DNA of 64,000 bases, from the NCBI RefSeq assembly GCF_019443325.1, contig NZ_CP080383.1, positions 3,348,001-3,412,000 of the forward strand, written 5' to 3'. Within the stretch, counting starts at the first letter, position 1. Every line of letters starts with the position of its first letter. Position numbers and translations under genes: made by a program. The notes beneath the pieces were generated by a model. It was not told the DNA's origin. It did not search any database and saw only the letters and a program-made list of their open reading frames with translations. This stretch comes from Cryobacterium sp. PAMC25264. Its GTDB lineage: Bacteria > Actinomycetota > Actinomycetes > Actinomycetales > Microbacteriaceae. Shown here piece by piece: positions 1 through 64,000 of the stretch.

Positions 1-1335
1 CGCTCAGCGCCGTCGTTCTCAGCGCCGTCGTCACACCCAGCTCGTCGCCGGCTCGCCGCCCTCCTCGCGGTCGGCTCGGTGCTGACTGTCACCGGATGCG
101 CCGCCGCCGCCGAGGCCGGCCCCGCCGAAGACGTCACCATCACCTTCAGTTCCTACAACTACGGCACCGCCGGTGCGGCCGGTGAGGGCACCCAGGCCCT
201 GCTCGACGCGTTCGCCGACCAACACCCGAACATCACCGTGGTCCCCGAAGCCGTTCCGGTGGCGGATGTTCTCACCAAGACCAAGACCGCCGTGGCGGCA
301 GGCATCGCGCCGGACGTGGTGCAGCTGGGCTATAGCAAGCTCGCCGAGGCGCTGGAGACCCTGCCGATCCAGTCGATCGAAGACATCGCCGGCGACGAGT
401 GGACCGAACACGCCGAGGGCATCAACCAGGCCCTGATCGAGACCGGCGAACGCGACGGTACCGCGCATGCCCTGCCCTACACGGTGTCGATCCCCACGGT
501 GTTCTATAACGCCGACCTCTTTCGGGCCGCCGGGCTCGACCCCGAATCGCCGCCCACAAGCATCGAGGAGGTAGCGGCGGCCGCCGAAGCCATCACCTCC
601 ACGGACCACTACGGTGTCTACTTCGGCGCCGTCGACACCGGCAAGTCCGACTACCTCACCCAGTCGGTCATCAACAGCGCCGGCGGTGCGATCGTGAACG
701 CCGACGGCGACATCACCCTCGATTCCCGCGAGGCCATCGCGGGCCTCACCGCCGTGCAGGACCTCACCATGCAGGGCCTGCAGCCCGCCGTGGCCGTAGA
801 TGATGCGGTCGCCGCGTTCTCCTCCGGTGACCTGGGCATGCTCGTGATGACCACGGCGGTGCTCGGAAACATCAGTGCGGCAGCCGAGGGCAACTTCGAG
901 CTGCGCACGAGCGGCTTCCCCACCTTCTCCGACGATCAGGAGGCCCGACCCACGCATTCCGGCGCGAGCCTCGTGGTCCTCAGCGACGACGCAGCCAAGC
1001 AGCAGGCCGCCTGGGAGTTCGTGAAGTTCCTCACCAGCAAGGAGGGCTACACGATGATCACCGAGAACATCGGCTACCTCCCCTTGCGCGCTGACCTCGC
1101 TGACGACCCCGAGTACCTGGCCGACTACTTCGCCGAGAACAAGCTGCTGGTGCCCGCCCTCGACCAGCTGGCCACCCTGGCGCCATACCTGTCCTTCCCC
1201 TCAAACAAGGCCAACCAGGCCACCGTGCTCTTCCAGGACAACGCGGTCTCACCCATCGTGTTGCGCGACGCCGACGTGAAGACAACGCTCACCGAGGTGG
1301 CCGACCGCATCCGCGATCTCGTCGGCGCTCCGTGA
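1..1335 (+). CDS. Carbohydrate ABC transporter substrate-binding lipoprotein (5' partial)
   Basis: Extracellular solute-binding protein (family 1, UgpB/MalE-like) that captures a sugar or glycerol-phosphate-type ligand for the permeases encoded next. The frame is open to the first base of the window. The visible N-terminus has an RRR basic patch, a hydrophobic stretch and a lipobox VTGC (Cys about visible residue 33), so the start lies upstream and the GTG at 79 is inside the signal peptide. About 444 residues are visible, normal for the family. The stop overlaps the next start (GTGA), indicating translational coupling in an operon of binding protein, two permeases, ATPase and HAD phosphatase. 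The ligand cannot be read from the sequence. Confidence 0.9.
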   Translation, partial: RSAPSFSAPSSHPARRRLAALLAVGSVLTVTGCAAAAEAGPAEDVTITFSSYNYGTAGAAGEGTQALLDAFADQHPNITVVPEAVPVADVLTKTKTAVAAGIAPDVVQLGYSKLAEALETLPIQSIEDIAGDEWTEHAEGINQALIETGERDGTAHALPYTVSIPTVFYNADLFRAAGLDPESPPTSIEEVAAAAEAITSTDHYGVYFGAVDTGKSDYLTQSVINSAGGAIVNADGDITLDSREAIAGLTAVQDLTMQGLQPAVAVDDAVAAFSSGDLGMLVMTTAVLGNISAAAEGNFELRTSGFPTFSDDQEARPTHSGASLVVLSDDAAKQQAAWEFVKFLTSKEGYTMITENIGYLPLRADLADDPEYLADYFAENKLLVPALDQLATLAPYLSFPSNKANQATVLFQDNAVSPIVLRDADVKTTLTEVADRIRDLVGAP

Positions 1336-2288
1336 CGGTAATGCTCTCTCCGGCCCCGGGAGCGGTCTCCGCCGCGCCCCGGGGCCGCGGGCCCCACCGC
1401 CCCAGCCCGCGAGCCGGCCGCGCCTGGCCGTACCTCACTCCGTTGCTGGTACTGCTGTTCGCCTGGGTGTACGGGCCGGCTCTGTTCACCGGCGTCCTGT
1501 CGTTCCTGGAGTGGAACCTCACGGGTGCTCCCGGCGGGTTCGTGGGCCTGGAGAACTACGCCCGCCTGCTGCGCGAGCCCGAGTTCGGGCGGGCGGCGGG
1601 CCAGACCATGCTCTACGCGGTGGCCCTCCTGCCGTTCTCCACCATCGTTCCGATGTTCCTGGCGATCATGCTGTGGCAGCGGCCCGGCCGGGCCAGCACC
1701 GTTTATCGTTCGTTGCTCTTCCTGCCCGTCATGGTCGCTCCGGTTGCGGTGGCGGTGTCCTGGCGATTCCTCCTCAATCCGCTGCAGGGCCTGGTCAACG
1801 AGGTCATCGGTGTCGTCGGTCTGCCGCCGATGAACTGGCTGGGCAACCCGGCGAGCGCCCTCATAGTGATCGTGCTGGTGACCGCGGCCAAGGTCACCGC
1901 GTTCAACATGCTGCTCTACAGCGCCGCCCTCTCTACGCTGGACCGGCGCACCCTGCAGGCCGCCCGGCTCGAATCCGCCAGCGCCTGGGAGACGACGCGG
2001 TTCATCGTGATTCCGCAGCTGCACAAGACCACGATTCTGCTGGGCCTACTCAGCATCGTTCTGGCCGGGCAATGGGTCTTCACCAATGTCTCGGTGCTCA
2101 CCCAGGGCGGTCCAGACGGGGTCACCGACAACGTCTACTACCGCATCTACACCCTCGGGTTTGAATTCTTCGAGACCGGGATGGCGTCGGCCGCGGCAGC
2201 GATCGTGCTGCTGTTCTTCGCACTCGCCAGCCTCGGCTGGGTACTGCTGACTCGATCGAACCTGAGGAGATCCAGTGCCAACCGCTGA
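1332..2288 (+). CDS. ABC transporter permease, MalF/UgpA type
   Basis: Inner-membrane permease of the sugar importer (CUT1 class), 318 residues with about six hydrophobic segments after a basic, proline-rich N-terminus. The EAA-type loop that contacts the ATPase is visible near residues 205-230 (ARLESASAWE ... IPQL). The GTG start overlaps the upstream stop by 4 nt. The gene overlaps the next permease by 14 nt, so the pair is surely co-translated. It forms the membrane channel with the following MalG-type partner. Confidence 0.92.
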   Translation: MTVMLSPAPGAVSAAPRGRGPHRPSPRAGRAWPYLTPLLVLLFAWVYGPALFTGVLSFLEWNLTGAPGGFVGLENYARLLREPEFGRAAGQTMLYAVALLPFSTIVPMFLAIMLWQRPGRASTVYRSLLFLPVMVAPVAVAVSWRFLLNPLQGLVNEVIGVVGLPPMNWLGNPASALIVIVLVTAAKVTAFNMLLYSAALSTLDRRTLQAARLESASAWETTRFIVIPQLHKTTILLGLLSIVLAGQWVFTNVSVLTQGGPDGVTDNVYYRIYTLGFEFFETGMASAAAAIVLLFFALASLGWVLLTRSNLRRSSANR

Positions 2289-3096
2289 CCGCGCGCGTAC
2301 CGGCGCCTGGCATGTCGTGCTCATCGGGGTGATCCTGATCATGACCTTCCCGGTGCTCTGGGGCATCCTCACCTCGTTCAAACCGGCGAACGACATCCAC
2401 TCCCTCTCCCCGTTCTCGGCCCACCCCACCCTCGACCACTACGTGCACGCGATCACGGCCTGGCCGGTGGGGCTGCTGCTCGGCAACACCTTCGTGATGG
2501 CGGCCGGTGTGGTGATCGGACAGGTTCTCATTGCCGTTCTCGGGGCGTTCGCCCTGGCCTACTTCGCACCCCGGTACCGCAATCTGGTGCTCACCCTGCT
2601 CACCATCTCGCTCGCCATCCCGCCGCAGGCGCTGATCATTCCGCAGTTCCTCATGACGGCCAAGCTCGGCTGGCTGAACACCGACGTGGGCCTGATCGTG
2701 CCGCAACTGGGCTCATCCGCCCTGGCCGTGCTCCTTCTCCTGCAGCACGTGGACGGGCTCCCCGGTTCGCTGCTGAACGCGGCCAAGCTCGACGGCGCCC
2801 GCCCTGTCGAGGTGCTGTGGAGCATCGTGCTGCCGGCGCTGCGCCCGGCGATCGCGGCGGTCAGCATCCTGGTGTTCATCACCACCTGGAACGAGTACCT
2901 CTGGCCGTTGCTCGTAGCACCCCGCCAGATCGATACCACCGTGCAGATCGGCCTGCGGCAGTTCGAGACCGCGGAAGGCACCAACTTCGGCGGTCTGCTC
3001 GCGGCCGCCACCCTCACCAGCCTGCCCATCCTCATCGTCTACCTCGTCGCGTCGCGGCGCATCACGGACGCCTTCCTCCAGTCGGGACTCAAATGA
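2275..3096 (+). CDS. ABC transporter permease, MalG/UgpE type
   Basis: Second permease of the same CUT1 sugar importer, 273 residues. The EAA loop AAKLDGARPVEVLW lies around residues 168-182. The GTG start at 2275 is preceded by an AGGAGA-like ribosome binding site inside the upstream gene. Six membrane segments and the conserved NEYLWPLL region near the C-terminus are typical. It ends in an ATGA overlap with the ATPase gene. Confidence 0.92.
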   Translation: MPTADRARTGAWHVVLIGVILIMTFPVLWGILTSFKPANDIHSLSPFSAHPTLDHYVHAITAWPVGLLLGNTFVMAAGVVIGQVLIAVLGAFALAYFAPRYRNLVLTLLTISLAIPPQALIIPQFLMTAKLGWLNTDVGLIVPQLGSSALAVLLLLQHVDGLPGSLLNAAKLDGARPVEVLWSIVLPALRPAIAAVSILVFITTWNEYLWPLLVAPRQIDTTVQIGLRQFETAEGTNFGGLLAAATLTSLPILIVYLVASRRITDAFLQSGLK

Positions 3097-4160
3097 CCCT
3101 CAGCACCCTCGCCGGCGACATTCAACTCGTCGGCCTCAGCAAAACCTACGGGAGTGCCACCGCGCTCGACGCCATCGACCTGCACATCCCCGCCGGCTCT
3201 CTCACCGTCATTGTCGGACCATCGGGGTGCGGCAAGTCCACCCTGCTGCGGGTGCTGTCCGGGCTGGAGACCGCGAGCACCGGCGACCTACTCCTCGGTG
3301 GCGTTGCCCTCACCGACCAACGCGCCGGTGACCGCGACGTGGCCATGGTCTTCCAGGACTACGCCCTGTACCCGCACATGTCTGTCGCCGCGAACCTGTC
3401 GTTCGGCCTCCGCCTGCAGGCCCGACATGACCGCCGCACCGGACCGTCCAAGGACGAGATCACCCGCCGCGTGTCGGATGTCGCCAGCCTGCTCGGGCTC
3501 GACGCCCTGCTTGAGCGCAAGCCGTCCCAGCTCAGCGGCGGGCAGCGGCAACGGGTGGCTCTGGGCCGGGCGATCATCCGCCGGCCCCAGGTGCTTCTTC
3601 TGGACGAACCGCTCTCTGCGCTCGATTCGCAGCTGCGCGCCAGTGCTCGGGCGGAGATCCTGCGGCTGCACCGCGAGATCGGCGCCACTCTGGTGCTTGT
3701 CACGCACGACCAGCATGAGGCCTTGTCCATGGCCACGCACCTCGTGGTGATTGACGCCGGCCGGGTGGCGCAGTCCGGTACGGCAGAAGAGCTGTTTCAC
3801 CGGCCGGCGACGGAGTTCGTCGCGACCTTCGTCGGCTCCCCTGCCATGAATCTGCAGCCGGAGCAGAACGACGATGGCCGCGTCGGCTGGCGTGCCACCG
3901 ATGCCGCCGTGCTTGGGGATGTGCGTCACTCGGCGTCGGTGACGGCATCCGGCGATCTGGTGGTCTCCGGAACCACCGAGCTCTGTGAATTCACCGGGGA
4001 CGGCCAACAGGTGCTCGTGCGAAACGACGAGCGCAGCTTCACCATCACCCAGCTGGAGGGCGACTCCTGGCTCCGCCCGGGCGAACCCATGCACGCCATC
4101 ATTCCCGCCTCCCGCCTGCACCACTTCGATTCGAACGGACGCCGTCGTAATGCCAGTTGA
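3093..4160 (+). CDS. Sugar ABC transporter ATP-binding protein, MalK/UgpC/MsiK type
   Basis: Cytoplasmic ATPase that energises the importer. Walker A GPSGCGKST (about residues 40-48), signature LSGGQRQRVALGRA, Walker B LLLDEPLSALD and switch His in VTHDQHEA are all present. A C-terminal regulatory (TOBE-like) region follows; total 355 residues. The ATG at 3093 overlaps the permease stop (ATGA) and is preferred over the longer in-frame extension to 2817, which lies wholly inside the permease gene. Two other sugar importers in this window lack an ATPase gene. In Streptomyces one MsiK-type ATPase serves several importers, so this protein could serve those too (inference). Confidence 0.94.
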   Translation: MTLSTLAGDIQLVGLSKTYGSATALDAIDLHIPAGSLTVIVGPSGCGKSTLLRVLSGLETASTGDLLLGGVALTDQRAGDRDVAMVFQDYALYPHMSVAANLSFGLRLQARHDRRTGPSKDEITRRVSDVASLLGLDALLERKPSQLSGGQRQRVALGRAIIRRPQVLLLDEPLSALDSQLRASARAEILRLHREIGATLVLVTHDQHEALSMATHLVVIDAGRVAQSGTAEELFHRPATEFVATFVGSPAMNLQPEQNDDGRVGWRATDAAVLGDVRHSASVTASGDLVVSGTTELCEFTGDGQQVLVRNDERSFTITQLEGDSWLRPGEPMHAIIPASRLHHFDSNGRRRNAS

Positions 4161-4821
4161 CCTCTCCCCCTCCCTACCCGCTTCGACCACCCTCGACATC
4201 GTCTGGTGCGACTTCGGCGGCGTGCTCACCCCCCACCTCGACGGGGCCGTCGGGCACATCGTCGACGCCAGCGGCGTGGCCTGGAGCGTGCTGATGGATG
4301 CGGCGGCACACGTGGCGGAAGACCTCGGCGTCACCGGGCTTGGCCCGCTGGAGCTCGGCCTGATCAGCCAGGCGGAATGGGGCGCCCGCATGGAGGACGC
4401 GCTGCCGGCGGATGTGGCGAGCCTGGTAAACCTCGGCCGCTGGGACGAGTACTGGTACCGGAATCGCCCGGTGAACACCGAACTCCTCGCCGAACTGAAC
4501 CGGCTGAGCGCCGCCGGCGTGCGCATCGGCATGCTCACCAACAGCGTCGCCGAGTGGGAACCGCACCGGGCGCGGATGCTGGCCGGCGTCGACGTCTTCG
4601 ACGCCTTCGTGCGCTCGCACGAAATCGGGCTCGCCAAGCCCGAACCGCGGATCTTCGCGCACGCCGACCTCCAGCTGCACCCGGAAGGTGGTCGGGTGGT
4701 GCTCATCGACGACATCGTCGCGAACTGCGAGGCGGCAGACGCTCACGGCTGGACGGGCATTCACCATGTGTCGACGAAGGCCACCGTCGCCACCCTGCGC
4801 GCACTGATACCGATGGAGTGA
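4150..4821 (+). CDS. HAD-superfamily hydrolase
   Basis: 223-residue HAD-like phosphatase. Motif I is CDFGGVLTP near residue 19, motif II MLTNSV about 124, motif III Lys in KPEPRIF about 165, and motif IV LIDDIVANCEAA about 188. Motif I reads DFGG rather than DxD: the second, acid-base Asp is replaced by Gly, as in many DUxG-type HAD proteins, so the chemistry may be dehalogenase/phosphatase-like or altered. The ATG at 4150 overlaps the end of the ATPase gene, placing it in the transporter operon. A role on a phosphorylated intermediate of the imported sugar is inferred from context only. Confidence 0.82.
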   Translation: MPVDLSPSLPASTTLDIVWCDFGGVLTPHLDGAVGHIVDASGVAWSVLMDAAAHVAEDLGVTGLGPLELGLISQAEWGARMEDALPADVASLVNLGRWDEYWYRNRPVNTELLAELNRLSAAGVRIGMLTNSVAEWEPHRARMLAGVDVFDAFVRSHEIGLAKPEPRIFAHADLQLHPEGGRVVLIDDIVANCEAADAHGWTGIHHVSTKATVATLRALIPME

Positions 4822-4901
4822 AGCCGACGTAGTGAGGTCTGTGGTGACGACGGCCCCCATCGTGGGGCAGAATGGGCAGACGAGTTCCAATGGAGGACAG
4901 C

Positions 4902-5141
4902 ATGAGCGGCGACACCCAGGACGAACCGATTCAGGACCAGCACAGCTTCACCGATGACGACATGGTGGCGGGTATTCTGGTGCAGCACGAGGCCGACTTG
5001 GCCGGCCACGACGAGGCCGAGGTTCTGGATGCGCTGCGCGAACGTCTCGCCGACGGCGGTCACGACATGACCAACGAGGTTCTCAGCGAGCACGCGCATC
5101 GCATTGCCGGGCTCACTCCGAACAAGTTCTCCCAGCAGTAA
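4902..5141 (+). CDS. Small acidic hypothetical protein
   Basis: 79-residue soluble, Asp/Glu-rich protein with no membrane segment or recognised domain. The ATG at 4902 was chosen because GGAGGACAG sits just upstream at 4892; an in-frame ATG at 4872 lacks such a site. Codon use matches the neighbours, so it is probably real. It follows the HAD gene by 80 nt with no obvious terminator. Function unknown. Confidence 0.7.
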   Translation: MSGDTQDEPIQDQHSFTDDDMVAGILVQHEADLAGHDEAEVLDALRERLADGGHDMTNEVLSEHAHRIAGLTPNKFSQQ

Positions 5142-5174
5142 CCCGCGCGTTCCCGTCTCGGTGCGAGGGCTTCC

Positions 5175-5450
5175 TCAGACGGCGCAGCCGGTGGCGATGT
5201 ACAGCGCGCTCAGGGCGCCCCGCGCGGTGATGGCAACGTTCTGCGGGTAGTCACTGAGAACCGGAGGCCGGCGCAACCCGTCTTTCGGGCTCCAGCCCCA
5301 GACCGAGTGCCGACCGATGTCGAGCAGCATGGCCGCGGTCGCCTCAGAGACGGATGCCCACAGGTCGGTCACGACGAAGTACACCTTCCACGGCTTTCCG
5401 CGGGCCACAACCGCCTCCAACGTTGGGCACGGGCGGGCGCCCCTGAGCAT
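5175..5450 (-). CDS. Hypothetical protein or 3' gene fragment
   Basis: The reverse strand has strongly GC3-biased coding sequence ending TGCAV-stop, with motifs such as KPWKVYFVVTDLWASV and DIGRHSVWGW. The upstream part of the open frame (to 5603) looks non-coding, and no convincing ribosome binding site precedes the ATG at 5450. It may be the tail of a gene whose 5' end has been lost or shifted out of frame. I do not recognise the family. The thioredoxin-like gene upstream ends at 5509 on the same strand. Confidence 0.4.
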   Translation of the reverse strand: MLRGARPCPTLEAVVARGKPWKVYFVVTDLWASVSEATAAMLLDIGRHSVWGWSPKDGLRRPPVLSDYPQNVAITARGALSALYIATGCAV

Positions 5451-5508
5451 CGTGTGGTGGTCTGTGCGGCATCGATCAGGGAAGTCGGGGTGGGTCGGTG
5501 GCGCCGGC

Positions 5509-5817
5509 CTATGTCGTTTCGCGGGCACGGGCGGTTGCCACCAAAAGCTGGGGCAGCGAGGGCACCCCGGCCGCACGGAAAACCTCGCGGCCGTCGGCAT
5601 CACGGATGATGGTCGTCGGGGTGTGCTCGATGTTCAGCGACTCGGCACGTTGCGGGTCGCCGGCCACATCGAATTCGACCAGCGTCGACCCCGGTACGAG
5701 TTGGAGGATCCGGTTCAGGGCCATCCGTGTGGTGCGGCAGGCGCCGCAGAACGAGGTGGAGAACAACTCGAAGTGCACGGCTGGGTCCGCGGTGAGCGGG
5801 CGTGGAGCTGTGGGCAT
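5509..5817 (-). CDS. Thioredoxin-family protein with CGAC active site
   Basis: 102-residue single-domain thioredoxin-fold protein. The redox motif is FCGAC near residue 25 and the cis-Pro motif HTPTT is near residue 66, followed by a short C-terminal helix. No signal peptide or membrane segment, so it is probably a cytoplasmic disulfide reductase or an accessory thioredoxin. CGAC differs from the CGPC of canonical thioredoxin, which usually changes redox potential. It lies between a fragmentary gene and a DUF6328-like membrane gene on the same strand. Confidence 0.82.
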   Translation of the reverse strand: MPTAPRPLTADPAVHFELFSTSFCGACRTTRMALNRILQLVPGSTLVEFDVAGDPQRAESLNIEHTPTTIIRDADGREVFRAAGVPSLPQLLVATARARETT

Positions 5818-5884
5818 TGCGGGCTTCCTGCCGCAGCGAAATCGGCATCACCGCGGTACTGGATGCAACGCCTCGACACCTCGC

Positions 5885-6196
5885 CTATTCCGCCTCTCGG
5901 TCACTCCTCAGCGTGCCTCGGGCGGCCCGGCCGAGCGCCAGATCGAAGATCAACAGCCCGATGCCCGCGACCGTGACGGCAACCCCGGCCAGCGTGACCT
6001 CCACGAAGCGGTTGGACCGCAACTGGAACACCGCTGCCAGCAGGAAGCCCGTAAGAATCTGGGAACCGGCCTGGATGACGCGCACCTCCTGCAGCAACTC
6101 GTTCCAGTTGCGGTCCAACCGTTCGGTGACGGTTTCGTCGCGGCCGTCGTGGGCCGCGTCAGGCTCCTCCGGAAGCGGAGAAAGGGAATCGGTCAT
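5885..6196 (-). CDS. DUF6328-like small membrane protein, possibly shortened
   Basis: 103 residues. The N-terminal half carries the family-like block ERLDRNWNELLQEVRVIQAG followed by a hydrophobic ILTGFLLA segment. A second membrane segment at about residues 70-92 ends in a charged tail. As I recall the family, members are nearer 150-170 residues with four helices, so a central stretch may be missing here although the frame stays open. Function of the family is unknown. Confidence 0.6.
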   Translation of the reverse strand: MTDSLSPLPEEPDAAHDGRDETVTERLDRNWNELLQEVRVIQAGSQILTGFLLAAVFQLRSNRFVEVTLAGVAVTVAGIGLLIFDLALGRAARGTLRSDREAE

Positions 6197-6313
6197 CGGT
6201 GAACCCCTTCCGAGGCGGCGCTTCGCGTTGGGGAGAATCGACCTAGCGTCACCCGATCGAATTCACCATACCCAGGGCCCGCACCAACGGCCCGGCCAGA
6301 ATCTGGAGTTTTC

Positions 6314-6582
6314 ATGCCCCAGATTTCGTCCACGGCGCGGTTTGTTGCCGGGTCGCGCATCCGCCACATTTTCGAGATCGCCGCCGACCTGCTCGACTTC
6401 GCCGCCCGGCACGACCTCTGGGTGCTCAGCGCCGTGGGCCGAGGAGTTTGTGCTCAACCCTCGGGGTGGCGGTGGCGCCCGGCTCGGCCTTCGGCGCCTG
6501 CGGGGAGGGCTGGATCAGGATCTGCGCCGCCGGCCAGCGGAAACCGCTGCTCACCGCGCTGTCCCGGCTGCCCGCCGTCTAG
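6314..6582 (+). pseudogene. Remnant of a PLP-dependent aminotransferase
   Basis: A good ribosome binding site (CTGGAG) precedes an ATG at 6314. The first frame reads like an aminotransferase N-terminus (ISSTARFVAGSRIRHIFE) and jumps directly to an internal motif (LLDFAARHDLWVLS). EEFVL follows in a second frame, and in a third frame comes the typical class I/II C-terminus (VAVAPGSAFGACGEGWIRI ... RLPAV-stop at 6580-6582). Only about 90 of some 390 codons remain, spread over three frames, so this is a genuinely decayed gene rather than a single sequencing error. Confidence 0.75.
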
Positions 6583-6630
6583 GCACCAGAGTGGACATCC
6601 GCCCCGAAAGCCGCCCCGTATGGCGGGCGA

Positions 6631-7872
6631 TCAGACGGTCGGCACCACGTCGGCGCGGGTGCGTGCGAACACCGTCTTCAGCGACACCCGGCTGGTGTAC
6701 TGGATCGACCCGTACCGGAAGAGCCGCACGGCCAGCTGGAGCACGAGCGCGGCGAGCAGGAACAGCTCGACGATGATCACTGCCGCCTCCCACCCGTTCA
6801 GGGTGCCGAACGCGTTCCGCAGCATCGCGGTGAGCGGCGCCGAATAGGGGAAGTAGGTGAACACCTGCACCACGAAGCTGTGCGGACTCGAGACGATCGA
6901 GGAGACCGCGTACAACGGCATGACCAGCAGGATGATCAGCACCGCGGACAGGCTGCCCGCGTCTTTGGCCGTGGGCATGATCGCCCCGATGGCCACCAGC
7001 GTGCCGGTGAACAGGGCGAACCCGCCGATGGCCAGCAACGCTCCCACGATCATCTGCACCGGGTCGAAGGTGAGCGCCGAGAAGTCCAGCTCCGGGATGT
7101 TGAGCGAGTCGCGGAAAAAGACGTAGGCGATGGCGACGGGCGCGAGGAACACGAGCACTTGGGTGAACCCCACGATGAAGAGCGAGATGATCTTGCCCGT
7201 GATCAGCGTGGTGGGGTTGAGGGTGGTGAGGATCATCTCGGTGACCCGATTCTCCTTCTCCTCCAGCGTGCTCGTGAGCATCTGGTTCGAGAGCAGAGTG
7301 AACACGAGGAAGAAGACCACCACGTAGATCAGCGGCGGGATCACGCCCATGAAACCGGCGGCCTTTTCACCGTCGGCGTATGTGGTGGCGTCCACCGAGA
7401 CGTTGCCCCGGGCCAGCTCGGCCAACGCCGGATCCCCAATCTCGTTCTGTGCGCTCAGGACGAGCAGCTGCGTGGCCACGGCGTCGTAGGCGCCGTTGCC
7501 GAAGAGTCCCTTGTCGACGCCGGACACCTGCACAGCGGCGGTACTCGGGTCGGCCGGGTACACGAAGTGGGCGTCTTCGGTGCCCGCCTTCACGGCGGCG
7601 ATCGCGGCCGCGTCATCCGTCACGGCCGTGCCGCCCATCTTCGACGCCACGGCCGGGTCGACATAGCCGGATGCGTCGCTGTAGGTGAACGTGATCGCGG
7701 CGTCGGCCTGGGCATCCACGGTGCTCGCGGCCGACGTATTGCCGATGATCATGAGGGCCATCACGATGGCGATACCGACCGGCACCAGCAGGGTGGTGAT
7801 CCAGAACCGTCGTTTGCTGAGCGTGCGGCCGACCTCGAATCCGATGACCGTTTGGAGGTTGTGCCGGGCCAT
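6631..7872 (-). CDS. ABC-2 type exporter permease, NatB-like
   Basis: 413-residue membrane component of an ABC exporter. One N-terminal membrane helix (about 27-47) is followed by a ~130-residue extracytoplasmic domain and then a C-terminal bundle of about six helices. The family motif STLEEKENRVTEMILTT is present near residue 205, as in NatB/YhaP-type sodium or small-molecule exporters. The ATG overlaps the stop of the upstream ATPase gene (TAATG). Substrate unknown; Na+ or drug efflux are precedents. Confidence 0.88.
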   Translation of the reverse strand: MARHNLQTVIGFEVGRTLSKRRFWITTLLVPVGIAIVMALMIIGNTSAASTVDAQADAAITFTYSDASGYVDPAVASKMGGTAVTDDAAAIAAVKAGTEDAHFVYPADPSTAAVQVSGVDKGLFGNGAYDAVATQLLVLSAQNEIGDPALAELARGNVSVDATTYADGEKAAGFMGVIPPLIYVVVFFLVFTLLSNQMLTSTLEEKENRVTEMILTTLNPTTLITGKIISLFIVGFTQVLVFLAPVAIAYVFFRDSLNIPELDFSALTFDPVQMIVGALLAIGGFALFTGTLVAIGAIMPTAKDAGSLSAVLIILLVMPLYAVSSIVSSPHSFVVQVFTYFPYSAPLTAMLRNAFGTLNGWEAAVIIVELFLLAALVLQLAVRLFRYGSIQYTSRVSLKTVFARTRADVVPTV

Positions 7873-8795
7873 TAGCGTGCCGCCATTTCGTTCTGTTCGC
7901 CGTAGACGCTCACGAAGATCTCGTCCAGCGAGAGCTTGCTGGTGGCGAAGCTGCGCACCAGCACTCCGGCGTCGACCAGGTCGCGCAGGATCAGGGCTTC
8001 GTCGGTGCTGTCGGTGAGGGTGAGTTCGGCGTAGTTGCGGTCACGGGTGCTGACCTCGTAGTGCGCCGATGGCGGGATATCACCGGAGTAGCTCATCCGG
8101 ATCATGGTTCCGCCGTACTGGTTCTGCACCTCGGGGATCGTGCCGTAGGCCTCCGCGCGCCCGTTCTTGAGCAGGATTACGCGGTCGCAGAGGCGCTCCA
8201 CCTCCTCCATCTGGTGCGTGACCATGAGCACGGTGGCACCGTTACGTTTCTGTTCCTCGATGATGTCCATGAGCAGACGCCGGTTGACCGGATCGAACCC
8301 CTTGGTGGGTTCGTCGAGGATGAGCAGTTCGGGGTCGTTCATGATCGTGACGCCCAACTGCACCTTCTGCTGTTGCCCGCCCGAGAGCTTGTCGACCCGG
8401 GTCTTGGCCTTGTCGGCCAGACCGACCCGCTCGAGGTAGTCCATCGACCAGGCGGTCGCCGCCTTCTTGCTCAGGCCTTTGAGAGCGCCGAAGTACGCCA
8501 TCACGGCGATCACGGACTCCTTCTTATACAGTCCGCGTTCCTCGGGGAGGTAGCCCAGTCGACTGCCGGCCTCCGGGGTGAACGGGCGGCCGTCGATGTG
8601 CAGCACCCCTGCACTGGGGAGATAGATTCCGAGCAGCGCACGCAGGGTGGTCGTCTTTCCCGACCCGTTGGAGCCGAGAAACCCGAACGTCTCGCCGCGG
8701 CGCACATCGAAGGAGAGGTCCTCGATGACAGTGGTGCTGGCGAAGTCCATCCGAAAATGCTCGATGTGAACAAGAGGCTCTTCATGAAGCGTCAT
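7872..8795 (-). CDS. ABC exporter ATP-binding protein, NatA-like
   Basis: ATPase partner of the NatB-like permease, 307 residues from the ATG at 8795; a GTG at 8801 is an alternative and neither has a strong ribosome binding site. Walker A is GSNGSGKTT, the signature is LSGGQQQKVQLG and Walker B is LLILDEPTKGFD. A C-terminal DUF4162-like region (about 220-307) is typical of NatA and drug-export ATPases. The one-base overlap with the permease gene supports an obligate pair. The gene is divergent from arr. Confidence 0.92.
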   Translation of the reverse strand: MTLHEEPLVHIEHFRMDFASTTVIEDLSFDVRRGETFGFLGSNGSGKTTTLRALLGIYLPSAGVLHIDGRPFTPEAGSRLGYLPEERGLYKKESVIAVMAYFGALKGLSKKAATAWSMDYLERVGLADKAKTRVDKLSGGQQQKVQLGVTIMNDPELLILDEPTKGFDPVNRRLLMDIIEEQKRNGATVLMVTHQMEEVERLCDRVILLKNGRAEAYGTIPEVQNQYGGTMIRMSYSGDIPPSAHYEVSTRDRNYAELTLTDSTDEALILRDLVDAGVLVRSFATSKLSLDEIFVSVYGEQNEMAAR

Positions 8796-8893
8796 GCCCA
8801 CACCCTAACGCTGTGGTGGATGCGGCCGACACGAGCGTGCGAGCCAACGCTGGTGCGGTTTAGACTTCCGCACGTCAACCAGGAAGGGGAATC

Positions 8894-9322
8894 ATGAGTG
8901 CTGAACCGATACCGTTCGAGGTGCACGAGTCCGGTGCGCTGTTCCACGGCACCAAGGCAGAGCTGGCGGTGGGTGACCTCCTGCAGCCGGGCCGGCAGTC
9001 GAATTTCGGCGTGGGGCGCATCGCGAATCACGTCTATGTGACCGGGACCCTGGATGCGGCGACCTGGGGCGCCGAACTGGCCGCCGGTGAGGGCCGCGGC
9101 CACATCTATATCGTCGAACCGCTCGGCGCCGTCGAAGACGACCCCAATGTGACCGACAAGAAGTTTCCCGGCAACCCGACGCGGTCCTACCGCACCCGCG
9201 AGCCCGTGAAGGTGATCGGCGAGCTCACGGACTGGGTGGGACACACACCCGCTCAGCTGCAGGCGATGCGGGACGGCCTCGCCGCGCTCGCGCGCAACGG
9301 CGGCGCGGTCATCTACGACTGA
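8894..9322 (+). CDS. arr: Rifamycin ADP-ribosyltransferase (Arr)
   Basis: 142-residue enzyme that transfers ADP-ribose from NAD+ to rifamycins. The family landmarks are complete: FHGTKAELAVGDLL at residues 17-31, NHVYVTGTLDAATWGAELA, GRGHIYIVEP, and EDDPNVTDKKFPGNPTRSYR near the centre. The catalytic-region Asp in GELTDW is also present. AGGAAGGGG precedes the ATG. The gene stands alone between a divergent exporter pair and a two-component system, without mobile-element traces. It therefore looks like a resident chromosomal arr, as in many actinobacteria, rather than a recent acquisition. Confidence 0.95.
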   Translation: MSAEPIPFEVHESGALFHGTKAELAVGDLLQPGRQSNFGVGRIANHVYVTGTLDAATWGAELAAGEGRGHIYIVEPLGAVEDDPNVTDKKFPGNPTRSYRTREPVKVIGELTDWVGHTPAQLQAMRDGLAALARNGGAVIYD

Positions 9323-9374
9323 CTCCCCGGACTAACCTGCAATGATCGCCATCCCTTCCACCGAGGAGTTCCAG

Positions 9375-10049
9375 ATGCCTACCGAGAGCACTGTGCGAGC
9401 GCGGCTGCTCCTTCTGGAAGATGACCCGAAGCTCGGTCCCCTGATCTCCCAGGTGCTGTCGGAAACCTACGATGTCACCGCGGCGGTGGATGGTGCCGCC
9501 GGGCTCCGCGTGGGCCTGGAGGGCGAGTTCGAGGTCATGGTCATCGACCGGCGGTTACCGTCCTTGGATGGTCTTGCCGTGGTCGAGGCGCTCCGCGCTC
9601 ACCGGATCACGACTCCGATTCTGCTGCTGACGGCCCTGGGCACCACGAGAGACAAGGTCGATGGACTCGACATCGGTGCGAACGACTACCTCGTGAAGCC
9701 GTTCGAGTTCGACGAACTCCTTGCCAGGCTCAGGGCTATCCGCCGGGTCTTCACGGGTGAGGGCCGCGCACTGCCGATAGGAGATTGGGAGTATTACCCC
9801 GACAGCCGTACCATTTACTCTCCCTACGATGATCGGGTGCTGCTGACAGCGAAAGAGAACGAGCTGCTCTCGCTTCTGGCCCAGGCACCGCAGCGCACGT
9901 TCACCCGCCAACAGATTCTCAACGTCGTATTCAACGCCGATGACACCGCCGGAACGGTGGATACCTACGTGCACTACCTGCGACGCAAGACCGATACCGG
10001 CATCGTGCTCACCGTGCGCGGCGAGGGTTATCGCCTCGGCCAACTATGA
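9375..10049 (+). CDS. OmpR/PhoB-family response regulator
   Basis: 224-residue regulator. The receiver domain (about 8-125) has acidic pocket LLEDD, phospho-acceptor Asp in VIDRRLP, the TAL switch region and Lys in LVKPFE. The C-terminal winged helix ends with TVDTYVHYLRRK and VRGEGYRL. The ATG at 9375 follows GAGGAG; the upstream in-frame ATG at 9342 is less likely. It overlaps the sensor kinase gene (ATGA), so the two form a cognate pair. Confidence 0.92.
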   Translation: MPTESTVRARLLLLEDDPKLGPLISQVLSETYDVTAAVDGAAGLRVGLEGEFEVMVIDRRLPSLDGLAVVEALRAHRITTPILLLTALGTTRDKVDGLDIGANDYLVKPFEFDELLARLRAIRRVFTGEGRALPIGDWEYYPDSRTIYSPYDDRVLLTAKENELLSLLAQAPQRTFTRQQILNVVFNADDTAGTVDTYVHYLRRKTDTGIVLTVRGEGYRLGQL

Positions 10050-11062
10050 CCAAGCCCGTCGACAGCGACGCCCTCGCCATCCGCCGTGCCTCGCGACTGG
10101 TCGGCACTCGCATTGCGCTGGCCTGCGCAGGGGTAGTGATCGCCGTCATCCTGGGGATGTTCCTCTACATCCTGTCGGAGATCTCTCCCGCCGAGCTGTT
10201 CGAGCCCGTGCCGGATACCGACAACCTCAGGGTCAGCGCCGTCAACCTGCTGCGCGCCGCCTCGGTTCTCGGGGCCGTCCTGATCTTCCTGGCCGGTGGG
10301 CTGAGCTGGCTGGTCACGCGTGGAGCAGTGCGGCCGCTCGGCGACGCCCTGCGCATCCAACGCTCCTTCGTCGCGGATGCCAGCCATGAGCTGCGCACAC
10401 CGCTGGCCGTGCTCGATGCACGACTGCAGATTCTGCAGCGCACCCTGCCCGCCGGCGATCCATCTGCCGAGGTCGTCGCCGAACTTCGCGGCGACGCCGC
10501 CGACCTGATCCGGATTGTCAATGATCTACTCGAGTCGGCCGAGGCCGGCGGTGCGGCCGCCACCGCCGAGGTCGTTGAGATGACCGGCGCCGTCCGTGCC
10601 GCAGTGGAGTCGATGCGGCTCATTGCGGAGGCGAAGAACATCACTATCGCTCTGGATACCTCATCGGAGGCGGCCACACGCGTGCCCGCCACGAGTCTCA
10701 CGCGCTGCGTCGTGGCCCTTCTCGACAACGCGCTGCGTTTCGCTCCTCCGGGATCGACCGTCTCGGTGACCGTGACGGCCACCAAGAAGACCGTGGCGCT
10801 CACCGTGCGCGATCAGGGTCAGGGCATCCAGGGCATCGACCCGGCCCGCATCTTCGATCGGTTCGCACACGCCGGGCCCGCCGTCGGTGGCGGCGGCGAT
10901 ACCCGCACGGGCTTCGGCATCGGCCTGTCCCTGGTGCGCGACATCGCGGTGCGGCACGGCGGCTCGGTCACCGTGGTCGAGAGCAGCGGCGCGGGCACCG
11001 CCATCCGGTTCGAGGTCCCCCGCGACACCCGGCCCCCGGCGGAATCGGCTGCGGCAGTCTGA
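10046..11062 (+). CDS. Sensor histidine kinase
   Basis: 338-residue membrane kinase. Two membrane helices (about 18-44 and 68-92) bracket a very short external loop of about 25 residues, so the stimulus is probably sensed in or near the membrane. H-box ADASHELRTPLAVL with the phospho-His lies near residue 114. N-box LDNALRFAP and G-boxes DQGQGI and GFGIGLSLVRD follow. There is no recognisable HAMP domain of normal length. It is co-translated with the response regulator and followed by a COG4705 membrane gene, a likely target of the system (inference). Confidence 0.92.
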   Translation: MTKPVDSDALAIRRASRLVGTRIALACAGVVIAVILGMFLYILSEISPAELFEPVPDTDNLRVSAVNLLRAASVLGAVLIFLAGGLSWLVTRGAVRPLGDALRIQRSFVADASHELRTPLAVLDARLQILQRTLPAGDPSAEVVAELRGDAADLIRIVNDLLESAEAGGAAATAEVVEMTGAVRAAVESMRLIAEAKNITIALDTSSEAATRVPATSLTRCVVALLDNALRFAPPGSTVSVTVTATKKTVALTVRDQGQGIQGIDPARIFDRFAHAGPAVGGGGDTRTGFGIGLSLVRDIAVRHGGSVTVVESSGAGTAIRFEVPRDTRPPAESAAAV

Positions 11063-11137
11063 GAGAAGTCTTAGACCCGGTGCGGTGGGCTGGGATTTCC
11101 CCAGCCCAGCAGAACCCCGTCGAAGGAGCACCGTCTC

Positions 11138-11959
11138 ATGGCCTCATCCCGACCAGCCCCCGCGTCGCGCTCCAGGCACATGCTCAACAAGGTGCCAGAG
11201 GCAACCCTCGTCTTTTGGGTGATCAAGGTGCTCGCCACGACGGTAGGAGAGACGGCCGCCGATTTCCTGAACGCCGACCTCGGGCTGGGTCTCCTCCTGA
11301 CGTCCCTGGTCATGGCGGTGCTGCTGTGTGCCGCGCTCGCGGTTCAGGTCCGGCTGCGCCGTTACCTCCCGGCCGTGTACTGGCTGGCCGTTGTGCTGAT
11401 CAGTGTGGTGGGCACCCTCATCACCGACAACCTCACCGACAACCTCGGGGTGCCCCTCTGGCTCACCACGCTCGTGTTCGCCGTGGCTTTGGTGCTCACC
11501 TTCGCCGTGTGGGCGGCGTCGGAGAAGACGCTTTCCATTCACTCGATCGTCACGACCCGCCGGGAGGCTTTCTACTGGCTGGCCGTGCTGTTCACCTTCG
11601 CACTGGGTACCGCGGCGGGTGACCTCGTGGCGGAGGGACTGGGTCTCGGCTTCCTGGTGGCGCTGCTGGTCTTCGCCGGGATGATCGCCCTGGTCGCCGT
11701 CGCCTACCGTCTATTCCACCTCAACGCCGTCTTCGCCTTCTGGACCGCCTACGTGCTCACCCGGCCGCTCGGCGCCTCCCTGGGCGATCTGCTCTCCCAG
11801 CCCACCGCTGACGGAGGCCTAGGACTCGGTACCACGGCGACCAGCGCACTTTTCCTGGCGGTGATCCTCACTCTGGTGATCGTGCTCAGCCTGCGCGCGA
11901 CCGATCCGGCCGAGCCGAAGGATGAAGCGGCATCGGTTCGATTCTCGGCGATTTCTTAG
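11138..11959 (+). CDS. COG4705-type integral membrane protein
   Basis: 273-residue polytopic protein with about seven to eight hydrophobic segments. It contains internal repeats built on the pattern seen at its start, KVPEATLVFWVIKVLATTVG, each including a T-x-G-x-x-x-x-D type helix (TTVGETAAD, GTLITDN, GTAAGDL, ASLGDLL). The repeats suggest a duplicated membrane fold. Members of this family often sit beside two-component systems, as here (75 nt downstream of the kinase). Biochemical function is not established. Confidence 0.85.
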   Translation: MASSRPAPASRSRHMLNKVPEATLVFWVIKVLATTVGETAADFLNADLGLGLLLTSLVMAVLLCAALAVQVRLRRYLPAVYWLAVVLISVVGTLITDNLTDNLGVPLWLTTLVFAVALVLTFAVWAASEKTLSIHSIVTTRREAFYWLAVLFTFALGTAAGDLVAEGLGLGFLVALLVFAGMIALVAVAYRLFHLNAVFAFWTAYVLTRPLGASLGDLLSQPTADGGLGLGTTATSALFLAVILTLVIVLSLRATDPAEPKDEAASVRFSAIS

Positions 11960-11983
11960 AACCGAGCGCGCAGACTCGGCACC

Positions 11984-12670
11984 ATGCTTCTCACCGCCTT
12001 ATCCGCTCCCGCCGTGCATGCTGCCGGCGTGCTCGATCCGCAGTCGATCATCGCCGGCGCCGGACTCTGGGGACTGGCCGTGGTGTGCGCCATCGTGTTT
12101 GTGGAGACCGGCCTGTTGGTCGGCTTCTTCCTTCCGGGCGACACTCTGCTGTTCTTCACCGGCGTGCTGGCGCTCAGCGGTGTCATCAGCCAGCCGCTGT
12201 GGGTCGTCATCCCTGCCATTGCCGTGTCGGCGGCGCTGGGCGATCAGGTGGGCTATCTCATCGGTCGCACGACCGGCCCCCGGATCTTCGATCGGCGCGA
12301 GTCCGGCCTGTTCAGTCGCCGTAGTGTCGCGAGGACCCAGGGTTTCTTCGATCGATTCGGTCCCGCGGCCGTCACGGTCGCCCGTTTCGTTCCCGTCGTG
12401 CGCACCTTCGCGCCCGTCGCCGCCGGTGTGGGGAGGATGCCGCGGCGCCTCTTCACGATCTTCAACGCCGTGGGCGCAATCCTGTGGTGCACGGCCATCG
12501 TGTTGCTCGGTTTCGGGCTGGCTCACATTCCCGGCGTCGCCGATTTCGCTGCCCGGTACATCGACCTGGTGCTCCTGGGGATTGTCGTGTTGTCCGTCGT
12601 CCCCCTGCTCATCCGGGCCGTGGCCAGTCGACGGCGCACGCCGGAAGCCAGTTCGGACACCGCCGGATAG
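11984..12670 (+). CDS. DedA-family membrane protein (VTT/SNARE-associated domain)
   Basis: 228-residue DedA protein, probably a lipid (undecaprenyl-phosphate-type) flippase or transporter-like protein. Landmarks are FVETGLLVGFFLPGDTLLF with the acidic helix, GDQVGYLIGR, the conserved arginine motif TVARFVPVVRTFAP, and AGVGRMPRRLF. It starts 24 nt after the COG4705 gene, so it may be transcribed with the two-component cluster. A strong inverted repeat between this gene and the convergent next gene probably ends transcription. Confidence 0.9.
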   Translation: MLLTALSAPAVHAAGVLDPQSIIAGAGLWGLAVVCAIVFVETGLLVGFFLPGDTLLFFTGVLALSGVISQPLWVVIPAIAVSAALGDQVGYLIGRTTGPRIFDRRESGLFSRRSVARTQGFFDRFGPAAVTVARFVPVVRTFAPVAAGVGRMPRRLFTIFNAVGAILWCTAIVLLGFGLAHIPGVADFAARYIDLVLLGIVVLSVVPLLIRAVASRRRTPEASSDTAG

Positions 12671-12674
12671 CGCA

Positions 12675-12719
12675 AACGCGGACGAGTCACCCGAGAACAT
12701 CGAGCAACTCGTCCGCGTT
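12675..12719. terminator. Bidirectional terminator hairpin
   Basis: Perfect 13-bp inverted repeat (AACGCGGACGAGT and its complement) with a 19-nt loop. It lies between the convergent dedA-like and surface-protein genes, where a shared terminator is expected. No U-tract is obvious, as is usual in high-GC actinobacteria. Confidence 0.7.
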
Positions 12720-12737
12720 CAGACGCCGTGCGCCGGG

Positions 12738-15716
12738 TTAGGCCTGCTGGCGACGACGCAGGAACAGGGCGCCGGCTCCCGCGGCCAGTAGCGCCAAGGC
12801 GCCGCCCAGCATCGGGGTGAGGAATCCGACGCCGGTACTGGCCAGGGTCGCCCCTGAGCCAGCCGCGACCACCGTGAAGGCGATCTCGGCGCTGTCACCG
12901 TTGGCGGCGGTCACCACGATGCGGTGCGCGCCGGCTTCCGTGTTCGCCGGGATGGTGACCTGGCTGGCGTAGGCGCCATCCGCAGCGCTCGTGATCGTGG
13001 CGAGGCGCAGCGGGGTGGAGTGCAGCGTCACCGTGAGTGCGGTGTTGGCCGCGAAGCCGCGCCCGGAGATGCCGACGGCGCTGCCCGCGGTGACCCGCAG
13101 GTCGGCGTCGCCCAGCACCACGGAAGGTGCGGTGCCGGTGTTGGTCGGTGCGGGGGACGGTACGGCTGTGCCGGTCGGGGTGGGGGTCGGCGACACGGTC
13201 GGAGTTGCCGTCGGGGTCGCGGTCGGCACGGTGGTCGGGGTCGCGGTCGGCACGGTGGTGGGCGTCGCGGTGGGCGTCGCGGTCGGCTCCGCAGTCGGCG
13301 GAACGGTCGGCTCGGTCGTGGGCGGGACGGTGGGAGTGCCGGTCGGAGTGCCGGTCGGCGTCGGGTCCGGCGTCGGTGCCACGAGACCGAAGACATCAGC
13401 CGCCGTGCCCAGCTTGAGGAACACGGTCTCGCCGGTGGCGTCCTTCAGGCCGTCGTTGTCGGTGACCGCGTAGACGTTCTTGTCGGCGCCGATGGTGAGG
13501 CCCTCGAGCTTCTCCTGGGTCCAGCCGTTGGTGGCCTGGAGGTCGGGCAGCACGTCGTAGGCCAGCTTCTTGGGCAGGATCGGCAGCGTGCCTGCAGCCG
13601 GGTCGGTAGACGGCACGGTGACCGTGTAGATGCGCTTGACGGCCGCGGCCGGGCCGTTGAGCTTGTCCCGCTCGATCACGGCGAGGGTGTTCTCGTCCAC
13701 GGCCACGATTTCGGACAGGCCCATCCAGTCGCTTCCTCCGGCGTCGGCCTCCAGCTGGTAACCGAACCAGGTCCAGGTCTTCTCGGTCACGTCGTACCGG
13801 CCGATGCGGGTCACGCCATTGCCGTCCACCGTGGCGGTGGGGTCGGCCGGGTCGGTCCACAGCGGGCGCTGGATCGCGACATAGAGCTGCTCGTTTCCGG
13901 CCGCATCCGTCGTCGCGGTGACGCCCTCGTAACCCCACTTGGAGATGTGCGCGGAGATGTCGGAGGGCAGGGCCACGGTCTCCTGAACGGCACCGGCGGC
14001 ATCCGTGCGGTACAGCAGGTTGCCGGCACCGGTGACGCCCTCGGCGGCGAGCCAGAAGCCGCCCTGCTCGCGGGCGTGCAGGCCCTCGATGTCGAAGACG
14101 GCCGGCTTGCCGTTCTCGGTGACGACCAGGCTGGAGTCGATGCGCGCGGGGGTTTTCGTGACGTCGACCGTGAAGATGGTGCTGGGCGAGAGGGCCGAGT
14201 CGCTGGCCGTGTAGATTCGCTCGGTGTCGCCGGGCTTGGCGCTCAGCGCGCCGAGCGCCTGCCAGCCGATCGGCAGGCCCGCGACGTCGTTGGAGACGAT
14301 GCTCGGCTGGCCCGCCGTGCTGCCGCCGTCGCCGAGCTCGTATAGGGCGACGGATGCGCGCACGCCGACGCTCGCGTCGTCGGTCTCGCTCGAGGCGACC
14401 AGCAGGTTGCGGCTGGGCACGGCGAGCAGGCCCTCGGGCCCGTTGGTGGCGAAGACCATCTGCTGGTAGACCGGGTTCACCGGGTCGGTGAGGTCGTAGA
14501 CGGCCACGAAGTTGCTGCGCTCGGAGGCGACGAATCCGTAGCGGGTGCCGTCGATGGTGGAGACCATCAGGCCCTCGGGTTCGCTGCCCTTCTTGTCGGC
14601 ACGGCTGTCGGCGTAGAGGCCGCCGGCCACGGCGAGGTGCTCGAAGGAGTTGCCGGCATCCCAAGCCACGGCGCCCGTCGTGGCGTCGAAGATGGTCCAG
14701 CCTCGGCTGCCGCCCTTCCAGTCGCCCTCGTTGGCGGTGGCCAGGTGAGTGTCGTCCACCCAGGCGATGGAGTCGGGTTCGCGCGGAACGTTGGTGATCG
14801 TGCCGGTGAGGTTGATCACCTTGTCTTTCTTGGTGTCGATACCGGTCACGGTGGCGGTGCCGGCGCTGAAGACCTTGGTGATGGCCTTGCTGGGCAGGTC
14901 GACGAGCACGATGCCGTTGTTCTCCTGCAGGGTGACCGCCAGCTGGTTCGCGCTGTTGATGGTCACGTATTCGGGCTCGGGGTCCGTGGGCGAGTCGAGG
15001 CCGGCCGCCGTGAACGAGGGCAGCGCCGAGCCGTCGGAGGCCACGAAAGGAACCGGGGTGCTCACCCAGGTGGTGGGGTCGGCGTTGAGGTCGATCACCT
15101 GAACGAACCCGGCGGGCAGCTGGGGCAGGTCGCCCTTCTTGCCGCCGGTCGGGGTGGCCGACTCGTCGCGCTGGTTCTCGATGGCGATGGCCGCGTAGGC
15201 GTGGTCTTTGCTGATGGCGATCGAGTCGGGCTGGCCGGCCAGGTCGATGCTCGTGACCAGGGTGCGGTCGCTGATGCGGATGACGTCGAGGCGGCCGGAG
15301 GGCGAGACGAAGTCGCCGCCGCTCTCGTCGATGACGACGAGCACGAAGTCGCCGTACACGGCGACCGAGGTGGGCTGGTCGTCGGCGTGGCCGAGGTCGG
15401 CCAGGGAGATGCTGCCGGCGCCGACGGGCTTGTTCACATCGGAGATGTCGAGGAAGCCGATGCGCTTGCCCGGGGCATCCGTGTAGATGACGGTCTTGCC
15501 GTCGTCGGTGACGCCGGAGATCTCGGCGGCGGTGGTGTCGGCCGGGCTGACGCCGGCGGGCGCGTTGAGGTAGACCGGGTACGTGGCGGTGCGGTGGAAC
15601 GCCGAGGTGGTCGGGGCAGGAGCCGCGGCGAGCGCCGGGGCGACGACCACGCAGCTGGCCATGACAGCGGCCGCGGCGATGAAGGTGATGCGGCGGGCTG
15701 GTCTCGAAAATGTCAT
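12738..15716 (-). CDS. Surface-anchored phytase-like / beta-propeller protein
   Basis: 992-residue exported protein. A signal peptide (residues 1-30, ending APALAAAP) is followed by a long N-terminal beta-propeller region of choice-of-anchor/alkaline-phosphatase-like type (about 40-520). Next comes an esterase-like domain of the phytase family (about 530-775; motif FDIEGLHAREQGGFWLAAEG). A Pro/Thr-rich stalk (about 779-864), an Ig-like domain (about 866-955) and a sorting-signal-like end follow: LASTG at 958-962, a hydrophobic helix and an RRR tail. The ATG at 15716 was chosen because it starts the signal peptide. It probably hydrolyses phosphate esters outside the cell (inference). LASTG is not canonical LPxTG, so anchoring could be by the helix alone. 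Confidence 0.82.
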   Translation of the reverse strand: MTFSRPARRITFIAAAAVMASCVVVAPALAAAPAPTTSAFHRTATYPVYLNAPAGVSPADTTAAEISGVTDDGKTVIYTDAPGKRIGFLDISDVNKPVGAGSISLADLGHADDQPTSVAVYGDFVLVVIDESGGDFVSPSGRLDVIRISDRTLVTSIDLAGQPDSIAISKDHAYAAIAIENQRDESATPTGGKKGDLPQLPAGFVQVIDLNADPTTWVSTPVPFVASDGSALPSFTAAGLDSPTDPEPEYVTINSANQLAVTLQENNGIVLVDLPSKAITKVFSAGTATVTGIDTKKDKVINLTGTITNVPREPDSIAWVDDTHLATANEGDWKGGSRGWTIFDATTGAVAWDAGNSFEHLAVAGGLYADSRADKKGSEPEGLMVSTIDGTRYGFVASERSNFVAVYDLTDPVNPVYQQMVFATNGPEGLLAVPSRNLLVASSETDDASVGVRASVALYELGDGGSTAGQPSIVSNDVAGLPIGWQALGALSAKPGDTERIYTASDSALSPSTIFTVDVTKTPARIDSSLVVTENGKPAVFDIEGLHAREQGGFWLAAEGVTGAGNLLYRTDAAGAVQETVALPSDISAHISKWGYEGVTATTDAAGNEQLYVAIQRPLWTDPADPTATVDGNGVTRIGRYDVTEKTWTWFGYQLEADAGGSDWMGLSEIVAVDENTLAVIERDKLNGPAAAVKRIYTVTVPSTDPAAGTLPILPKKLAYDVLPDLQATNGWTQEKLEGLTIGADKNVYAVTDNDGLKDATGETVFLKLGTAADVFGLVAPTPDPTPTGTPTGTPTVPPTTEPTVPPTAEPTATPTATPTTVPTATPTTVPTATPTATPTVSPTPTPTGTAVPSPAPTNTGTAPSVVLGDADLRVTAGSAVGISGRGFAANTALTVTLHSTPLRLATITSAADGAYASQVTIPANTEAGAHRIVVTAANGDSAEIAFTVVAAGSGATLASTGVGFLTPMLGGALALLAAGAGALFLRRRQQA

Positions 15717-15897
15717 GGGTTCCCTTGTCGCGAGCGTTACCTGTGCGAGTTCACAGGTACTCGTCGAGCGTGCTGGTCGCCGGGAACGTCGGGGTGGCCT
15801 GGGAGGGTCCGAGAGGCGACGGCAAGATGTACGACAGGCAAACGGGTCTGCGCAGCGGCTATTCCGGTGCGCTGTTCGATGTGGCAGGATTCCTGCC

Positions 15898-16878
15898 GTG
15901 ACCACTCAACCCCCACGCCGGATGCTGCTCGATACCGCCGCCCTCTATTTCCGTGCTTTCCACGGGGTGCCCGACACCGTCGTCGCGCCGGGCGGCGAGC
16001 CCGTGAACGCCGTGCGCGGACTGCTCGACATGATCGCCCGGCTCACCACCGAGTTCCAGCCCACCGAGATCGTGGCCTGCTGGGACGACGACTGGCGCCC
16101 CCAGTGGCGGGTCGATCTGATCCCCACCTACAAGACCCACCGGGTGGCCGCTGCGCCCGCCGATGCCGATCCGGCGACGGATGCCGCCACCGCGATCGAG
16201 ACCGTGCCCGACCTGCTCAGCCCGCAGGTGCCGGTCATCCGTGAGGTGCTCGCCGCGCTCGGCATCCCGGTGGTCGGCGCCGCGCACCACGAGGCCGATG
16301 ACGTGATCGGCACTCTGGCCTCGCACTCCGAGATCCCGGTGGATGTGGTCACCGGCGACCGCGACCTGTTCCAGCTCGTCGATGACAGCCGCGACGTGCG
16401 GGTGATCTACACCGGCCGTGGCATGGCCCGGCTGGAGCTTCTCACGGATGCGTCGTTGACGGCCAAGACCGGGGTCACCCCGGCGCAGTACGCCGACTTC
16501 GCGGCCATGCGCGGCGACGCGTCCGATGGGCTGCCCGGTGTGGCCGGGGTGGGCGAGAAGACCGCGGCGACGCTGCTGGCCGAGTTCGGTGACCTCGACG
16601 GTATCGTCGCGGCGGCGGCAGACCCCGAGGTGAAGCTGAGCGCGTCGGTGCGGGCGAAGATCGTGGCGGCCGCGGACTACCTGCTTGTGGCACCGAAGGT
16701 CGTGAATGTGGTGCGCGACCTGGAGTTGCCGGCGTTCGACGCCCGCATCCGCCCGGCGACGCCCGAGCAACTGGCCGACCTCGAGCGCCTCGACGCCCGC
16801 TGGGGCCTGGGTTCCTCCCTCACCCGAGCCCGCGAGGCCCTCGCCGCCTCCTCCTCCTCCTCCTCCCGCGAACTGTGA
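15898..16878 (+). CDS. 5'-3' exonuclease (PIN/FEN-like, Pol I 5'-nuclease type)
   Basis: 326-residue stand-alone homologue of the DNA polymerase I 5' nuclease domain. N-terminal PIN-like domain: LLDTAALYFRAFHG, metal Asp residues in CWDDDW, HHEADDVIGTLA and VTGDRDLFQLV. The helix-hairpin-helix (DGLPGVAGVGEKTAATLL) is near residue 210. GTG at 15898 is chosen (AGGAT upstream); ATG at 15922 is an alternative. The last residues (SSREL) are encoded by the left arm of an intergenic palindromic repeat, so the C-terminus has been recruited from the repeat. It likely acts in DNA repair or RNA-primer removal. Confidence 0.88.
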   Translation: MTTQPPRRMLLDTAALYFRAFHGVPDTVVAPGGEPVNAVRGLLDMIARLTTEFQPTEIVACWDDDWRPQWRVDLIPTYKTHRVAAAPADADPATDAATAIETVPDLLSPQVPVIREVLAALGIPVVGAAHHEADDVIGTLASHSEIPVDVVTGDRDLFQLVDDSRDVRVIYTGRGMARLELLTDASLTAKTGVTPAQYADFAAMRGDASDGLPGVAGVGEKTAATLLAEFGDLDGIVAAAADPEVKLSASVRAKIVAAADYLLVAPKVVNVVRDLELPAFDARIRPATPEQLADLERLDARWGLGSSLTRAREALAASSSSSSREL

Positions 16879-16929
16879 CTTAAGCACCGGAATTCCGGGA
16901 TTTTCGGGGCTTTACTCACAGTTCGCGGA
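16865..16929. repeat. Palindromic intergenic repeat, copy 1
   Basis: About 64 bp with inverted arms CGCGAACTGTGA ... TCACAGTTCGCG and an inner GACTTAAGCACC block. Copies occur at 20614, 23427 and, degraded, at 54313. The left arm supplies the stop codon of the exonuclease gene. With copy 3 it shares a further right-hand extension (ATGCGTGTGyCGGGTG). It could fold as a terminator hairpin. Confidence 0.85.
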
Positions 16930-17080
16930 TGCGTGTGCCGGGTGTACCCGGCGGCGGGAGACACCGCGGGAGACATATCGGGACCGTCTCGAAAACTCTC
17001 TACGGTGTCGCAACAGCCACGCCGGTTGGCTGGTGTGTACCGGCGATGTGAACGCCGTTTCTCACCAGAAGGACACCACC

Positions 17081-17569
17081 ATGAAACTGCTTCCCACCCA
17101 CCTGTCCCGTACTCTGGCCGGCTTCGCGGCCACGGCAGCGATTCTGGTCACCCTTGCGGGATGCTCCGCGCCGGCCGAAACCAACGGTCCTACCAGCGCA
17201 TCCGGCGGAGACGGAGCGGTCAGCGACGCAGCGTTCCAGGCCGCTCGTGACGCCTACGACCTCAAGCTGGCGCAGTGCCTGCGCGACAAGGGGCTGGACG
17301 TGAAGGATCCGGAGCCCGGTCAGGGGATCCAGGAGAGCAGCCCCGAGATCAACGAGGCCGCTTCCACCTGCATGACGGAGATCGGCGATCCGCCCACCTT
17401 CGCATCGTCGATGAGTGACGCTGAGGCCCTCACTCTTCACCTCAAGTGGGCGGACTGCTTCCGGAAGGCCGGTTTCGGCGTCACCGAGCCCACCAGCGGC
17501 CAGGCCTTCGTGATCCCCAACGACGCCTCGGACGAGGTCGTGGCGGCCTGCACGGATCTGACCCTGTGA
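17081..17569 (+). CDS. Small lipoprotein of the export operon
   Basis: 162-residue lipoprotein with an N-terminal signal ending in lipobox LAGC (Cys about 28), a Gly/Ser-rich linker and a compact domain containing two paired-Cys segments (AQCLRDKGLD and ADCFRKAGFGV). These look like a duplicated motif. Its stop overlaps the adaptor gene start (GTGA), tying it to the MacAB-like system downstream. Similar small lipoproteins are common beside actinobacterial MacAB operons. Role unproven; it may sense or bind the exported ligand. Confidence 0.75.
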   Translation: MKLLPTHLSRTLAGFAATAAILVTLAGCSAPAETNGPTSASGGDGAVSDAAFQAARDAYDLKLAQCLRDKGLDVKDPEPGQGIQESSPEINEAASTCMTEIGDPPTFASSMSDAEALTLHLKWADCFRKAGFGVTEPTSGQAFVIPNDASDEVVAACTDLTL

Positions 17570-18690
17570 ACGACATCTCCGATGAGAACGCTGCTCCCGT
17601 GCCAAACGCACCGGTGACGACTCGCCGCGGCAGGCGCCGCTGGGGAGTCGCAACCGCCGGCGTCGCCTTCGCCGCCCTCGTCGCCGGATACGCCATCTGG
17701 GCTCCCGGCGAAAAGGACCAAGCTCCTCCGCCTCTCGCGGTATCCACGGCAGCGGTCACCACGGGCAGCATGGCATCCGAGACGAAGGTCGCCGGCGCTG
17801 TGCAGTACGCGAGCACTCTGCCGATCACCTCCGGACTGGCCGGCGTGGTCACGGAACTACCCGCTCCTGGTGCAACTCTCGGCACTGGTGCGGTCGTCTA
17901 CCGAGTGGACACCCGCCCGGTCATCATGCTCTCCGGCACCGTGCCGGCCTGGCGCGACTTCTCCTCGGACATGTCCGACGGGGAGGACGTGCGCCAATTG
18001 GAGCAGAACCTCCGCGCCCTGGGTGTCTTCAGCGGCGAACCGGACAACCGTTTCACCTGGGACACGACTGTCGCCATCCGCGCCTGGCAGAAGTCTCTCG
18101 GCGTGGAGCGCACCGGCACGCTGGAGCGGTCCATGGTCCTGATCTCGGACCAGGATCTGCGGGTGGACACCGTGGAGAGCCGCGTCGGCGCGCAGGTGGA
18201 CGCGGGATCCTCGCTGTACCGGGCCACGACCCGGCAACTGGTCGTGGAGGTCAACGTCAAGTCGCCCGACCGGCAGGTCGCCGTCGTCGGCGGCACCGTC
18301 ACGGTGGCCCTGCCGACGGGGGTGACCGCCGACGGCATCATCGAATCCGTCGCCGCGCCGGTGAACAAGCCGGATGCCGACGGCTCGGGAAGCAGCATCG
18401 TCGTGCCCGTGCGCATCACGGTGGCCGATCAGGCCGCGGTGGCCGACCTGGCCCTGTCCGGTGTCACCGTGAGCTTTGCCGGCGCGGTGACAGACGACGT
18501 GCTCACGGTTCCGGTGGATGCCCTCGTTCCGATCAGCGACACCCAGTTCGCCGTCGAGGTGCCCCGGAAGAATCCCGATGCCGAACGCACGCTCATCCCC
18601 GTCACCGTGGGTGAGTTCGCATCGGGGCTGGTGGAAATCTCCGGCGCGAAGATCGTCGACGGGCTGTCCGTCGTGGTGCCCGCGCGATGA
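17566..18690 (+). CDS. Periplasmic-adaptor-like protein with peptidoglycan-binding domain
   Basis: 374-residue membrane-anchored protein: basic N-terminus, one membrane helix (about 25-45), then an HlyD/MacA-like fold. A peptidoglycan-binding type 1 domain is inserted (about 140-200; EDVRQLEQNLRALGVFSG ... RAWQKSLG). It is the MacA-equivalent of a Gram-positive MacAB exporter and probably links the transporter to the cell wall. It is coupled to the lipoprotein upstream by GTGA and to the ATPase downstream by ATGA. Confidence 0.85.
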   Translation: MNDISDENAAPVPNAPVTTRRGRRRWGVATAGVAFAALVAGYAIWAPGEKDQAPPPLAVSTAAVTTGSMASETKVAGAVQYASTLPITSGLAGVVTELPAPGATLGTGAVVYRVDTRPVIMLSGTVPAWRDFSSDMSDGEDVRQLEQNLRALGVFSGEPDNRFTWDTTVAIRAWQKSLGVERTGTLERSMVLISDQDLRVDTVESRVGAQVDAGSSLYRATTRQLVVEVNVKSPDRQVAVVGGTVTVALPTGVTADGIIESVAAPVNKPDADGSGSSIVVPVRITVADQAAVADLALSGVTVSFAGAVTDDVLTVPVDALVPISDTQFAVEVPRKNPDAERTLIPVTVGEFASGLVEISGAKIVDGLSVVVPAR

Positions 18691-19376
18691 CGGCGCTGAT
18701 CCAGCTCACGGATGTGGTTCGCAGCTACGGCTCCCCGCCCGTCACGGCCCTCGCGGGCGTGAACCTGACCATCGAGGAGGGTGAGTTCGTCGCCATCGTC
18801 GGGGCCAGCGGGTCGGGTAAGTCGACGCTTCTCAACCTCATCGGCACTCTTGACCGGCCCACCGCGGGCAGCATCCGTATCGGCGGCCTGGACACCGGCA
18901 CTCTCTCCGACGCCGAGCTCTCCGCACTGCGCTCGAGGCGCATCGGGTTCGTCTTCCAGCAGTTCCACCTGCGGGACGGCGTCACCGCTCTGGAGAATGT
19001 CGCCGACGGCCTCCTCTATACCGGCACCCCGCGTGAAGAACGCCGGGAGCGCGCCCGGACCGCACTGGAGCGGGTGGGGTTGAGCCACCGGCTCACTCAT
19101 CTGCCGCACCAACTGTCCGGCGGTGAACGGCAACGCGTGGCGATCGCCCGAGCGGTGATCGGCGATCCGCCGCTCCTGCTGGCCGACGAGCCCACCGGCA
19201 ACCTCGACTCAAGTTCCGGCGAGAGCATCGTCGAACTCCTGCATTCCCTTCACACCCTGGGCACCAGCATCGTCGTGATCACCCACGACGTGGCTCTCGC
19301 GGCCCGCCTGCCTCGACGGGTAGCGATCCGCGATGGCGTTGTCCTCTCCGATTCCAGTTCCGGAGCCCTCGTATGA
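18687..19376 (+). CDS. ABC transporter ATP-binding protein, MacB/LolD type
   Basis: 229-residue ATPase. Walker A is [10 protein letters not shown]-loop FVFQQFHL, signature [14 protein letters not shown], Walker [13 protein letters not shown] and switch His VITHD. The family signature TGNLDS places it with MacB/LolD/FtsE-like mechanotransmission transporters, which move lipoproteins, peptides or antibiotics without classic translocation. ATGA overlaps on both sides. Confidence 0.93.
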
Positions 19377-20599
19377 GCGCGTCACGCTTTCGCCGGTCCA
19401 CCCACCAACCGCCTGCCACCGCCCGCTCCCGGCTGCGCCCGGCCGACCTGCTCGCACTCGGCTCGTCGGGGCTGCGCGCCAAGCCGGCACGCGCCATCCT
19501 CTCGGCGTTGGGGATCGCCATCGGTGTGGCCGCCATGGTGGCCGTTCTCGGCATCTCGGCTTCCAGCCAGGCCGGCCTGAACGCCCGGCTCACCGCCCTC
19601 GGCACCAACCTGTTGACCGCCACCGTCGCCCCTCCATCGTCGGGCGATCCGATCCCGCTGCCGGTGAACGCAACCGCCCGTCTCGCCCGTCTGCCCGGGA
19701 TCGAGGACACATCCGCTATCGCCGATCTGCCGGACGTGCACGTATACCGCAGCTCGTACAGCGATCCCGACCGCACCGGCGGGCTCACGGTCACCGCCGC
19801 CGAACTGAATCTGCTCGACACCGTCGCCGGCAGCGTGCGGGCCGGGGGCTGGTTGAATCGCACCACCGCCGCGTTCCCCACCACGGTGCTGGGCGCCACC
19901 GCGGCCATGCGCCTCGGGGTCACCGAACCCGGCACCCTCGTCTGGCTCGGCGGGCAGAACACCACTGTCGTCGGCATCCTCGATCCCGTTTCTCTGGCGC
20001 CCGAGCTGGATGTCGCAGCCCTCATCGGCGTACCCGTCGCCACCGTCGAGCACGCGTTTGCGGGCAACCCGACGAAGCTCTATCAACGAGTTGATGACTC
20101 CGCCGTCGAGCAGGTGCGCGCGCTCATCGGCCCCGCGGTGCAACCGGCCGCACCGGCCGCCGTGGCGGTGTCACGCCCCTCGGATGCCCTCGCCGCCATA
20201 AACGCCGTCGACGAGAGCTTCACCGGCATGCTGGTCGGCATCGGATCGATTGCCCTCCTCGTGGGCGCCATCGGGGTGGCCAACACCATGGTCATCTCGG
20301 TTATCGAACGACGACGTGAGATCGGCCTCCGGCGCGCCCTCGGGGCCACCCGCCGCCACATTAGGCTGCAGTTCCTCACCGAGGCCCTCGTGCTCTCCGC
20401 GATGGGCGGGGTCGCCGGCGCCGGAATCGGGTACATCGTGACCTGGGGTGTCGCCCTGGCGAGCGGCTGGCCACCGGTCGTGCCGCCCCTGGTGCTGATC
20501 GTCGGTGCCGCATCCACTCTCGTGGTCGGGGCCGTCGCGGGGCTCTACCCGGCCATCCGTGCTGCCCGAACCCCGCCGACGGCCGCCCTGAACAGCTGA
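19373..20599 (+). CDS. ABC transporter permease, MacB/FtsX type
   Basis: 408-residue permease with the MacB layout. One N-terminal helix (about 40-65) is followed by a large MacB_PCD extracellular domain (about 70-270) and three C-terminal helices forming the FtsX domain. The motif VIERRREIGLRRALGATRRH is typical. It is the last gene of the lipoprotein-adaptor-ATPase-permease operon, followed by palindromic repeat copy 2, which may end the transcript. Confidence 0.92.
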   Translation: MSASRFRRSTHQPPATARSRLRPADLLALGSSGLRAKPARAILSALGIAIGVAAMVAVLGISASSQAGLNARLTALGTNLLTATVAPPSSGDPIPLPVNATARLARLPGIEDTSAIADLPDVHVYRSSYSDPDRTGGLTVTAAELNLLDTVAGSVRAGGWLNRTTAAFPTTVLGATAAMRLGVTEPGTLVWLGGQNTTVVGILDPVSLAPELDVAALIGVPVATVEHAFAGNPTKLYQRVDDSAVEQVRALIGPAVQPAAPAAVAVSRPSDALAAINAVDESFTGMLVGIGSIALLVGAIGVANTMVISVIERRREIGLRRALGATRRHIRLQFLTEALVLSAMGGVAGAGIGYIVTWGVALASGWPPVVPPLVLIVGAASTLVVGAVAGLYPAIRAARTPPTAALNS

Positions 20600-20613
20600 C
20601 CCGCCCCTCCCCC

Positions 20614-20677
20614 TCGCGAACTGTGACTTAAGCACCTAAATCCCGGGATTTCCGGGGCTTAACTCACGGTTCGCGGG
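20614..20677. repeat. Palindromic intergenic repeat, copy 2
   Basis: Same element as at 16865 and 23427: left arm CGCGAACTGTGACTTAAGCA, right arm GGCTTAACTCACGGTTCGCG. It sits 15 bp after the MacB-like permease stop and about 40 bp before the next start. The arms pair with only a few mismatches. Confidence 0.85.
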
Positions 20678-20720
20678 ACCTCCTGGGCCCGACGAGACGG
20701 GGTTCCGTACACTCGGATGC

Positions 20721-22013
20721 ATGTCCCCGATGAACGCAGAGTACGAGATCCGTCGGTTTGAGCCGGCAGCACCCGGCGAGCCCGGATACCCCGAAGCGAC
20801 AGCCTGGGATAGCGCGGTGTCGTTCGGCTTCCATGAGGAACGCAGCACCGACGAGCGCGTTCAGGAGTCCATCGCCAGGAGCCGTGTGGACGGCGCCGTC
20901 TACACGGGTGCCTACCAAACCGGGCAGCCGGCCCCGTACTCGCTGGGCAGCGAGGTGCCGGTGGCCACGTTCGGGTCCCAGCCGAGCACACTCAACATCG
21001 GCTTCGGCAGGTTGCTGGATGCGCATCTCATCACCGGCGTCACCGTGCGCACCTCGCACCGGCGTCGCGGGCTGCTCCGCCGGATGATGACCGAGGATCT
21101 CACCCTGGCCAAGGGCAACGGCATCGCGATCGCCGCACTTACAGCGTCGGAAGCCTCGATCTACGGTCGGTTCGGCTTCGGCGTGGCCACCACGGAGCAG
21201 AGCATCACGGTCGACACCTCCGCGAAGTTCCAGCTCAACAACACTCCGGTGGGAACCGTGGAGGTCGCCGACCCCACAGTGCTTCTGGAGCTGGCCCCGC
21301 AGGTCTTCGCCCGGCTGCACAACGAACAGCCGGGGTCCATCGGTCGGCAGGAGTTCTACCGTCAGCTGGCCGCCGGGGCGACGAGCCGCGAGGGCGGCCC
21401 CGACGCCAAGGTGAAAGCGGCGCTGCACTATGCGCTTGATGGCACCGTCGACGGCTACGTGTCCTACCGATTCGGCGGCTGGGACAAGACGCCCGCAACC
21501 ATGGAGATCGTTGATCTGGTGGCGGCCACCCCGGCCGCTTACCTGGAGCTCTGGCAGTATCTGGCTGCCATCGACCTGGTGGAGCGCATCACCTGGAACG
21601 AGGCGCCGGTGGACAACCCGCTCACCTGGGCCCTGACCGACCCGCGCTGCGTCGCCGCGGCCAACCCCCGAGACCTACTCTGGCTGCGCATCCTCGATGT
21701 GCGTCAGGCGTTGGAAGCGCGCGCCTTCGCCGCCGACGGCACGCTGGTGCTCCGGGTCGCAGACGGCCTGGGGCTCACCGCGGGCACGTTCACGATCGAG
21801 GTGCGCGATGGAGCCGCACAGGTGAGCGCATCCACCGCGGCACCCGACCTCGAACTGGATATCACCGCGCTGTCGTCGATCTACCTGGGCGCGGTGAACC
21901 CGGTCTCGCTGGCGGCGGCGGGCCGGGTGCAGGAGCACACCGAGGGCGCGGCGTTCCTGGCCGCGAGGCTCTTCGCCCTCGAGCGCCCCGCGCACTGCCT
22001 GACGCACTTCTAG
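20721..22013 (+). CDS. GNAT acetyltransferase, Eis family
   Basis: 430-residue Eis-like N-acetyltransferase. The N-terminal GNAT domain includes ITGVTVRTSHRRRGLLRRMM (acetyl-CoA pyrophosphate loop) and ASEASIYGRFGFGVA. A central GNAT-like domain and a C-terminal sterol-carrier-like domain follow. The protein ends in HCLTHF, with the terminal Phe carboxylate that serves as catalytic base in Eis enzymes. Family members multi-acetylate amines such as aminoglycosides or lysines in peptides; the natural substrate is unknown. Start at 20721; a second ATG at 20730 is possible. Confidence 0.88.
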   Translation: MSPMNAEYEIRRFEPAAPGEPGYPEATAWDSAVSFGFHEERSTDERVQESIARSRVDGAVYTGAYQTGQPAPYSLGSEVPVATFGSQPSTLNIGFGRLLDAHLITGVTVRTSHRRRGLLRRMMTEDLTLAKGNGIAIAALTASEASIYGRFGFGVATTEQSITVDTSAKFQLNNTPVGTVEVADPTVLLELAPQVFARLHNEQPGSIGRQEFYRQLAAGATSREGGPDAKVKAALHYALDGTVDGYVSYRFGGWDKTPATMEIVDLVAATPAAYLELWQYLAAIDLVERITWNEAPVDNPLTWALTDPRCVAAANPRDLLWLRILDVRQALEARAFAADGTLVLRVADGLGLTAGTFTIEVRDGAAQVSASTAAPDLELDITALSSIYLGAVNPVSLAAAGRVQEHTEGAAFLAARLFALERPAHCLTHF

Positions 22014-22190
22014 AACGGCGCTGCGGCGCTGGTGGGACGGAAAAATCGGGGATTCGTCACGCCTCTGACGCAAGCCTGGAGATACGTCCAGGGTGCTTGA
22101 AATCCGTGTTCTGCTGCATAAGGCTGGTCAGATTCGCCCCAGCCGGGCACGCCTGACAATCCGGCCCGAACGCACCAAGAAGAGGACCCC

Positions 22191-23366
22191 GTGAAAGCAC
22201 TTACCTGGCAGAACACCAAAAAGGTCGAGGTCAAGACCGTCGCCGATCCCGTCATCCAGAAGCCCACGGATGTGGTCATCCGCGTCACCTCCGCCGCCAT
22301 TTGTGGTTCTGACCTGCACCTGTTCAACGTGATGGGGCCTTTCCTGGCCCAGGATGACGTGCTCGGCCACGAGACCATGGGCGTCGTGGAGCAGGTCGGC
22401 GGCGAGGTCAGCAAGCTGAGCGTGGGCGACCGCGTGGTCATCCCCTTCGTGATTGCCTGCGGCGACTGCTTCATGTGCAACCAGGGACTCACCTCCCAGT
22501 GCGAGACCACCCAGAACCGTGACTCCGGTACCGGAGCAAGCCTCTACGGATTCAGCGAGCTCTACGGCTCGGTTCCCGGTGGCCAGGCCGAGAAGCTGCG
22601 CGTGCCGTACGCCGACTTCAACGCGGTCAAGGTCGGCGCCGACCTGCCCGACGAGCGCTACCTGTTCCTCAGCGACATCCTGCCCACGGCCTGGCAGGGG
22701 GTGCAGTACGCGGACGTGCCCGAGGGTGGAACCCTTGCCGTTCTGGGTCTCGGCCCGGTCGGTCAGTTCGCCAGCCGCATCGGCGTGCACCTGGGCTTCC
22801 GCGTGCTCGGCGTCGACCCGGAGCCCGAGCGCCGCGAAATGGCGGCCCGCCACGGCGTGGAGGTCTTCGACCTCGACGACGACCTGCTCGCCACCCTGCG
22901 CGAAGCCACCGATGGCCGCGGACCGGATTCCGTGGTCGACGCCGTCGGCATGGAGGCACACGGAAACCCTGGAGCATCCTTCGTGCAGCAGGCGGCCGGT
23001 CTGTTGCCGGATGCCGTGGCCAAGAAGGTCTTCACCACGGTGGGCGTCGACCGCCTCGCCGCCCTGCACATGGCGCTCGACCTCGTGCGCCGCGGCGGAA
23101 CCGTCTCTGTGAGCGGCGTGTACTCGGGGGTCGCCGACCCGATGCCGCTGATGAACATGTTCGACAAGCAGATCCAGCTGCGGATGGGCCAGTGCAACGT
23201 GCAGCGCTGGATCGACGACCTGCTCCCCCTGGTCGAGGACCCGGCCGACCCGCTCGGTGTCGAAGACCTCGTCACCCACGAGGTGCCGTTGGACCGCGCC
23301 CCGGAGATGTACGAGACCTTCAGCGCCAAGGACGACGGCTGTATCAAGGTCGTACTCAAGCCCTAG
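22191..23366 (+). CDS. Zinc-dependent alcohol dehydrogenase (formaldehyde dehydrogenase-like)
   Basis: 391-residue medium-chain dehydrogenase. Catalytic zinc ligands lie in ICGSDLH (Cys about 37) and GHETMG (His about 61). The structural zinc Cys cluster CGDCFMCNQGLTSQC is near residues 91-105. The Rossmann motif is LGLGPVGQFA at about 185. The wording around GFSELYGSVPGGQAEKLRVP resembles the glutathione-independent formaldehyde dehydrogenase group. GAGGA lies upstream of the GTG start. Monocistronic, closed by a strong hairpin. NAD(P) preference cannot be told. Confidence 0.9.
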   Translation: MKALTWQNTKKVEVKTVADPVIQKPTDVVIRVTSAAICGSDLHLFNVMGPFLAQDDVLGHETMGVVEQVGGEVSKLSVGDRVVIPFVIACGDCFMCNQGLTSQCETTQNRDSGTGASLYGFSELYGSVPGGQAEKLRVPYADFNAVKVGADLPDERYLFLSDILPTAWQGVQYADVPEGGTLAVLGLGPVGQFASRIGVHLGFRVLGVDPEPERREMAARHGVEVFDLDDDLLATLREATDGRGPDSVVDAVGMEAHGNPGASFVQQAAGLLPDAVAKKVFTTVGVDRLAALHMALDLVRRGGTVSVSGVYSGVADPMPLMNMFDKQIQLRMGQCNVQRWIDDLLPLVEDPADPLGVEDLVTHEVPLDRAPEMYETFSAKDDGCIKVVLKP

Positions 23367-23382
23367 CGGCACTTTGCCCCTG

Positions 23383-23420
23383 ATGCCGAGCGGCCTCAGA
23401 ATCCCGAGACCGCTCGGCAT
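23383..23420 (+). terminator. Terminator after the dehydrogenase gene
   Basis: Perfect 11-bp inverted repeat (ATGCCGAGCGG and complement) followed by TTCCC, 16 nt past the stop codon. Confidence 0.75.
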
Positions 23421-23426
23421 TTCCCT

Positions 23427-23490
23427 CCCGCGAACTGTGACTTAAGCACCGGTAAATCGGGATTTTGGGTGCTTAACTCACAGTTCGCGG
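23427..23490. repeat. Palindromic intergenic repeat, copy 3
   Basis: Best-paired copy. CGCGAACTGTGACTTAAGCA is matched by the complement of GGTGCTTAACTCACAGTTCG with a single mismatch. The shared extension ATGCGTGTGTCGGGTGCC follows. It lies directly after the dehydrogenase terminator. Confidence 0.88.
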
Positions 23491-23553
23491 ATGCGTGTGT
23501 CGGGTGCCTTTGTGGACCGCTCGAATGTCAGTGGTAGGTGAGACGATCTCACT

Positions 23554-25424
23554 ATGAGTAGCCCAGACCAGGCACCACCGCCCACCCCGGACGATGACGA
23601 CTACTCTCCGGAGTCCGCTCCACCTGGCACCGCCCCGACCGCCGTGACCCCAACCGCTGCAACCCCGACCGCACCCGCCGCGCCAGCATCGCCCGACGAT
23701 GGGCCAGCTGAGCCCGACGCACCGCCCAAGCCCGCCGCGGCTGCCGACCTGCCCGTGCCGGCACATCCGGCCGACCTCGTCGAGCTGGCTGAGGGCGCCA
23801 CTCCGGCCCCTCCCGGCGAGCCCACCGAGTCTGCCGAGCCCACCGAGGGCAGCAAGGCCACCGACCGAGCCGAGCCCGTCGAGCCGACGCCGCCCGATGA
23901 ACCGGCGGTGCCAGACGAGGACGAGCCCTACGCGCCTAACGTGGCTCGGGATGAGTTCGTGCGCACCGAGTTGACCCGCCGCACCGAACTGGTCGCGGCC
24001 GAGGCGCGCCTCATCGCCCAAGCGCAGGCCCGGCAGGCCGAGCACCTCGCTGACCTGCAGTGCTGGAGCGAGGACCCGCACGTCTCCTCCCGCCTGCACA
24101 ACGACCCGGACAGCATCCGGACGGCCGACCGGAACACGGCGACCCTGACCGTGTACCAAGCCCGCGCCGCCGCGTACTCCCGGTGGGAGGACGGGGAGGT
24201 GGCCCGCCGCACCATCGTGAGCGAACTCGCCTGCCTGCTCAAGCTCGCCGAACGGGCCGTGGAGCGACTGCTGGACCAGTCCCTCTGGTTGCTCTCGACC
24301 CCTGCCGCGTTTCAGGCTCTCTCCGCCGGTGAGATCAGCTACCGCCACGCGACCGTGCTCATCGACCAGATGCGCACCCTCCCGGACGAGGACCAGGCCG
24401 CGTTTGTGGAAGCGGTCCTCCCGGCCGCGAGGGCATTGCCCGTGGGACGCTTCAACGACAGAGCCCGCCGGGTGCGGGAGCGACAGCACCCGGAGTCGAT
24501 CGCGACACGCAACAAGAACGCTTTCGCCGACCGCCGCAGCTACTGGGAAGCCGCACCCGACGGGATGGGCTGGCTGCACTGGTACGGCACCGCCCACGAC
24601 ACCAAAGCCGCCTACGACCGCATCGACTCGATGGCCGTCAGCTTGAAAAGACCGACAACTCAACCGCAGCGGATGCGACAGCAGGCGCGAACACGGGCCC
24701 GGGCATTAGTTTGGGCACGGCCGCGATGAGGGACGAGGAAGAGAAACGGCGCACTCGCGACCAGTTGCGCGCCGACATCACCCGTGCCCTGCTGTTGGAC
24801 GGCATCACCCCCGACGGGATGGGCGCCGGGATCCGCGGCAAGGTCATGATCACCGTTCCCGTCCTCACCCTCCTGGGCCTGGACGACGAACCCGCCACCC
24901 TCGAAGGCTACGGACCCATCTCACCCGAGACCGCCCGCGAGATCGCCGGAAACGCACCGGGCTTCACCCGGCTGCTCACCCACCCGGAGTCCGGGGTCGT
25001 GCTCTCCTTGGGCAAAACCCAGTACAAGAAAACCAAAGCCATGGGCAAGTGGCTCCGGATACGCGACGAAACCTGCCGCTTCCCCGGCTGCTCCCGCCCC
25101 GCGGTCAAGAGCGACGTGGACCACACCGACCCCTGGGCCGGCGACGGACTCACCGACAGCGACAACCTCGCTCACCTCTGTGAACCCCACCACCGACTCA
25201 AACACCTCTCCCAGTGGCGAGTCACCCAGGAGCCCGGCGGGATTCTGCTCTGGACATCCCCCGGACAACGCAGCTACCGCACCGACCCCGCCAACCCCGT
25301 GGCACCACCGCGGCCCCTGCCCCCGACCACCGGCACGAAGACCCGGACACGCCCCGCCGGCGACAGCTACCTGCAACCCACGCGCCGCCCCGCAGCCCCG
25401 GTCCCCGAAAACCCACCGTTCTGA
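23554..25424 (+). pseudogene. DUF222/13E12-type HNH endonuclease-like gene, one frameshift
   Basis: The first frame (23554 to about 24645) encodes a Pro/Ala-rich N-terminus and the DUF222 region. The second (from about 24645 to 25424) continues with SLEKTDNSTAADA, GTAAMRDEEEK and a complete HNH domain (CRFPGCSRPAVKSDVDH ... NLAHLCEPHHRLKH). Restoring one base in the CAGC-TTGAA run joins them into a ~620-residue protein with no other defect. This multicopy actinobacterial family has unknown function; HNH suggests a nuclease, and members often behave as repeats. Whether it is broken or mis-sequenced is open; other genes here show the same kind of one-base loss. Confidence 0.8.
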
Positions 25425-25547
25425 CAGGGACTGAAGGTGAGCGCGGCAACGTGAACACGAAGGCGCGAGGGCGCAAGAGCGGCCAAGTGGTCACCTCAGA
25501 ATAGTGAGGTGACCAAAAGACCGCCTTCGCGAGAATGTGCGGTGCGA

Positions 25548-26661
25548 TTACTCGCTCCTGGAAAGCTCCCACGAGTCGGCATCCCGTGGGTGGCGCCACT
25601 CCTGACGTGTTGCCGCATCGTGAGTGACCTCACACAGCCAGTGGGTGGCGTCCGGGTCCCATCCGGCGAGCACGGTTGACCGCTCGTCGTCGACGGGAAT
25701 GGCGACGCCGGCCGTGGCGAGGTAACCCGCGACCGACAGATGTACGGCATCGAAGTCGCGCTGCACCTGCGCCCAGTTGGGGAGAACCCATGTGCCCGCA
25801 CGCCCCGTCGTGAGGTACCAGACCTGCCGCCGGGCTGCCGTGACCTGCAGCGGGTATCGACGGTTCAGCTCTGCCCACGCGTCGGGACCGTCGATCTCGT
25901 AGACCCGGGCGCCGTCGGGCACACGCACCCGCTGGGTCGTGGCGTCCTCCCAGCCAAGCCCGTCCTCCACGAACGACAGTCCCACGGGAACCCCGCCGGG
26001 CAGCATCCCGGGTCGATTTCGTCAGCGCGTTAGGCGGTTTCGACCACCAAGGACCGCCGAAATTAGCCGCGGGATCCGCCGGCCAGTCTCGCTGTGCCAG
26101 CGCTTCCTCCACAGTCTGAGCGGTCTCCCACGCCCCGAGGGCCTCCCGGGCGGTGCGCACAGGCACAGGTGCCGAGCCGGTCGTATCGACGAAGCTGACC
26201 GCCCACTGCTCGCGCCGGTCCACGGGCTCCGCCCACCAGGCGGCTGCGGGCAGAGCGGCAACGGATGCGGCCACTCGCGCGAGCCCCGCGCGCATCTCCG
26301 GCGAAGCGGCCAGCACATCCTCCCCATCCGGATCCTGCCAATACATGGCCCGGTCGACGGCAGTCTGGAGCGCGAGCAACAGGGTGCGTTCGTCGCAGGA
26401 GGGCAACGGCACGTCATCGAGCAACCGCGCCACCTCCTGCGGCGACGGCGCGGGCGGCGGCCCGGTCCGTTCATCCACGCCCGGCCCAAAGAGCACCCGC
26501 GACGTCCCGCGCCCCGGGTCGAGGCCGTAGACGGCGTAAAACGCGGCCGACCGGAGCGCCTCGGTAGCCGCGCTCTCGGAGGTGCGCTGGCTGAGCGCCA
26601 GCTCGAGACACAACCGCCGCCCGCGCGGGCCGCCCAGCAGGTCGTCGGCGCTCAGCCCCAT
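25548..26661 (-). pseudogene. Conserved hypothetical protein, frameshifted
   Basis: Two adjacent reverse frames make one protein of about 370 residues. MGLSADDLLGGPRGRRLCLE begins the first frame and FGGPWWSKPPNALT ends it. The second frame continues IDPGMLPGGVPVGLSFVEDG and ends SWELSRSE. The break near 26015-26025 is explained by one base missing from an A run and one from a G run. The C-terminal half has a VYEIDGPDAWAELNRRYP motif. No known catalytic motif, no membrane helix. I do not recognise a named function. It follows the Nudix gene by 4 nt and may share its promoter. Confidence 0.6.
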
Positions 26662-26665
26662 GGGC

Positions 26666-27199
26666 TCAGGCCTGCCGGTCGAGCACCACGTAGGTGTACG
26701 CGGCGATCGTCGCCGCATCCACAATCTCGCCTTCGCGGATCATGCGCACGAAGTCGGCCTCGCTGAACCAGCGGTGCACCATGTCCTGCTCGGTGCTCTC
26801 ACGCTCCGGGGCGCCCTCGGTGAGCGAGGTGGCCAGGTAGAGATCGCACCCCTGGCTGCTGTGGCCGTAGGCACTGTAGAAGTGCGCAAGGTGGCGCACA
26901 TCCGCGGCCCGCAAACCGGTCTCCTCCTGCAGCTCCGCCCGGGCCAAGTCCTCCTGGCTGCCGCCCTTGTCGTCCGGCCACGAACCCTGCGGAAACTCCC
27001 ACGCCCGGCGCCCCACCGGGTAGCGGAACTGCTCCACCAGCCAGAAGCCGCCGTCGGAATACGGCACGACAATGGCGAAGTCGGGCTTGTCGACCACCCC
27101 GTAGAGACCCGTCGAGCCGTCCTCCCTGCGCACGACGTCCTCGCGCACGGTCATCCAGGCATTGCGGTAAGCCTCCCGCGTTGACAGGGCTTCGATCAT
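26666..27199 (-). CDS. Nudix hydrolase (ADP-ribose pyrophosphatase-like)
   Basis: 177-residue Nudix-fold protein. The box spans about residues 77-99 and ends AELQEETGL, with the metal-binding EE pair intact. The usual Arg-Glu before it reads Ala-Glu, and the first box Glu is replaced in GSWPDDKGG. The surrounding FRYPVGRRAWEFPQG is typical of ADP-sugar hydrolases. The ATG at 27199 was chosen over the long upstream extension, which overlaps the DHFR-like gene region. Confidence 0.82.
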   Translation of the reverse strand: MIEALSTREAYRNAWMTVREDVVRREDGSTGLYGVVDKPDFAIVVPYSDGGFWLVEQFRYPVGRRAWEFPQGSWPDDKGGSQEDLARAELQEETGLRAADVRHLAHFYSAYGHSSQGCDLYLATSLTEGAPERESTEQDMVHRWFSEADFVRMIREGEIVDAATIAAYTYVVLDRQA

Positions 27200-27243
27200 G
27201 GGCACCGCCTTTCGGTCCCATCCAACCACGCCCCGCTGGCGCG

Positions 27244-27795
27244 CTACTCGGAACGCAGCCCGTAACTGAGGATGGTGTTGCCCGCGCTGGTCACCCGGGA
27301 GTTCTGCAGGCTGAGCCGGGTGACGGGGTCGGTGGGTTCGAAGAGATGCCGGCCCTGCCCCGCGATCACCGGGTGCATCATGAGGGTCAGCGAGTCCAGC
27401 AGCCCGGCGAACAGAAGTTGCCGCACCAGCGAGATACTGGCCATGACGCTGATCTCGCCGCCCTCGGTCTGCTTGAGCGCGGTGACGAAGTCTTCCAGCG
27501 GCGCATCCATCAGCCGGGAGTTCTGCCACTCGAGATCGCCGGTGAGCGTGCGGGACGCGACGAACTTCTGCACCGGGTTGATGAAACCGCCGAACGCATC
27601 GTCGACACCGGCGCTCGGCCAGTAGCCCGACCACTCCTGATAGCCCGTTCGCCCGAGCAAGACCGTGTCGACGCGACTCATCACCGCGCCCATCTCCTCG
27701 CCCATCTCGGCATCGAAGCTGTCGAACTGCCAGAAGTTCGGCGACTCCACCACTCCGTCAACGGAGTAGAAGAGGCCTGCAGTGAGTGTGCGCAT
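27244..27795 (-). CDS. Dihydrofolate reductase/RibD C-terminal-like protein
   Basis: 183-residue member of the RibD C-terminal/DHFR-fold family, with N-terminal TAGLFYSVDGVVE, NADPH-region LLGRTGYQEW and C-terminal LTLMMHPVIAGQGRHLFE. Such proteins are common stand-alone reductases of unknown substrate in soil actinobacteria. The ATG at 27795 follows TTGGAGTCC; a TTG at 27807 is less likely. It is divergent from the methyltransferase gene. Confidence 0.85.
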   Translation of the reverse strand: MRTLTAGLFYSVDGVVESPNFWQFDSFDAEMGEEMGAVMSRVDTVLLGRTGYQEWSGYWPSAGVDDAFGGFINPVQKFVASRTLTGDLEWQNSRLMDAPLEDFVTALKQTEGGEISVMASISLVRQLLFAGLLDSLTLMMHPVIAGQGRHLFEPTDPVTRLSLQNSRVTSAGNTILSYGLRSE

Positions 27796-27991
27796 AACGG
27801 ACTCCAATTCGGCGAGGCTGATCGGTTCACCCTCCCATCGAACCGTGTGGGAGACAAGACATCCCGGGTCTCAAGACGTTCGCTCTTGCCGATTTAGCAA
27901 GTCAACTCGCCTCTCGCGCATTGCTCTGCCATGCTCGGCCAAGACCGCACTGCCCCGGACGCGTGGCCGACCAAGAAAGAGACCCGCAACT

Positions 27992-28654
27992 ATGCACTCG
28001 TTCGACAAGGCCTACTGGGAAGAGCACTGGGACCAGGCTTCTCCGCTCAGCGGCAGCACGCCCGCGAATCCGTACGTGCTCGCTCAGACCCACGATCTGC
28101 CCCGGGGCCGAGCGCTGGATGCCGGCTGCGGCACGGGCGCCGAGGCACTGGTACTGGCCGCCGACGGGTGGCAGGTCACCGGCGCCGACATCTCCGCCGC
28201 CGCTCTGGCGGTGGCCGCCGACCGCACCCACGTGGAAGACCTGTCGGGCTCGGTGACCTGGCTCGAGGCGGATCTGACCCACTGGACCCCGATGGAGAGC
28301 TGGGATCTGGTCATGACCAACTACGCGCATCCGGCCATGCCTCAGCTCGCGTTCTACGACCACATCGCCACCTGGGTGGCTCCCGGAGGAACCCTCCTTA
28401 TCGTCGGGCACCTGCACGAACCCGCTCCTGCTCCGAGCGCCGCCGCAGCCGAGCACGACCACCACCCGCCCCACGAGGCCACGGTCACCCTCGCGGACAT
28501 CATCGCCGGCTTTGACACCGCCCTCTGGACCGTCGACGCGGGCGAAACCCACACCCGCTCGATGGGCGGTCACGGCGTGCAGTTGCGGGATGTCGTCGTG
28601 CGCGCCACCCGCCGTGCTGTCACCATTCTCGCGTCGCCGCCAGCTCATCCATGA
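27992..28654 (+). CDS. SAM-dependent methyltransferase (class I)
   Basis: 220 residues. Motif I LDAGCGTGAEALVLA at about 42-56 binds S-adenosylmethionine, motif II is VTGADIS, and motif IV WDLVMTNYAHP about 108. A His-rich stretch (AEHDHHPPH) near residue 156 is unusual but does not interrupt the fold. Starts with HSFDKAYWEEHW, as in tellurite-resistance/thiopurine-like methyltransferases. Substrate unknown. Converges with the ROK gene. Confidence 0.85.
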   Translation: MHSFDKAYWEEHWDQASPLSGSTPANPYVLAQTHDLPRGRALDAGCGTGAEALVLAADGWQVTGADISAAALAVAADRTHVEDLSGSVTWLEADLTHWTPMESWDLVMTNYAHPAMPQLAFYDHIATWVAPGGTLLIVGHLHEPAPAPSAAAAEHDHHPPHEATVTLADIIAGFDTALWTVDAGETHTRSMGGHGVQLRDVVVRATRRAVTILASPPAHP

Positions 28655-28713
28655 GCGCATAGCTCCCCGCACCCAGCCAGGAGTCGATCTGGACGGGGAA
28701 TGCGCCTGCCCGC

Positions 28714-29930
28714 TCAGCCGGCCGCTCGACGCCAGCCGAGCTCGTCGACGCCGAGTCGAAGCACGTCTGATCGAGCAGCTTCGAGCGCCGCGGACACCGC
28801 ACCAGTCGCAACCGCGGATGCGCCCAGCAGCGACTGCCTCAGATCAGGAGTCGGGAGGTCCAACTCCGTCGGCAGGCGCGTACGCGCCACCTCGAGAACC
28901 TCGGCGAGCCCATCCGCTACGGCGCCCGAAACGATCACACGTTCGGGATCGTAGAGGCTGACGAAGACCGCCGTGACGCGGGCCAACAAGGCGCCGGCCC
29001 GTTCAACGAGCCCTCTCGACCACGCGTCTCCCTCCCGGGCCAGATCAAGCACGGCACGCCCATCGAGACGGTCGGCGGGCACCTCGGTCAGGGGATGCCC
29101 CGGTGGGATCTGCCCCGACTCGGCGGCCTGCACCACCCAGTCGGTGAGTTTCAGGCCGATCCCCGTGGCCGACTCGACGCCGAAAACAAAGTCGAACGCC
29201 TTCATCTCACCGACACCGCCGTGAGCGCCCCGCAGCAGATGCCCGTCGATCACAACGCCGGCGCCCAAGCGGTCTCCGGCCAGCAGAACCACGAAATTCT
29301 CCAGCCCCACGGCTGCTCCTGTCGCACCCTCCGCCACCGCGGCGAGGGAGGCATCGTTTTCCAGGCGCACAATCGGCACCCACTGCTCAAGCAGCTCGCG
29401 CAGGTCCGGGTTCATTCGGCGCCAGAAGCCGTCGCGTTGCTCGGGGATCTGCCGCGTGAGTCCACCGGGGCCGGCACCCCGATACACGCGGCGAGCACCT
29501 CGGTGCGAGAACGCCCCGCTGCCAGCAGGGCGGAGTCGATGGCCGCAACCACGGCAGCTCGGCGCACCTGTGGGTCTTCCTTCTGGGCGCCCAGCTCAAC
29601 GATTTCTTGAGCGAGCACCTTTCCTCGCAGGTCGGCCACCGTTGTGGTGAGGTGCGATCGACCGGCATCCATACCGATGACCACGGCGGCTTCGGGCCGC
29701 AGCTCGAATCGGCGCGCCGGGCGCCCCTTGCTGTATTGGCCGACGGCGCGGGCGTTCGGTAGCTCGCGCAGCAGACCGAAATTGATGAGTTCGTCGAGGG
29801 CGGCGATGGCTGTCGATCGAGTGAGTCCGGTCGCCTCCATGGCATCGGTACTCACGAATGCCTCTGCGTCCCAGGCGAAGTCGAGCATGGCGTGCAAACT
29901 GGCGCGTGACTCGGGGACTGCGTTCAACAT
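28714..29930 (-). pseudogene. ROK-family transcriptional regulator, one frameshift
   Basis: The N-terminal winged helix (residues 10-60; FVSTDAMEATGLTRSTAIAA) and the start of the sugar-kinase-like domain (VIGMDAGRSHL) lie in one frame. The rest (EQRDGFWRRMNPDL, LENDASLAA, GDRLGAGVVIDGHLLRG) lies in another. Restoring one base near 29451 gives an uninterrupted ~405-residue protein. The Zn-binding Cys motif of classic ROK repressors is absent, as in many actinobacterial members. Divergent position to the alpha-glucoside operon makes it the likely local repressor. Confidence 0.82.
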
Positions 29931-30059
29931 TCTGAGTAGACCTCTTGACTCTCATATTCCTTTGTTGCATTATTGTCGCAGTTCAATTGATTTGATAGCT
30001 AAATCTAATAGTCGAACTAATTCCTCATAACCAATGACGGTTTTTGAAAGGACGATGAC
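29931..30059. promoter_or_regulatory. Divergent promoter region of ROK gene and alpha-glucoside operon
   Basis: AT-rich 129-bp gap in GC-rich surroundings. It contains inverted repeat GATTTGATAGCTAAATC (arms GATTT/AAATC, near 29990-30006) and outer arms AGTTC/GAACT. This is suitable for a dimeric ROK repressor, but no footprint evidence exists. AAAGGA at 30047 is the ribosome binding site of the binding-protein gene. Confidence 0.55.
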
Positions 30060-31325
30060 GTGCCCCGAACCACTCGCCGCACACCCCGGATGCTGGCGGC
30101 CTCCCTCAGTCTCCTGTTGGCCGGTGCCGCGCTCACCGGTTGCGCGGCAGGCGATGCTCCAGCGACTGTGAGCTTTCACCTCAGCAAACCCGAGGCGATC
30201 CCGTACTTCCGGGAACTCATCACGGAGTACAACGCCTCCCAGGACGACGTCAGAGTTGTGCTCGATTCGTCGTCGAATCTGCAGGCCGGATTCCTTCGTG
30301 GCAACCCGCCCGACCTGGGGCTGCTCAACTACAACATGGAGATGGCCCGCTTCATGGAGCGTGGCGCTCTGAGCGACCTATCCGACATGCCCGAGGCCGA
30401 CCGCATCCTTCCCGAGGTGCAAGATCTTGTCGGCCAGTACGCCAACTATCCCGGCCGCACCAGCGTGCTGCCGTACTCCGTGATGGCGGCATCCGTCATT
30501 TACAACACGGAGATGTTCGAGGAGCAGGGCCTGGAGGTGCCCGAGACCTACGACGAGCTGATCGCCGTGTGCGACCAGCTCGTGGCCGCTGGGATCACGC
30601 CGTTCTACGGCACCTTCAAGGATCCGTGGACCGTGGCGCAGGGCTGGTTCGATTACACGGTCGGCGGCGAGGTCGACGTGGCCGACTTCTACGCCCAGAT
30701 GAACGACTTAGGCACCGAGGTAGGCCCCGACTCCCCGGTCTCGTTCCAGAGGACGTTCGCTGACCCGGTGGATCGCATGAAGCTACTCATCGACAACTAT
30801 GCGAATGCGGATGCGGCGAGCAAGGGATACGGCGACGGCAACCTCGCCTTCGCCAATGGAGAAGCGGCCATGTACTTGCAGGGCCCGTGGGCGCTCGGCG
30901 AGATCGCGAAGACCTCCCCCGACCTGGAACTCGGCACCTTCCCGCTGCCCATGACCGACGACCCGGACGACCTCGAGGTGCGGGTGAACATCGACCTCGC
31001 CGCGTGGATCCCGGAGGCATCCGACCAGAAGGAAGGCGCCCGCGAATTCCTGAGCTACCTCTTTCAACAAGACGTGATGGATGCCTACAACTCGGCTCAG
31101 CTCGGCTACGGCACCACGACCGATGCTGCGCCGGTCACCGACCCGCGCATCGTCGGCATGAAGGAGTACTACGAGGCCGCCGACTTCTACCAGGGCGCGT
31201 CACGAGCGATCCCACTCACCATTCCCACTGAGAACTACCTGCAGGGCATCGCCCTGGGCAGCAGCGTGGAGAGCACCCTCAAAACCCTCGACGCCGACTG
31301 GGCGCGACTAGCGCTCCGCCGCTAG
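30060..31325 (+). CDS. Sugar ABC transporter substrate-binding lipoprotein
   Basis: 421-residue family 1 binding protein with signal peptide and lipobox LTGC (Cys about 24). Typical features are the EAIPYFRELITEYNASQ start of the mature fold and the VLPYSVMAASVIYNTEMF hinge region. The GTG start at 30060 follows AAAGGACG. First gene of an operon with two permeases and a GH13 glucosidase, so an alpha-glucoside (for example maltose, trehalose or isomaltose) is the likely ligand. No ATPase gene is included. Confidence 0.92.
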   Translation: MPRTTRRTPRMLAASLSLLLAGAALTGCAAGDAPATVSFHLSKPEAIPYFRELITEYNASQDDVRVVLDSSSNLQAGFLRGNPPDLGLLNYNMEMARFMERGALSDLSDMPEADRILPEVQDLVGQYANYPGRTSVLPYSVMAASVIYNTEMFEEQGLEVPETYDELIAVCDQLVAAGITPFYGTFKDPWTVAQGWFDYTVGGEVDVADFYAQMNDLGTEVGPDSPVSFQRTFADPVDRMKLLIDNYANADAASKGYGDGNLAFANGEAAMYLQGPWALGEIAKTSPDLELGTFPLPMTDDPDDLEVRVNIDLAAWIPEASDQKEGAREFLSYLFQQDVMDAYNSAQLGYGTTTDAAPVTDPRIVGMKEYYEAADFYQGASRAIPLTIPTENYLQGIALGSSVESTLKTLDADWARLALRR

Positions 31326-31346
31326 CCGACAGATAAGGAACTGGCC

Positions 31347-32234
31347 ATGACAACGACGACTGTGCCCCGCCGCCCGAGGCGCAAGGTTGAAGGCATCTAC
31401 TACGCCTTCCTGGTGCCGAGCCTTCTGCTCTTCACTCTCGCTATCACGGTGCCGGCCATCATCGGCATTTTCTTCAGCTTCACCAACTCGATCGGTTTCG
31501 GCGAGTGGGAGATCGTTGGGCTGATCAACTACATCGCGATGTTCTCCGATCCCGCCATCCTGTCGAGCTACCTCTTCACCTTCGGCTTCGCCGCCGTCAC
31601 CGTGGTGCTCGTGAATGCGATCGCTTTTCTCCTCGCGGTCGGCCTGACGGCGAAGATCAGGCTGAAGACAGCGCTCCGCACGGTATTCGTGATCCCCATG
31701 GTGGTGTCGGGCATCATCATCGCCTACGTCTTCAACTTTCTCTTCTCCAATTCGCTCCCGGCGTTCGGGCAAGCGACCGGAATCGGCGTGCTGAGCGAGA
31801 GCATCCTCGCCAACCCGGACCTGGCCTGGATCGGTATCGTCATCGTCACCGCCTGGCAGGCGATCCCCGGCACACTGCTCATCTACATCGCGGGGCTTCT
31901 GGCCGTGCCCGGGGACGTCTACGAGGCCGCCGATCTGGACGGCGCGACCAAGTGGCAGCAGCTGCTGCGGATCACCCTTCCGCTCGTGGTGGGGTACGTG
32001 ATCATCAACGTGCTGCTTGGCTTCAAGAACTTTCTCAACGCCTACGACGTGATTGTCGGCCTCACCAACGGCGGTCCGGGAACCGCCACCCGCAGCATCC
32101 CGATGACCATCGTCACGGGCTTCACCGGAGGTGACTACGCCTACCAGATGGCCAACGCAACGATGTTCTTCGTCATCGTCGTGGTCATCTCACTGCTCCA
32201 GCTCCGGATCACGCGTGGAAGGAACGCAATCTAA
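31347..32234 (+). CDS. Sugar ABC transporter permease, MalF type
   Basis: 295-residue permease with about six membrane helices and EAA loop AADLDGATKWQQLLRITLPL near residues 194-213. Starts 21 nt after the binding-protein gene (ATAAGGA upstream) and ends in TAATG overlap with the next permease. Partner channel subunit of the alpha-glucoside importer. Confidence 0.92.
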   Translation: MTTTTVPRRPRRKVEGIYYAFLVPSLLLFTLAITVPAIIGIFFSFTNSIGFGEWEIVGLINYIAMFSDPAILSSYLFTFGFAAVTVVLVNAIAFLLAVGLTAKIRLKTALRTVFVIPMVVSGIIIAYVFNFLFSNSLPAFGQATGIGVLSESILANPDLAWIGIVIVTAWQAIPGTLLIYIAGLLAVPGDVYEAADLDGATKWQQLLRITLPLVVGYVIINVLLGFKNFLNAYDVIVGLTNGGPGTATRSIPMTIVTGFTGGDYAYQMANATMFFVIVVVISLLQLRITRGRNAI

Positions 32235-33157
32235 TGTCAATGCAACCGGCCCTCATCGTCGAGGGCGCCGACGCCACCGCCACACTCGAGACCGGCCAAG
32301 CACGCCGCCAGCCGGCCCGCACTTCCCGGAGCCGCGGCAACAAGCCCAGCATGTCCCTCATGATCGTGCTGCTTCTGTGCGCCATCACGGTCGTCGTGCC
32401 GCTCTACGTGACCATCTCGATGGCGTTCAAGACCCAGGCACAAGCGGTCGACGGCAATGCCTTCTCGCTTCCTGCCCCGTTCAGTGTGGAGGGATTCGTC
32501 ACCGCCTGGAACCTCACGAACTTCCCCGCAGCATTCGGCGTTTCCGTGATGATCACGGCGGGGACCGTCATCGGAACGGTCATCCTCGGCGCTCTGGCCT
32601 CGTACGCGATCTCCCGCAACTGGGAACGCAAACTGTTTCGCTATTCGTTCTTCTACCTCCTGGCGGCGATGTTCATCCCTTTCCCGGTGGTGGCGCTTCC
32701 GCAGATTCAGTTGACCGGGTTGCTCGGGCTCGACAACCCCGTCGGGGTCACGATCCTGCACATCATGTTCCAGCTGAGCTTCAGCATCCTGCTGTTCACG
32801 GCGTTCCTCCGCTCGATCCCCGCCGAACTGGAAGAAAGCGCTCGCCTGGACGGCGCCACCACCTGGCAGACCTTCTGGCGACTGATCTTCCCCCTGCTGG
32901 CACCGATGAGTGCCACGGTCGGCATCTTCGCCTTCCTGGCCTCCTGGAACGACTTCATGATGCCGTCGCTGATCACCTCCAACCCTGCGCTGCAGACGCT
33001 GCCGGTGGTGCAGAGCATCTTCCAGACCCAGTTCAGCAACAACTACAACGTGTCCTTCGCCTCGTACCTGATGGCGATGGCTCCCGCCATCATCGTCTAC
33101 CTCTTCACCCAGCGCTGGGTGATGGAAGGCGTCACCCAGGGCGCGGTGAAGGGCTGA
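32234..33157 (+). CDS. Sugar ABC transporter permease, MalG type
   Basis: 307 residues. An extended hydrophilic N-terminus of about 40 residues precedes the first helix. EAA loop ESARLDGATTWQTFWRL lies near residues 199-215. The start overlaps the previous stop by one base. It is followed after 65 nt by the glucosidase gene with its own strong ribosome binding site. Confidence 0.92.
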   Translation: MSMQPALIVEGADATATLETGQARRQPARTSRSRGNKPSMSLMIVLLLCAITVVVPLYVTISMAFKTQAQAVDGNAFSLPAPFSVEGFVTAWNLTNFPAAFGVSVMITAGTVIGTVILGALASYAISRNWERKLFRYSFFYLLAAMFIPFPVVALPQIQLTGLLGLDNPVGVTILHIMFQLSFSILLFTAFLRSIPAELEESARLDGATTWQTFWRLIFPLLAPMSATVGIFAFLASWNDFMMPSLITSNPALQTLPVVQSIFQTQFSNNYNVSFASYLMAMAPAIIVYLFTQRWVMEGVTQGAVKG

Positions 33158-33222
33158 CGGCCCGCGCTGAACAATCCCCATCAGTCCTCGACCACCCCTC
33201 GACCACAAGGAGATCCATTCCC

Positions 33223-34923
33223 GTGAGCATTGTCGACGTTGCACAGGCGCCCGCCCAGCATCCGATCACCGAACCAGCACCCTGGTGGCGCCAGGCCGCC
33301 GTTTACCAGATCTATCCCCGCAGCTTTGCCGACGCCAACGGCGACGGCCTGGGTGACATCCCCGGCATCACCGCCAAGGCCGACTACCTGCAGGAGCTCG
33401 GCATCGACGCGGTGTGGCTGAGCCCGTTCTACCCGTCGGCGCTGGCGGACGGCGGATACGACGTGGCCGATTACCGAGACGTCGATCCGCGACTGGGCAC
33501 CCTGGCCGACTTCGACCGGATGCTCGACGCCCTGCACGCGCGCGGCATCCGTGTCGTCGTCGACATCGTGCCCAATCACACCTCTGATCAGCACGTCTGG
33601 TTCCAGGAAGCACTGGCCGCAGGCCGCGCATCAGCCGCCCGCGAACGCTACATCTTCCGCGAGGGCAGCGGACCGGACGGCTCGCTTCCGCCCACGGACT
33701 GGGTCGCCGCGTTCGGCGGGTCGTCCTGGGAACGAGTCGCCGACGGCCAGTGGTACCTGCACAACTTCGCCATCGAGCAGCCGGACCTCAACTGGGCCAA
33801 CCCCGAGGTGCACGCGGACTTCCTGGCCACCCTGCGGTTCTGGTCGGACCGCGGTGTGGACGGGTTCCGGATCGATGTGGCCCACATGCTCACCAAGGAC
33901 CTCACCGAGCCGTTGCCGTCGCAGGCGCAGCTGGATGCGCTCCCCAAGGACGGCATGCATCCCATGATCGACCGTGACGATGTGCACGAGATCTACGCCG
34001 AGTGGCGCACGGTGTTCAACTCTTACGACCCGCCGCGCACGGCGGTGGCGGAGGCCTGGGTGGACAAGGCGCGGGTGCCGCTCTATGCCAGCCCCACGGG
34101 CCTCGGCCAGGCCTTCAACTTCGACCTGCTCGAGGCGGACTTCGACGCCGGCCAGTTTGAGACCGTGGTGCGCGACAACCTCACCCTGGCCGAGACCTCG
34201 GGTTCGTCGAGCACCTGGGTGCTGTCGAACCACGATGTCGTGCGGCACGCGACCCGGTACGGGCTCCCGCAGCCCGAGCGTGACGCCTCGGGGCGTCCGG
34301 CCCGCAAGCACGGTGTGGACTGGGTGATCTCCGGCGGGGTATCGCCGGTGCTCGATCGGCCGGCCGGTGAGCGCCGCGCGCGCGCCGCGACCCTGTTCAT
34401 GCTGGGCCTGCCTGGCTCCAGCTACCTGTACCAGGGCGAGGAACTGAGCCTGCACGAAGTCGCCGAGATCCCGGCCGACCAGAGGCAGGACCCCACCTTC
34501 TTCCGCAGCGCCGGCACCGACCTCGGGCGCGACGGCTGCCGCGTTCCCCTCCCGTGGGAATCCGGAGCCGCATCCGCGTTCGGCTTCGGCGCCGGCGGGT
34601 CGCACCTGCCCCAGCCGGCGTGGTTCGCGGACTACTCGGTGGCCGCCCAGAGCGACGACCCGACCTCGTCGCTCGAGCTCTACCGCCAAGCCCTCGCGCT
34701 GCGGCGCACCCTGCAGACCGACGAACACCTGGAGTGGGTTCCCACCGGCCGTGCCGATGTTCTGCACTACCGTCGGCCCAGCGGGTGGGAGATCGTGACC
34801 AACTTCGGCACCGAGCCGTACCCACTCGACCGCTCCGATGTGATGCTGGCCAGCCGCACGCTCGAGGCGGGAGCGCTGCCGGGCGAGGCCACGGTGTGGC
34901 TCGGGGGTCACGGGGTGGAGTGA
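33223..34923 (+). CDS. Alpha-glucosidase, glycoside hydrolase family 13
   Basis: 566-residue cytoplasmic GH13 enzyme (no signal peptide) that should hydrolyse imported alpha-glucosides to glucose. Conserved regions are all present: YQIYPRSFADANGDGLGDI, DIVPNHTS (region I), GFRIDVAHML with nucleophile Asp (II), AVAEAWV with acid/base Glu (III) and LSNHDVVRH (IV). Start GTG at 33223 is preceded by AAGGAGATCC; the longer frame upstream overlaps the permease and is rejected. A hairpin terminator follows. Confidence 0.93.
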   Translation: MSIVDVAQAPAQHPITEPAPWWRQAAVYQIYPRSFADANGDGLGDIPGITAKADYLQELGIDAVWLSPFYPSALADGGYDVADYRDVDPRLGTLADFDRMLDALHARGIRVVVDIVPNHTSDQHVWFQEALAAGRASAARERYIFREGSGPDGSLPPTDWVAAFGGSSWERVADGQWYLHNFAIEQPDLNWANPEVHADFLATLRFWSDRGVDGFRIDVAHMLTKDLTEPLPSQAQLDALPKDGMHPMIDRDDVHEIYAEWRTVFNSYDPPRTAVAEAWVDKARVPLYASPTGLGQAFNFDLLEADFDAGQFETVVRDNLTLAETSGSSSTWVLSNHDVVRHATRYGLPQPERDASGRPARKHGVDWVISGGVSPVLDRPAGERRARAATLFMLGLPGSSYLYQGEELSLHEVAEIPADQRQDPTFFRSAGTDLGRDGCRVPLPWESGAASAFGFGAGGSHLPQPAWFADYSVAAQSDDPTSSLELYRQALALRRTLQTDEHLEWVPTGRADVLHYRRPSGWEIVTNFGTEPYPLDRSDVMLASRTLEAGALPGEATVWLGGHGVE

Positions 34924-34942
34924 CCCCACCGTCTAGGTGATC

Positions 34943-34976
34943 GTGCGGGCAGGCGGTGCTCACCGTCTGCCCGCAC
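34943..34976 (+). terminator. Terminator of the alpha-glucoside operon
   Basis: 15-bp inverted repeat with one mismatch (GTGCGGGCAGGCGGT against ACCGTCTGCCCGCAC) and a GCTC loop, 20 nt after the GH13 stop. Confidence 0.75.
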
Positions 34977-35003
34977 GGTCATCGTTGGAGTGACCCTGGA
35001 TGA

Positions 35004-35449
35004 CCCGATCCGCACCCCGCCGCACCCCGCCGGGTGGCGCTGATCGCCGAGGTGCTGCAGTGGATGGAGCGCGACACCACCACCGCGGCCTGCTCGCCGC
35101 CGCCGGCGCCGCCTGGCACCTGATGGCCTTGCTCGCCTCCGACCGCGCCGCCGAAGACCTGCACACCCACATCGACGACCAAGTGAGCGTCGCCGAACTC
35201 GCCGCCATGTCGCGCTTGAGCGGCTCCCACTTCGCCGCCCTCTTCAAGAGCCGCATCGGCTACCCCGCCCTGCAATACCAAACCCAGCTCCGGATGGCCC
35301 GGGCCCGCGAACTCCTGGACACCACCGACCGATCCATCGCCCCGGTCGCCGCCGCCACCGGCTACCCCGACAGCTTCTACTTCGCCCGCCAATTCAAGAA
35401 GGTGCACGGGGTGACGCCGTTCGGGTACCGGGGGCAGCGGAAGGGGTGA
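35004..35449 (+). pseudogene. AraC-family regulator, C-terminal part only
   Basis: The middle and DNA-binding parts of an AraC regulator. VALIAEVLQWMERDTTT is in one frame, then GLLAAAGAAWHLMALLASDR and the two-helix HTH (VSVAELAAMSRLSGSHFAALF ... ATGYPDSFYFARQFKKVHGV) are in the next. One missing G near 35088 explains the shift. There is no start or ligand-binding domain upstream; instead the matching N-terminal fragment lies downstream at 35569. It may once have controlled the adjacent glucoside operon. Confidence 0.7.
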
Positions 35450-35568
35450 CCGCTTTTAGCGAGCAACACCTCGGAGGCACCAAGACATGTAAAGAATTGG
35501 GCGATTTCTTTAAACGTCACGAGATTGTGTAAGCCTGCTTAACACGTCTTCTCCCACCTTCACCATGT

Positions 35569-35772
35569 ATCTCGCAGGCGGTGATCATCGTGTGCGCCAA
35601 GGGCAGCGGATGGCGCGAAACCCCGGCAGGCCGGTTTCCGGTGACCGCCGGCCAGGTGATCATTCTGCCGCCAGGGCAACCGCACTCATACGGCTCCAAC
35701 GAAGACACCCCATGGACGCTCTGGCGGCTGCACGTGACCGGCCGCGACCTGCGCGAGTTTCTCAGTTCCTGA
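35569..35772 (+). pseudogene. AraC-family regulator, N-terminal cupin fragment
   Basis: About 65 codons of an AraC-type arabinose-binding cupin domain: VIIVCAKGSGWRETPAGRF, VIILPPGQPHSYG and WTLWRLHVTGRDL, then a stop. It is the piece missing from the C-terminal fragment at 35004 but lies 120 bp after it, so the gene order is inverted relative to an intact regulator. No ribosome binding site or start codon can be assigned with confidence. Confidence 0.65.
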
Positions 35773-35897
35773 GCGGTCAAAGCTGTCGCCGAGTGCATGA
35801 CACGCTGGCGCATGAGTCAGCCTCAAAATCAGACTCGAGGCATGGCAGCTTGATCGCTCATGGCCGAGCTCCGGTCATTGACCACGCGCAAACACAT

Positions 35898-35940
35898 TTG
35901 ACAGAAATTACCCCCGGGGTGGTTTTGCCTCTATAGTGGC
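35898..35940 (+). promoter_or_regulatory. Putative promoter of the HTH/DUF3800-like pair
   Basis: AT-richer segment with TTGACA at 35898 (too far from the -10 to be its partner), an ACCCCCGGGGT palindrome and a good -10-like TATAGT at 35932. The -10 lies only 3 nt before the ATG, and no ribosome binding site is seen, so a leaderless transcript is likely. Confidence 0.4.
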
Positions 35941-36948
35941 ATGGTGACCAACGAAGAAGCCGAGACGGCTAATAGATACGGAGACTACGCGAGTGGCCTC
36001 CGCGTCGAACGCACGCTCGCATACCTAGACTCCATTCCGGACCCCCGTCAGCGAATCCGAGAATGTGAAATTGCGTCTGAGCAAGCACGTTCCATCCAAA
36101 GCAAAATCGCCACCATTCGGCGGAAGGCCGTGTATGAATTGACGCTGCGCCCTGGCTCATCTGGTGAGTCCGTGGCCGTGGAACTAGGCGTGAGTCCAAA
36201 AGCAGTCTCGGCTGCAATCAGCGAGGCACGAAAAACAGACCTACATCTTCTTCGCGCGGCGTTGGAACTGTACCAATCCATAGCCTGGACTGACCTCTCG
36301 GGCCAGGAGATCGCCGCTGCTCATTCCACTCGAGATGTACTGTTCGCAGCTCGTACTGTTCTTCGTGCCGGGGCCACTCGACATCTGGACAACGAGTCGA
36401 ATGCGACGTTCGAAATCTTGGAGGATGCCCAACGGCGCGCCACCGCTCTTGCCTCAGCGGGAAAGGTGGAAGTCCCTTCACCGCTATGGGTGCGCCGTCC
36501 CATCGGTCAGACGCCTCCCGATTACAGCAGCGTGCCATCGAAGTATCTGCCGCTAGCGCGAGTACTGAACGCCCTCCCGCAGGTGATCGGTTGGGTGGCT
36601 GACAGCAAGCTCGACGAGAGCTGGATGCTGTCCTGGCAAATTCGACCCGCAGAGCCCTACTCGACAGTATTTGACGCCGGCCCTCATCGGGATGGATGGG
36701 CCACGTCAGAATGGCTGGTTTGGCTTCTGCGTGACTACGAACGCAGTGGTTACGCCATGCACCACTACATGGCCAGCCCTCCCCCGTTCCTGAACGAACC
36801 CGGAGAATCCTTGAGTTTCGTGGTCACTTTTCCCAAACACAGCGACGAGAAAATCGTTGACCCCAACGCCCTGGCCGCCTGGGTGAAAACAACTTGGGAC
36901 AAGACGGGCTACGCAACCATCACATGGCCCGAAGAGGAACACTCATGA
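35941..36948 (+). CDS. HTH-containing hypothetical protein of an accessory cassette
   Basis: 335 residues. The N-terminal third is helical and rich in charged residues, with a candidate helix-turn-helix at about 78-98 (SGESVAVELGVSPKAVSAAI). The C-terminal half contains Trp-rich blocks (VIGWVADSKLDESWMLSWQI, WATSEWLVWLLRDYERSGY) of no recognised family. GC content is visibly below neighbouring genes, suggesting horizontal origin. Its stop overlaps the ATG of the next gene (ATGA), so the two products were made together before a transposon broke the second. A role as a regulator or sensor for the partner nuclease-like protein is inferred from this coupling only. Confidence 0.75.
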   Translation: MVTNEEAETANRYGDYASGLRVERTLAYLDSIPDPRQRIRECEIASEQARSIQSKIATIRRKAVYELTLRPGSSGESVAVELGVSPKAVSAAISEARKTDLHLLRAALELYQSIAWTDLSGQEIAAAHSTRDVLFAARTVLRAGATRHLDNESNATFEILEDAQRRATALASAGKVEVPSPLWVRRPIGQTPPDYSSVPSKYLPLARVLNALPQVIGWVADSKLDESWMLSWQIRPAEPYSTVFDAGPHRDGWATSEWLVWLLRDYERSGYAMHHYMASPPPFLNEPGESLSFVVTFPKHSDEKIVDPNALAAWVKTTWDKTGYATITWPEEEHS

Positions 36949-37046
36949 CGTTTGTCGCCTTCGTCGATGAGTCAGAGTCTCGACAAGATATTGACGCAGG
37001 CACATATATCCTCTGCGCGACAATCATGGATGAAAGGGACACCGCT
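36945..37046 (+). pseudogene. DUF3800-like gene, 5' part (interrupted by IS)
   Basis: The first 34 codons (TFVAFVDESESRQDIDAG ... ILCATIMDERDTA) of a DUF3800-like, RNase H-fold protein with the N-terminal VDES metal-site motif. The frame runs straight into the left end of the IS21-family element at 37047, immediately after target sequence ACCGCT. Joining this fragment to 41423 after removing the element and one target copy gives an open 190-codon frame. Start ATG overlaps the upstream stop. Confidence 0.8.
37041..37046. repeat. Target-site duplication, left copy (ACCGCT)
   Basis: Six bases directly repeated at 41417-41422, flanking the IS21-family element exactly. Confidence 0.85.
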
Positions 37047-37078
37047 TGGCGAGTAGCCCGAGTAGGTACCTCTAGTCC
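37047..37078. repeat. Left terminal inverted repeat of the IS21-family element
   Basis: 32 bp, begins TGGCGAGTAGCC and ends GGTACCTCTAGTCC. It matches the complement of 41385-41416 at 29 of 32 positions. Further GGTAC-containing motifs follow inward, as expected for IS21 ends with multiple IstA sites. Confidence 0.88.
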
Positions 37079-37154
37079 GTCGAAGTGGTATCGGTTTCTG
37101 GCTAGGTGGTACTGGCGGCGAGTTGTGGCCCGCCGCCAGCACGGCCGGGTGCGT

Positions 37155-37922
37155 TTACTCCCAGTGGTCTTTGTCGGCGCGGGCGTGATCGTCACGGAGC
37201 TTGCGCATGTCGACTCGGCCGAGGTTGATCGTTCTGGAATGGTTCGCGAGTCGGTTCACGATGGAGTCTGCTGCAACGCGGTCCGGGAGTGCTTCGACCC
37301 AGTAGCTGGGCCCGGATTGAGACGCGATTACGGTGGGCAGGCGGTGTTCTCGGTTCGCGAGGACGGCGAACAGATCGCTTGCGGCGTCGCTGTCGATGCC
37401 GACGGTGAGGAAGTCATCGATGATGAGCAGATCGACGTCGGAGAGCTCGTTGAGCAGTTTCTGGTGGGCGATGCCGTCGCTGCGGGTGATGATCAGACGC
37501 CGGGCGAGGTCGTCCATCCGCGTGTAGGTCACGGTGTGTTCGGTCAGGCAGGCGCTGATCCCGATCGCGCAGGCGAGGTAGGTTTTCCCGCCGCCGGTGG
37601 GCGAGATGATCAGCAGATTCGTAGGGTCGGTCCGCCAGGCGTGGGCGGCGTAGCGGCGCATTCGGACTCCGGTGATGCCGCGGCCGTCGCGGTAGTCGAG
37701 TTCAGCGATTGACGCGTGTGGGATCGGGAATCTGGCCTGTCGGATCAGTTTCTCGACCCGGCTGTGACGGCGCTGCTCGAGCGCGTCGTCGACCGCAGTC
37801 AGGAACAGTTGTTCCGGGGTGAGGGTGTCGTTGGTTTCGTCTTGGATGAGTTCTTCGAACCGGGTGGCGACGTGGGTCACGCGCAGGGCCCGGAACTTGT
37901 CGTAGTCGATGCCGGTGAACAT
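37155..37922 (-). CDS. istB: IS21-family helper ATPase IstB
   Basis: 255-residue AAA+ ATPase that assembles on target DNA and regulates the IstA transposase. Walker A-like SPTGGGKTYLACAIG at about residue 108, Walker B LLIIDDF at about 169, sensor-like region TVIASQSGPSYW. The ATG at 37922 overlaps the istA stop (ATGA), the usual IS21 arrangement. Full length, so probably functional. Confidence 0.93.
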   Translation of the reverse strand: MFTGIDYDKFRALRVTHVATRFEELIQDETNDTLTPEQLFLTAVDDALEQRRHSRVEKLIRQARFPIPHASIAELDYRDGRGITGVRMRRYAAHAWRTDPTNLLIISPTGGGKTYLACAIGISACLTEHTVTYTRMDDLARRLIITRSDGIAHQKLLNELSDVDLLIIDDFLTVGIDSDAASDLFAVLANREHRLPTVIASQSGPSYWVEALPDRVAADSIVNRLANHSRTINLGRVDMRKLRDDHARADKDHWE

Positions 37923-39517
37923 CACTTGGCCTCCTCGTCGCGGGCGTAGTGGGAGGCGTCACGGACGTAAACGTCCGGGATGGTGTCGTGGAAAGTGACG
38001 GTGCTGACTCGTTTGCGCGTCGAAGCTGCCGGGGTGAGCGGGCGGGGCCGCTTGCTGTCGGTGTCGATCGCGGCCATCGTGCGTTTCAGTGTCGTATAGG
38101 TCGCGTGACCGCGCTGGTTGATCAGCTCCTGGCAGGTGGCCTCCAACCGGCCGCGGTTTCTTTTCCCGAGCCCGTCGAGGATGTTCTGGCAGTCCAAATA
38201 TCCCTGCGCCTCGATGGAGTGCCGGTCGAGGATCTGCTCAATCACGCTCACTGTCGCCGGGCCGAAGGACCGCGCCCGGTCCACGAACCACCGCCTCGAC
38301 CACAACCCGTCAACGTCGCGGTATTGAGCGGGAACGTGCTCGGGCAGGGTGGAGTATTGGCCCTTCCGGCCTCGCAGGCGAGCATGTTCGCAGAGGATCG
38401 TTTGACCGTCGAAGACCGTCACCCGCGACGACGTCAGCCGAACCCGCAGCAGTTGGCCCGCATAGCCAAACGGGACGGAGTACTGCTGGGAGTCGCAGCT
38501 GAGATGGTAGTTGCGGCCGACCTTGAGCTCTTTCCACTCGACTTCCTCGAACCGGTCTGCTGGCAGCGGCGCGAGGTGGGCTGCTTCTTCGGCTTCGAAG
38601 AGTTCCCACCTGGTCGTGTCGTTGGCTCGGCGGATGTCGTGGTTAATCTCCCGCACCCGCAGGATGATCTCAGCGTTGAGCTCGCTGATGCTGGTGAAGA
38701 CGTCCTCGGCGAGGTAGCCGATCACGCGTTTGTTCACAACATTCACTGCTGATTCCACCGCCGCTTTATCTCGGGGCTTGCGCACCCGGGCGGGAACAAC
38801 GGCCGTCCCGTAGTGGTCGGCGAGCTGCTGGTAGCGGGCGTTGACGATCCGTTCTCCATCGCCGGCGGTGCGCCGGTGGGTGGAGGTGGTGGGATTGTCG
38901 GGCACGAGGATCTGGGTCACGCCGCCAAAGAACGAGAACGCACGAACGTGAGCGTCAAGCCACGCCTCGGACTTCATATTCGTCGTGGCATGACAAAACA
39001 GGGCGCCCGAGAACGGCAACACCGCGACGAACAAATACGCCCGCGTGATCTGGCCCGTGATCGCGTCGGCCAAGTCGATCGTGTCGCCGGCCCAGTCGAT
39101 CAGCATCGCCCGGCCAGGCTCGTGCTGCAGGGTCGCGACCAAATCATTCACCCGTAAGTGTTCGCCGAAGAGGTGGCAGTACTGCGCGTACCCATACTTC
39201 TTGGCCCGCCCGCCGGCGCTGACATACTTCCGCCAGCCCTGCTGCAAAGTGAAGTGCCGGTTGGCTTTCATCGACCTCAGCACCGCAGCAAAATCCGGCG
39301 CTTCGTACTCATCAGACACCCGTTTGCGACCGTCCGGGAACAACGTCTGAACGTCGGTATCGGTCATCGACTCGACGGTCCCGGCCGTGATGCCTCTCGC
39401 TGTGATCGTCTTCTTCACCGTCGACACGTCGCGCCGGGAACACCCCACGGTCTGAACGATGTCGTTATAGCTGCGGCCATCGAGCACCAGCTCCATGATC
39501 TTCCGGTAGTTGGCCAT
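37922..39517 (-). CDS. istA: IS21-family transposase IstA
   Basis: 531-residue DDE transposase. N-terminal HTH (MELVLDGRSYNDIVQTVGCS) for end recognition. The catalytic triad is visible as Asp in AMLIDWAGDTI, Asp in ILVPDNPTT and Glu in KAAVESAVNVV. A C-terminal beta-barrel and basic tail follow. ATG at 39517 chosen because the HTH starts directly after it; the longer frame runs back through the nested element's repeat-rich end. Full length. Confidence 0.93.
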   Translation of the reverse strand: MANYRKIMELVLDGRSYNDIVQTVGCSRRDVSTVKKTITARGITAGTVESMTDTDVQTLFPDGRKRVSDEYEAPDFAAVLRSMKANRHFTLQQGWRKYVSAGGRAKKYGYAQYCHLFGEHLRVNDLVATLQHEPGRAMLIDWAGDTIDLADAITGQITRAYLFVAVLPFSGALFCHATTNMKSEAWLDAHVRAFSFFGGVTQILVPDNPTTSTHRRTAGDGERIVNARYQQLADHYGTAVVPARVRKPRDKAAVESAVNVVNKRVIGYLAEDVFTSISELNAEIILRVREINHDIRRANDTTRWELFEAEEAAHLAPLPADRFEEVEWKELKVGRNYHLSCDSQQYSVPFGYAGQLLRVRLTSSRVTVFDGQTILCEHARLRGRKGQYSTLPEHVPAQYRDVDGLWSRRWFVDRARSFGPATVSVIEQILDRHSIEAQGYLDCQNILDGLGKRNRGRLEATCQELINQRGHATYTTLKRTMAAIDTDSKRPRPLTPAASTRKRVSTVTFHDTIPDVYVRDASHYARDEEAK

Positions 39518-39630
39518 ACCCACTCCTTCTAGTTCGAAGCAGTGACACCCACGTGCCACCGCTGCGTCTAGAAAAGCGGAGACTTCACACCAGTACCAAC
39601 AACCCAGAACAAGGGGTACCAAGTACGTGG

Positions 39631-41371
39631 TGTGTAATCGCATCACGTTGTTTACACACGTTCTCACCTCCTTGTTTACAACCGCTCTCACGACGTTGTT
39701 TACAACCGGTGTCGCCACGTTGTTTACAACCAATCGCACGACGTTGATTACAGCCGGCGGAACTGGTTAGCCGACGAAGTCGGCATGGACGTGTAGTCAC
39801 GATCTGGCGGAAAATGCTCCTTCTCGTAGGTTTGATGTTTGTGAAGCCAGGCCGGTTTCGGGTCGCGGATTTTCGCTCCCGCGATTTGCCAGAGCGGGAA
39901 GGGTTCTTGGGCGGCGTCGGTGCGCATGGGCAGTGGAAAGTAGATGCTCTCGACTCCACTGAGCGCGTCGAACATGGCGAATTCGGTCTCGGTGGTCACG
40001 ACCTGGTAGGTCCCAACCAGCGTCGTCGGGACCTTGATTCGGAGGCCGTGGAAGTAGAACTGCGGGTTGGCTCGCGTGATGACGACGTGGTCCGAGGAAT
40101 CGCGCAGCCGGCCGCCATGCGGCACCCGCTGCGCGCCAGGCTCGGCGGGAATCGTGGTCTGCCTCAGATCGACAGCTCCGCCCGACTGATCGGCGAGGGA
40201 TTTGTCCCGGTACGAGTCCGCTCGCGCCTGAAGCACGTCGTGGCTGATCGGGGTGCCATCGGCGGGGCGGTGTTCCGCGGCGCCCCAGGCCTGCCCGGGT
40301 GTCATCGATCCGGGCAGCGCCTGGTGCCGTCGGCGGTAGTTGTAATAGGCGCGGTAATCAATGATCAGGGCGGTGAGCTGCTCCAGGGTATCGGGGGCGT
40401 TGGCATCGAGGAACCGCAAGATCGTTTGGTGGCTGCGTTCGTTCTTCCCCTGGGTCTGGGGGTGGCTGCCGCGCCCGGTGATGCCCAGACAGCCCCGGTC
40501 GGCGAGGAACCGTTCGGTGGCGGAGATGTTGCCGCGTCGGGCCTGGTTGAACGCGGTCCCGTTGTCGCTGAGCAGCTCTTTCGGTACCCCGTGGTCGGTG
40601 AAGGCGGAACGGAGCGTGGTGATGGCGTCGGTGCCGTTCTCCGGAGTGGCGAAGCACATCGTGCCGACGTCGAAGCGGGTGGAGTCATCCAGCAGCTGGT
40701 AGACGGTGACCTTGGTGCCCAGCACATTCGGGTCCCGCGCGTCGGCGAGACGGTACTCGAACGCGTCCAGCTGCCACATCTCCATCGCCGCGGCACGGGA
40801 GAACCGAAGCCAGGCCGCCCGTGGACGTTTCCGCGGGTTCGCGATCGTGACGCCGGATGAAGCGAGGATGCGGGCGATCGTCGCCACCGACGGGATGGGA
40901 GAAACGAATTCGCCGGTATCGATCCCGGTGAACCAGATTGATTTGGGCCCGTTGTCCCAACCTTCCTTCTTCAGCCGGGCGCGGATCCTCAGAACGATCT
41001 CGGTAGTCTTCTGGTCAAAGGTCCGTACCGGGTTCAGTGGCGCTGACGAGCGCGGATTCAGCGCCGTGTTGCCCTCGCGGAGGAATCGTCGCCGGATGTT
41101 GTAAAACGACGGCCGGCTGATGTTCAGTCGTTGGCAGAACTCGGTAACGCTGGGCCCGTCGGCGGCAAGCGGGTCGTATTCAATGATCTGGCGGCGGACG
41201 GAGGGAGAAAGGGATCTAGGCACCCCCAATTATCAAAACCGCGATCAGGGCGTGCTTCCTTGAACGCCGAACCTGTAATCAGGGTCGTGAGACATCCCGT
41301 AAACAAGGTGCTGAGACATGGTGACAACAACGTCGTGAGACAGGTCGTAAACACAGAGCTGAGACAGCACA
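39631..41371 (-). mobile_element. Nested IS481-like insertion element
   Basis: 1741 bp inserted between istA and the right end of the IS21-family element. It is flanked by 15-bp direct repeats GTACCAAGTACGTGG at 39616-39630 and 41372-41386. Termini are TGTG...CACA. Each end has about 100 bp of subterminal repeats built from TGTTTAC and TCTCACGAC blocks, probably transposase binding sites. One transposase gene. The second copy of the 15-bp repeat overlaps the IS21 right inverted repeat by two bases, leaving that end usable. Confidence 0.8.
39748..41229 (-). CDS. IS481-like DDE transposase
   Basis: 493 residues. N-terminal HTH (VTEFCQRLNISRPSFYNIRR), then an rve integrase core with Asp in EMWQLDAFEYRL, Asp in LLSDNGTAF and Glu in GKNERSHQTILRF. 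An extended C-terminal domain of ~170 residues has a beta-rich HVVITRANPQFYFHGLRIKV motif, like the C-terminal beta domain of IS481/Tn552-type enzymes. Full length without frameshift. It is longer than typical IS481 transposases, so subgroup assignment is tentative. Confidence 0.88.
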   Translation of the reverse strand: MGVPRSLSPSVRRQIIEYDPLAADGPSVTEFCQRLNISRPSFYNIRRRFLREGNTALNPRSSAPLNPVRTFDQKTTEIVLRIRARLKKEGWDNGPKSIWFTGIDTGEFVSPIPSVATIARILASSGVTIANPRKRPRAAWLRFSRAAAMEMWQLDAFEYRLADARDPNVLGTKVTVYQLLDDSTRFDVGTMCFATPENGTDAITTLRSAFTDHGVPKELLSDNGTAFNQARRGNISATERFLADRGCLGITGRGSHPQTQGKNERSHQTILRFLDANAPDTLEQLTALIIDYRAYYNYRRRHQALPGSMTPGQAWGAAEHRPADGTPISHDVLQARADSYRDKSLADQSGGAVDLRQTTIPAEPGAQRVPHGGRLRDSSDHVVITRANPQFYFHGLRIKVPTTLVGTYQVVTTETEFAMFDALSGVESIYFPLPMRTDAAQEPFPLWQIAGAKIRDPKPAWLHKHQTYEKEHFPPDRDYTSMPTSSANQFRRL

Positions 41372-41384
41372 GTACCAAGTACGT

Positions 41385-41416
41385 GGACTAGAGGTACCAA
41401 CACCGGCTACTCGCCA
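41385..41416. repeat. Right terminal inverted repeat of the IS21-family element
   Basis: 32 bp, GGACTAGAGGTACC at the inner side and GGCTACTCGCCA at the outer edge, followed at once by target copy ACCGCT (41417-41422). Confidence 0.88.
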
Positions 41417-41893
41417 ACCGCTCTCGCCCGAGAGCAAATGGTTGTTCTCAAACCAGCCTCCCGAAAGAAGCTCCACTGGCATGACAACAACACACCTGCA
41501 GGCCGCACGAAGCTCGTTGGGCACGTGTCAGGCATCGGCGCCGAGCACCTTGTCGTGATCCGATTAGGAAGCACCCATGCACCTGCAGAACGTCGACGGC
41601 GAATGTGCATCGAACGGCTGACATTCGAGCTGCAGCTGCTGGGAGTTACTCGCGTGATCTTCGAATCACGGGGACCCGGAGACAAGTCTGATCTTGCACT
41701 CCTCCAGGGACTTCGCTCTAAACGGATCATCGATCCTTCGCTGCGTTTCTACCACCTGCCCGGTCCAGCCGAGCCCCTCTTGTGGATCTCAGACATTGTC
41801 TGCGGAGCTGTCACACAAGACCGGATCGGAAACCCTGCGATGCTGGACCCCATCCGGGATTCCATTACGTTTCACGAAATCCACCAAGGTTAA
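41417..41893 (+). pseudogene. DUF3800-like gene, 3' part (after IS)
   Basis: Continuation of the gene started at 36945. From the second ACCGCT copy the frame reads TALAREQMVVLKPASRKKLHWH, then FESRGPGDKSDLALLQGLRS and PLLWISDIVCGAV with the C-terminal Asp expected at the metal site of DUF3800/RNase H-fold proteins, and stops at 41893. An ATG at 41438 could start a shortened product but has no ribosome binding site. A hairpin terminator follows. Confidence 0.8.
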
Positions 41894-41900
41894 AACGCAA

Positions 41901-41936
41901 AACCCTGGGCCCCGCCATGCGAGATCTCCCAGGGTT
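41901..41936 (+). terminator. Terminator of the interrupted cassette
   Basis: Perfect 9-bp inverted repeat AACCCTGGG/CCCAGGGTT with flanking A and T residues, 8 nt after the stop. Confidence 0.75.
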
Positions 41937-42137
41937 TACTTTCACAGTTACCGCGATAACTGGACAATTCAAGTGTGACACAAAGCGGCCGGCAATGGTA
42001 ACCCCCGCAATCATTCCCTGAATATCCTGCCTCATGTCCCATCGCAACAACACTGAGGCTCGCGGGTGCTGCTCCAATACATTATTCGAATTCGGTTCCG
42101 GTGAGCGGGGTCATGTGAGGCTACCCACCTGAGGGAG

Positions 42138-42218
42138 GTGCTGATCGGTTGGGCGCGGGTGTCCACGAATTCTCAGGGCCTAATGGCGCAGCGCGACGCA
42201 CTGCCCGGCCTAGGAAGG
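42138..42218 (+). pseudogene. 5' remnant of a serine recombinase (resolvase/invertase)
   Basis: GAGGGAG precedes a GTG start. The first codons read LIGWARVSTNSQGLMAQRDAL, the conserved N-terminus of Tn3-type resolvases with the catalytic Ser in ARVST. Similarity ends after PGLG at about 42210 and a terminator-like hairpin follows at once, so roughly 90% of the gene is missing. It is a trace of an older mobile element at the same island edge. Confidence 0.75.
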
Positions 42219-42222
42219 GACA

Positions 42223-42250
42223 AACCCGCGGCCTCACGTCTCCGCGGGTT
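42223..42250. terminator. Hairpin terminator upstream of the fructan operon
   Basis: Perfect 9-bp inverted repeat AACCCGCGG/CCGCGGGTT, 10-nt loop, insulating the LacI promoter from the island. Confidence 0.7.
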
Positions 42251-42262
42251 CGTATTCAGACC

Positions 42263-42320
42263 TTGACATCCACAAAAACGTTTATGTAAGCTCTCACCCA
42301 CATCAACAAAAACGTTTTTG
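42263..42320 (+). promoter_or_regulatory. lacI-type promoter with two LacI operators
   Basis: TTGACA at 42263 and TAAGCT at 42287 (18-bp spacing) form a plausible promoter. Two LacI-family operators are present: CAAAAACGTTTATG at 42273 lies between the -35 and -10, and the perfect palindrome CAAAAACGTTTTTG at 42307 lies just before the start. Autorepression of the regulator, and of the operon if co-transcribed, is therefore likely. Confidence 0.75.
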
Positions 42321-42332
42321 GGAATGGGTTCA

Positions 42333-43355
42333 ATGATGAGCAAGCGTGTGGGTATTCGAGAGGTCGCGGCCGCGGCCGGCGTCTCCGTGACGACCGTGTC
42401 GCACTCGCTCAGCGGTGGCGGACAGCTCAGCGACGCCACCCGGGAACGCGTCAAGTCAGTGGCCGAGGGCCTCAACTACGCACCCAACCGGCTCGCCAGC
42501 GGCCTGCGCAGCAAGCGCTCGCAGATCATCGGCTTCGTCAGCGACGAGATCTCCACCACTCCCTATGCCGGCAACGTGCTGCTCGGAGCGCAGGAGGCTG
42601 CCGCCGCCAACGACCAGGTGCTCATGGTCGTCAACTCCAACCGCAACTCCAAGGTCGAAGACCTCGGCATCGAAGCGCTGCTGCAGCATCGTGTGGATGG
42701 GATCATCTACGCCCGTATGTACCACCAGGCTGTTGAGCTTCCCGCGGCATTGAGTGGCATCCCCACCGTGCTGCTCGACGCATCCAGCGACCGCACCGAC
42801 CTGTCCTCGGTGGTGCCCGACGAAGAGGGCGCCGCCCGCACCGCGATGGCGCACCTGCTCGAGGCCGGACACCGGCGCATCGGCTACCTGGGCAACATCG
42901 ACGACATCCCCGCCACCCGCGGCCGCCTGGCCGGGTACCGTGCCGCTCTGGCCGAACAGGGCATCGCCTACGACGAGTCCCTCGTCACCGCGAGCGAGTC
43001 GATGACCGGGCCGGGCCGCGACGCCGCCAGCCGGCTGCTGGCCCTGGCCGACCGGCCCACCGCGCTGTTCTGCTTCAACGACCGCATCGCCATGGGCGCC
43101 TACCAGGCGGCACACCTGGCCGGCCTGGAGATCCCCGGGGACCTGAGCATCGTGAGCATCGACAACTTCGAGGTGCTGGCCGACGCGCTGCTGCCCGGGC
43201 TCACCTCTATCGCACTGCCGCACTACGAGATGGGCCGCTGGGCCATCGAGCGGCTCGCCGCCGAACTGGCCGACGACGCCGATTCGGCACCGCAGCAGAT
43301 TCAGATGCCCTGCCCGCTGGTGCTACGGCAGTCAGTCGGCCCGCCTCCGCGCTAA
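42333..43355 (+). CDS. LacI-family transcriptional regulator of the fructan/sucrose operon
   Basis: 340 residues from the ATG at 42333 (42336, 42324 and TTG 42318 are alternatives; no strong ribosome binding site). N-terminal HTH VGIREVAAAAGVSVTTVSHSL with hinge helix APNRLASGLRSKRS, then a periplasmic-binding-protein-like sensor domain (about 62-330) that would bind a sugar or sugar phosphate. It precedes a binding protein, two permeases, GH32 and fructokinase genes on the same strand, and palindromic operators lie in its own promoter. Confidence 0.92.
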   Translation: MMSKRVGIREVAAAAGVSVTTVSHSLSGGGQLSDATRERVKSVAEGLNYAPNRLASGLRSKRSQIIGFVSDEISTTPYAGNVLLGAQEAAAANDQVLMVVNSNRNSKVEDLGIEALLQHRVDGIIYARMYHQAVELPAALSGIPTVLLDASSDRTDLSSVVPDEEGAARTAMAHLLEAGHRRIGYLGNIDDIPATRGRLAGYRAALAEQGIAYDESLVTASESMTGPGRDAASRLLALADRPTALFCFNDRIAMGAYQAAHLAGLEIPGDLSIVSIDNFEVLADALLPGLTSIALPHYEMGRWAIERLAAELADDADSAPQQIQMPCPLVLRQSVGPPPR

Positions 43356-43453
43356 CGCGGCGACGAGCCAACCCACACACTTCGCGTCCGCTGGAACGAA
43401 CGCGACGATCGGCGCCTCCGCCGAGAAACTCTCCACCCAACCGAATAGAAGGA

Positions 43454-44757
43454 ATGAAGATGAGACACGCAAAGAAGCGCCTGATCGTTGCGAGTTTACT
43501 TGCCACGAGTCTCGTTGCCAGCATGGCTGGCTGCGCCAACGGCACCGCCGCCGCCGGCTCCGACGGCAAGAACGGTGAACTGACCATTTGGACCCACAAC
43601 GGCGGCAACACCGAAGAGCTCGCCGCCGTACAAGCCATCGTGGACGGTTACAACTCCAGCCAGGACAAGACCACGGTGAAGCTGCAGGCGTTCCCGCAGG
43701 CCTCCTACAACGACTCGGTGATCGCGGCCGCGGCATCCGGCAAGCTGCCCTGCATCGTCGACATCGACGGCCCCAACGTGCCCAACTGGGCCTGGGCCAA
43801 GTACCTCACCCCGCTGGATCTCAGCGTGGACCTGGGCGAGAACCTGCCCAGCACGCTGGGCATCTGGAACGGCCAGACCTACTCGGTGGGCTACTACGAC
43901 GTGGCGCTGGCGATGTTCGCCCGCAAGTCCGTGCTCGCCGAGAACGGCATCCGCCAGGCCACCATCGACCAGCCGTGGACGCAGGCCGAGTTCGACGACG
44001 CGCTCGCGAAGCTCAAGGCGACCGGCACCTGGAAGAACCCGCTCGACATCGGCACGGGTGACGTGGGCGAGTGGTACCCCTACGCGTACTCGCCGCTGCT
44101 GCAGTCCTTCGGCGGCGACCTCATCGACCGCAGCGACTACCAGTCGGCCGAGGGCGCGCTCAACGGACCCGATGCCCTCAAGTGGGCAGAGTGGATGCAG
44201 TCCCTGGCAGCCGACGGTTACATCGCCACCAAGAGCGGCGCGGACTCGGCCCTCGACTTCCAGAACAACGTCACCGCCATCCAGTACGGCGGCAGCTGGG
44301 CGGCCGCCAACAACGCCGCCGCTCTCGGCGACGACCTGGCCGTGATGCCCTCCGTCGACCTCGGCGAAGGCACCAAGATCGGCGGCGGCTCCTGGCAGTG
44401 GGGCGTGACCACCGGCTGCGCCAACCCCGAAGCAGCCATGGACTACCTCTCCTACTCGCTCTCCCCGAGAACATCGCCGCGGTCGCGGTGGCCACGGCCA
44501 CCATCCCCGCCACGGATGCCGCCGCCGCCCTGGTGCCCGGCTTCGAGGAGGGCGGCAACCTCGCCATCTTCCGCGAGTTCTCGGCGAACAGTGCGGTGCT
44601 TCGCCCCGAGACCCCGGCGTACCCGTTCATCGCGACGGAGTTCACCAAGGCCACGCAGGACATCATCAACGGCGGTGACCCGCAGGGCACCCTCGACGCG
44701 GCGGTCAAGGCCATCGACGCCAACATCAAGTCCAACGGCGGTTACACGCAGAAGTAG
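43454..44757 (+). pseudogene. Sugar ABC transporter binding lipoprotein, one frameshift
   Basis: Family 1 solute-binding lipoprotein: lipobox MAGC (Cys about 27), LTIWTHNGGNTEELAAVQ and a normal fold through GVTTGCANPEAAMDYLSYSL at 44457. The last ~95 residues (PENIAAVAVATATIPATDA ... SNGGYTQK-stop) continue in another frame. Adding one C to the CCCC run near 44464 restores a 434-residue protein. The rest of the operon is intact, which favours a sequence error over a real mutation. Confidence 0.85.
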
Positions 44758-44828
44758 TCGACCGCGGGGGTGCGGTCTCAGCGTCACAGCTGACGGCCGC
44801 ACCCCCGCCCTCGCTCAGGGAGACTCTC

Positions 44829-45782
44829 ATGACCACCACGATCGAACGACCCCCGGCGGCACCCGCCGCCGGCGGCCCGGCTCGGCCCGGCCGCACCAAG
44901 CGCGACCGCACCAGCAAGAGCGAGGAACGCGCAGGGCTGGCCATGCTGGCCCCCGCCGTGCTGTTGCTGGCCCTCTTCATCTTCGTCCCGGCGATCCTCG
45001 CGTTCGGGCTCGCCTTCACCAACGCCCGGCTCATCTCGCCCTACCCGGCGGTGTTCGTCGGCCTCGACAACTTCGTGCGACTGTTCGCGGATGCCGCCTT
45101 CTTCCGCGCGCTTCTCAACGTGGGCTATTTTGCCGTGGTCGTCGTGCCACTCCAGGCCGGCCTCGCCCTGGTGATGGCGATCCTGGTGAACAAGAAGGTG
45201 CGGGGCACCACCTTCTTCCGCACGGTGTACTTCCTGCCGGTGGTCACCTCCATGGTGGTCGTCTCGCTGCTCTGGCTGTTCATGTACCGCCAAGACGGCC
45301 TGATCAACGTGATCATCGAACGGGTCACGATGGGCCTGGTCACCGGACCGGACTGGCTGAACAACACCGCCACCTCGATGCCGGCGATCATCCTCATGTC
45401 CGTCTGGCAGGGCGTGGGCTTCCACATGATCATCTGGCTCTCCGGGCTGCAGACCATCCCCGCCGACCTTTACGAAGCCGCCGACCTCGACGGCGTCACC
45501 GCCTGGCAGCGCTTCCGCTACATCACCTGGCCGGGCCTATCTGCCACCCGCAGCCTCATTCTGGTGACCATCACCATCCAGGCGCTCAGCCTCTTCACCC
45601 AGATCAGCGTGATGACCCAGGGCGGCCCGCTGAACTCCACCACCACCGTGGTCTACGAAGCCGTGCGCAGCGGCTTCGCCCAACAGGAGACCGGCTACGC
45701 CTCGGCGATCTCCCTCGTATTCTTCGTCATCGTGCTGCTGATCTCGGTCGTGCAGCGCTTCCTCAGCAGAGAGAAGGCCTGA
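44829..45782 (+). CDS. Sugar ABC transporter permease, MalF type
   Basis: 317 residues. A basic/Pro-rich cytoplasmic N-terminus of about 38 residues precedes six helices. EAA loop AADLDGVTAWQRFRYITWPG lies near residues 218-237. AGGGAGACT precedes the ATG. Followed after 2 nt by the second permease. No ATPase in the operon, so a shared MsiK-type ATPase is needed. Confidence 0.92.
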   Translation: MTTTIERPPAAPAAGGPARPGRTKRDRTSKSEERAGLAMLAPAVLLLALFIFVPAILAFGLAFTNARLISPYPAVFVGLDNFVRLFADAAFFRALLNVGYFAVVVVPLQAGLALVMAILVNKKVRGTTFFRTVYFLPVVTSMVVVSLLWLFMYRQDGLINVIIERVTMGLVTGPDWLNNTATSMPAIILMSVWQGVGFHMIIWLSGLQTIPADLYEAADLDGVTAWQRFRYITWPGLSATRSLILVTITIQALSLFTQISVMTQGGPLNSTTTVVYEAVRSGFAQQETGYASAISLVFFVIVLLISVVQRFLSREKA

Positions 45783-45784
45783 TC

Positions 45785-46723
45785 ATGGCGATCTCAGATG
45801 TGGCTGTCGCAACGACCGCCCCGCACGTCGTGCTCGGTGCGACGAGGGCCAAGAAGAAGCGCGTCATCGGCGTCGGCGGCTGGATCCTCCGCATTGCCCT
45901 GACCGTGCTGTTCCTCTTCCCGATCCTGTTCATGTTCGTGTCGTCGCTGAAGCCCGACCAGCAGATCTTCGGCGACCTGTCGTCGATCGCCGCGTTCCTG
46001 CCCATCGGCAACATCTCGATGGACAACTACGCGGCGGTGTTCGACCGGGTGCCGGCCGCCCGGTTCCTGGTCAACTCCATCGGCATCTCGGCCATCACCG
46101 TGGTCGCCGGCATCCTGGTGAACAGCCTGGCCGCGTTCGCGCTCTCGCGGATGCGCATCCGCGGCAAGACAGTCATCCTCACCCTCATCATCGCCACCCT
46201 GATCGTGCCGTTCGAGACCCTCGCGCTGCCGCTGGTGTGGTGGGTCAACCAGCTGCCCTCCTTCGAGCTGACCGACATGGGGTTCCTCTTCACCAAGGGC
46301 TGGATCGACACCTACCAGGTGCAGATCATCCCGTTCGTGGCCAACGCCTTCTCGATCTACCTGTTCCACCAGTACTTCGAGTCGATCCCCAAGGAGCTCG
46401 ACGAGGCCGCCCGCATGGACGGCGCCGGCTGGTTCCGCATCTACCGCCAGGTGGTCATGCCGCTCTCCGGCCCGGCCATCGCCACCGTCGCCATCCTCAC
46501 GTTCCTACCCGCCTGGAACTCCTACCTCTGGCCACTCATGGTGGTGCAAACCGAGGAGCTCCGCCCGGTCATGGTGGGCGTGCAGTACTTCTTCCAGCTC
46601 AACGTCTCCTGGGGCGAGGTGATGGCGTACTCCACGCTGATCACCCTGCCCGTGGTGGCCCTGTTCATCGCGTTCCAACGCTCATTCGTCAACAGCATCG
46701 CGTCCAGCGGTGTGAAAGGTTAG
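45785..46723 (+). CDS. Sugar ABC transporter permease, MalG type
   Basis: 312 residues. First helix about 33-53 (LRIALTVLFLFPILFMFVSS), EAA loop EAARMDGAGWFRIYRQVVMP near 203-222, and conserved PAWNSYLWPLMV. ATG at 45785 chosen; an open frame running back to 43454 is an accident of the frameshift in the binding-protein gene. Eight nt separate it from the hydrolase gene. Confidence 0.92.
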   Translation: MAISDVAVATTAPHVVLGATRAKKKRVIGVGGWILRIALTVLFLFPILFMFVSSLKPDQQIFGDLSSIAAFLPIGNISMDNYAAVFDRVPAARFLVNSIGISAITVVAGILVNSLAAFALSRMRIRGKTVILTLIIATLIVPFETLALPLVWWVNQLPSFELTDMGFLFTKGWIDTYQVQIIPFVANAFSIYLFHQYFESIPKELDEAARMDGAGWFRIYRQVVMPLSGPAIATVAILTFLPAWNSYLWPLMVVQTEELRPVMVGVQYFFQLNVSWGEVMAYSTLITLPVVALFIAFQRSFVNSIASSGVKG

Positions 46724-46731
46724 GCCCGGTT

Positions 46732-47730
46732 ATGTCGCTCCAACTGCCCGATAAGTGGATCTGGGACTCCTGGTACGTACAGGTCGACGGCGTCACCCAC
46801 GCCTTCTACCTGCACGCCAGCAAGGCCCTCGGCAACCCCGACCGGCGGCACCGGCATCCGATCGTGGGTCACGCCGTGAGCACCGATCTGACCAACTGGA
46901 CGGTCGTGCAGGATGCCCTGATCATCTCGGATGCGCCCGCCTTCGACGACGGCACCACTTGGACCGGTTCGGTGGTGCAGGATGACGACGGCCTCTGGTG
47001 GATGTTCTACACCGGCACCTCCCGCGCCGAGGACACCATGGTGCAGCGGGTGGGTGCGGCCACCTCGCCCGACCTGCTCACCTGGACCAAGGTCTCGACC
47101 GAACCGCTCGTGGAGGCGGACCCCGCCTGGTACGAGAAGCTCGATCTCTCGGTCTGGCACGACGAGGCCTGGCGCGACCCGTGGGTGTTCCGGTTCCCCG
47201 GCGAGAGCACCTGGCAGATGCTGATCACCGCCCGCGCCGCGACCGGCGACCCGCGGGTGCGTGGTGTGCTCGGCCACGCCACCAGCGACGACCTGCGCAA
47301 CTGGACGGTGCAGCCGCCGCTCAGCCAGCCCGGCCAGGGCTTCGGCCAGCTGGAGGTGTTCCAGTTCGAGATCGTCGACGGCGTACCCGTGTTGTTGTTC
47401 TGCTGCGGCGTGAGCGAGCTCTCCCCCGAACGCCAAGCGTTGGGCGAGGTGGGCGGCGTGTACAGCGTGGCCGTGGACGCCCGGCTGGAGCAGGTGGACT
47501 TCACCGGCGCGGTGCTCTTCGACCGCACCGACCTCTACGCCTCCCGACTGCTGAAGGATGCCGACGGGGGCTGGGTGCTGCTCGGCTTCATCAACATCGT
47601 CGACGGCGAGTTCGTCGGCACACTGAGCGACCCGATTCCGGTCACGGCGGATCCGGTGCGGGGGCTCGTGCATCGCACGGGCGCAGTTTCCGCTGTCGCC
47701 GACCACGCTCTCGCCGCAGCCGCACTGTGA
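46732..47730 (+). CDS. Glycoside hydrolase family 32-like (fructan/sucrose hydrolase)
   Basis: 332-residue five-bladed beta-propeller enzyme without signal peptide, so it acts on imported oligosaccharide. Catalytic positions fit GH32: nucleophile Asp in WIWDSWYVQ at the N-terminus (in place of WMNDPNG), the transition-state Asp in WRDPWVF (~144-150), and a candidate acid/base Glu in GQLEVFQF (~206). The C-terminal beta-sandwich of classic invertases is absent, placing it with short GH32 members. The product, fructose, would feed the adjacent kinase. Confidence 0.82.
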   Translation: MSLQLPDKWIWDSWYVQVDGVTHAFYLHASKALGNPDRRHRHPIVGHAVSTDLTNWTVVQDALIISDAPAFDDGTTWTGSVVQDDDGLWWMFYTGTSRAEDTMVQRVGAATSPDLLTWTKVSTEPLVEADPAWYEKLDLSVWHDEAWRDPWVFRFPGESTWQMLITARAATGDPRVRGVLGHATSDDLRNWTVQPPLSQPGQGFGQLEVFQFEIVDGVPVLLFCCGVSELSPERQALGEVGGVYSVAVDARLEQVDFTGAVLFDRTDLYASRLLKDADGGWVLLGFINIVDGEFVGTLSDPIPVTADPVRGLVHRTGAVSAVADHALAAAAL

Positions 47731-48653
47731 GCGGGGATGAGCGTGGCCAGCGCCAGGTACTCGTGGTGGGCGAAGCGCTGGTGGATCTCGTACAGCGGAC
47801 CGACGGCTCCCGGCACGAGGCGCCCGGCGGCAGCCCGGCCAACGTTGCGCTGACGCTGGGGCGGTTGGGGCGGCATCCGCAGCTGCTCACGCACCTGGGT
47901 GACGACGACCGCGGCCGAGTTGTCCGCGGCTGGCTGGAGGAGTCGCATGTGCGGGTCACGGCGAGCGCCGCCGGGTCGACCTCCACGGCCACCGCGGTGC
48001 TGGATGCGACCGGTGCCGCCAGCTATGAGTTCGATCTGGCCTGGTCGGTGGATGCCTCACTGGCCGGCCCGGCCGATCTGGTGCACATCGGGTCGGTCGC
48101 CACGGTGATCGAGCCGGGCGCCTCCGAGGTGGCCCGTCTCGTTGCAGACCGGCGCGCGACGGCCACGATCAGCTTCGACCCGAACGTGCGCCCGGCGCTG
48201 ATCGACGATGCCGACGCGGCCCGCGCCCAAGTGGAACATCTCGTGGGGCTGGCCGATGTGGTGAAGGTCAGCGATGAGGACCTGCGCTGGCTGCAGCCCG
48301 ACCTGAGCCTGACCGACGCAGCGGCCGCGTGGCTGGCGGCCGGGCCATCCGTTGTGGTGGTCACCCTCGGCGGCAACGGTGCCTTTGCGCTCACGCCTGC
48401 CGGCCGGGTTGCGATCGTCGCGCCGCTCGTGAGAGTGGTCGACACCGTCGGCGCCGGCGACACCTTCATGGGCGCGCTCATCGACGGGCTGCTCGAGGCC
48501 GACCTCGTGGGCGCCGACCGCCGCGACGCCCTGCGCGAGCTGCCCCTCGGGCTGCTCGAGCAGATCATGCGGAAAAGCGCGGATGCGGCGGCCATCACGG
48601 TCTCCCGCCCCGGCGCCGACCCGCCCACCCGGAGGGAGCTGGCGGCCGCCTGA
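47727..48653 (+). CDS. PfkB-family carbohydrate kinase, probable fructokinase
   Basis: 308 residues. N-terminal VVGEALVDLVQR and GGSPANVALTLGRLG form the sugar site. The C-terminal signature DTVGAGDTFMGALIDG contains the catalytic Asp (about residue 245) and the anion hole. The GTG start overlaps the GH32 stop (GTGA), so the two are translationally coupled. Fructokinase is preferred over other PfkB sugars because of this coupling. Confidence 0.9.
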   Translation: MSGDERGQRQVLVVGEALVDLVQRTDGSRHEAPGGSPANVALTLGRLGRHPQLLTHLGDDDRGRVVRGWLEESHVRVTASAAGSTSTATAVLDATGAASYEFDLAWSVDASLAGPADLVHIGSVATVIEPGASEVARLVADRRATATISFDPNVRPALIDDADAARAQVEHLVGLADVVKVSDEDLRWLQPDLSLTDAAAAWLAAGPSVVVVTLGGNGAFALTPAGRVAIVAPLVRVVDTVGAGDTFMGALIDGLLEADLVGADRRDALRELPLGLLEQIMRKSADAAAITVSRPGADPPTRRELAAA

Positions 48654-48670
48654 CCCACACGCGGGATGGT

Positions 48671-48840
48671 GACTTGCCAGTTGAGGCCCCTTCGCAGCAT
48701 GCCAATGGGCCCCAACTGCCATCTCACCCGCGAGCAGCGCTGCGAGATGGCAGCTGACGCCCATTGCGAGCCCGGGAGAGGGCGTCAAGTGGCAACTCGG
48801 TGCGCGCTCGGCGTCAGGATCGGCCCACAGCACTCGCGCG
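48671..48840. repeat. ~170-bp complex repeat, copy A
   Basis: Begins GACTTGCCAGTTGAGGCC. Contains internal inverted segments (TTGAGGCCC, TGCCATCTCAC/GAGATGGCAG) and GCCCGGGAGAGGGCGTCAAG. A second copy lies at 48933. No coding potential is seen. Confidence 0.8.
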
Positions 48841-48932
48841 GTCGAACCGCTATGCACGCCTGCCCAGCGGAGTCACTGACGGGCGGAGTTACTGACGGGG
48901 GAGTTGCTCACTTGCTCACTTGCTGAGTTGCT
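48841..48932. other. Spacer with short tandem motifs between repeat copies
   Basis: Contains serial GAGTTACTGACGGG, GAGTTGCTCACTTGCTCAC and TTGCTGAGTTGCTGACTTGC motifs that look like slippage products of the repeat ends. No gene is supported in the 499-bp gap 48654-49152. Confidence 0.6.
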
Positions 48933-49100
48933 GACTTGCCAGTTGAGGCCCCTCCGCAGCACGCCAATGGGCCCCACCTGGCAACTCACCCACCGACAGC
49001 GGCGTGAGATGGCAGTTGAGGCCCATTGCGAGCCCGGGAGAGGGCGTCAAGTGGCAACTCAGTCCTAGCATCAGCATCAGCCCGCAACACTTGCGCAGCC
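48933..49100. repeat. ~170-bp complex repeat, copy B
   Basis: Same order of blocks as copy A. GACTTGCCAGTTGAGGCCCC, CAATGGGCCCCA, GAGATGGCAG, CCCATTGCGAGCCCGGGAGA and GTGGCAACTC recur with scattered substitutions; copy A has CAACTGCCATCTCAC where B has CACCTGGCAACTCAC. Confidence 0.8.
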
Positions 49101-49152
49101 GGGCCGCCCGCCCGACCGCCGTGGGGCTACCCGCCCGGCGGCCCTCAGGGGA

Positions 49153-50049
49153 TTACTCGGTGAGGCTGTCGACCCACTCGCGGTTGTCCGCGATCCAGGC
49201 GGCGACGGGCTTGTCGTAGTCGTCACCGGTGTAGTCCACCAGCAGAGCGGACTCGAGCGAGGTCAGCGTGGGCAGGTCGATCTCGAACTTCGAGAGCCAC
49301 TCGGCCGCCTGCGGGGAGTCCTTCTCGAAGTCCATCCGCGAGAAGCTGGTCATGTCCTCGCTGCCACCCATGGCGCCCTTGGGGTCGTCGAGGTTCTTCA
49401 GGTCGAAGGAGTCGTAGGCCCAGTGCGGCTGCCACAGGGTGACAACGATGTTCTCGCCGGCATCCGTCGCCGCCTGCAACTGGGTGAGCATGGCCGGTGA
49501 CGATGAGATGACGAAGTCCATGTCCTCCAGCCCGTACTGCGGAATCGCGTTCTCCTCGGTCATCTTGGTCAGACCCGCGCCGGGGTCGGTGCCCACAATG
49601 CGGTTGTCGAAGAGGTCGGCGTTCGCGGCGAGTTCCTCGAGCGAGTCGATCGGGGCATCCGCGTTCACCGCGATGGTGTTGCGGCCCTCGGAGTTCCAGA
49701 CGCCCAGCTCGGTGATGTCGTCGCCGTACTGCTCGATGTAGGCCTCGTGGGTGTTGGGCAGCCACGAGTCCATGAAGACATCGAAGTCTCCGGTCGAAAG
49801 CCCCACGAAGGCTGGCCCGATATCGGCGTAGTCGAGGGAGACGTCGTAGCCCTTTTCCTCCAGGATCGCCTCCCAGAGAACGGAGACGGCGATGCCCTCG
49901 TCCCAACCGTAGACGACGGCGATGGAAAGGTCTTTGGCTTCGCCGTCTGCTCCTGAGGAGCCGTCGGAACCGGAGTCGGCGCTGCATCCGGCGAGAACCA
50001 GGCTGCCGACAGCGGCGATGGAGAGCGCGGCGATATGTCGTGACTTCAT
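49153..50049 (-). CDS. Glycine betaine/choline-binding lipoprotein (OpuAC/ProX-like)
   Basis: 298-residue OpuAC-type binding protein for quaternary ammonium osmoprotectants. Signal peptide with lipobox LAGC (Cys 22), a Gly/Ser linker, then motifs with aromatic-cage candidates: FMDSWLPNTH and LWQPHWAY. ATG at 50049 chosen because it starts the signal peptide. No permease or ATPase gene is adjacent on either side, so it is an orphan binding protein that must pair with a transporter elsewhere. It lies next to the repeat cluster at 48.7-49.1 kb. Confidence 0.88.
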   Translation of the reverse strand: MKSRHIAALSIAAVGSLVLAGCSADSGSDGSSGADGEAKDLSIAVVYGWDEGIAVSVLWEAILEEKGYDVSLDYADIGPAFVGLSTGDFDVFMDSWLPNTHEAYIEQYGDDITELGVWNSEGRNTIAVNADAPIDSLEELAANADLFDNRIVGTDPGAGLTKMTEENAIPQYGLEDMDFVISSSPAMLTQLQAATDAGENIVVTLWQPHWAYDSFDLKNLDDPKGAMGGSEDMTSFSRMDFEKDSPQAAEWLSKFEIDLPTLTSLESALLVDYTGDDYDKPVAAWIADNREWVDSLTE

Positions 50050-50459
50050 GTGATTGGTGTCCGTTTCTGGCCGCACGGGTGCGTGCGGCCGAGAAAGCAC
50101 CCCGCGGGCAAGCCCGGGCGCGGCGCTCTCTTCGTGGACGGGTGGATCGCGTGGGCCGCTCCCCCGGTCACGCGTGGAGAGGGTCCCGATTCGGAGCCCG
50201 AATGGCCCCGATTGCCACCGCACCGTACGCGTTCAGGCGGGGGCTGTGAGGCCCCGTCCTGCACTCGCGTCCTAGCTGTGTTGGCCATTTCGACCTGTGC
50301 AACCGTAGCCAAGCGCGCGGGCGCGGCGCGAATTCGACCAATGGTGCGACTACCGCTACAGGCGGGAGGCCGTGGATTGGCGGCCCCCGCATCCTGCGGC
50401 GTCGGCGACCTGCTCCATACTTGGATGGATGGGCAGCCGCCCGCCACGATTCACGAAAG
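50050..50459. other. Divergent intergenic region, no gene seen
   Basis: 410 bp between the betaine-binding gene and a divergent hypothetical gene. Open frames here overlap on both strands and look like chance reading in GC-rich DNA. Promoters for both genes must lie here, but I cannot place them, and I see no riboswitch-like fold by eye. Confidence 0.5.
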
Positions 50460-51227
50460 ATGAGACCGGTGTCTGACCCCAGCCTTCGCCTGCCCAACAC
50501 GCAGTTCTGCGCGGTGCTCAACCTGGGCATTCTTCCCCTGGTGGCGCCTCCCCTGCCGCCCCGCTTCGCGTACCCGGTGCTGGATGCGCAGTGGCTGGAA
50601 GACGGCGCCGCGGTCTACATCGGCTTCGAAGAGGGCGAGCTGCACTTCGATGTGACCGAGCGGGGCATCGAGCACCACTTCCACAACGCCGACGGCGTCG
50701 ACAGCGACATCAGCCCGTGGCCGCGCGCCGACACCGCGAAGCTGCTGGCCTGGGCCGTGCCGTTCGTCAACCATGTAAGCGAACTGCTCGAAGAACTCAC
50801 CATGGATGCCGCCGAAGCCGCCGAGTGGAGCGCCCTGGGCCTCACCGTCTACGCGACCAGCCCGGAGGAACCCGTGCAGCTGGAGGTCGTGGACCTCGAG
50901 CTGGAGGGCGAACAGCTGATGCTGCCGTGGCTCGGCGCCGGACACGTGGGCCACGACCACATCGACGGACCCAACCACCCGATCGCGCTGCTCTGGAACG
51001 CCGAGCACGATGAGCCCGACCTGCCCCTGGCCTCCGCCTGGACCGACCCGACCAATGGCCAGCCTGCCGTGCTCGCCCGGCCCGGGGTGGACTGGGACGC
51101 CGTTGGACTGCCTGAGGCCGAGGTACTCGAGTGGCTGGAGGGGCTCTACCTCAACCACCACCTGCTCGCCGACCCCGAGGAGCTCATCCTGCGTGCCGGC
51201 CTGGAGCGCATCGCCGGCATCCGCTAG
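50460..51227 (+). CDS. Conserved hypothetical protein
   Basis: 255-residue acidic soluble protein (many Asp/Glu, pI clearly low), with no membrane helix or known motif. The central segment HNADGVDSDISPWPRADTAK and C-terminal LEWLEGLYLNHHLLADPEE are distinctive. Codon use is typical of the genome. ATG at 50460 is used (GAAAG upstream); GTG at 50469 is possible. Function unknown. It precedes the DoxX-like gene by 36 nt and may be co-transcribed. Confidence 0.7.
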   Translation: MRPVSDPSLRLPNTQFCAVLNLGILPLVAPPLPPRFAYPVLDAQWLEDGAAVYIGFEEGELHFDVTERGIEHHFHNADGVDSDISPWPRADTAKLLAWAVPFVNHVSELLEELTMDAAEAAEWSALGLTVYATSPEEPVQLEVVDLELEGEQLMLPWLGAGHVGHDHIDGPNHPIALLWNAEHDEPDLPLASAWTDPTNGQPAVLARPGVDWDAVGLPEAEVLEWLEGLYLNHHLLADPEELILRAGLERIAGIR

Positions 51228-51263
51228 CCGGGTCCCGTTTCGCCTCATCGAGAAGGAGCTTTC

Positions 51264-51716
51264 ATGACAAACCGCCGCTACGCACACGAATCCGCAGCAC
51301 ACGCATCCACCCCGCCCGCAGCCAAGGCACGCACCGCGGCCCGAATCGTGCTCGGCGCGATCCTCGTGCTGGCCGGCACGAGCCACCTCACCTTTGCGCG
51401 GGACGACTTTCGCGCCCAGGTGCCCGAGTTCGTGCCACTGAAGGAAGACACCACGGTGTTGCTCTCCGGCGTGGCCGAGATCTCGCTCGGGAGCGCACTG
51501 CTGTTCGCCCCGACCAGCCTGCGCGGCAAGGTGGGGCTGCTCGCCGCCACCTTCTTCACCGCGATCTTCCCCGGCAACATCGCCCAGGCCGTGCACCACA
51601 AGGATGCGTTCGGGCTGGACACCGACGCCAAGCGCATCGGCCGCTTGTTCGGCCAGCCGCTGCTGGTGGCCTGGGCGCTGTGGAGCACCGCGGCCCTGGT
51701 GCGGCGCGCGAAATAG
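51264..51716 (+). CDS. DoxX-like membrane protein
   Basis: 150 residues with four hydrophobic segments (about 24-44, 63-82, 88-105, 125-145), a soluble basic N-terminus and an intramembrane Asp/Glu (GVAEISLGSALLF). Layout fits the DoxX/DoxD-like family. AGAAGGAGC precedes the ATG. Function in this group is not established; redox or quinone roles are proposed for relatives. Confidence 0.75.
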   Translation: MTNRRYAHESAAHASTPPAAKARTAARIVLGAILVLAGTSHLTFARDDFRAQVPEFVPLKEDTTVLLSGVAEISLGSALLFAPTSLRGKVGLLAATFFTAIFPGNIAQAVHHKDAFGLDTDAKRIGRLFGQPLLVAWALWSTAALVRRAK

Positions 51717-51730
51717 CGGCGGAAGCCACG

Positions 51731-51866
51731 CTGATTGAGCCTGCCGAAACCAAGCGACACGACCCACGAATCGAGGCCAGCTCACGGGGTCTGGGCAAGC
51801 TCGACCAACGAACTGGTCCCACCCACACGCTGGTTGAGCCTGCCGAAACCAGGCGACCCAACCTCG
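51731..51866. repeat. Intergenic GATTGAGCCTGCCGAAACC repeats
   Basis: Two direct copies of (T/G)TTGAGCCTGCCGAAACCA (51734 and 51833) with an intervening GGGCAAGCTCGACCAACGA in related orientation. The same family (TCGACAGGCTCGACC) appears at 63125-63260 and, as GATCGAGCTTGTCGAGATC, at 58497. Such motifs are scattered between genes in related actinobacteria. No gene in 51717-51896. Confidence 0.65.
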
Positions 51867-51896
51867 GGATCTGGGCGAAGCCGGAGACGGGAACGG

Positions 51897-52289
51897 CTAG
51901 GAGGCGGACACGCCCTGGCGGGGACGGCTCCAGGTGACGAGCGGATGCAGCAGTGAGATCAGCTGGAGGCCGGACGGGGTCAGGTTGTAGCTGATCGACA
52001 CCGGGGTGGTGGGCCGAACATCGCGTTCGATCAGGCCCTCCTGCTCCAGCTCCTTGAGCCGGGCGGCGAGCAACCGATCGGAGATACCCTCCACGAGGGC
52101 GCGGTACTCCGAGAACCGGCGAGCGCCGCGGGCGCCGGCCATGAGGATCGCGGCGCTCCACTTGCGGCCAGCCAACTCCACGGAGATCTGGAACCGGCGG
52201 CACTCTTCCTCGTCGAGGGCGAAGGTCGAGTCGCTCACGCTGCCGGTGACATCACGGTCTGCGACGGCGTGCTCCGCGGGCTGGATCAC
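51897..52289 (-). CDS. HxlR-family transcriptional regulator
   Basis: 130-residue winged-helix protein with HxlR landmarks: ECRRFQISVELAGRKWSAAI, GARRFSEYRALVEGISDRLL and LEQEGLIERDV. It lacks the usual CxxxC redox Cys pair; the single N-terminal Cys could still sense electrophiles. It is divergent from an F420/NADP-reductase-like gene, and a dyad CTAACTATTGATTAG lies in the promoter gap (about 52305-52319), a plausible operator. It probably controls the two oxidoreductase genes that follow. Confidence 0.85.
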   Translation of the reverse strand: MIQPAEHAVADRDVTGSVSDSTFALDEEECRRFQISVELAGRKWSAAILMAGARGARRFSEYRALVEGISDRLLAARLKELEQEGLIERDVRPTTPVSISYNLTPSGLQLISLLHPLVTWSRPRQGVSAS

Positions 52290-52415
52290 AACAATCTCCT
52301 ACTCACTAACTATTGATTAGCAGCTTACCACCGGTTGGCGCTCAGCCGCGAGGTTTGCCATCGTTGAATATCGGCGTTCGCACTCGGGCGCAAGCGTTCC
52401 TGCAGAAAGGCCCCC

Positions 52416-53087
52416 ATGGTCACCACGATCGGCATACTCGGAGCGGGCCGCGTCGGCTCCGCTATCGCCCGCACCGCCCTGGCCTCCGGCTACGTCGCGC
52501 ACATCGCCGGCTCCGGCCCCGCCGCCGACATCCAGCTGATCGTCGACATCGTCACCCCGGGCGCCGTGGCAATGACCGCCGCCGAGGTCGCCGCTACCTC
52601 CGACCTGGTGGTGCTCGCCGTACCGATGCACAAGTTCCGCAGCGTCGACCCAGCCACCCTCGTGGGTAAGATCGTGCTCGACACCATGAACTACTGGCAG
52701 CCCATCGACGGCCAGCTCGACGAGTTCGCGGGCGACCCGCGCGGTAGCAGCGAGATCGTCGCCGAGTACTTCGCCGGCACCCGCCTGGTGAAGACGCTCA
52801 ACCACATCGGGTACCACGACCTGGAGACCGACGCCCGGCCCGCCGGCGCCGCCGACCGGCACGCGCTGGCCATCGCCGGTGACGCGGATGCCGCATCCGT
52901 CGTCGCCGGGGTCATCGAACGCTTCGGCTTCGACGCCGTCTACGCCGGCCCGCTCGAGGCCGGCGTGGCGTTCGAGCCGGGCTCGCCGGTCTTCGGCGGC
53001 AGGCACACCGCGGCCGAACTCACCGCCGAGCTGGAGCTCTCCGCTGGACCGGCGCTGGCCGCCCGGGAGACAACCGAAGCCGCCTAA
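52416..53087 (+). CDS. NADP-binding F420-reductase-like oxidoreductase
   Basis: 223-residue Rossmann protein. GILGAGRVGSAIARTAL at residues 6-22 is the NADP loop; VVLAVPM and VLDTMNYW fit the coenzyme F420-dependent NADP reductase-like (NAD_binding_10/F420_ox) family. The protein is shorter than ketol-acid-type relatives. It lies upstream of an LLM-class flavin/F420 oxidoreductase and divergent from HxlR, a common arrangement. F420 use is an inference. Confidence 0.82.
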   Translation: MVTTIGILGAGRVGSAIARTALASGYVAHIAGSGPAADIQLIVDIVTPGAVAMTAAEVAATSDLVVLAVPMHKFRSVDPATLVGKIVLDTMNYWQPIDGQLDEFAGDPRGSSEIVAEYFAGTRLVKTLNHIGYHDLETDARPAGAADRHALAIAGDADAASVVAGVIERFGFDAVYAGPLEAGVAFEPGSPVFGGRHTAAELTAELELSAGPALAARETTEAA

Positions 53088-53098
53088 CTGGCCCCGAT

Positions 53099-53138
53099 CC
53101 GGACAATTGCACCCGGCACATCGGGACCAGTTGTCCGG
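53099..53138 (+). terminator. Possible terminator between the oxidoreductase genes
   Basis: CCGGACAA/TTGTCCGG arms with a 24-nt loop containing further short complementarity, 12 nt after the stop. Not strong. Confidence 0.4.
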
Positions 53139-53164
53139 TTCGAGAGCAGTTACACGGGTGTTCG

Positions 53165-53255
53165 CGCACATCACGCTCCAACCGGACCAGCTCCGCCACA
53201 TCACGCTCCGCTACAGACACACTCCGCCACAGACACACTCCACAGACAGAGGACA
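53165..53255. repeat. Imperfect tandem repeats before the LLM oxidoreductase gene
   Basis: Two CACATCACGCTCC units and three to four ACAGACACACTCC/ACAGACAGAGG units in series directly upstream of the ATG at 53261. They could influence leader structure. No gene. Confidence 0.6.
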
Positions 53256-53260
53256 GACTC

Positions 53261-54301
53261 ATGGAAATCGGCGCCTACAGCTTCGGCGACACCCCGTTGA
53301 ACCCCGACGGCAGCCCGCGGAGCACGGCAGAGGGCATCCGCAATCTCTTCGGTGCCATCGTGGCGGCTGACCGGACCGGATTGGACTACTTCGGCATCGG
53401 CGAGCACCACACCGTGAGCATGCCGGCATCCTCCCCCGGCGCCGTGATCGCCGCGGCGGCCGCGGCCACCAGTCAGATCATCCTGGGCAGTGCGGCGAGC
53501 ATCATCAGCACGGATGACCCGGTGCGGGTGTTCCAGCAGCTCGCCACCGCCGACGCCATCTCCGGCGGCGGCCGGGTGGAGATCACCGCGGGCCGGGGCT
53601 CCTCCGTCGAGACGTTCCCCCTGTTCGGCTATGACCTGGCCGAGTACGACCGGCTCTACGCGGAGAAGCTAGACCTGCTGATGACCATAAACAACAGCCC
53701 CACCGAGACGGTGAGCTGGTCGGGCACCGTGCGCCCCACGCTCGACGAGTTGGCCGTGGTGCCCCGTCCGGTCGCCGGCCGGCTACCGATCTGGCTGGCC
53801 ACCGGCGGCAACGCGGCATCGTCGGCCCGGGCCGGCAAGCTGGGGCTACCGGTGTCGTACGGCATCATCGGCGGCGAGCCGCACCGGTTCGCTCCGCTGA
53901 CCGAGCTATACCGACGGTCGGCCGCGCAGGCCGGGCACACCGAGAACCTCAAGGTGTCGGTGGCCACCTCCGGCCTGGTCGCGCCGACGAAGCAGGAGGC
54001 GCTGGACCGGTTCTACCCGGGCTGGTACAACCTCAACGTGGAGATGGGCCGACTGCGCGGCTGGGGTGCCCCCGACCGCCGGCAGTACCTGGCCCAGAGC
54101 CACGCACCGGGCGCGTACTACGTGGGCGACCCCGACGACGTCGCGGAGCGCATCGTGCACCTGCACGGCTACCTCGGCCACATGCGGCACTTCCTGCAGG
54201 GTGACCTGGGCGGCCTACCGCACGAGCACCTGCTGGAGTCGATCACCCTGCTCGCCACAGAGGTAAAGCCCCGCGTGGCCCGGCTGCTCGCCGCGAAATA
54301 G
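53261..54301 (+). CDS. LLM-class flavin-dependent oxidoreductase
   Basis: 346-residue luciferase-like TIM barrel. DYFGIGEHHTVSMPASSPGA at residues 45-64 has the signature EHH. ILGSAASIISTDDPVRVFQQ and RVEITAGRGSSVETFPLFGY follow as in bacterial luciferase-family FMN (or F420) enzymes. GAGGACAGACTC precedes the ATG. It forms a functional pair with the NADP-binding gene upstream, which could supply the reduced cofactor. Confidence 0.9.
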   Translation: MEIGAYSFGDTPLNPDGSPRSTAEGIRNLFGAIVAADRTGLDYFGIGEHHTVSMPASSPGAVIAAAAAATSQIILGSAASIISTDDPVRVFQQLATADAISGGGRVEITAGRGSSVETFPLFGYDLAEYDRLYAEKLDLLMTINNSPTETVSWSGTVRPTLDELAVVPRPVAGRLPIWLATGGNAASSARAGKLGLPVSYGIIGGEPHRFAPLTELYRRSAAQAGHTENLKVSVATSGLVAPTKQEALDRFYPGWYNLNVEMGRLRGWGAPDRRQYLAQSHAPGAYYVGDPDDVAERIVHLHGYLGHMRHFLQGDLGGLPHEHLLESITLLATEVKPRVARLLAAK

Positions 54302-54312
54302 GCCTACGGCCT

Positions 54313-54372
54313 CCGCGAACCGTGAGTTAGGCCCCGAAAAGTCGCTCATCCTGGTGCTTTTGTCTCAGTTCG
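54313..54372. repeat. Degraded copy of the palindromic intergenic repeat
   Basis: CGCGAACCGTGAGTTAGGCC ... GGTGCTTTTGTCTCAGTTCG keeps both arms of the repeat seen at 16865, 20614 and 23427, with several substitutions. It lies between two co-directional genes. Confidence 0.6.
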
Positions 54373-54386
54373 GTAGCGTGGAGTGC

Positions 54387-55265
54387 ATGGCGGATGCAGC
54401 ACTGATCGGCAGGGTGACCGCACCCGATCTGCACGTGATGACCTTCAACATCCGTCGCCGGCTGCCCACCCTGCGACCGGGCAGCCCCGACCGGTGGGAC
54501 GGCCGCAAGGCACTGGTGGGGCGCCTGCTCACGACAGAGCAGCCCAGCCTGATCGGTGTGCAGGAGGCGCTGCCCGACCAGGTCGAGTTCCTCTCCGACG
54601 TCCTCGGGGCCGGCTATGACTGGGTGGGCCGAGGCCGGCACCCCGCCGGACACGACGAGCACAACCCGATCTTCTACGACTCCGCACGTCTGCACCTGAA
54701 CGAGTGGCGCCAGCACGCACTCTCGGACACTCCCAACGAGCACGGGTCACGCTCGTGGGGCAACCTCGTGCGACGCATCGCCGTGTCGGCCGCCTTCACC
54801 GACACCGCCACCGGGGCCTCCGTGCTGGCGATCAACACGCACTTCGACCACCTCTCCCGCCGCTCCCGGCTGCGCTCGGCCGGGTTCATCCTCACCCTGG
54901 TGCGCGACGCGTACCGCCTCGACCCCGCCACCACGGTCGCGGTCACCGGCGATCTCAACACCTCGGTGAACTCGGAGGTCTACCGTCGGTTGACCGCGCC
55001 GGGCCGGCTCCGGGACAGCTGGGCTGCGGCATCCGATCGGCTGACGCCGGAGTGGGGTACCTTCTCGAACTACCGGCAGCCGCGTCCGGGCGGCACCCGC
55101 ATCGACTTCGTCCTGGTGGGACCCGGCGTCGACGTGCTGAGCGCGGGCATCAACGCCGCCCGGTTCGACGGCCGAGCGGCGTCCGACCACGAACCAGTGC
55201 AGGCCGTGCTGCGCTCCGCGGCCGCCGCGGATCGACCCCACGCCGTTCGGCCCCACATCGACTAG
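54387..55265 (+). CDS. Endonuclease/exonuclease/phosphatase family protein
   Basis: 292-residue DNase I-like fold enzyme with all catalytic blocks: TFNIRRR (Asn), GVQEALPDQ (Glu), NTHFDHLS (His), VTGDLNTS (Asp/Asn) and SDHEPV (Asp/His). No signal peptide, so it is probably a cytoplasmic phosphodiesterase of unknown substrate. ATG at 54387 follows GTGGAGTG. It ends 10 nt before the membrane gene next to the rhodopsin. Confidence 0.9.
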   Translation: MADAALIGRVTAPDLHVMTFNIRRRLPTLRPGSPDRWDGRKALVGRLLTTEQPSLIGVQEALPDQVEFLSDVLGAGYDWVGRGRHPAGHDEHNPIFYDSARLHLNEWRQHALSDTPNEHGSRSWGNLVRRIAVSAAFTDTATGASVLAINTHFDHLSRRSRLRSAGFILTLVRDAYRLDPATTVAVTGDLNTSVNSEVYRRLTAPGRLRDSWAAASDRLTPEWGTFSNYRQPRPGGTRIDFVLVGPGVDVLSAGINAARFDGRAASDHEPVQAVLRSAAAADRPHAVRPHID

Positions 55266-55275
55266 TGCGCTGCCC

Positions 55276-55890
55276 ATGATCCAGACATTGCTTCGGCGCC
55301 CGTCGGGAATCGCAGAGACAACGGCCGATGTGCTGCGCTCGCTGGCCGTGGTGGGCATCGTCGTGGCGAGCGTCGGGTGGGGCCCGCTTTCCGGGGTGAG
55401 TCTGACCGTCGTGGCGGTGGGGATGCTGGTGCCGCGGCTGCTGGGGCTGCGGCCGAGCGTGGACATCGCGTTCGGTATCGTCGTGCTCGTGGCCGTGTGG
55501 AGCAGCGTCCTAGACATCTACATCACCACCCGCTGGTGGGATCTGCCGGTGCACTTCGTCACCAACGGCCTCTGCGCCGCGCTGCTCTACATCGTGCTGG
55601 TGCAGCTGCGGATCGTCGCCGACCCGGACACCCTGCCCCGGCCGATGCTGTCGACCGTCGTGGTGACCACGGCGCTCGGGCTCGGCCTCGGCGTGATCTG
55701 GGAGGTGTTCGAGTGGATCGGCCACACCTTCATCAACCAGGCCATTTTCGTGGGCTACACCGACTCGATCGGCGACTTGGTCTGGGGCGGCGCCGGGGCG
55801 CTCGTCGCCGGCTGCTGCATGACCTACCTCACCGACGGGGCCGTCAGCGTGACGACCCCGCACGACAGCCTCACCGACTCCGGGGCGTGA
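55276..55890 (+). CDS. DUF2238/YjdF-like membrane protein, paralogue 1
   Basis: 204 residues with five to six helices. Conserved acidic/aromatic blocks are WSSVLDIYITTRWWDLPVHF, WEVFEWIGHTFINQAIFVGY and DSIGDLVWGGAGALVAG. A close paralogue of the gene at 58644, with the same order of motifs and nearly the same length. The two flank the rhodopsin-MarR-PadR block. Function unknown; DUF2238 proteins are uncharacterised inner-membrane proteins. Converges with the rhodopsin gene. Confidence 0.8.
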   Translation: MIQTLLRRPSGIAETTADVLRSLAVVGIVVASVGWGPLSGVSLTVVAVGMLVPRLLGLRPSVDIAFGIVVLVAVWSSVLDIYITTRWWDLPVHFVTNGLCAALLYIVLVQLRIVADPDTLPRPMLSTVVVTTALGLGLGVIWEVFEWIGHTFINQAIFVGYTDSIGDLVWGGAGALVAGCCMTYLTDGAVSVTTPHDSLTDSGA

Positions 55891-55929
55891 CCGGCCGGTC
55901 GAACCGCCCCGGGCGGCGCATCCGCTCGT

Positions 55930-56745
55930 CTAGCTGCGCACCGGCTCTTCGTCGCGGGAGAGCTCGATACCGGCGAAGGTGGGGTCGTCGTCGAAGGACT
56001 TCATGCGGGCCACCTGGTAGATGATCAGCCCGTAGACGGCCTTGGCGAGGATGTCGGCCACGGAGTACCCCACCTGCTTGTAGACCCAGGCGTCGGATCC
56101 GGCGATGTTGAGCAGCGGCAGCAGGTAGGCGATCGGGTAGACGCCCCAGCTCAGCAGCAGCAGATAACGCAGCCGCCCCAGCGTGGCGCGCACGCTCTTC
56201 GGCTGCCGGTCGAGCGACTTGCTCAGCTGCACGAACAGAACGTAGAGGATGTAGAGGAACGGGATGGTGGACAACAGGCCGAACAGCCCGCGCACCCCGT
56301 TATCTCCGCTGATCTCACCCGGGTAGCCGAGGATGATCATGAGCGCGGCGGCCGGAACCAGCCCGCGCAAGAGCCGGGTCTGCACCGAGCGTGCGAGCGC
56401 CAGCACGGCGATCAGCTCCACAAGCAGCAGCGGCACGGTGAGCAACCAGTCCACGTACCGGTAGCCCTCGTTGAACCCCACACCGGCTGCCTGCGCGTAG
56501 TCGCCCTGCCCGCCGGCCGCCTCGGTGACGAACGCCGCCTTGAACGAGTCGAAGATGCGGAAGTAGTGATACGCGGCGATGCCGCAGACCACGATGGCCA
56601 CCGTGATCGCGGCCCGGTAGCGCGGCAGGATGCGAGGCAGGGAGATAAGCAGGAACACCGCGGTGAAGAGCTGCGCAGCAATCACCAGGGACAGGAAGTT
56701 GTAGACGGTGTCGTATTGCCCGGGGGACAGGATGTCGGGAATCAT
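55930..56745 (-). CDS. Actinorhodopsin, light-driven proton pump
   Basis: 271-residue, seven-helix type-1 microbial rhodopsin. The start NEGYRYVDWLLTVPLLLVEL places counter-ion Asp99, Thr103 and donor Glu110 (the DTE set of outward proton pumps), with Arg96 beside them and His60 in AYHYFRIF. The retinal Schiff-base Lys is Lys235 in VADILAKAVYG, with Asp231 four residues before. Leu107 at the tuning position predicts green absorption. The helix E region RGLFGLLSTIPF has a Gly where carotenoid-antenna rhodopsins have one. AAAGGAG precedes the ATG. No carotene-cleaving (blh/brp) gene is nearby, so retinal must come from a gene elsewhere or from outside. Confidence 0.95.
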   Translation of the reverse strand: MIPDILSPGQYDTVYNFLSLVIAAQLFTAVFLLISLPRILPRYRAAITVAIVVCGIAAYHYFRIFDSFKAAFVTEAAGGQGDYAQAAGVGFNEGYRYVDWLLTVPLLLVELIAVLALARSVQTRLLRGLVPAAALMIILGYPGEISGDNGVRGLFGLLSTIPFLYILYVLFVQLSKSLDRQPKSVRATLGRLRYLLLLSWGVYPIAYLLPLLNIAGSDAWVYKQVGYSVADILAKAVYGLIIYQVARMKSFDDDPTFAGIELSRDEEPVRS

Positions 56746-56759
56746 GATGCACTCCTTTG

Positions 56760-56891
56760 TGAGGAACTGCGTGAGTTATGTGAGGAACTGCGTGAGAGAA
56801 ACGGGTGCAGGAACAGGTGACAACCACCCGCAAAATGCGATGGCAGGATCATTGAACCGTTAAGTGACTTACTAAGTCAACTATTAAGTGA
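56760..56891. promoter_or_regulatory. Divergent rhodopsin/MarR control region
   Basis: Holds perfect palindrome TGACTTACTAAGTCA (56865-56879) and two TTAAGTGA boxes (56860 and 56884) spaced 24 bp, typical of MarR dimer operators. Nearer the rhodopsin start is a 16-bp direct repeat TGAGGAACTGCGTGAG at 56760 and 56781, two helical turns apart. These sites would let MarR control itself and the rhodopsin gene (inference). Confidence 0.65.
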
Positions 56892-56969
56892 ACTTCTTTG
56901 CCGGGAGTGTCGATAGACTGCTTTCACCCGCCGCGACCCAGCAGGCTCGCCGCTCCAGCCGGAGGAGAC

Positions 56970-57428
56970 ATGCACAATCCCGATCGGGCGTCGCACACGC
57001 TCACCGGCTTTCCGGCCGCAGCATCCGCTTTCGTCAGCGCCCTCGAGGGCAATCGGCGCCGAATCGCGGAGGACGCCGGCCTGTCCGGAACCGAGCTTCG
57101 CGCGCTGTTCCGGGTGGCCCAGGCCGTGAGCATCACGCCCAAGGATCTGGCCGCCCACCTCGGCCTCACAACTGGCGCCGTCACCGCGATCGCCCGGCGC
57201 CTCGTCGACGCCGGTTTCGTCACCCGCACCGACCATCCCGGCGACCGCCGCAGCCTCTACCTGGAGCTCACGCCGGACGGTCATGCGATCATGGGGCAGA
57301 TCCACCACGACTTCGCGGAGATGCTCTCGGACTCCACCTCGAGCCTGAGCGCCGACCAGCTGGCGGACTTCACCGCTGCGCTCACCTCGGTCGCTGCCGA
57401 GGTGCGCACCCGCTCCGGGCGCCCCTGA
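56970..57428 (+). CDS. MarR-family transcriptional regulator
   Basis: 152 residues. The winged helix is at about 52-105 (SITPKDLAAHLGLTTGAVTA ... RRLVDAGFVTRTDHPGDRR), with dimerisation helices at both ends. ATG at 56970 directly follows GGAGGAGAC. The gene is divergent from actinorhodopsin and faces a palindromic operator, so it may regulate rhodopsin expression; the inducing ligand is unknown. Confidence 0.9.
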   Translation: MHNPDRASHTLTGFPAAASAFVSALEGNRRRIAEDAGLSGTELRALFRVAQAVSITPKDLAAHLGLTTGAVTAIARRLVDAGFVTRTDHPGDRRSLYLELTPDGHAIMGQIHHDFAEMLSDSTSSLSADQLADFTAALTSVAAEVRTRSGRP

Positions 57429-57464
57429 CCCACCCTCCCGGAGTTCACCCATTGCCACGCGGTT

Positions 57465-57483
57465 ATATATCTGATAGATATAT
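57465..57483. promoter_or_regulatory. PadR-type operator
   Basis: Perfect dyad ATATATCT-GAT-AGATATAT just upstream of the PadR start, matching the AT-rich palindromes bound by PadR proteins. Autoregulation is likely. Confidence 0.7.
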
Positions 57484-57505
57484 GAAGGACAGAACGGAGC
57501 TGACG

Positions 57506-58060
57506 ATGTCGGTGTCAGATCAAACCCAGATGGCCGTGCTCGGTGGGCTCAGCCTTGCTCCGATGACCGGGTACGCCCTGCGGGAACAGATCCGCGACAC
57601 CCTCGGACAGTTCTGGTCCGAGAGCTTCGGTCAGATCTATCCCGCACTCACGCTCCTGGAACGCGACGGCCTGATCGAGCGCCGGGAGTCGCTGCGCTCC
57701 GGGTCGTCCATCTTCGCCGTGACACCCAGCGGAGTGCAGCGGCTGCGCGAGCTGCTGGCCGAGGCCCCTGCCCGGGAAAAGCCACGTAATGGCCTGTTGC
57801 TCCGGCTGTTCTTCGGGCGCCAGCTGGGCCCGGACGCATGCCGGCGCCTCGTGCAGGACGCCCGGAGTCGAGCCGAAGCCGAACTGGCCGGGCTGAGCGC
57901 CATCCGCGCCGAGGTCGAGGCCGACGACAGCGCGGATGCCCCCTACATCCTGCTCACGGTCATGGCCGGCGAGCACGCTGCCCGGGCCACCCTCGCCTGG
58001 GCCCACGACGCGTTGGACGTTCTCGACGGCCAGGCCACAGCCGCCCAGAGGTCGCAATGA
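57506..58060 (+). CDS. PadR-family transcriptional regulator
   Basis: 184-residue regulator. Winged helix PMTGYALREQIRDTLGQFW, YPALTLLERDGLIERRES (residues ~18-65) and a C-terminal Vir-type coiled dimerisation region with ~90 residues. ATG at 57506 follows CGGAGCTGACG; ATG at 57482 is inside the operator dyad and is rejected. It overlaps the next membrane gene (ATGA), the typical PadR-plus-membrane-protein layout. Confidence 0.9.
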   Translation: MSVSDQTQMAVLGGLSLAPMTGYALREQIRDTLGQFWSESFGQIYPALTLLERDGLIERRESLRSGSSIFAVTPSGVQRLRELLAEAPAREKPRNGLLLRLFFGRQLGPDACRRLVQDARSRAEAELAGLSAIRAEVEADDSADAPYILLTVMAGEHAARATLAWAHDALDVLDGQATAAQRSQ

Positions 58061-58447
58061 GCGCGGGCCTGGTGACGGGAGCGGCCCTGCTCTTCAGCGC
58101 GCTGATGGCCGGGCTGATCGTCTTCCAGACCGCGCTGATCGCCGGCGCCCGCTCGGCCACTTCGCTTGGGGAGGGCAGGACCGGGTGCTGCCCGTGCAGA
58201 AGCGGCTGGGCAGCGCCATCTCGATCGGGCTCTACCTCATCTTCGCGGTGCTGGTGCTGCAGCGGGCCGGCCTGGCCACCGTGCTGCCCTGGCCGGTGTG
58301 GTGGCCGTGGCGGTCTGGGTGCTGGCGGGGTACTTCGCGCTCGGGATCGTGATGAACGCGGCCTCCCGGTCGCGGCCGGAGCGGTGGACCATGGCGCCGC
58401 TCTGCGCGCTGCTCGCGGCGCTCACCGTGGTGGTCGCGCTGGGCTGA
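58057..58447 (+). pseudogene. Small membrane protein gene with two frameshifts
   Basis: Three successive frames give one plausible ~130-residue, four-helix membrane protein. SAGLVTGAALLFSALMAGLI is in frame one; PLGHFAWGGQDRVLPVQKRL and SAISIGLYLIFAVLVLQ are in the next; VVAVAVWVLAGYFALGIVMN to the stop is in the third. Each shift equals one missing base (one C in a CCC run near 58151, and one base near 58285). It is coupled to PadR. I do not recognise the family. Confidence 0.65.
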
Positions 58448-58643
58448 GCCCGGCGAGGTTCACCGCGAGGGACGAGCTGGTCGTGACTAATACGTTGATC
58501 GAGCTTGTCGAGATCCCGGGAGGCGAATGCGTTGGCGACATCACACAGGGGGCTCCATTCCGCGACATGGTCGACCTCGCCGTGCAGGCCGAGAACCCGG
58601 CGTGTTCAGGAAATTTCCGGGCCGGCCGGATTAGGGTTTTTTC

Positions 58644-59267
58644 ATGGGTTTCACCGCGCCGCAGCCGCCGAGTGGCGCCGCCGAGACGTTCGCCGACGCC
58701 CTCAGGGCTCTCGCACTCGTGGGAATCGTGGTTGCCGGGGTGGGCTGGGGGCCGGTAGCCGGGGTGAGCGTGTCTCTCGTGGCCGGCGGCATGGTGCTGT
58801 CCCGTCTGGCACAGGTGCGTCCGAGCGTCGACATCGCCTTCGGTGTGGTGCTGCTCGTGGCCGTGTGGAGCAGCGTGCTTGACCTCTATGTCACCGTGCG
58901 CTGGTGGGACATCCCCATGCATTTCCTCACGAACGGCCTCTGCGCCGTCCTGCTGTACCTCGTACTCGTGCGCCTCGGGGTGTTGTCCGACACCTCGGCC
59001 CTCCCCCGCCCCGTCGCATCCGCCGTGACCATGACCACGGCGCTCGGCTTCTCCCTCGGATTCGTGTGGGAGATTTTCGAGTGGCTCGGGCATACCTTCG
59101 TCGACGACGCCATCTATGTGGGCTACACCGACACCATCGGCGACCTCGTCTGGGGCGGTGCCGGCTCGATGCTCGCGGGCTTCACCCTGGTGTACCTCGC
59201 GGCGACGCCGCGGCGGCCGGCTGGCGACAGTTCTCCACACGCCGTCGAGGCACTCGAGCGGCGCTGA
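58644..59267 (+). CDS. DUF2238/YjdF-like membrane protein, paralogue 2
   Basis: 207 residues. Same motif order as the protein at 55276: WSSVLDLYVTVRWWDIPMHF, GLCAVLLYLVLV, WEIFEWLGHTFVDDAIYVGY and DTIGDLVWGGAGSMLAGF. No close ribosome binding site, but codon use is good. Upstream DNA (58448-58643) contains a GATCGAGCTTGTCGAGATC dyad of the intergenic repeat family. The duplication around the rhodopsin block suggests a locally duplicated membrane gene. Function unknown. Confidence 0.78.
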   Translation: MGFTAPQPPSGAAETFADALRALALVGIVVAGVGWGPVAGVSVSLVAGGMVLSRLAQVRPSVDIAFGVVLLVAVWSSVLDLYVTVRWWDIPMHFLTNGLCAVLLYLVLVRLGVLSDTSALPRPVASAVTMTTALGFSLGFVWEIFEWLGHTFVDDAIYVGYTDTIGDLVWGGAGSMLAGFTLVYLAATPRRPAGDSSPHAVEALERR

Positions 59268-59366
59268 ATCGCCGCGGCCGCGTCGGTTTGGTAGTCCGAG
59301 ACATGCCGGGGCACAGACCTGCAGTACGGTGAAACACATCCGCACGCCCCGTCGAGAGGTCACCGC

Positions 59367-60457
59367 ATGACCGGGTCCGCCGTCGTCACGCCGATCGCAC
59401 CGCGCCTCCAGGCCGACCGCTACCTCGTGCCCGATGTGGCGCGCGGCGTCGCGATCATGGCGATGCTCGTCGCGCACGCGGGGCCGGTCATGGCCACCCA
59501 ACCGGCCGCCACCCTCTTCCTGCAGGGGCAGCTCAATGACGTCGCCTCGCCGCTGTTCGCCACCACGATGGGCGCCGCGGCGGCGATCGTGCTGGCCAAG
59601 GCTGGAAACAGTCGCGGGGCGGTGCGTTCCGTACTCGTACAGAACATCATCCGCGGCGCCATCCTGGTGGGGCTGGGCCTGTGGCTGGCCAGTTGGGGCA
59701 GCTGGATCGCGGTCGTGTTGTCGTTTCTGGGCATCGTGCTCGCCATCGGCACTCCGCTGGTGCTGCTCCGCACCCGGGCGTTGATCGCCGCGTTGGCGGT
59801 GGTCCTGGTTTTGGGCGCCCCGCTCAACGACCTGATGCTGGCCGCCACCGGCCCGCTCATCACGGTGGGCGAGCGCACCCCGGCGAGCTTCCTGCTCGAG
59901 TGGGTCTTCCTCAGCCCGCACTACCGGGTGACCAACCTGCTGCCCTGGTTCCTGTTCGGTGCGCTGCTGTTCCGCATCCGTTTCGGCGGCCGCACCGCCG
60001 GGTGGGTGCTGCTGGCGATCGCCGTGCCCGCGTGGTTCGCCGACCCGCTGATCCGAAGCGTCACCGGAGCCGAGTTCAGCCCCACAGGCAGCTACCTCGA
60101 CACCCTGCACGACACCGGGCTGGTGCTGCTGGCGCTCGGCCTCATCATGCTGCTCAACTCGATCCGCCAGAGACCCGCCGCGACCGTCGTGCGCGCGGTC
60201 TTCCTGCCTCTACGGGCGATCGGCTCGATCTCGCTGTCGCTCTATGTGTTCCAGGTGGGGTGGTGGCGCTGATGTACAAGAACGGCATCCGCTTCGGCAG
60301 CACCGACCCGGTGGCTTGGCTGGTTCTCGTCGTGGGCGTGCCCATCGTAGGCATCCTCTGGTGGCGGTTCGTGGGCCGTGGGCCGATCGAATGGCTAATC
60401 GGCGTGGTCAGCGGCCGGTACCACCCCGGCTTCTTCCGGCGCCCGCGAGAACGGTGA
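59367..60457 (+). pseudogene. DUF418/acyltransferase-like membrane protein, one frameshift
   Basis: Polytopic protein with about ten helices. It starts YLVPDVARGVAIMAMLVAHA, the 'R-G-x-A-I' first helix of YeiB/DUF418-like and heparan-type acyltransferase families. Helices continue to SLSLYVFQVG; then ALMYKNGIRFGSTDPVAWL and the DUF418 end motif WWRFVGRGPIEWLIG lie in another frame. One missing G in the GGGG run near 60259 explains the break, giving ~363 residues. Confidence 0.78.
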
Positions 60458-60533
60458 AAGTGCCGCTTCACGGCGCTGATGTAGCCACCCCCTCGCTCTC
60501 GCGGAGCGTTATGGCGCGTGCTACCGTCGGGGC

Positions 60534-61016
60534 ATGACCCCGCAGGAGCTCGAGAATCTGGTGTGCCTGCGCCGCGCGCGTGACCTCATCGACCGGGACT
60601 ACGCCCAACCGCTGGACGTGCCCACCATCGCCCGGCGCGCGCTGATGTCGCCCGCGCATTTCTCCCGGCAGTTCCGTGCGGCCTACGGCGAAACGCCCTA
60701 CAACTACCTGATGACCCGCCGCATCGAGCGGGCGATGCAGCTGTTGCGGGCCGGTGCGACCGTGACGGATGCGTGCATGGCGGTCGGCTGCACCTCGCTC
60801 GGCTCGTTCAGTTCCCGGTTCACCGAGATCGTGGGCGAGAGCCCGAGCGCGTACCGCCGCCATGAGCACGGCGCGGTCAAGGCCATGCCGGCCTGTGTGG
60901 CGATGGCACACACGCGTCCGGCACGCACTGGCGCATCCGGCTCGTCGAGCGGTCCCGTGTCGAGCCGTCCCGCTTCGAGCAGGATCGAAGAAGCCGGCTG
61001 CGCGGCGGCGGCCTAA
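60534..61016 (+). CDS. AraC-family helix-turn-helix protein
   Basis: 160 residues consisting essentially of one AraC DNA-binding domain. First HTH RDYAQPLDVPTIARRALMS, second TVTDACMAVGCTSLGSFSSR with FTEIVGESPSAYR (~residues 20-110), then a Gly/Ser/Arg tail of ~50 residues. There is no ligand-binding domain, as in SoxS/MarA-like regulators. Ten nt upstream of a VOC gene, a frequent pairing in actinobacteria. Confidence 0.88.
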   Translation: MTPQELENLVCLRRARDLIDRDYAQPLDVPTIARRALMSPAHFSRQFRAAYGETPYNYLMTRRIERAMQLLRAGATVTDACMAVGCTSLGSFSSRFTEIVGESPSAYRRHEHGAVKAMPACVAMAHTRPARTGASGSSSGPVSSRPASSRIEEAGCAAAA

Positions 61017-61026
61017 AGTCGCCGGT

Positions 61027-61437
61027 ATGACAATCTCACTGCAGTACTGCAACATCACCGTGAACGACGTCGATGAGGCCATCGCCTTCTACAGCGGCGC
61101 CCTCGGCCTGCAGGTGCGAAGCGATGTGCCTTCGGGCAGGTACCGCTGGGTCACCCTGGGCAGCGACGCGCAGCCTGGGCTCGAGATCGTGCTCTCCGAA
61201 CCGCACGCCGGACGCTCGCCGGCCGACGGCGACGCGATGCAGGAGCTGCTCACCAAGGGCGTGCTGCCGATGCTCGTCTTCCGCTCCGACGACGTCGACG
61301 CGACCTTCGAGACCCTCCGCGCCTCGGGCGCCGAGGTGCTGCAGGAACCGATCGACCAGCCCTGGGGCCCGCGCGACTGCGCCTTCCGCGACCCGTCGGG
61401 CAACACCGTGCGCATCGCTCAGGCGCCGGCCGACTAG
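61027..61437 (+). CDS. VOC/glyoxalase-family protein
   Basis: 136 residues with two beta-alpha-beta-beta-beta modules. ITVNDVDEAIAFYSGALGL begins the first; FRSDDVDATFETLRASGAEV and CAFRDPSGNTVRIAQ (metal-ligand strand) form the second. Likely a bleomycin-resistance/dioxygenase-like protein of unknown substrate. Probably regulated with, or by, the AraC gene directly upstream. Confidence 0.88.
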   Translation: MTISLQYCNITVNDVDEAIAFYSGALGLQVRSDVPSGRYRWVTLGSDAQPGLEIVLSEPHAGRSPADGDAMQELLTKGVLPMLVFRSDDVDATFETLRASGAEVLQEPIDQPWGPRDCAFRDPSGNTVRIAQAPAD

Positions 61438-61459
61438 GCATCGCGCTGTCGGCGAGACC

Positions 61460-62104
61460 CTAGGCGTCGGCGGGCGGCGAGGACGGAACCCGGCGGTCGG
61501 CGAGGGCCGCCTGGTGCAGCGGCTCCAGCGCGGAGTCGAGGGCCGCTTCGAGCGGCCAGGCCGAGTGCATCGGCTGGCTGAGCACGAGCCCGCCCTGGAT
61601 GGCGGCGAGGATCACCACGGCAATGCGCTGGGGGTCGACCTCCCGGTCGATCTGACCGGCGGCCTGCATTTTTGTCACGCCCACTGCCAGCAAGTCCCGC
61701 CAGTCAGCCATGCTGGCGCCCAGGAATGCCTCCAGGTCGGGATCGGTCATGGCGGCCTGCGTGGCCAGCGACCCGATCGGGCACGCCCAGCGCCCCAGGC
61801 CCAGGTAGTACTCCACCAGGGCGGCACGCCACTGGTTCCAGGACTCCCAGGTGCTCAGGTCGTGGACGAATGGCTCCTGGGCCTCGAGGAGCTGCTGACC
61901 CTCCCAGGTTGCGACCTCGCGCACGAGCTCGGTCTTGCCGCCGGGAAAGTAGTGGAAGAGCTGGCTCTTGCTAGTGAGCGTGGCCGCACGCACGGTGTCC
62001 AGAGTGGTGCCGCCGATCCCCGCGGCGAGGATCTGCTCGCCGGTGGCCTCGATGATCCGCTGCCGAGTGGCCCGGCCGCGGGCTGTGATCTTCTTCTCCT
62101 CCAT
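61460..62104 (-). CDS. TetR-family transcriptional regulator
   Basis: 214 residues. HTH about 10-57 (RQRIIEATGEQILAAGIGGT ... SKSQLFHYFPGGKTELV), C-terminal ligand domain with CPIGSLATQAAMTDPDLEA, resembling the LmrA/YxaF-like group. ATG at 62104 follows GGAG-poor sequence. Divergent from an SDR gene, with a palindromic operator between, so it likely represses both. Confidence 0.92.
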   Translation of the reverse strand: MEEKKITARGRATRQRIIEATGEQILAAGIGGTTLDTVRAATLTSKSQLFHYFPGGKTELVREVATWEGQQLLEAQEPFVHDLSTWESWNQWRAALVEYYLGLGRWACPIGSLATQAAMTDPDLEAFLGASMADWRDLLAVGVTKMQAAGQIDREVDPQRIAVVILAAIQGGLVLSQPMHSAWPLEAALDSALEPLHQAALADRRVPSSPPADA

Positions 62105-62122
62105 TTTTCGATCGTAGCTCAC

Positions 62123-62138
62123 TGGACCGCTTGGTCCA
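62123..62138. promoter_or_regulatory. TetR operator between TetR and SDR genes
   Basis: Perfect palindrome TGGACC-GCTT-GGTCCA. A further half-site TGGACCAT (62153-62160) overlaps the SDR start codon. Confidence 0.75.
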
Positions 62139-62158
62139 TACTGTGGTACGAATGGACC

Positions 62159-63124
62159 ATGAAGTCCACTCCTGAAGATCGCCGGTCCCTCGTCGCCGAC
62201 TCCCATCGCGCCGCCTTCGGGGCCGAGTCGACCGCCCTCGAGGTGGTGGAGGGGGTCGACCTGACCGGTCGCTCCGCTCTCGTCACCGGGGCGAGCTCCG
62301 GCATCGGGGTGGAGACCGCCCGAGCTCTGGCCGCCGCCGGTGCGGGCGTCACTCTCGCCGTTCGGGACCTCGCGGCCGGCGCCCGCACGGCCGCGGACAT
62401 CCGTGCGACTACCGGAAGCGACATCGTGCGGGTGGTCCACCTCGACCTGGCCGACCTCGGCTCGGTGCGAGACTTGGCCGCGAGCTGGACCGGGCCGCTG
62501 CACATCCTGGTGAACAACGCGGGGATCATGCACACCCCCGAACTGCGCACCCCGGCCGGTTGGGAGCTGCAGTTCGCGGTGAACCACCTGGGCCACTTCG
62601 CCCTCGCGACGGCGCTGCATCCGGCCCTCTCCGCGGCCGGCAACGCCCGGATCGTGGCGGTGAGTTCGAGCGGGCACGGGTCCAGCGGTATCCGGTTCGA
62701 CGACCTGTTCTTCGAGCGGGATGCCTACGACTCGGGCCTCGCGTACGGCCAGTCGAAGACCGCGAACGTGCTGTTCGCCCTCGAGGCCACCCGGCGGTGG
62801 GCGGACGACGGCATCACCGCGGCCGCCCTGATGCCCGGAGGTATCTGGACGAACCTGCAGCGGCACTGGGATCCGGAGATGCTGGCCGGGATGAAGCGCC
62901 GCTATCCGGGGAAGAGTGCGGCGCAGGGGGCCGCGACCTCGGTGTTCGTGGCCACCCGGGCGACGCTCGGCGTGGGGACGCCCGGGTACTACGAAGATTG
63001 CCACCCGGCCCAGGTAGTGCCGGCGATCGAGGACGGGATCCACGGTGTGGTGCCGCACGCGCTCGATGCGCAGGCCGCCCGCCGGTTGTGGGAGGTCTCG
63101 GCCGGGTTGGTCACCTCGGCCTGA
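62159..63124 (+). CDS. Short-chain dehydrogenase/reductase
   Basis: 321-residue SDR related to retinol-dehydrogenase-like/oxidoreductase proteins. TGASSGIG cofactor loop (about 45-52), NNAGIMH (~122), and a YGQSK catalytic Tyr/Lys (YxxxK, ~199-203) preceded by a Ser in AVSSSGHG. C-terminal substrate loop GGIWTNLQRHWD. The ATG at 62159 lies within the TetR half-site. Substrate unknown; a TetR-controlled detoxification role is likely. Confidence 0.92.
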   Translation: MKSTPEDRRSLVADSHRAAFGAESTALEVVEGVDLTGRSALVTGASSGIGVETARALAAAGAGVTLAVRDLAAGARTAADIRATTGSDIVRVVHLDLADLGSVRDLAASWTGPLHILVNNAGIMHTPELRTPAGWELQFAVNHLGHFALATALHPALSAAGNARIVAVSSSGHGSSGIRFDDLFFERDAYDSGLAYGQSKTANVLFALEATRRWADDGITAAALMPGGIWTNLQRHWDPEMLAGMKRRYPGKSAAQGAATSVFVATRATLGVGTPGYYEDCHPAQVVPAIEDGIHGVVPHALDAQAARRLWEVSAGLVTSA

Positions 63125-63260
63125 CGGCTCACGGGGACTCGACAGGCTCGACCAGCGCGTGGTCGCGACCATCAGACCGACTCACGGGGACTCGACAGGC
63201 TCGACCGACGGACGGGCGCGACCTGCGAACCAGGTCACCGGGTCTCGACGAGCTCGACCG
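63125..63260. repeat. Intergenic repeats with CTCGACAGGCTCGACC core
   Basis: Three serial copies of (C/T)CACGGGGACTCGACAGGCTC and related GGGTCTCGACGAGCTCGACC. They belong to the family also present at 51731. No gene in the 268-bp gap before 63393. Confidence 0.65.
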
Positions 63261-63392
63261 ACGACGGGGGCGCGACCGACGATGGGGGCGGACGGGCCGC
63301 CCGGCCGCGGATGAGCCGGGGCATACTGGCGGCAAGCGCGCGACGCTCCTCGACCTCCGGCTGCGGGGCAGCGCGCATCGGGAGGGACCAGC

Positions 63393-64000
63393 GTGAGCTT
63401 CTGGATCTGCGCGACCTGCGGCGTCGAGCACGCCGACAACGCCGGGGTGTGCGCCATCTGCGCCGACGAACGACAGTGGGTACCGGCGGCGGGCCAGCAG
63501 TGGACGACCCTGTACGACCTGCACGAGGCCGGCACCCAGGCCAGGCTGCTCGACCTCGAGCCGGATCTGTTCGGCATCGAGAGCACGCCCGCCGTGGGCA
63601 TCGGCCAGCAGGCCAAACTACTCTGCACGCCCTCCGGCACGGTGCTCTGGGACCCGATCGGGTTCGTCGACAACGACATCGCCACCCAGGTGCTCGAGCA
63701 CGGGCCGGTGCGGGCGGTCGTGGCGAGTCACCCGCACATGTTCGGCGTTCAGGTGGAGTGGAGCCGGGCGCTCGGGCATCCTCCGGTGCTCGTGGCCGAA
63801 GTCGACCTGGCCTGGTTGGCCCGGCGCGACCCGGTCATCCAGCCCTGGTCCAGCGAGGTGCACCTACTGCCGGGCGTGACGCTCGTGCAGGTGGGCGGGC
63901 ATTTCCCCGGCAGCGCCGTCATCCACTGGGCAGACGGCGCCGGCGGCCGGGGAGTGCTGCTCAGCGGCGACACCGTGTTCGCCAACCCCGACCGCAGCTC
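63393..64000 (+). CDS. Metallo-beta-lactamase-fold protein with N-terminal zinc ribbon (3' partial)
   Basis: Open frame running off the window end (202 codons visible). GGAGGGACC precedes the GTG start. The N-terminus has two CxxC knuckles (WICATCGVEH and GVCAICADE), a rubredoxin-like zinc ribbon. An MBL-type domain follows, with ASHPHMFG in place of the HxHxDH motif, GGHFPGSAVIHW (His ligand) and LSGDTVFANPD (Asp ligand). The first metal motif is incomplete (SHPHMFG lacks the DH pair), so hydrolase activity is uncertain. Confidence 0.8.
   Translation, partial: MSFWICATCGVEHADNAGVCAICADERQWVPAAGQQWTTLYDLHEAGTQARLLDLEPDLFGIESTPAVGIGQQAKLLCTPSGTVLWDPIGFVDNDIATQVLEHGPVRAVVASHPHMFGVQVEWSRALGHPPVLVAEVDLAWLARRDPVIQPWSSEVHLLPGVTLVQVGGHFPGSAVIHWADGAGGRGVLLSGDTVFANPDRS

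Follow-up and report, generated by a model that had tools for sequence, protein, structure and literature searches.

An IS481-like insertion sequence in Cryobacterium that appears to prefer the ends of IS21-family elements

An IS481-like insertion sequence lies nested in an IS21-family element in the window (the whole stretch of DNA analysed, 64 kb). Comparison of its insertion sites makes it likely that this element has the ends of IS21-family elements as its preferred sites of insertion, its transposase apparently recognizing a ladder of GGTA words. In the proposed mechanism, the transposase would be anchored on the arrays of 24-bp binding sites that mark both ends of its own element. It would recognize the GGTA ladder, which has steps of ~22 bp and is part of IS21's own terminal repeats, and would join the element ends to DNA at a distance of two helical turns from such a word. 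IS21 would thus offer the IS481-like element a safe place to land and probably also a means of transport. In the window, the insertion left the IS21 tip and istAB intact.

Anatomy of the nested elements

The initial annotation had described an IS21 element with 32-bp inverted ends flanked by ACCGCT and, inside it, an IS481-like element between 15-bp direct repeats. The coordinates of both elements were confirmed (Table 1). The 15-bp repeat, GTACCAAGTACGTGG, is exact, and over their outermost 32 bp the two IS21 ends (TGGCGAGTAG...) differ at 3 positions by our count. The IS21 element measures 4370 bp with its passenger and 2614 bp without it, and the IS481-like element lies 45 bp inside the istA-side tip. 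All three transposition proteins had been called full length, and the reading frames of IstA, IstB and the IS481-like transposase are indeed open; their best matches are to the corresponding families, that of the IS481-like transposase lying under the model's cut-off. As judged from these repeats, the nested footprints are not due to chance, because the exact 15-bp and 6-bp repeats abut recognizable transposon ends and because further copies elsewhere in the genome have equal anatomy with different repeat sequences. That the 15-bp repeats are IS21's own terminal repeats was ruled out: they are exact, vary in sequence from site to site and also occur outside IS21.

Table 1. Coordinates of the nested elements and the interrupted gene in the window
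Feature	Position	Strand	Basis
HTH gene, 335 aa	35941..36948	+	sequence, profile match
DUF3800-like gene, 5' piece, 34 codons	36945..37046	+	sequence, homologue alignment
IS21 target duplication ACCGCT, left copy, 6 bp	37041..37046	.	sequence
IS21-family element	37047..41416	-	sequence, family models, copy comparison
istB-side IS21 tip, unoccupied	37047..37090	+	sequence, copy comparison
istB, helper ATPase, 256 aa	37155..37925	-	family models
istA, IS21 transposase, 531 aa	37922..39517	-	family models
15-bp target duplication, inner copy	39616..39630	.	sequence
IS481-like element, 1741 bp, TGT...ACA ends	39631..41371	-	sequence, copy comparison
B end: 24-bp repeats, five in phase, presumed to bind the transposase	39631..39750	.	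sequence
IS481-like transposase (DDE/rve), about 491-493 aa	39748..41229	-	family models, relatives
A end, facing IS21 tip: four in-phase 24-bp repeats	41276..41371	.	sequence
15-bp target duplication, tip-side copy	41372..41386	.	sequence
istA-side IS21 tip, 45 bp, intact outside insert	41372..41416	-	sequence
IS21 target duplication ACCGCT, right copy, 6 bp	41417..41422	.	sequence
DUF3800-like gene, 3' piece, 156 aa + stop	41423..41893	+	sequence, homologue alignment

The outer element was assigned to the IS21 family by its overlapping istA and istB genes together with matches to IS21 models. IstB_IS21 (Pfam PF01695) matched with E = 7.2e-39 and 134.1 bits against a cut-off of 24.1, and the NCBIfam IS21 model NF033546 with 198.1 bits (cut-off, 160). 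The score with the IstB equivalog model NF038214 was 161.7 bits, below its cut-off of 200. Multiple-repeat ends and short target duplications (three copies have 6, 5 and 4 bp, respectively) likewise agree with this family.

The inner transposase matched the NCBIfam IS481 model NF033577 with E = 5.9e-60 and 203.2 bits, under the cut-off of 224, the next-best NCBIfam match reaching 51 bits. Some of its relatives are labelled IS481 family by their sources. The protein starts two residues later in relatives. The TGT...ACA ends and the length of the duplication fit the family, for which the available text of PMC10045372 gives a range of 2-15 bp. In-phase 24-bp repeats at both element ends are also present in close relatives. 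In the structure comparison, the transposase fold resembled TnsB, IstA and MuA. The AlphaFold model was middling (pLDDT 73.6, pTM 0.45) and full-length structural matches had a high rmsd; the predicted catalytic core is the sole firm part of this comparison.

Insertion sites and the GGTA words

Four full-length copies of the IS481-like element were found in the 4.06-Mb genome. All four are located at tips of IS21-family elements, 44-45 bp inside, and all have the same orientation, with the transposase-side A end toward the tip. This specificity for site and orientation at IS21 ends had escaped the initial annotation. Each copy is flanked by an exact 15-bp duplication of different sequence; the four are therefore separate insertions and not copies of one nested unit, and a one-off nested insertion was ruled out by the same four duplications. 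The occupied elements comprise istA-side and istB-side ends and two IS21 types that are ~73% identical (1916/2620 columns). The IS21 tip pattern occurred six times in the genome, four times occupied, and the reversed control gave 0. An element search, in which 40 of 79 first-look candidates were scored, returned besides the four copies eight matches in the element's own end repeats and one 28-bp match elsewhere. The protein search, with all 26 candidates scored, yielded the same four copies.

A single substitution and a single inserted base distinguish the IS21 copy of the window from a copy at 947 kb, and the two provide reciprocal empty sites. At 947 kb the opposite end is occupied and the end that is occupied in the window is empty; the unoccupied tip of the window copy is the empty site for the 947-kb insertion. 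At least one of the two IS481 insertions therefore postdates the separation of these IS21 copies. The order of events had been regarded as fixed by the nesting. This went too far, since the nesting proves only that the IS481-like element entered some IS21, and it could have travelled in inside that IS21. IS21 first and the IS481-like element later would be the simplest, unproven history for the window copy.

Among the Cryobacterium copies with a transposase identity of at least 57% (the four above included), 9 of 12 are at IS21 tips. The distance from the tip is 44 bp in seven of them, 45 bp in one and 56 bp in one, where the tip holds 12 extra bases. A third empty/occupied IS21 pair was found in G357, and other genomes have further sites with other duplications. 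Three of the 12 copies and three relatives from other genera lie outside IS21; IS21 is therefore a preference and not an absolute rule, and strict exclusivity was ruled out. The fetched flanks of G319, G331 and G351, three of the nine tips, gave no match to istA or istB; G350 has a partial istA match and a single tip in the stretch. Judged from these stretches, all four are IS21 tips or remnants and not proven whole elements.

The IS21 tips carry GGTA words ~22 bp apart. The GGTA-bearing terminal repeats end at 22, 44 and 65-67 bp, the third word making the ladder not perfectly regular. In the window, the istB-side tip has GGTA at 37065-37068 and 37087-37090, the next word being at 37108-37111, and the istA-side tip has minus-strand GGTA at 41395-41398 and 41373-41376. 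These two tips are the only GGTA-N18-GGTA pairs in the 64 kb, and a perfect GGTA triple with 22-bp steps was not found there. The GGTA count comprised 12 insertions with an exact 15-bp repeat; G319, G331 and G351 (at IS21 tips, with the second end damaged or missing) and L039, L189, L044 and L047 (13-14-bp repeats) were left out. For the six insertions in IS21, GGTA ends at -22, 0 and +22 in five, five and six cases, respectively, the insertion in the window being the one that is off by one base. All six insertions outside IS21 have GGTA at -22 (four) or +22 (two, both without GGTA at -22). The transposase therefore probably reads the ladder, although a host protein or bound IstA might do so in its place. 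The chance of four out of six at one preset offset is 1.8e-10, a P value that is not fully independent, as the offset was first noticed on the same sites.

In a second, related group (42-46% identity), IS21 tips surround an IS481 transposase. Six such chimeric units were found in six Cryobacterium genomes, and no istA or istB match was detected inside them. The distance between tip and element start is 42 bp for 10 of the 12 tips and 39 and 40 bp for the other two; in L137, also of this group, the A end lies 36 bp from the IS21 tip, off the 42-bp rule. Outer duplications are IS21-like (5 and 6 bp) in two of the six units and absent in four, and both tips of one unit match those of an intact IS21 from another Cryobacterium genome. 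They hint at a route by which a parasite of this kind could come to replace the transposon that hosts it. A tentative extension, to which we give somewhat less than even chances, is that hunting for IS21 ends is a trait of a whole IS481 branch, and that one sub-branch replaced the IS21 transposase genes, its chimeras being moved in trans by resident IS21 proteins.

For both groups together, the signature of tip plus element matched 27 times, with 15 of the 57 Cryobacterium genomes represented (reversed control, 0). In the family sample of 398 genomes the occupancy signature was present in three, including two Cryobacterium genomes, and the reversed control gave one match (G003). The match in G007, from another genus, has no GGTA at 19-22 and is probably due to chance, because the reversed control also produced one. 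Under strict limits, family- and order-wide sampling detected relatives in 2 of 299 and 3 of 396 genomes, the own genome counted in both. The one relative in the plasmid collection is on Arthrobacter pA58H2, where the features annotated nearby include no IS21 gene. From 362 confirmed relatives 80 loci were kept. The flanking-repeat scan covered 33 of these plus two other loci and, by the criteria used, found a repeat in 6 of the 35 (L035, L037, L039, L044, L047 and L051); a second scan of 13 loci added L189, and the counts are confined to loci resolved in this way. IstA/IstB matches were present in 5 of 82 relative loci (L044, L055, L064, L067 and L088).

Alternative explanations and known systems

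What attracts the element could be an IS21 protein that occupies the transposon ends (IstA or IstB), and not the DNA word itself. The GGTA words fall within the terminal repeats, and according to the available text of PMC10122671 IS21 TIRs consist of multiple repeats and IstA binds the transposon ends. However, the six sites outside IS21 keep the GGTA spacing without an IS21 tip, for which bound IstA is not a ready explanation, and we consider this reading unlikely.

Hitch-hiking alone, with one chance entry into IS21 followed by copying as part of it, would be favored by the near identity of two IS21 copies, which indicates that IS21 moved recently. A single entry is contradicted by the four different duplications, by insertions at both ends and in two diverged IS21 types, by the opposite occupancy of near-identical copies and by the additional duplications in other genomes, and it appears very improbable. 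The least probable reading is that these are ordinary nested insertions in dispensable DNA, whose survivors accumulate by selection and not by targeting. IS elements do tolerate insertions, and a quarter of the genus copies lie elsewhere, but selection is not expected to hold insertions to a single base position, orientation and spacing, and other dispensable DNA in the genome holds none of the four copies. Recognition of the GGTA ladder by the transposase remains the preferred explanation.

A preference for other transposons, or for defined functional sites, as homes is known among IS1111-, IS1202- and Tn5053-type elements; the comparisons with published systems below draw on partial texts of the sources. 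IS4321/IS5075, of the IS1111 type, likewise have another transposon's end as preferred home, the Tn21-like terminal inverted repeats, termed a "safe harbor", and an off-target insertion in ureC was put down to likeness to a Tn21-like end (PMC8269217). The IS1111 type has a DEDD transposase (PMC11187229), whereas that of the inner element is DDE/rve; unlike IS4321/IS5075, the inner element makes a 15-bp duplication and its victim is IS21. Shared with the ISAjo2/IS1202 family are TGT...ACA ends with additional transposase sites close by, a transposase modelled on TnsB (441-457 aa in that family), the lack of accessory proteins, and insertion in a fixed orientation and at a fixed distance from a site bound by protein (PMC10132070). 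ISAjo2 makes 5-bp duplications at dif and pdif, and the inner element makes 15-bp duplications at IS21 ends; the combination of a dif-like site with a 3-5-bp duplication, which defines the ISAjo2 subgroup only, is absent from it. In the remaining IS1202 members duplications are either long or lacking, and for those with long ones (16-28 bp) the authors found no conserved target (PMC10132070). Tn5053/Tn402, the "res site hunters", also insert into other transposons at a defined functional site and with a typical orientation, but with the gene set tniABQ plus tniR and with res, not transposon tips, as target (PMC7765201). Within IS481, ~15-bp duplications and TGT...ACA ends occur in part of the family (IS481EU/long-TSD members), for which the available text of PMC10045372 describes no target of the IS21-tip type. 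ISAar22, an IS481-like element of Glutamicibacter arilaitensis with 51% identity, is the only individually named IS among the 120 matches listed. If true, the present reading would add a separate case in the IS481 family, its rule being a ~22-bp GGTA ladder with insertion two helical turns away. It would also give a specific rule of target choice for an element with long duplications, a class left without a target in the IS1202 study.

The interrupted gene and its upstream partner

The initial annotation had proposed that the nested transposons split a gene and had set an uninterrupted homologue across the junction as support. The two pieces of the DUF3800-like gene were searched and aligned separately, without joining. 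In alignment A1 (15 homologues chosen from 160 found, 120 listed), all 15 run unbroken through the junction, with residues on both sides of the break and zero gap, which upholds the proposal. The nearest homologue among the matches listed, P0001, has 190 aa and is 98% identical to the C-terminal piece. The loaded IS21 element sits inside this gene and interrupts it. A DNA-level empty site was not found in the 57 Cryobacterium genomes, where the sole other match to the gene was weak (E = 1.8e-4, 28% identity).

The DUF3800-like gene and the helix-turn-helix gene upstream form a two-gene unit, the stop of the latter overlapping the start of the former (ATGA). PADLOC returned zero matches for both genes. 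The upstream gene encodes a sigma-70 region-4-like helix-turn-helix, matched under Pfam's cut-off, and has 28 relatives, the top one being 94% identical across 335 aa.

The nested elements and the interrupted gene

The initial annotation had proposed that an IS21 element carrying an IS481-like element splits a gene. The two pieces of the broken gene were searched and aligned separately, and they fall directly next to each other on unbroken homologues. The junction was crossed without a gap in 15 of 15 aligned homologues; since unbroken homologues span it, the two fragments do occur fused. The coordinates of both elements and of the repeats were right on re-reading of the sequence, and the three transposition proteins, annotated as full length, have open genes of family length.

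Among the homologues listed, the closest (P0001) has 190 aa and is 98% identical to the C-terminal piece. Pfam DUF3800 (PF12686) was present in one of the 120 homologues listed (P0104), and three of them (P0094, P0100, and P0116) are called DUF3800 by a source. The window's own gene pieces gave no match reaching Pfam. A search of 57 Cryobacterium genomes yielded a clear DUF3800-like match in the PAMC25264 genome only. The gene forms a conserved two-gene unit with a helix-turn-helix gene, with start and stop overlapping. Of 28 helix-turn-helix relatives, 7 apparently share a genome with a listed DUF3800-like homologue, which suggests that the two genes travel together.

Features of the window, of the remaining genome, and of related genomes
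Feature	Position	Remarks
Helix-turn-helix gene	35941-36948	
DUF3800-like gene, pieces	36945-37046 and 41423-41893	
IS21 element	37047-41416	flanked by ACCGCT
IS481-like element	39631-41371	inside IS21; flanked by exact 15-bp repeats
Fourth IS481-like copy (locus L028)	C1:1367016-1368755	
Recurrent unit	loci L197, L199-L203, six Cryobacterium genomes	IS21 tip on both sides, IS481-type element between; 1739-1763 bp total

Occupied and empty IS21 tips

The genome (4,064,970 bp in a single contig, with the window at C1:3348001-3412000) contains four full-length IS481-like copies. Three are identical at 1741 bp, and in the fourth a 1-bp deletion shortens the transposase frame. Every copy adjoins an istB/istA pair and has its own 15-bp duplication. 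The transposase-side end faces the IS21 tip in all four, and the junction lies 45 bp from the tip in the window copy and 44 bp from it in each of the other three. The tip pattern TGGCGAGTAG-N8-GGTA matched the genome six times, at both ends of three IS21 copies, and its reversed control gave zero matches in this genome. Four of these six tips hold a copy, which accounts for all four copies in the genome. Nine further istB-like matches (25-31% identity) were detected, all at loci that contain none of the four copies. The IS21 that holds the fourth copy has both ends occupied.

The window IS21 and the IS21 at 947 kb differ only by one substitution and by one base at the insertion point. The window IS21 has its istA end occupied and its istB end empty, whereas the reverse applies at 947 kb. 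Because opposite ends are occupied in near-identical copies, each shows the pre-insertion site of the other. Both reciprocal empty sites gave a duplication of 15 bp, and a third occupied/empty pair, in genome G357, had the same outcome. The target duplications of the three IS21 copies themselves are 6, 5, and 4 bp; the 5-bp one, CTTGC, belongs to the 947-kb copy (locus L027, around 4210). This copy seems to lie within a transposase gene, toward its 3' end; the gene looks IS3-type. At the junction at C1:947225 (locus L195), an extra C stands beside the inner 15-bp repeat and is absent from the empty site of the window copy.

The order of events had been regarded as fixed by the nesting. That IS21 broke the gene and that the IS481-like element entered an IS21 stood; the full order for the window copy did not. 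Reciprocal occupancy places at least one IS481 insertion after the separation of the two IS21 copies. For the window copy, IS21 first and IS481 second is the simplest of more than one history.

Relatives in Cryobacterium and beyond

A first group was defined by transposases at least 57% identical to that of the window. It comprises 12 copies in the 57 genus genomes searched, the four described here included. Nine of the 12 are at IS21 tips, at distances of 44 bp (seven copies), 45 bp (one), and 56 bp (one, in a tip containing 12 extra bases). Some of the nine tips are not part of a complete IS21. The host elements of the four PAMC25264 copies and of the G357 copy carry istA and istB, and the istA match at the G350 tip copy is partial. 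No istA or istB match was obtained in the fetched flanks of the tip copies in G319, G331, and G351; the G351 element has a degraded end of its own. In G319 (Cryobacterium aureum, locus L038), an IS21 tip borders one side of a 57%-identical element and a different IS21-like end abuts the other side, and judged from this arrangement it is a rearranged remnant. The three copies away from IS21 tips are the G337 copy and second copies in G350 and G357; three relatives in Arthrobacter and Paeniglutamicibacter are also away from tips.

Elements with transposases about 42-46% identical to that of the window, the second group, are likewise at IS21 tips. They include the recurrent unit, where no IstA or IstB match was detected within any of the six examples. 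Of the 12 tips, 10 have the element start at 42 bp, and the remaining two have it at 40 and 39 bp. G348 has an intact 2.6-kb IS21 whose two ends are matched by the tips of the G346 unit at 41/42 and 42/42 bases. Outer duplications of 6 bp (G346) and 5 bp (G340) were found, and none in the other four units. Within an orientation group the interiors share 89-96% identity, and the tips differ. In our reading, the transposase side of several units would bear an additional, inverted copy of the opposite end, and the parasite would have replaced the IS21 interior; the units are possible chimeric transposons, which might be mobilized as wholes by IS21 proteins acting in trans. A search for a tip followed by an element start gave 27 matches in 15 of the 57 genomes, which represent both groups and probably some relics; the reversed control matched none of the 57.

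Target preference and its possible consequences

IS21 tips have GGTA words with their last base 22, 44, and about 66 bp inward. Of the 28 distinct tips in the retrieved loci that show no element-like start, 28, 22, and 16, respectively, have the word at these positions; position 22 is demanded by the pattern. The insertion point is at 44 bp. The ladder is imperfect: in the empty tip of the window IS21 the third GGTA ends at 65, and the insertion at the other tip misses position 44 by one base. Six insertions with exact 15-bp repeats outside IS21 have no tip; four of them have a GGTA that ends 22 bp ahead of the junction, and the other two have one that ends 22 bp beyond it. Given the window's GGTA frequency, finding the word at a single preset offset in four of six sites has a P of about 2e-10, a value that overstates independence because the offset was noticed before it was tested. 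GGTA pairs 22 bp apart occur in the 64-kb window only at the two ends of IS21. On the simplest reading, the transposase would recognize GGTA words that are in helical phase, and the two or three nearly in-phase words of IS21 ends would make these ends its best targets.

Fixed position, fixed orientation, duplication, intact tips, and several independent events are established at the level of sequence. The IS481-like transposase would read the target DNA directly. With its tips intact and two copies nearly identical, IS21 would go on moving with its passenger; no IS21 copy bearing the same insert at two sites was found. IS21 is described as having its -10 and -35 boxes in opposite TIRs, and in tandem arrays these make up a stronger promoter (PMC10122671). 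The insertion may affect istA expression; our guess is that an element within the end on the istA side could weaken this promoter.

Targeting is reported for IS5075/IS4321 at Tn21 ends (PMC8269217), ISAjo2 at dif sites (PMC10132070), and Tn5053 at res (PMC7765201). Another nested pair comes from Leifsonia xyli, where an IS21 contains an IS1237 element 58 bp upstream of its istA, with TAA duplicated; the passages describing it make no claim of targeting (PMC2516522). Among the papers listed by literature searches that covered few subscription journals, targeting of IS21 ends by IS481 elements is described in no title or abstract opening.

Relatives of about 52% identity at L039 (3893-3905) and L189 (1402-1415) lie within near-perfect palindromes of similar sequence with 13-14-bp duplications, possibly another specific target in the family. 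In Gulosibacter chungangensis (L044), a 44-46%-identical relative with a 14-bp repeat containing one mismatch lies directly upstream of istA; it may be about 42 bp from that IS21's tip, the tip assignment being tentative.
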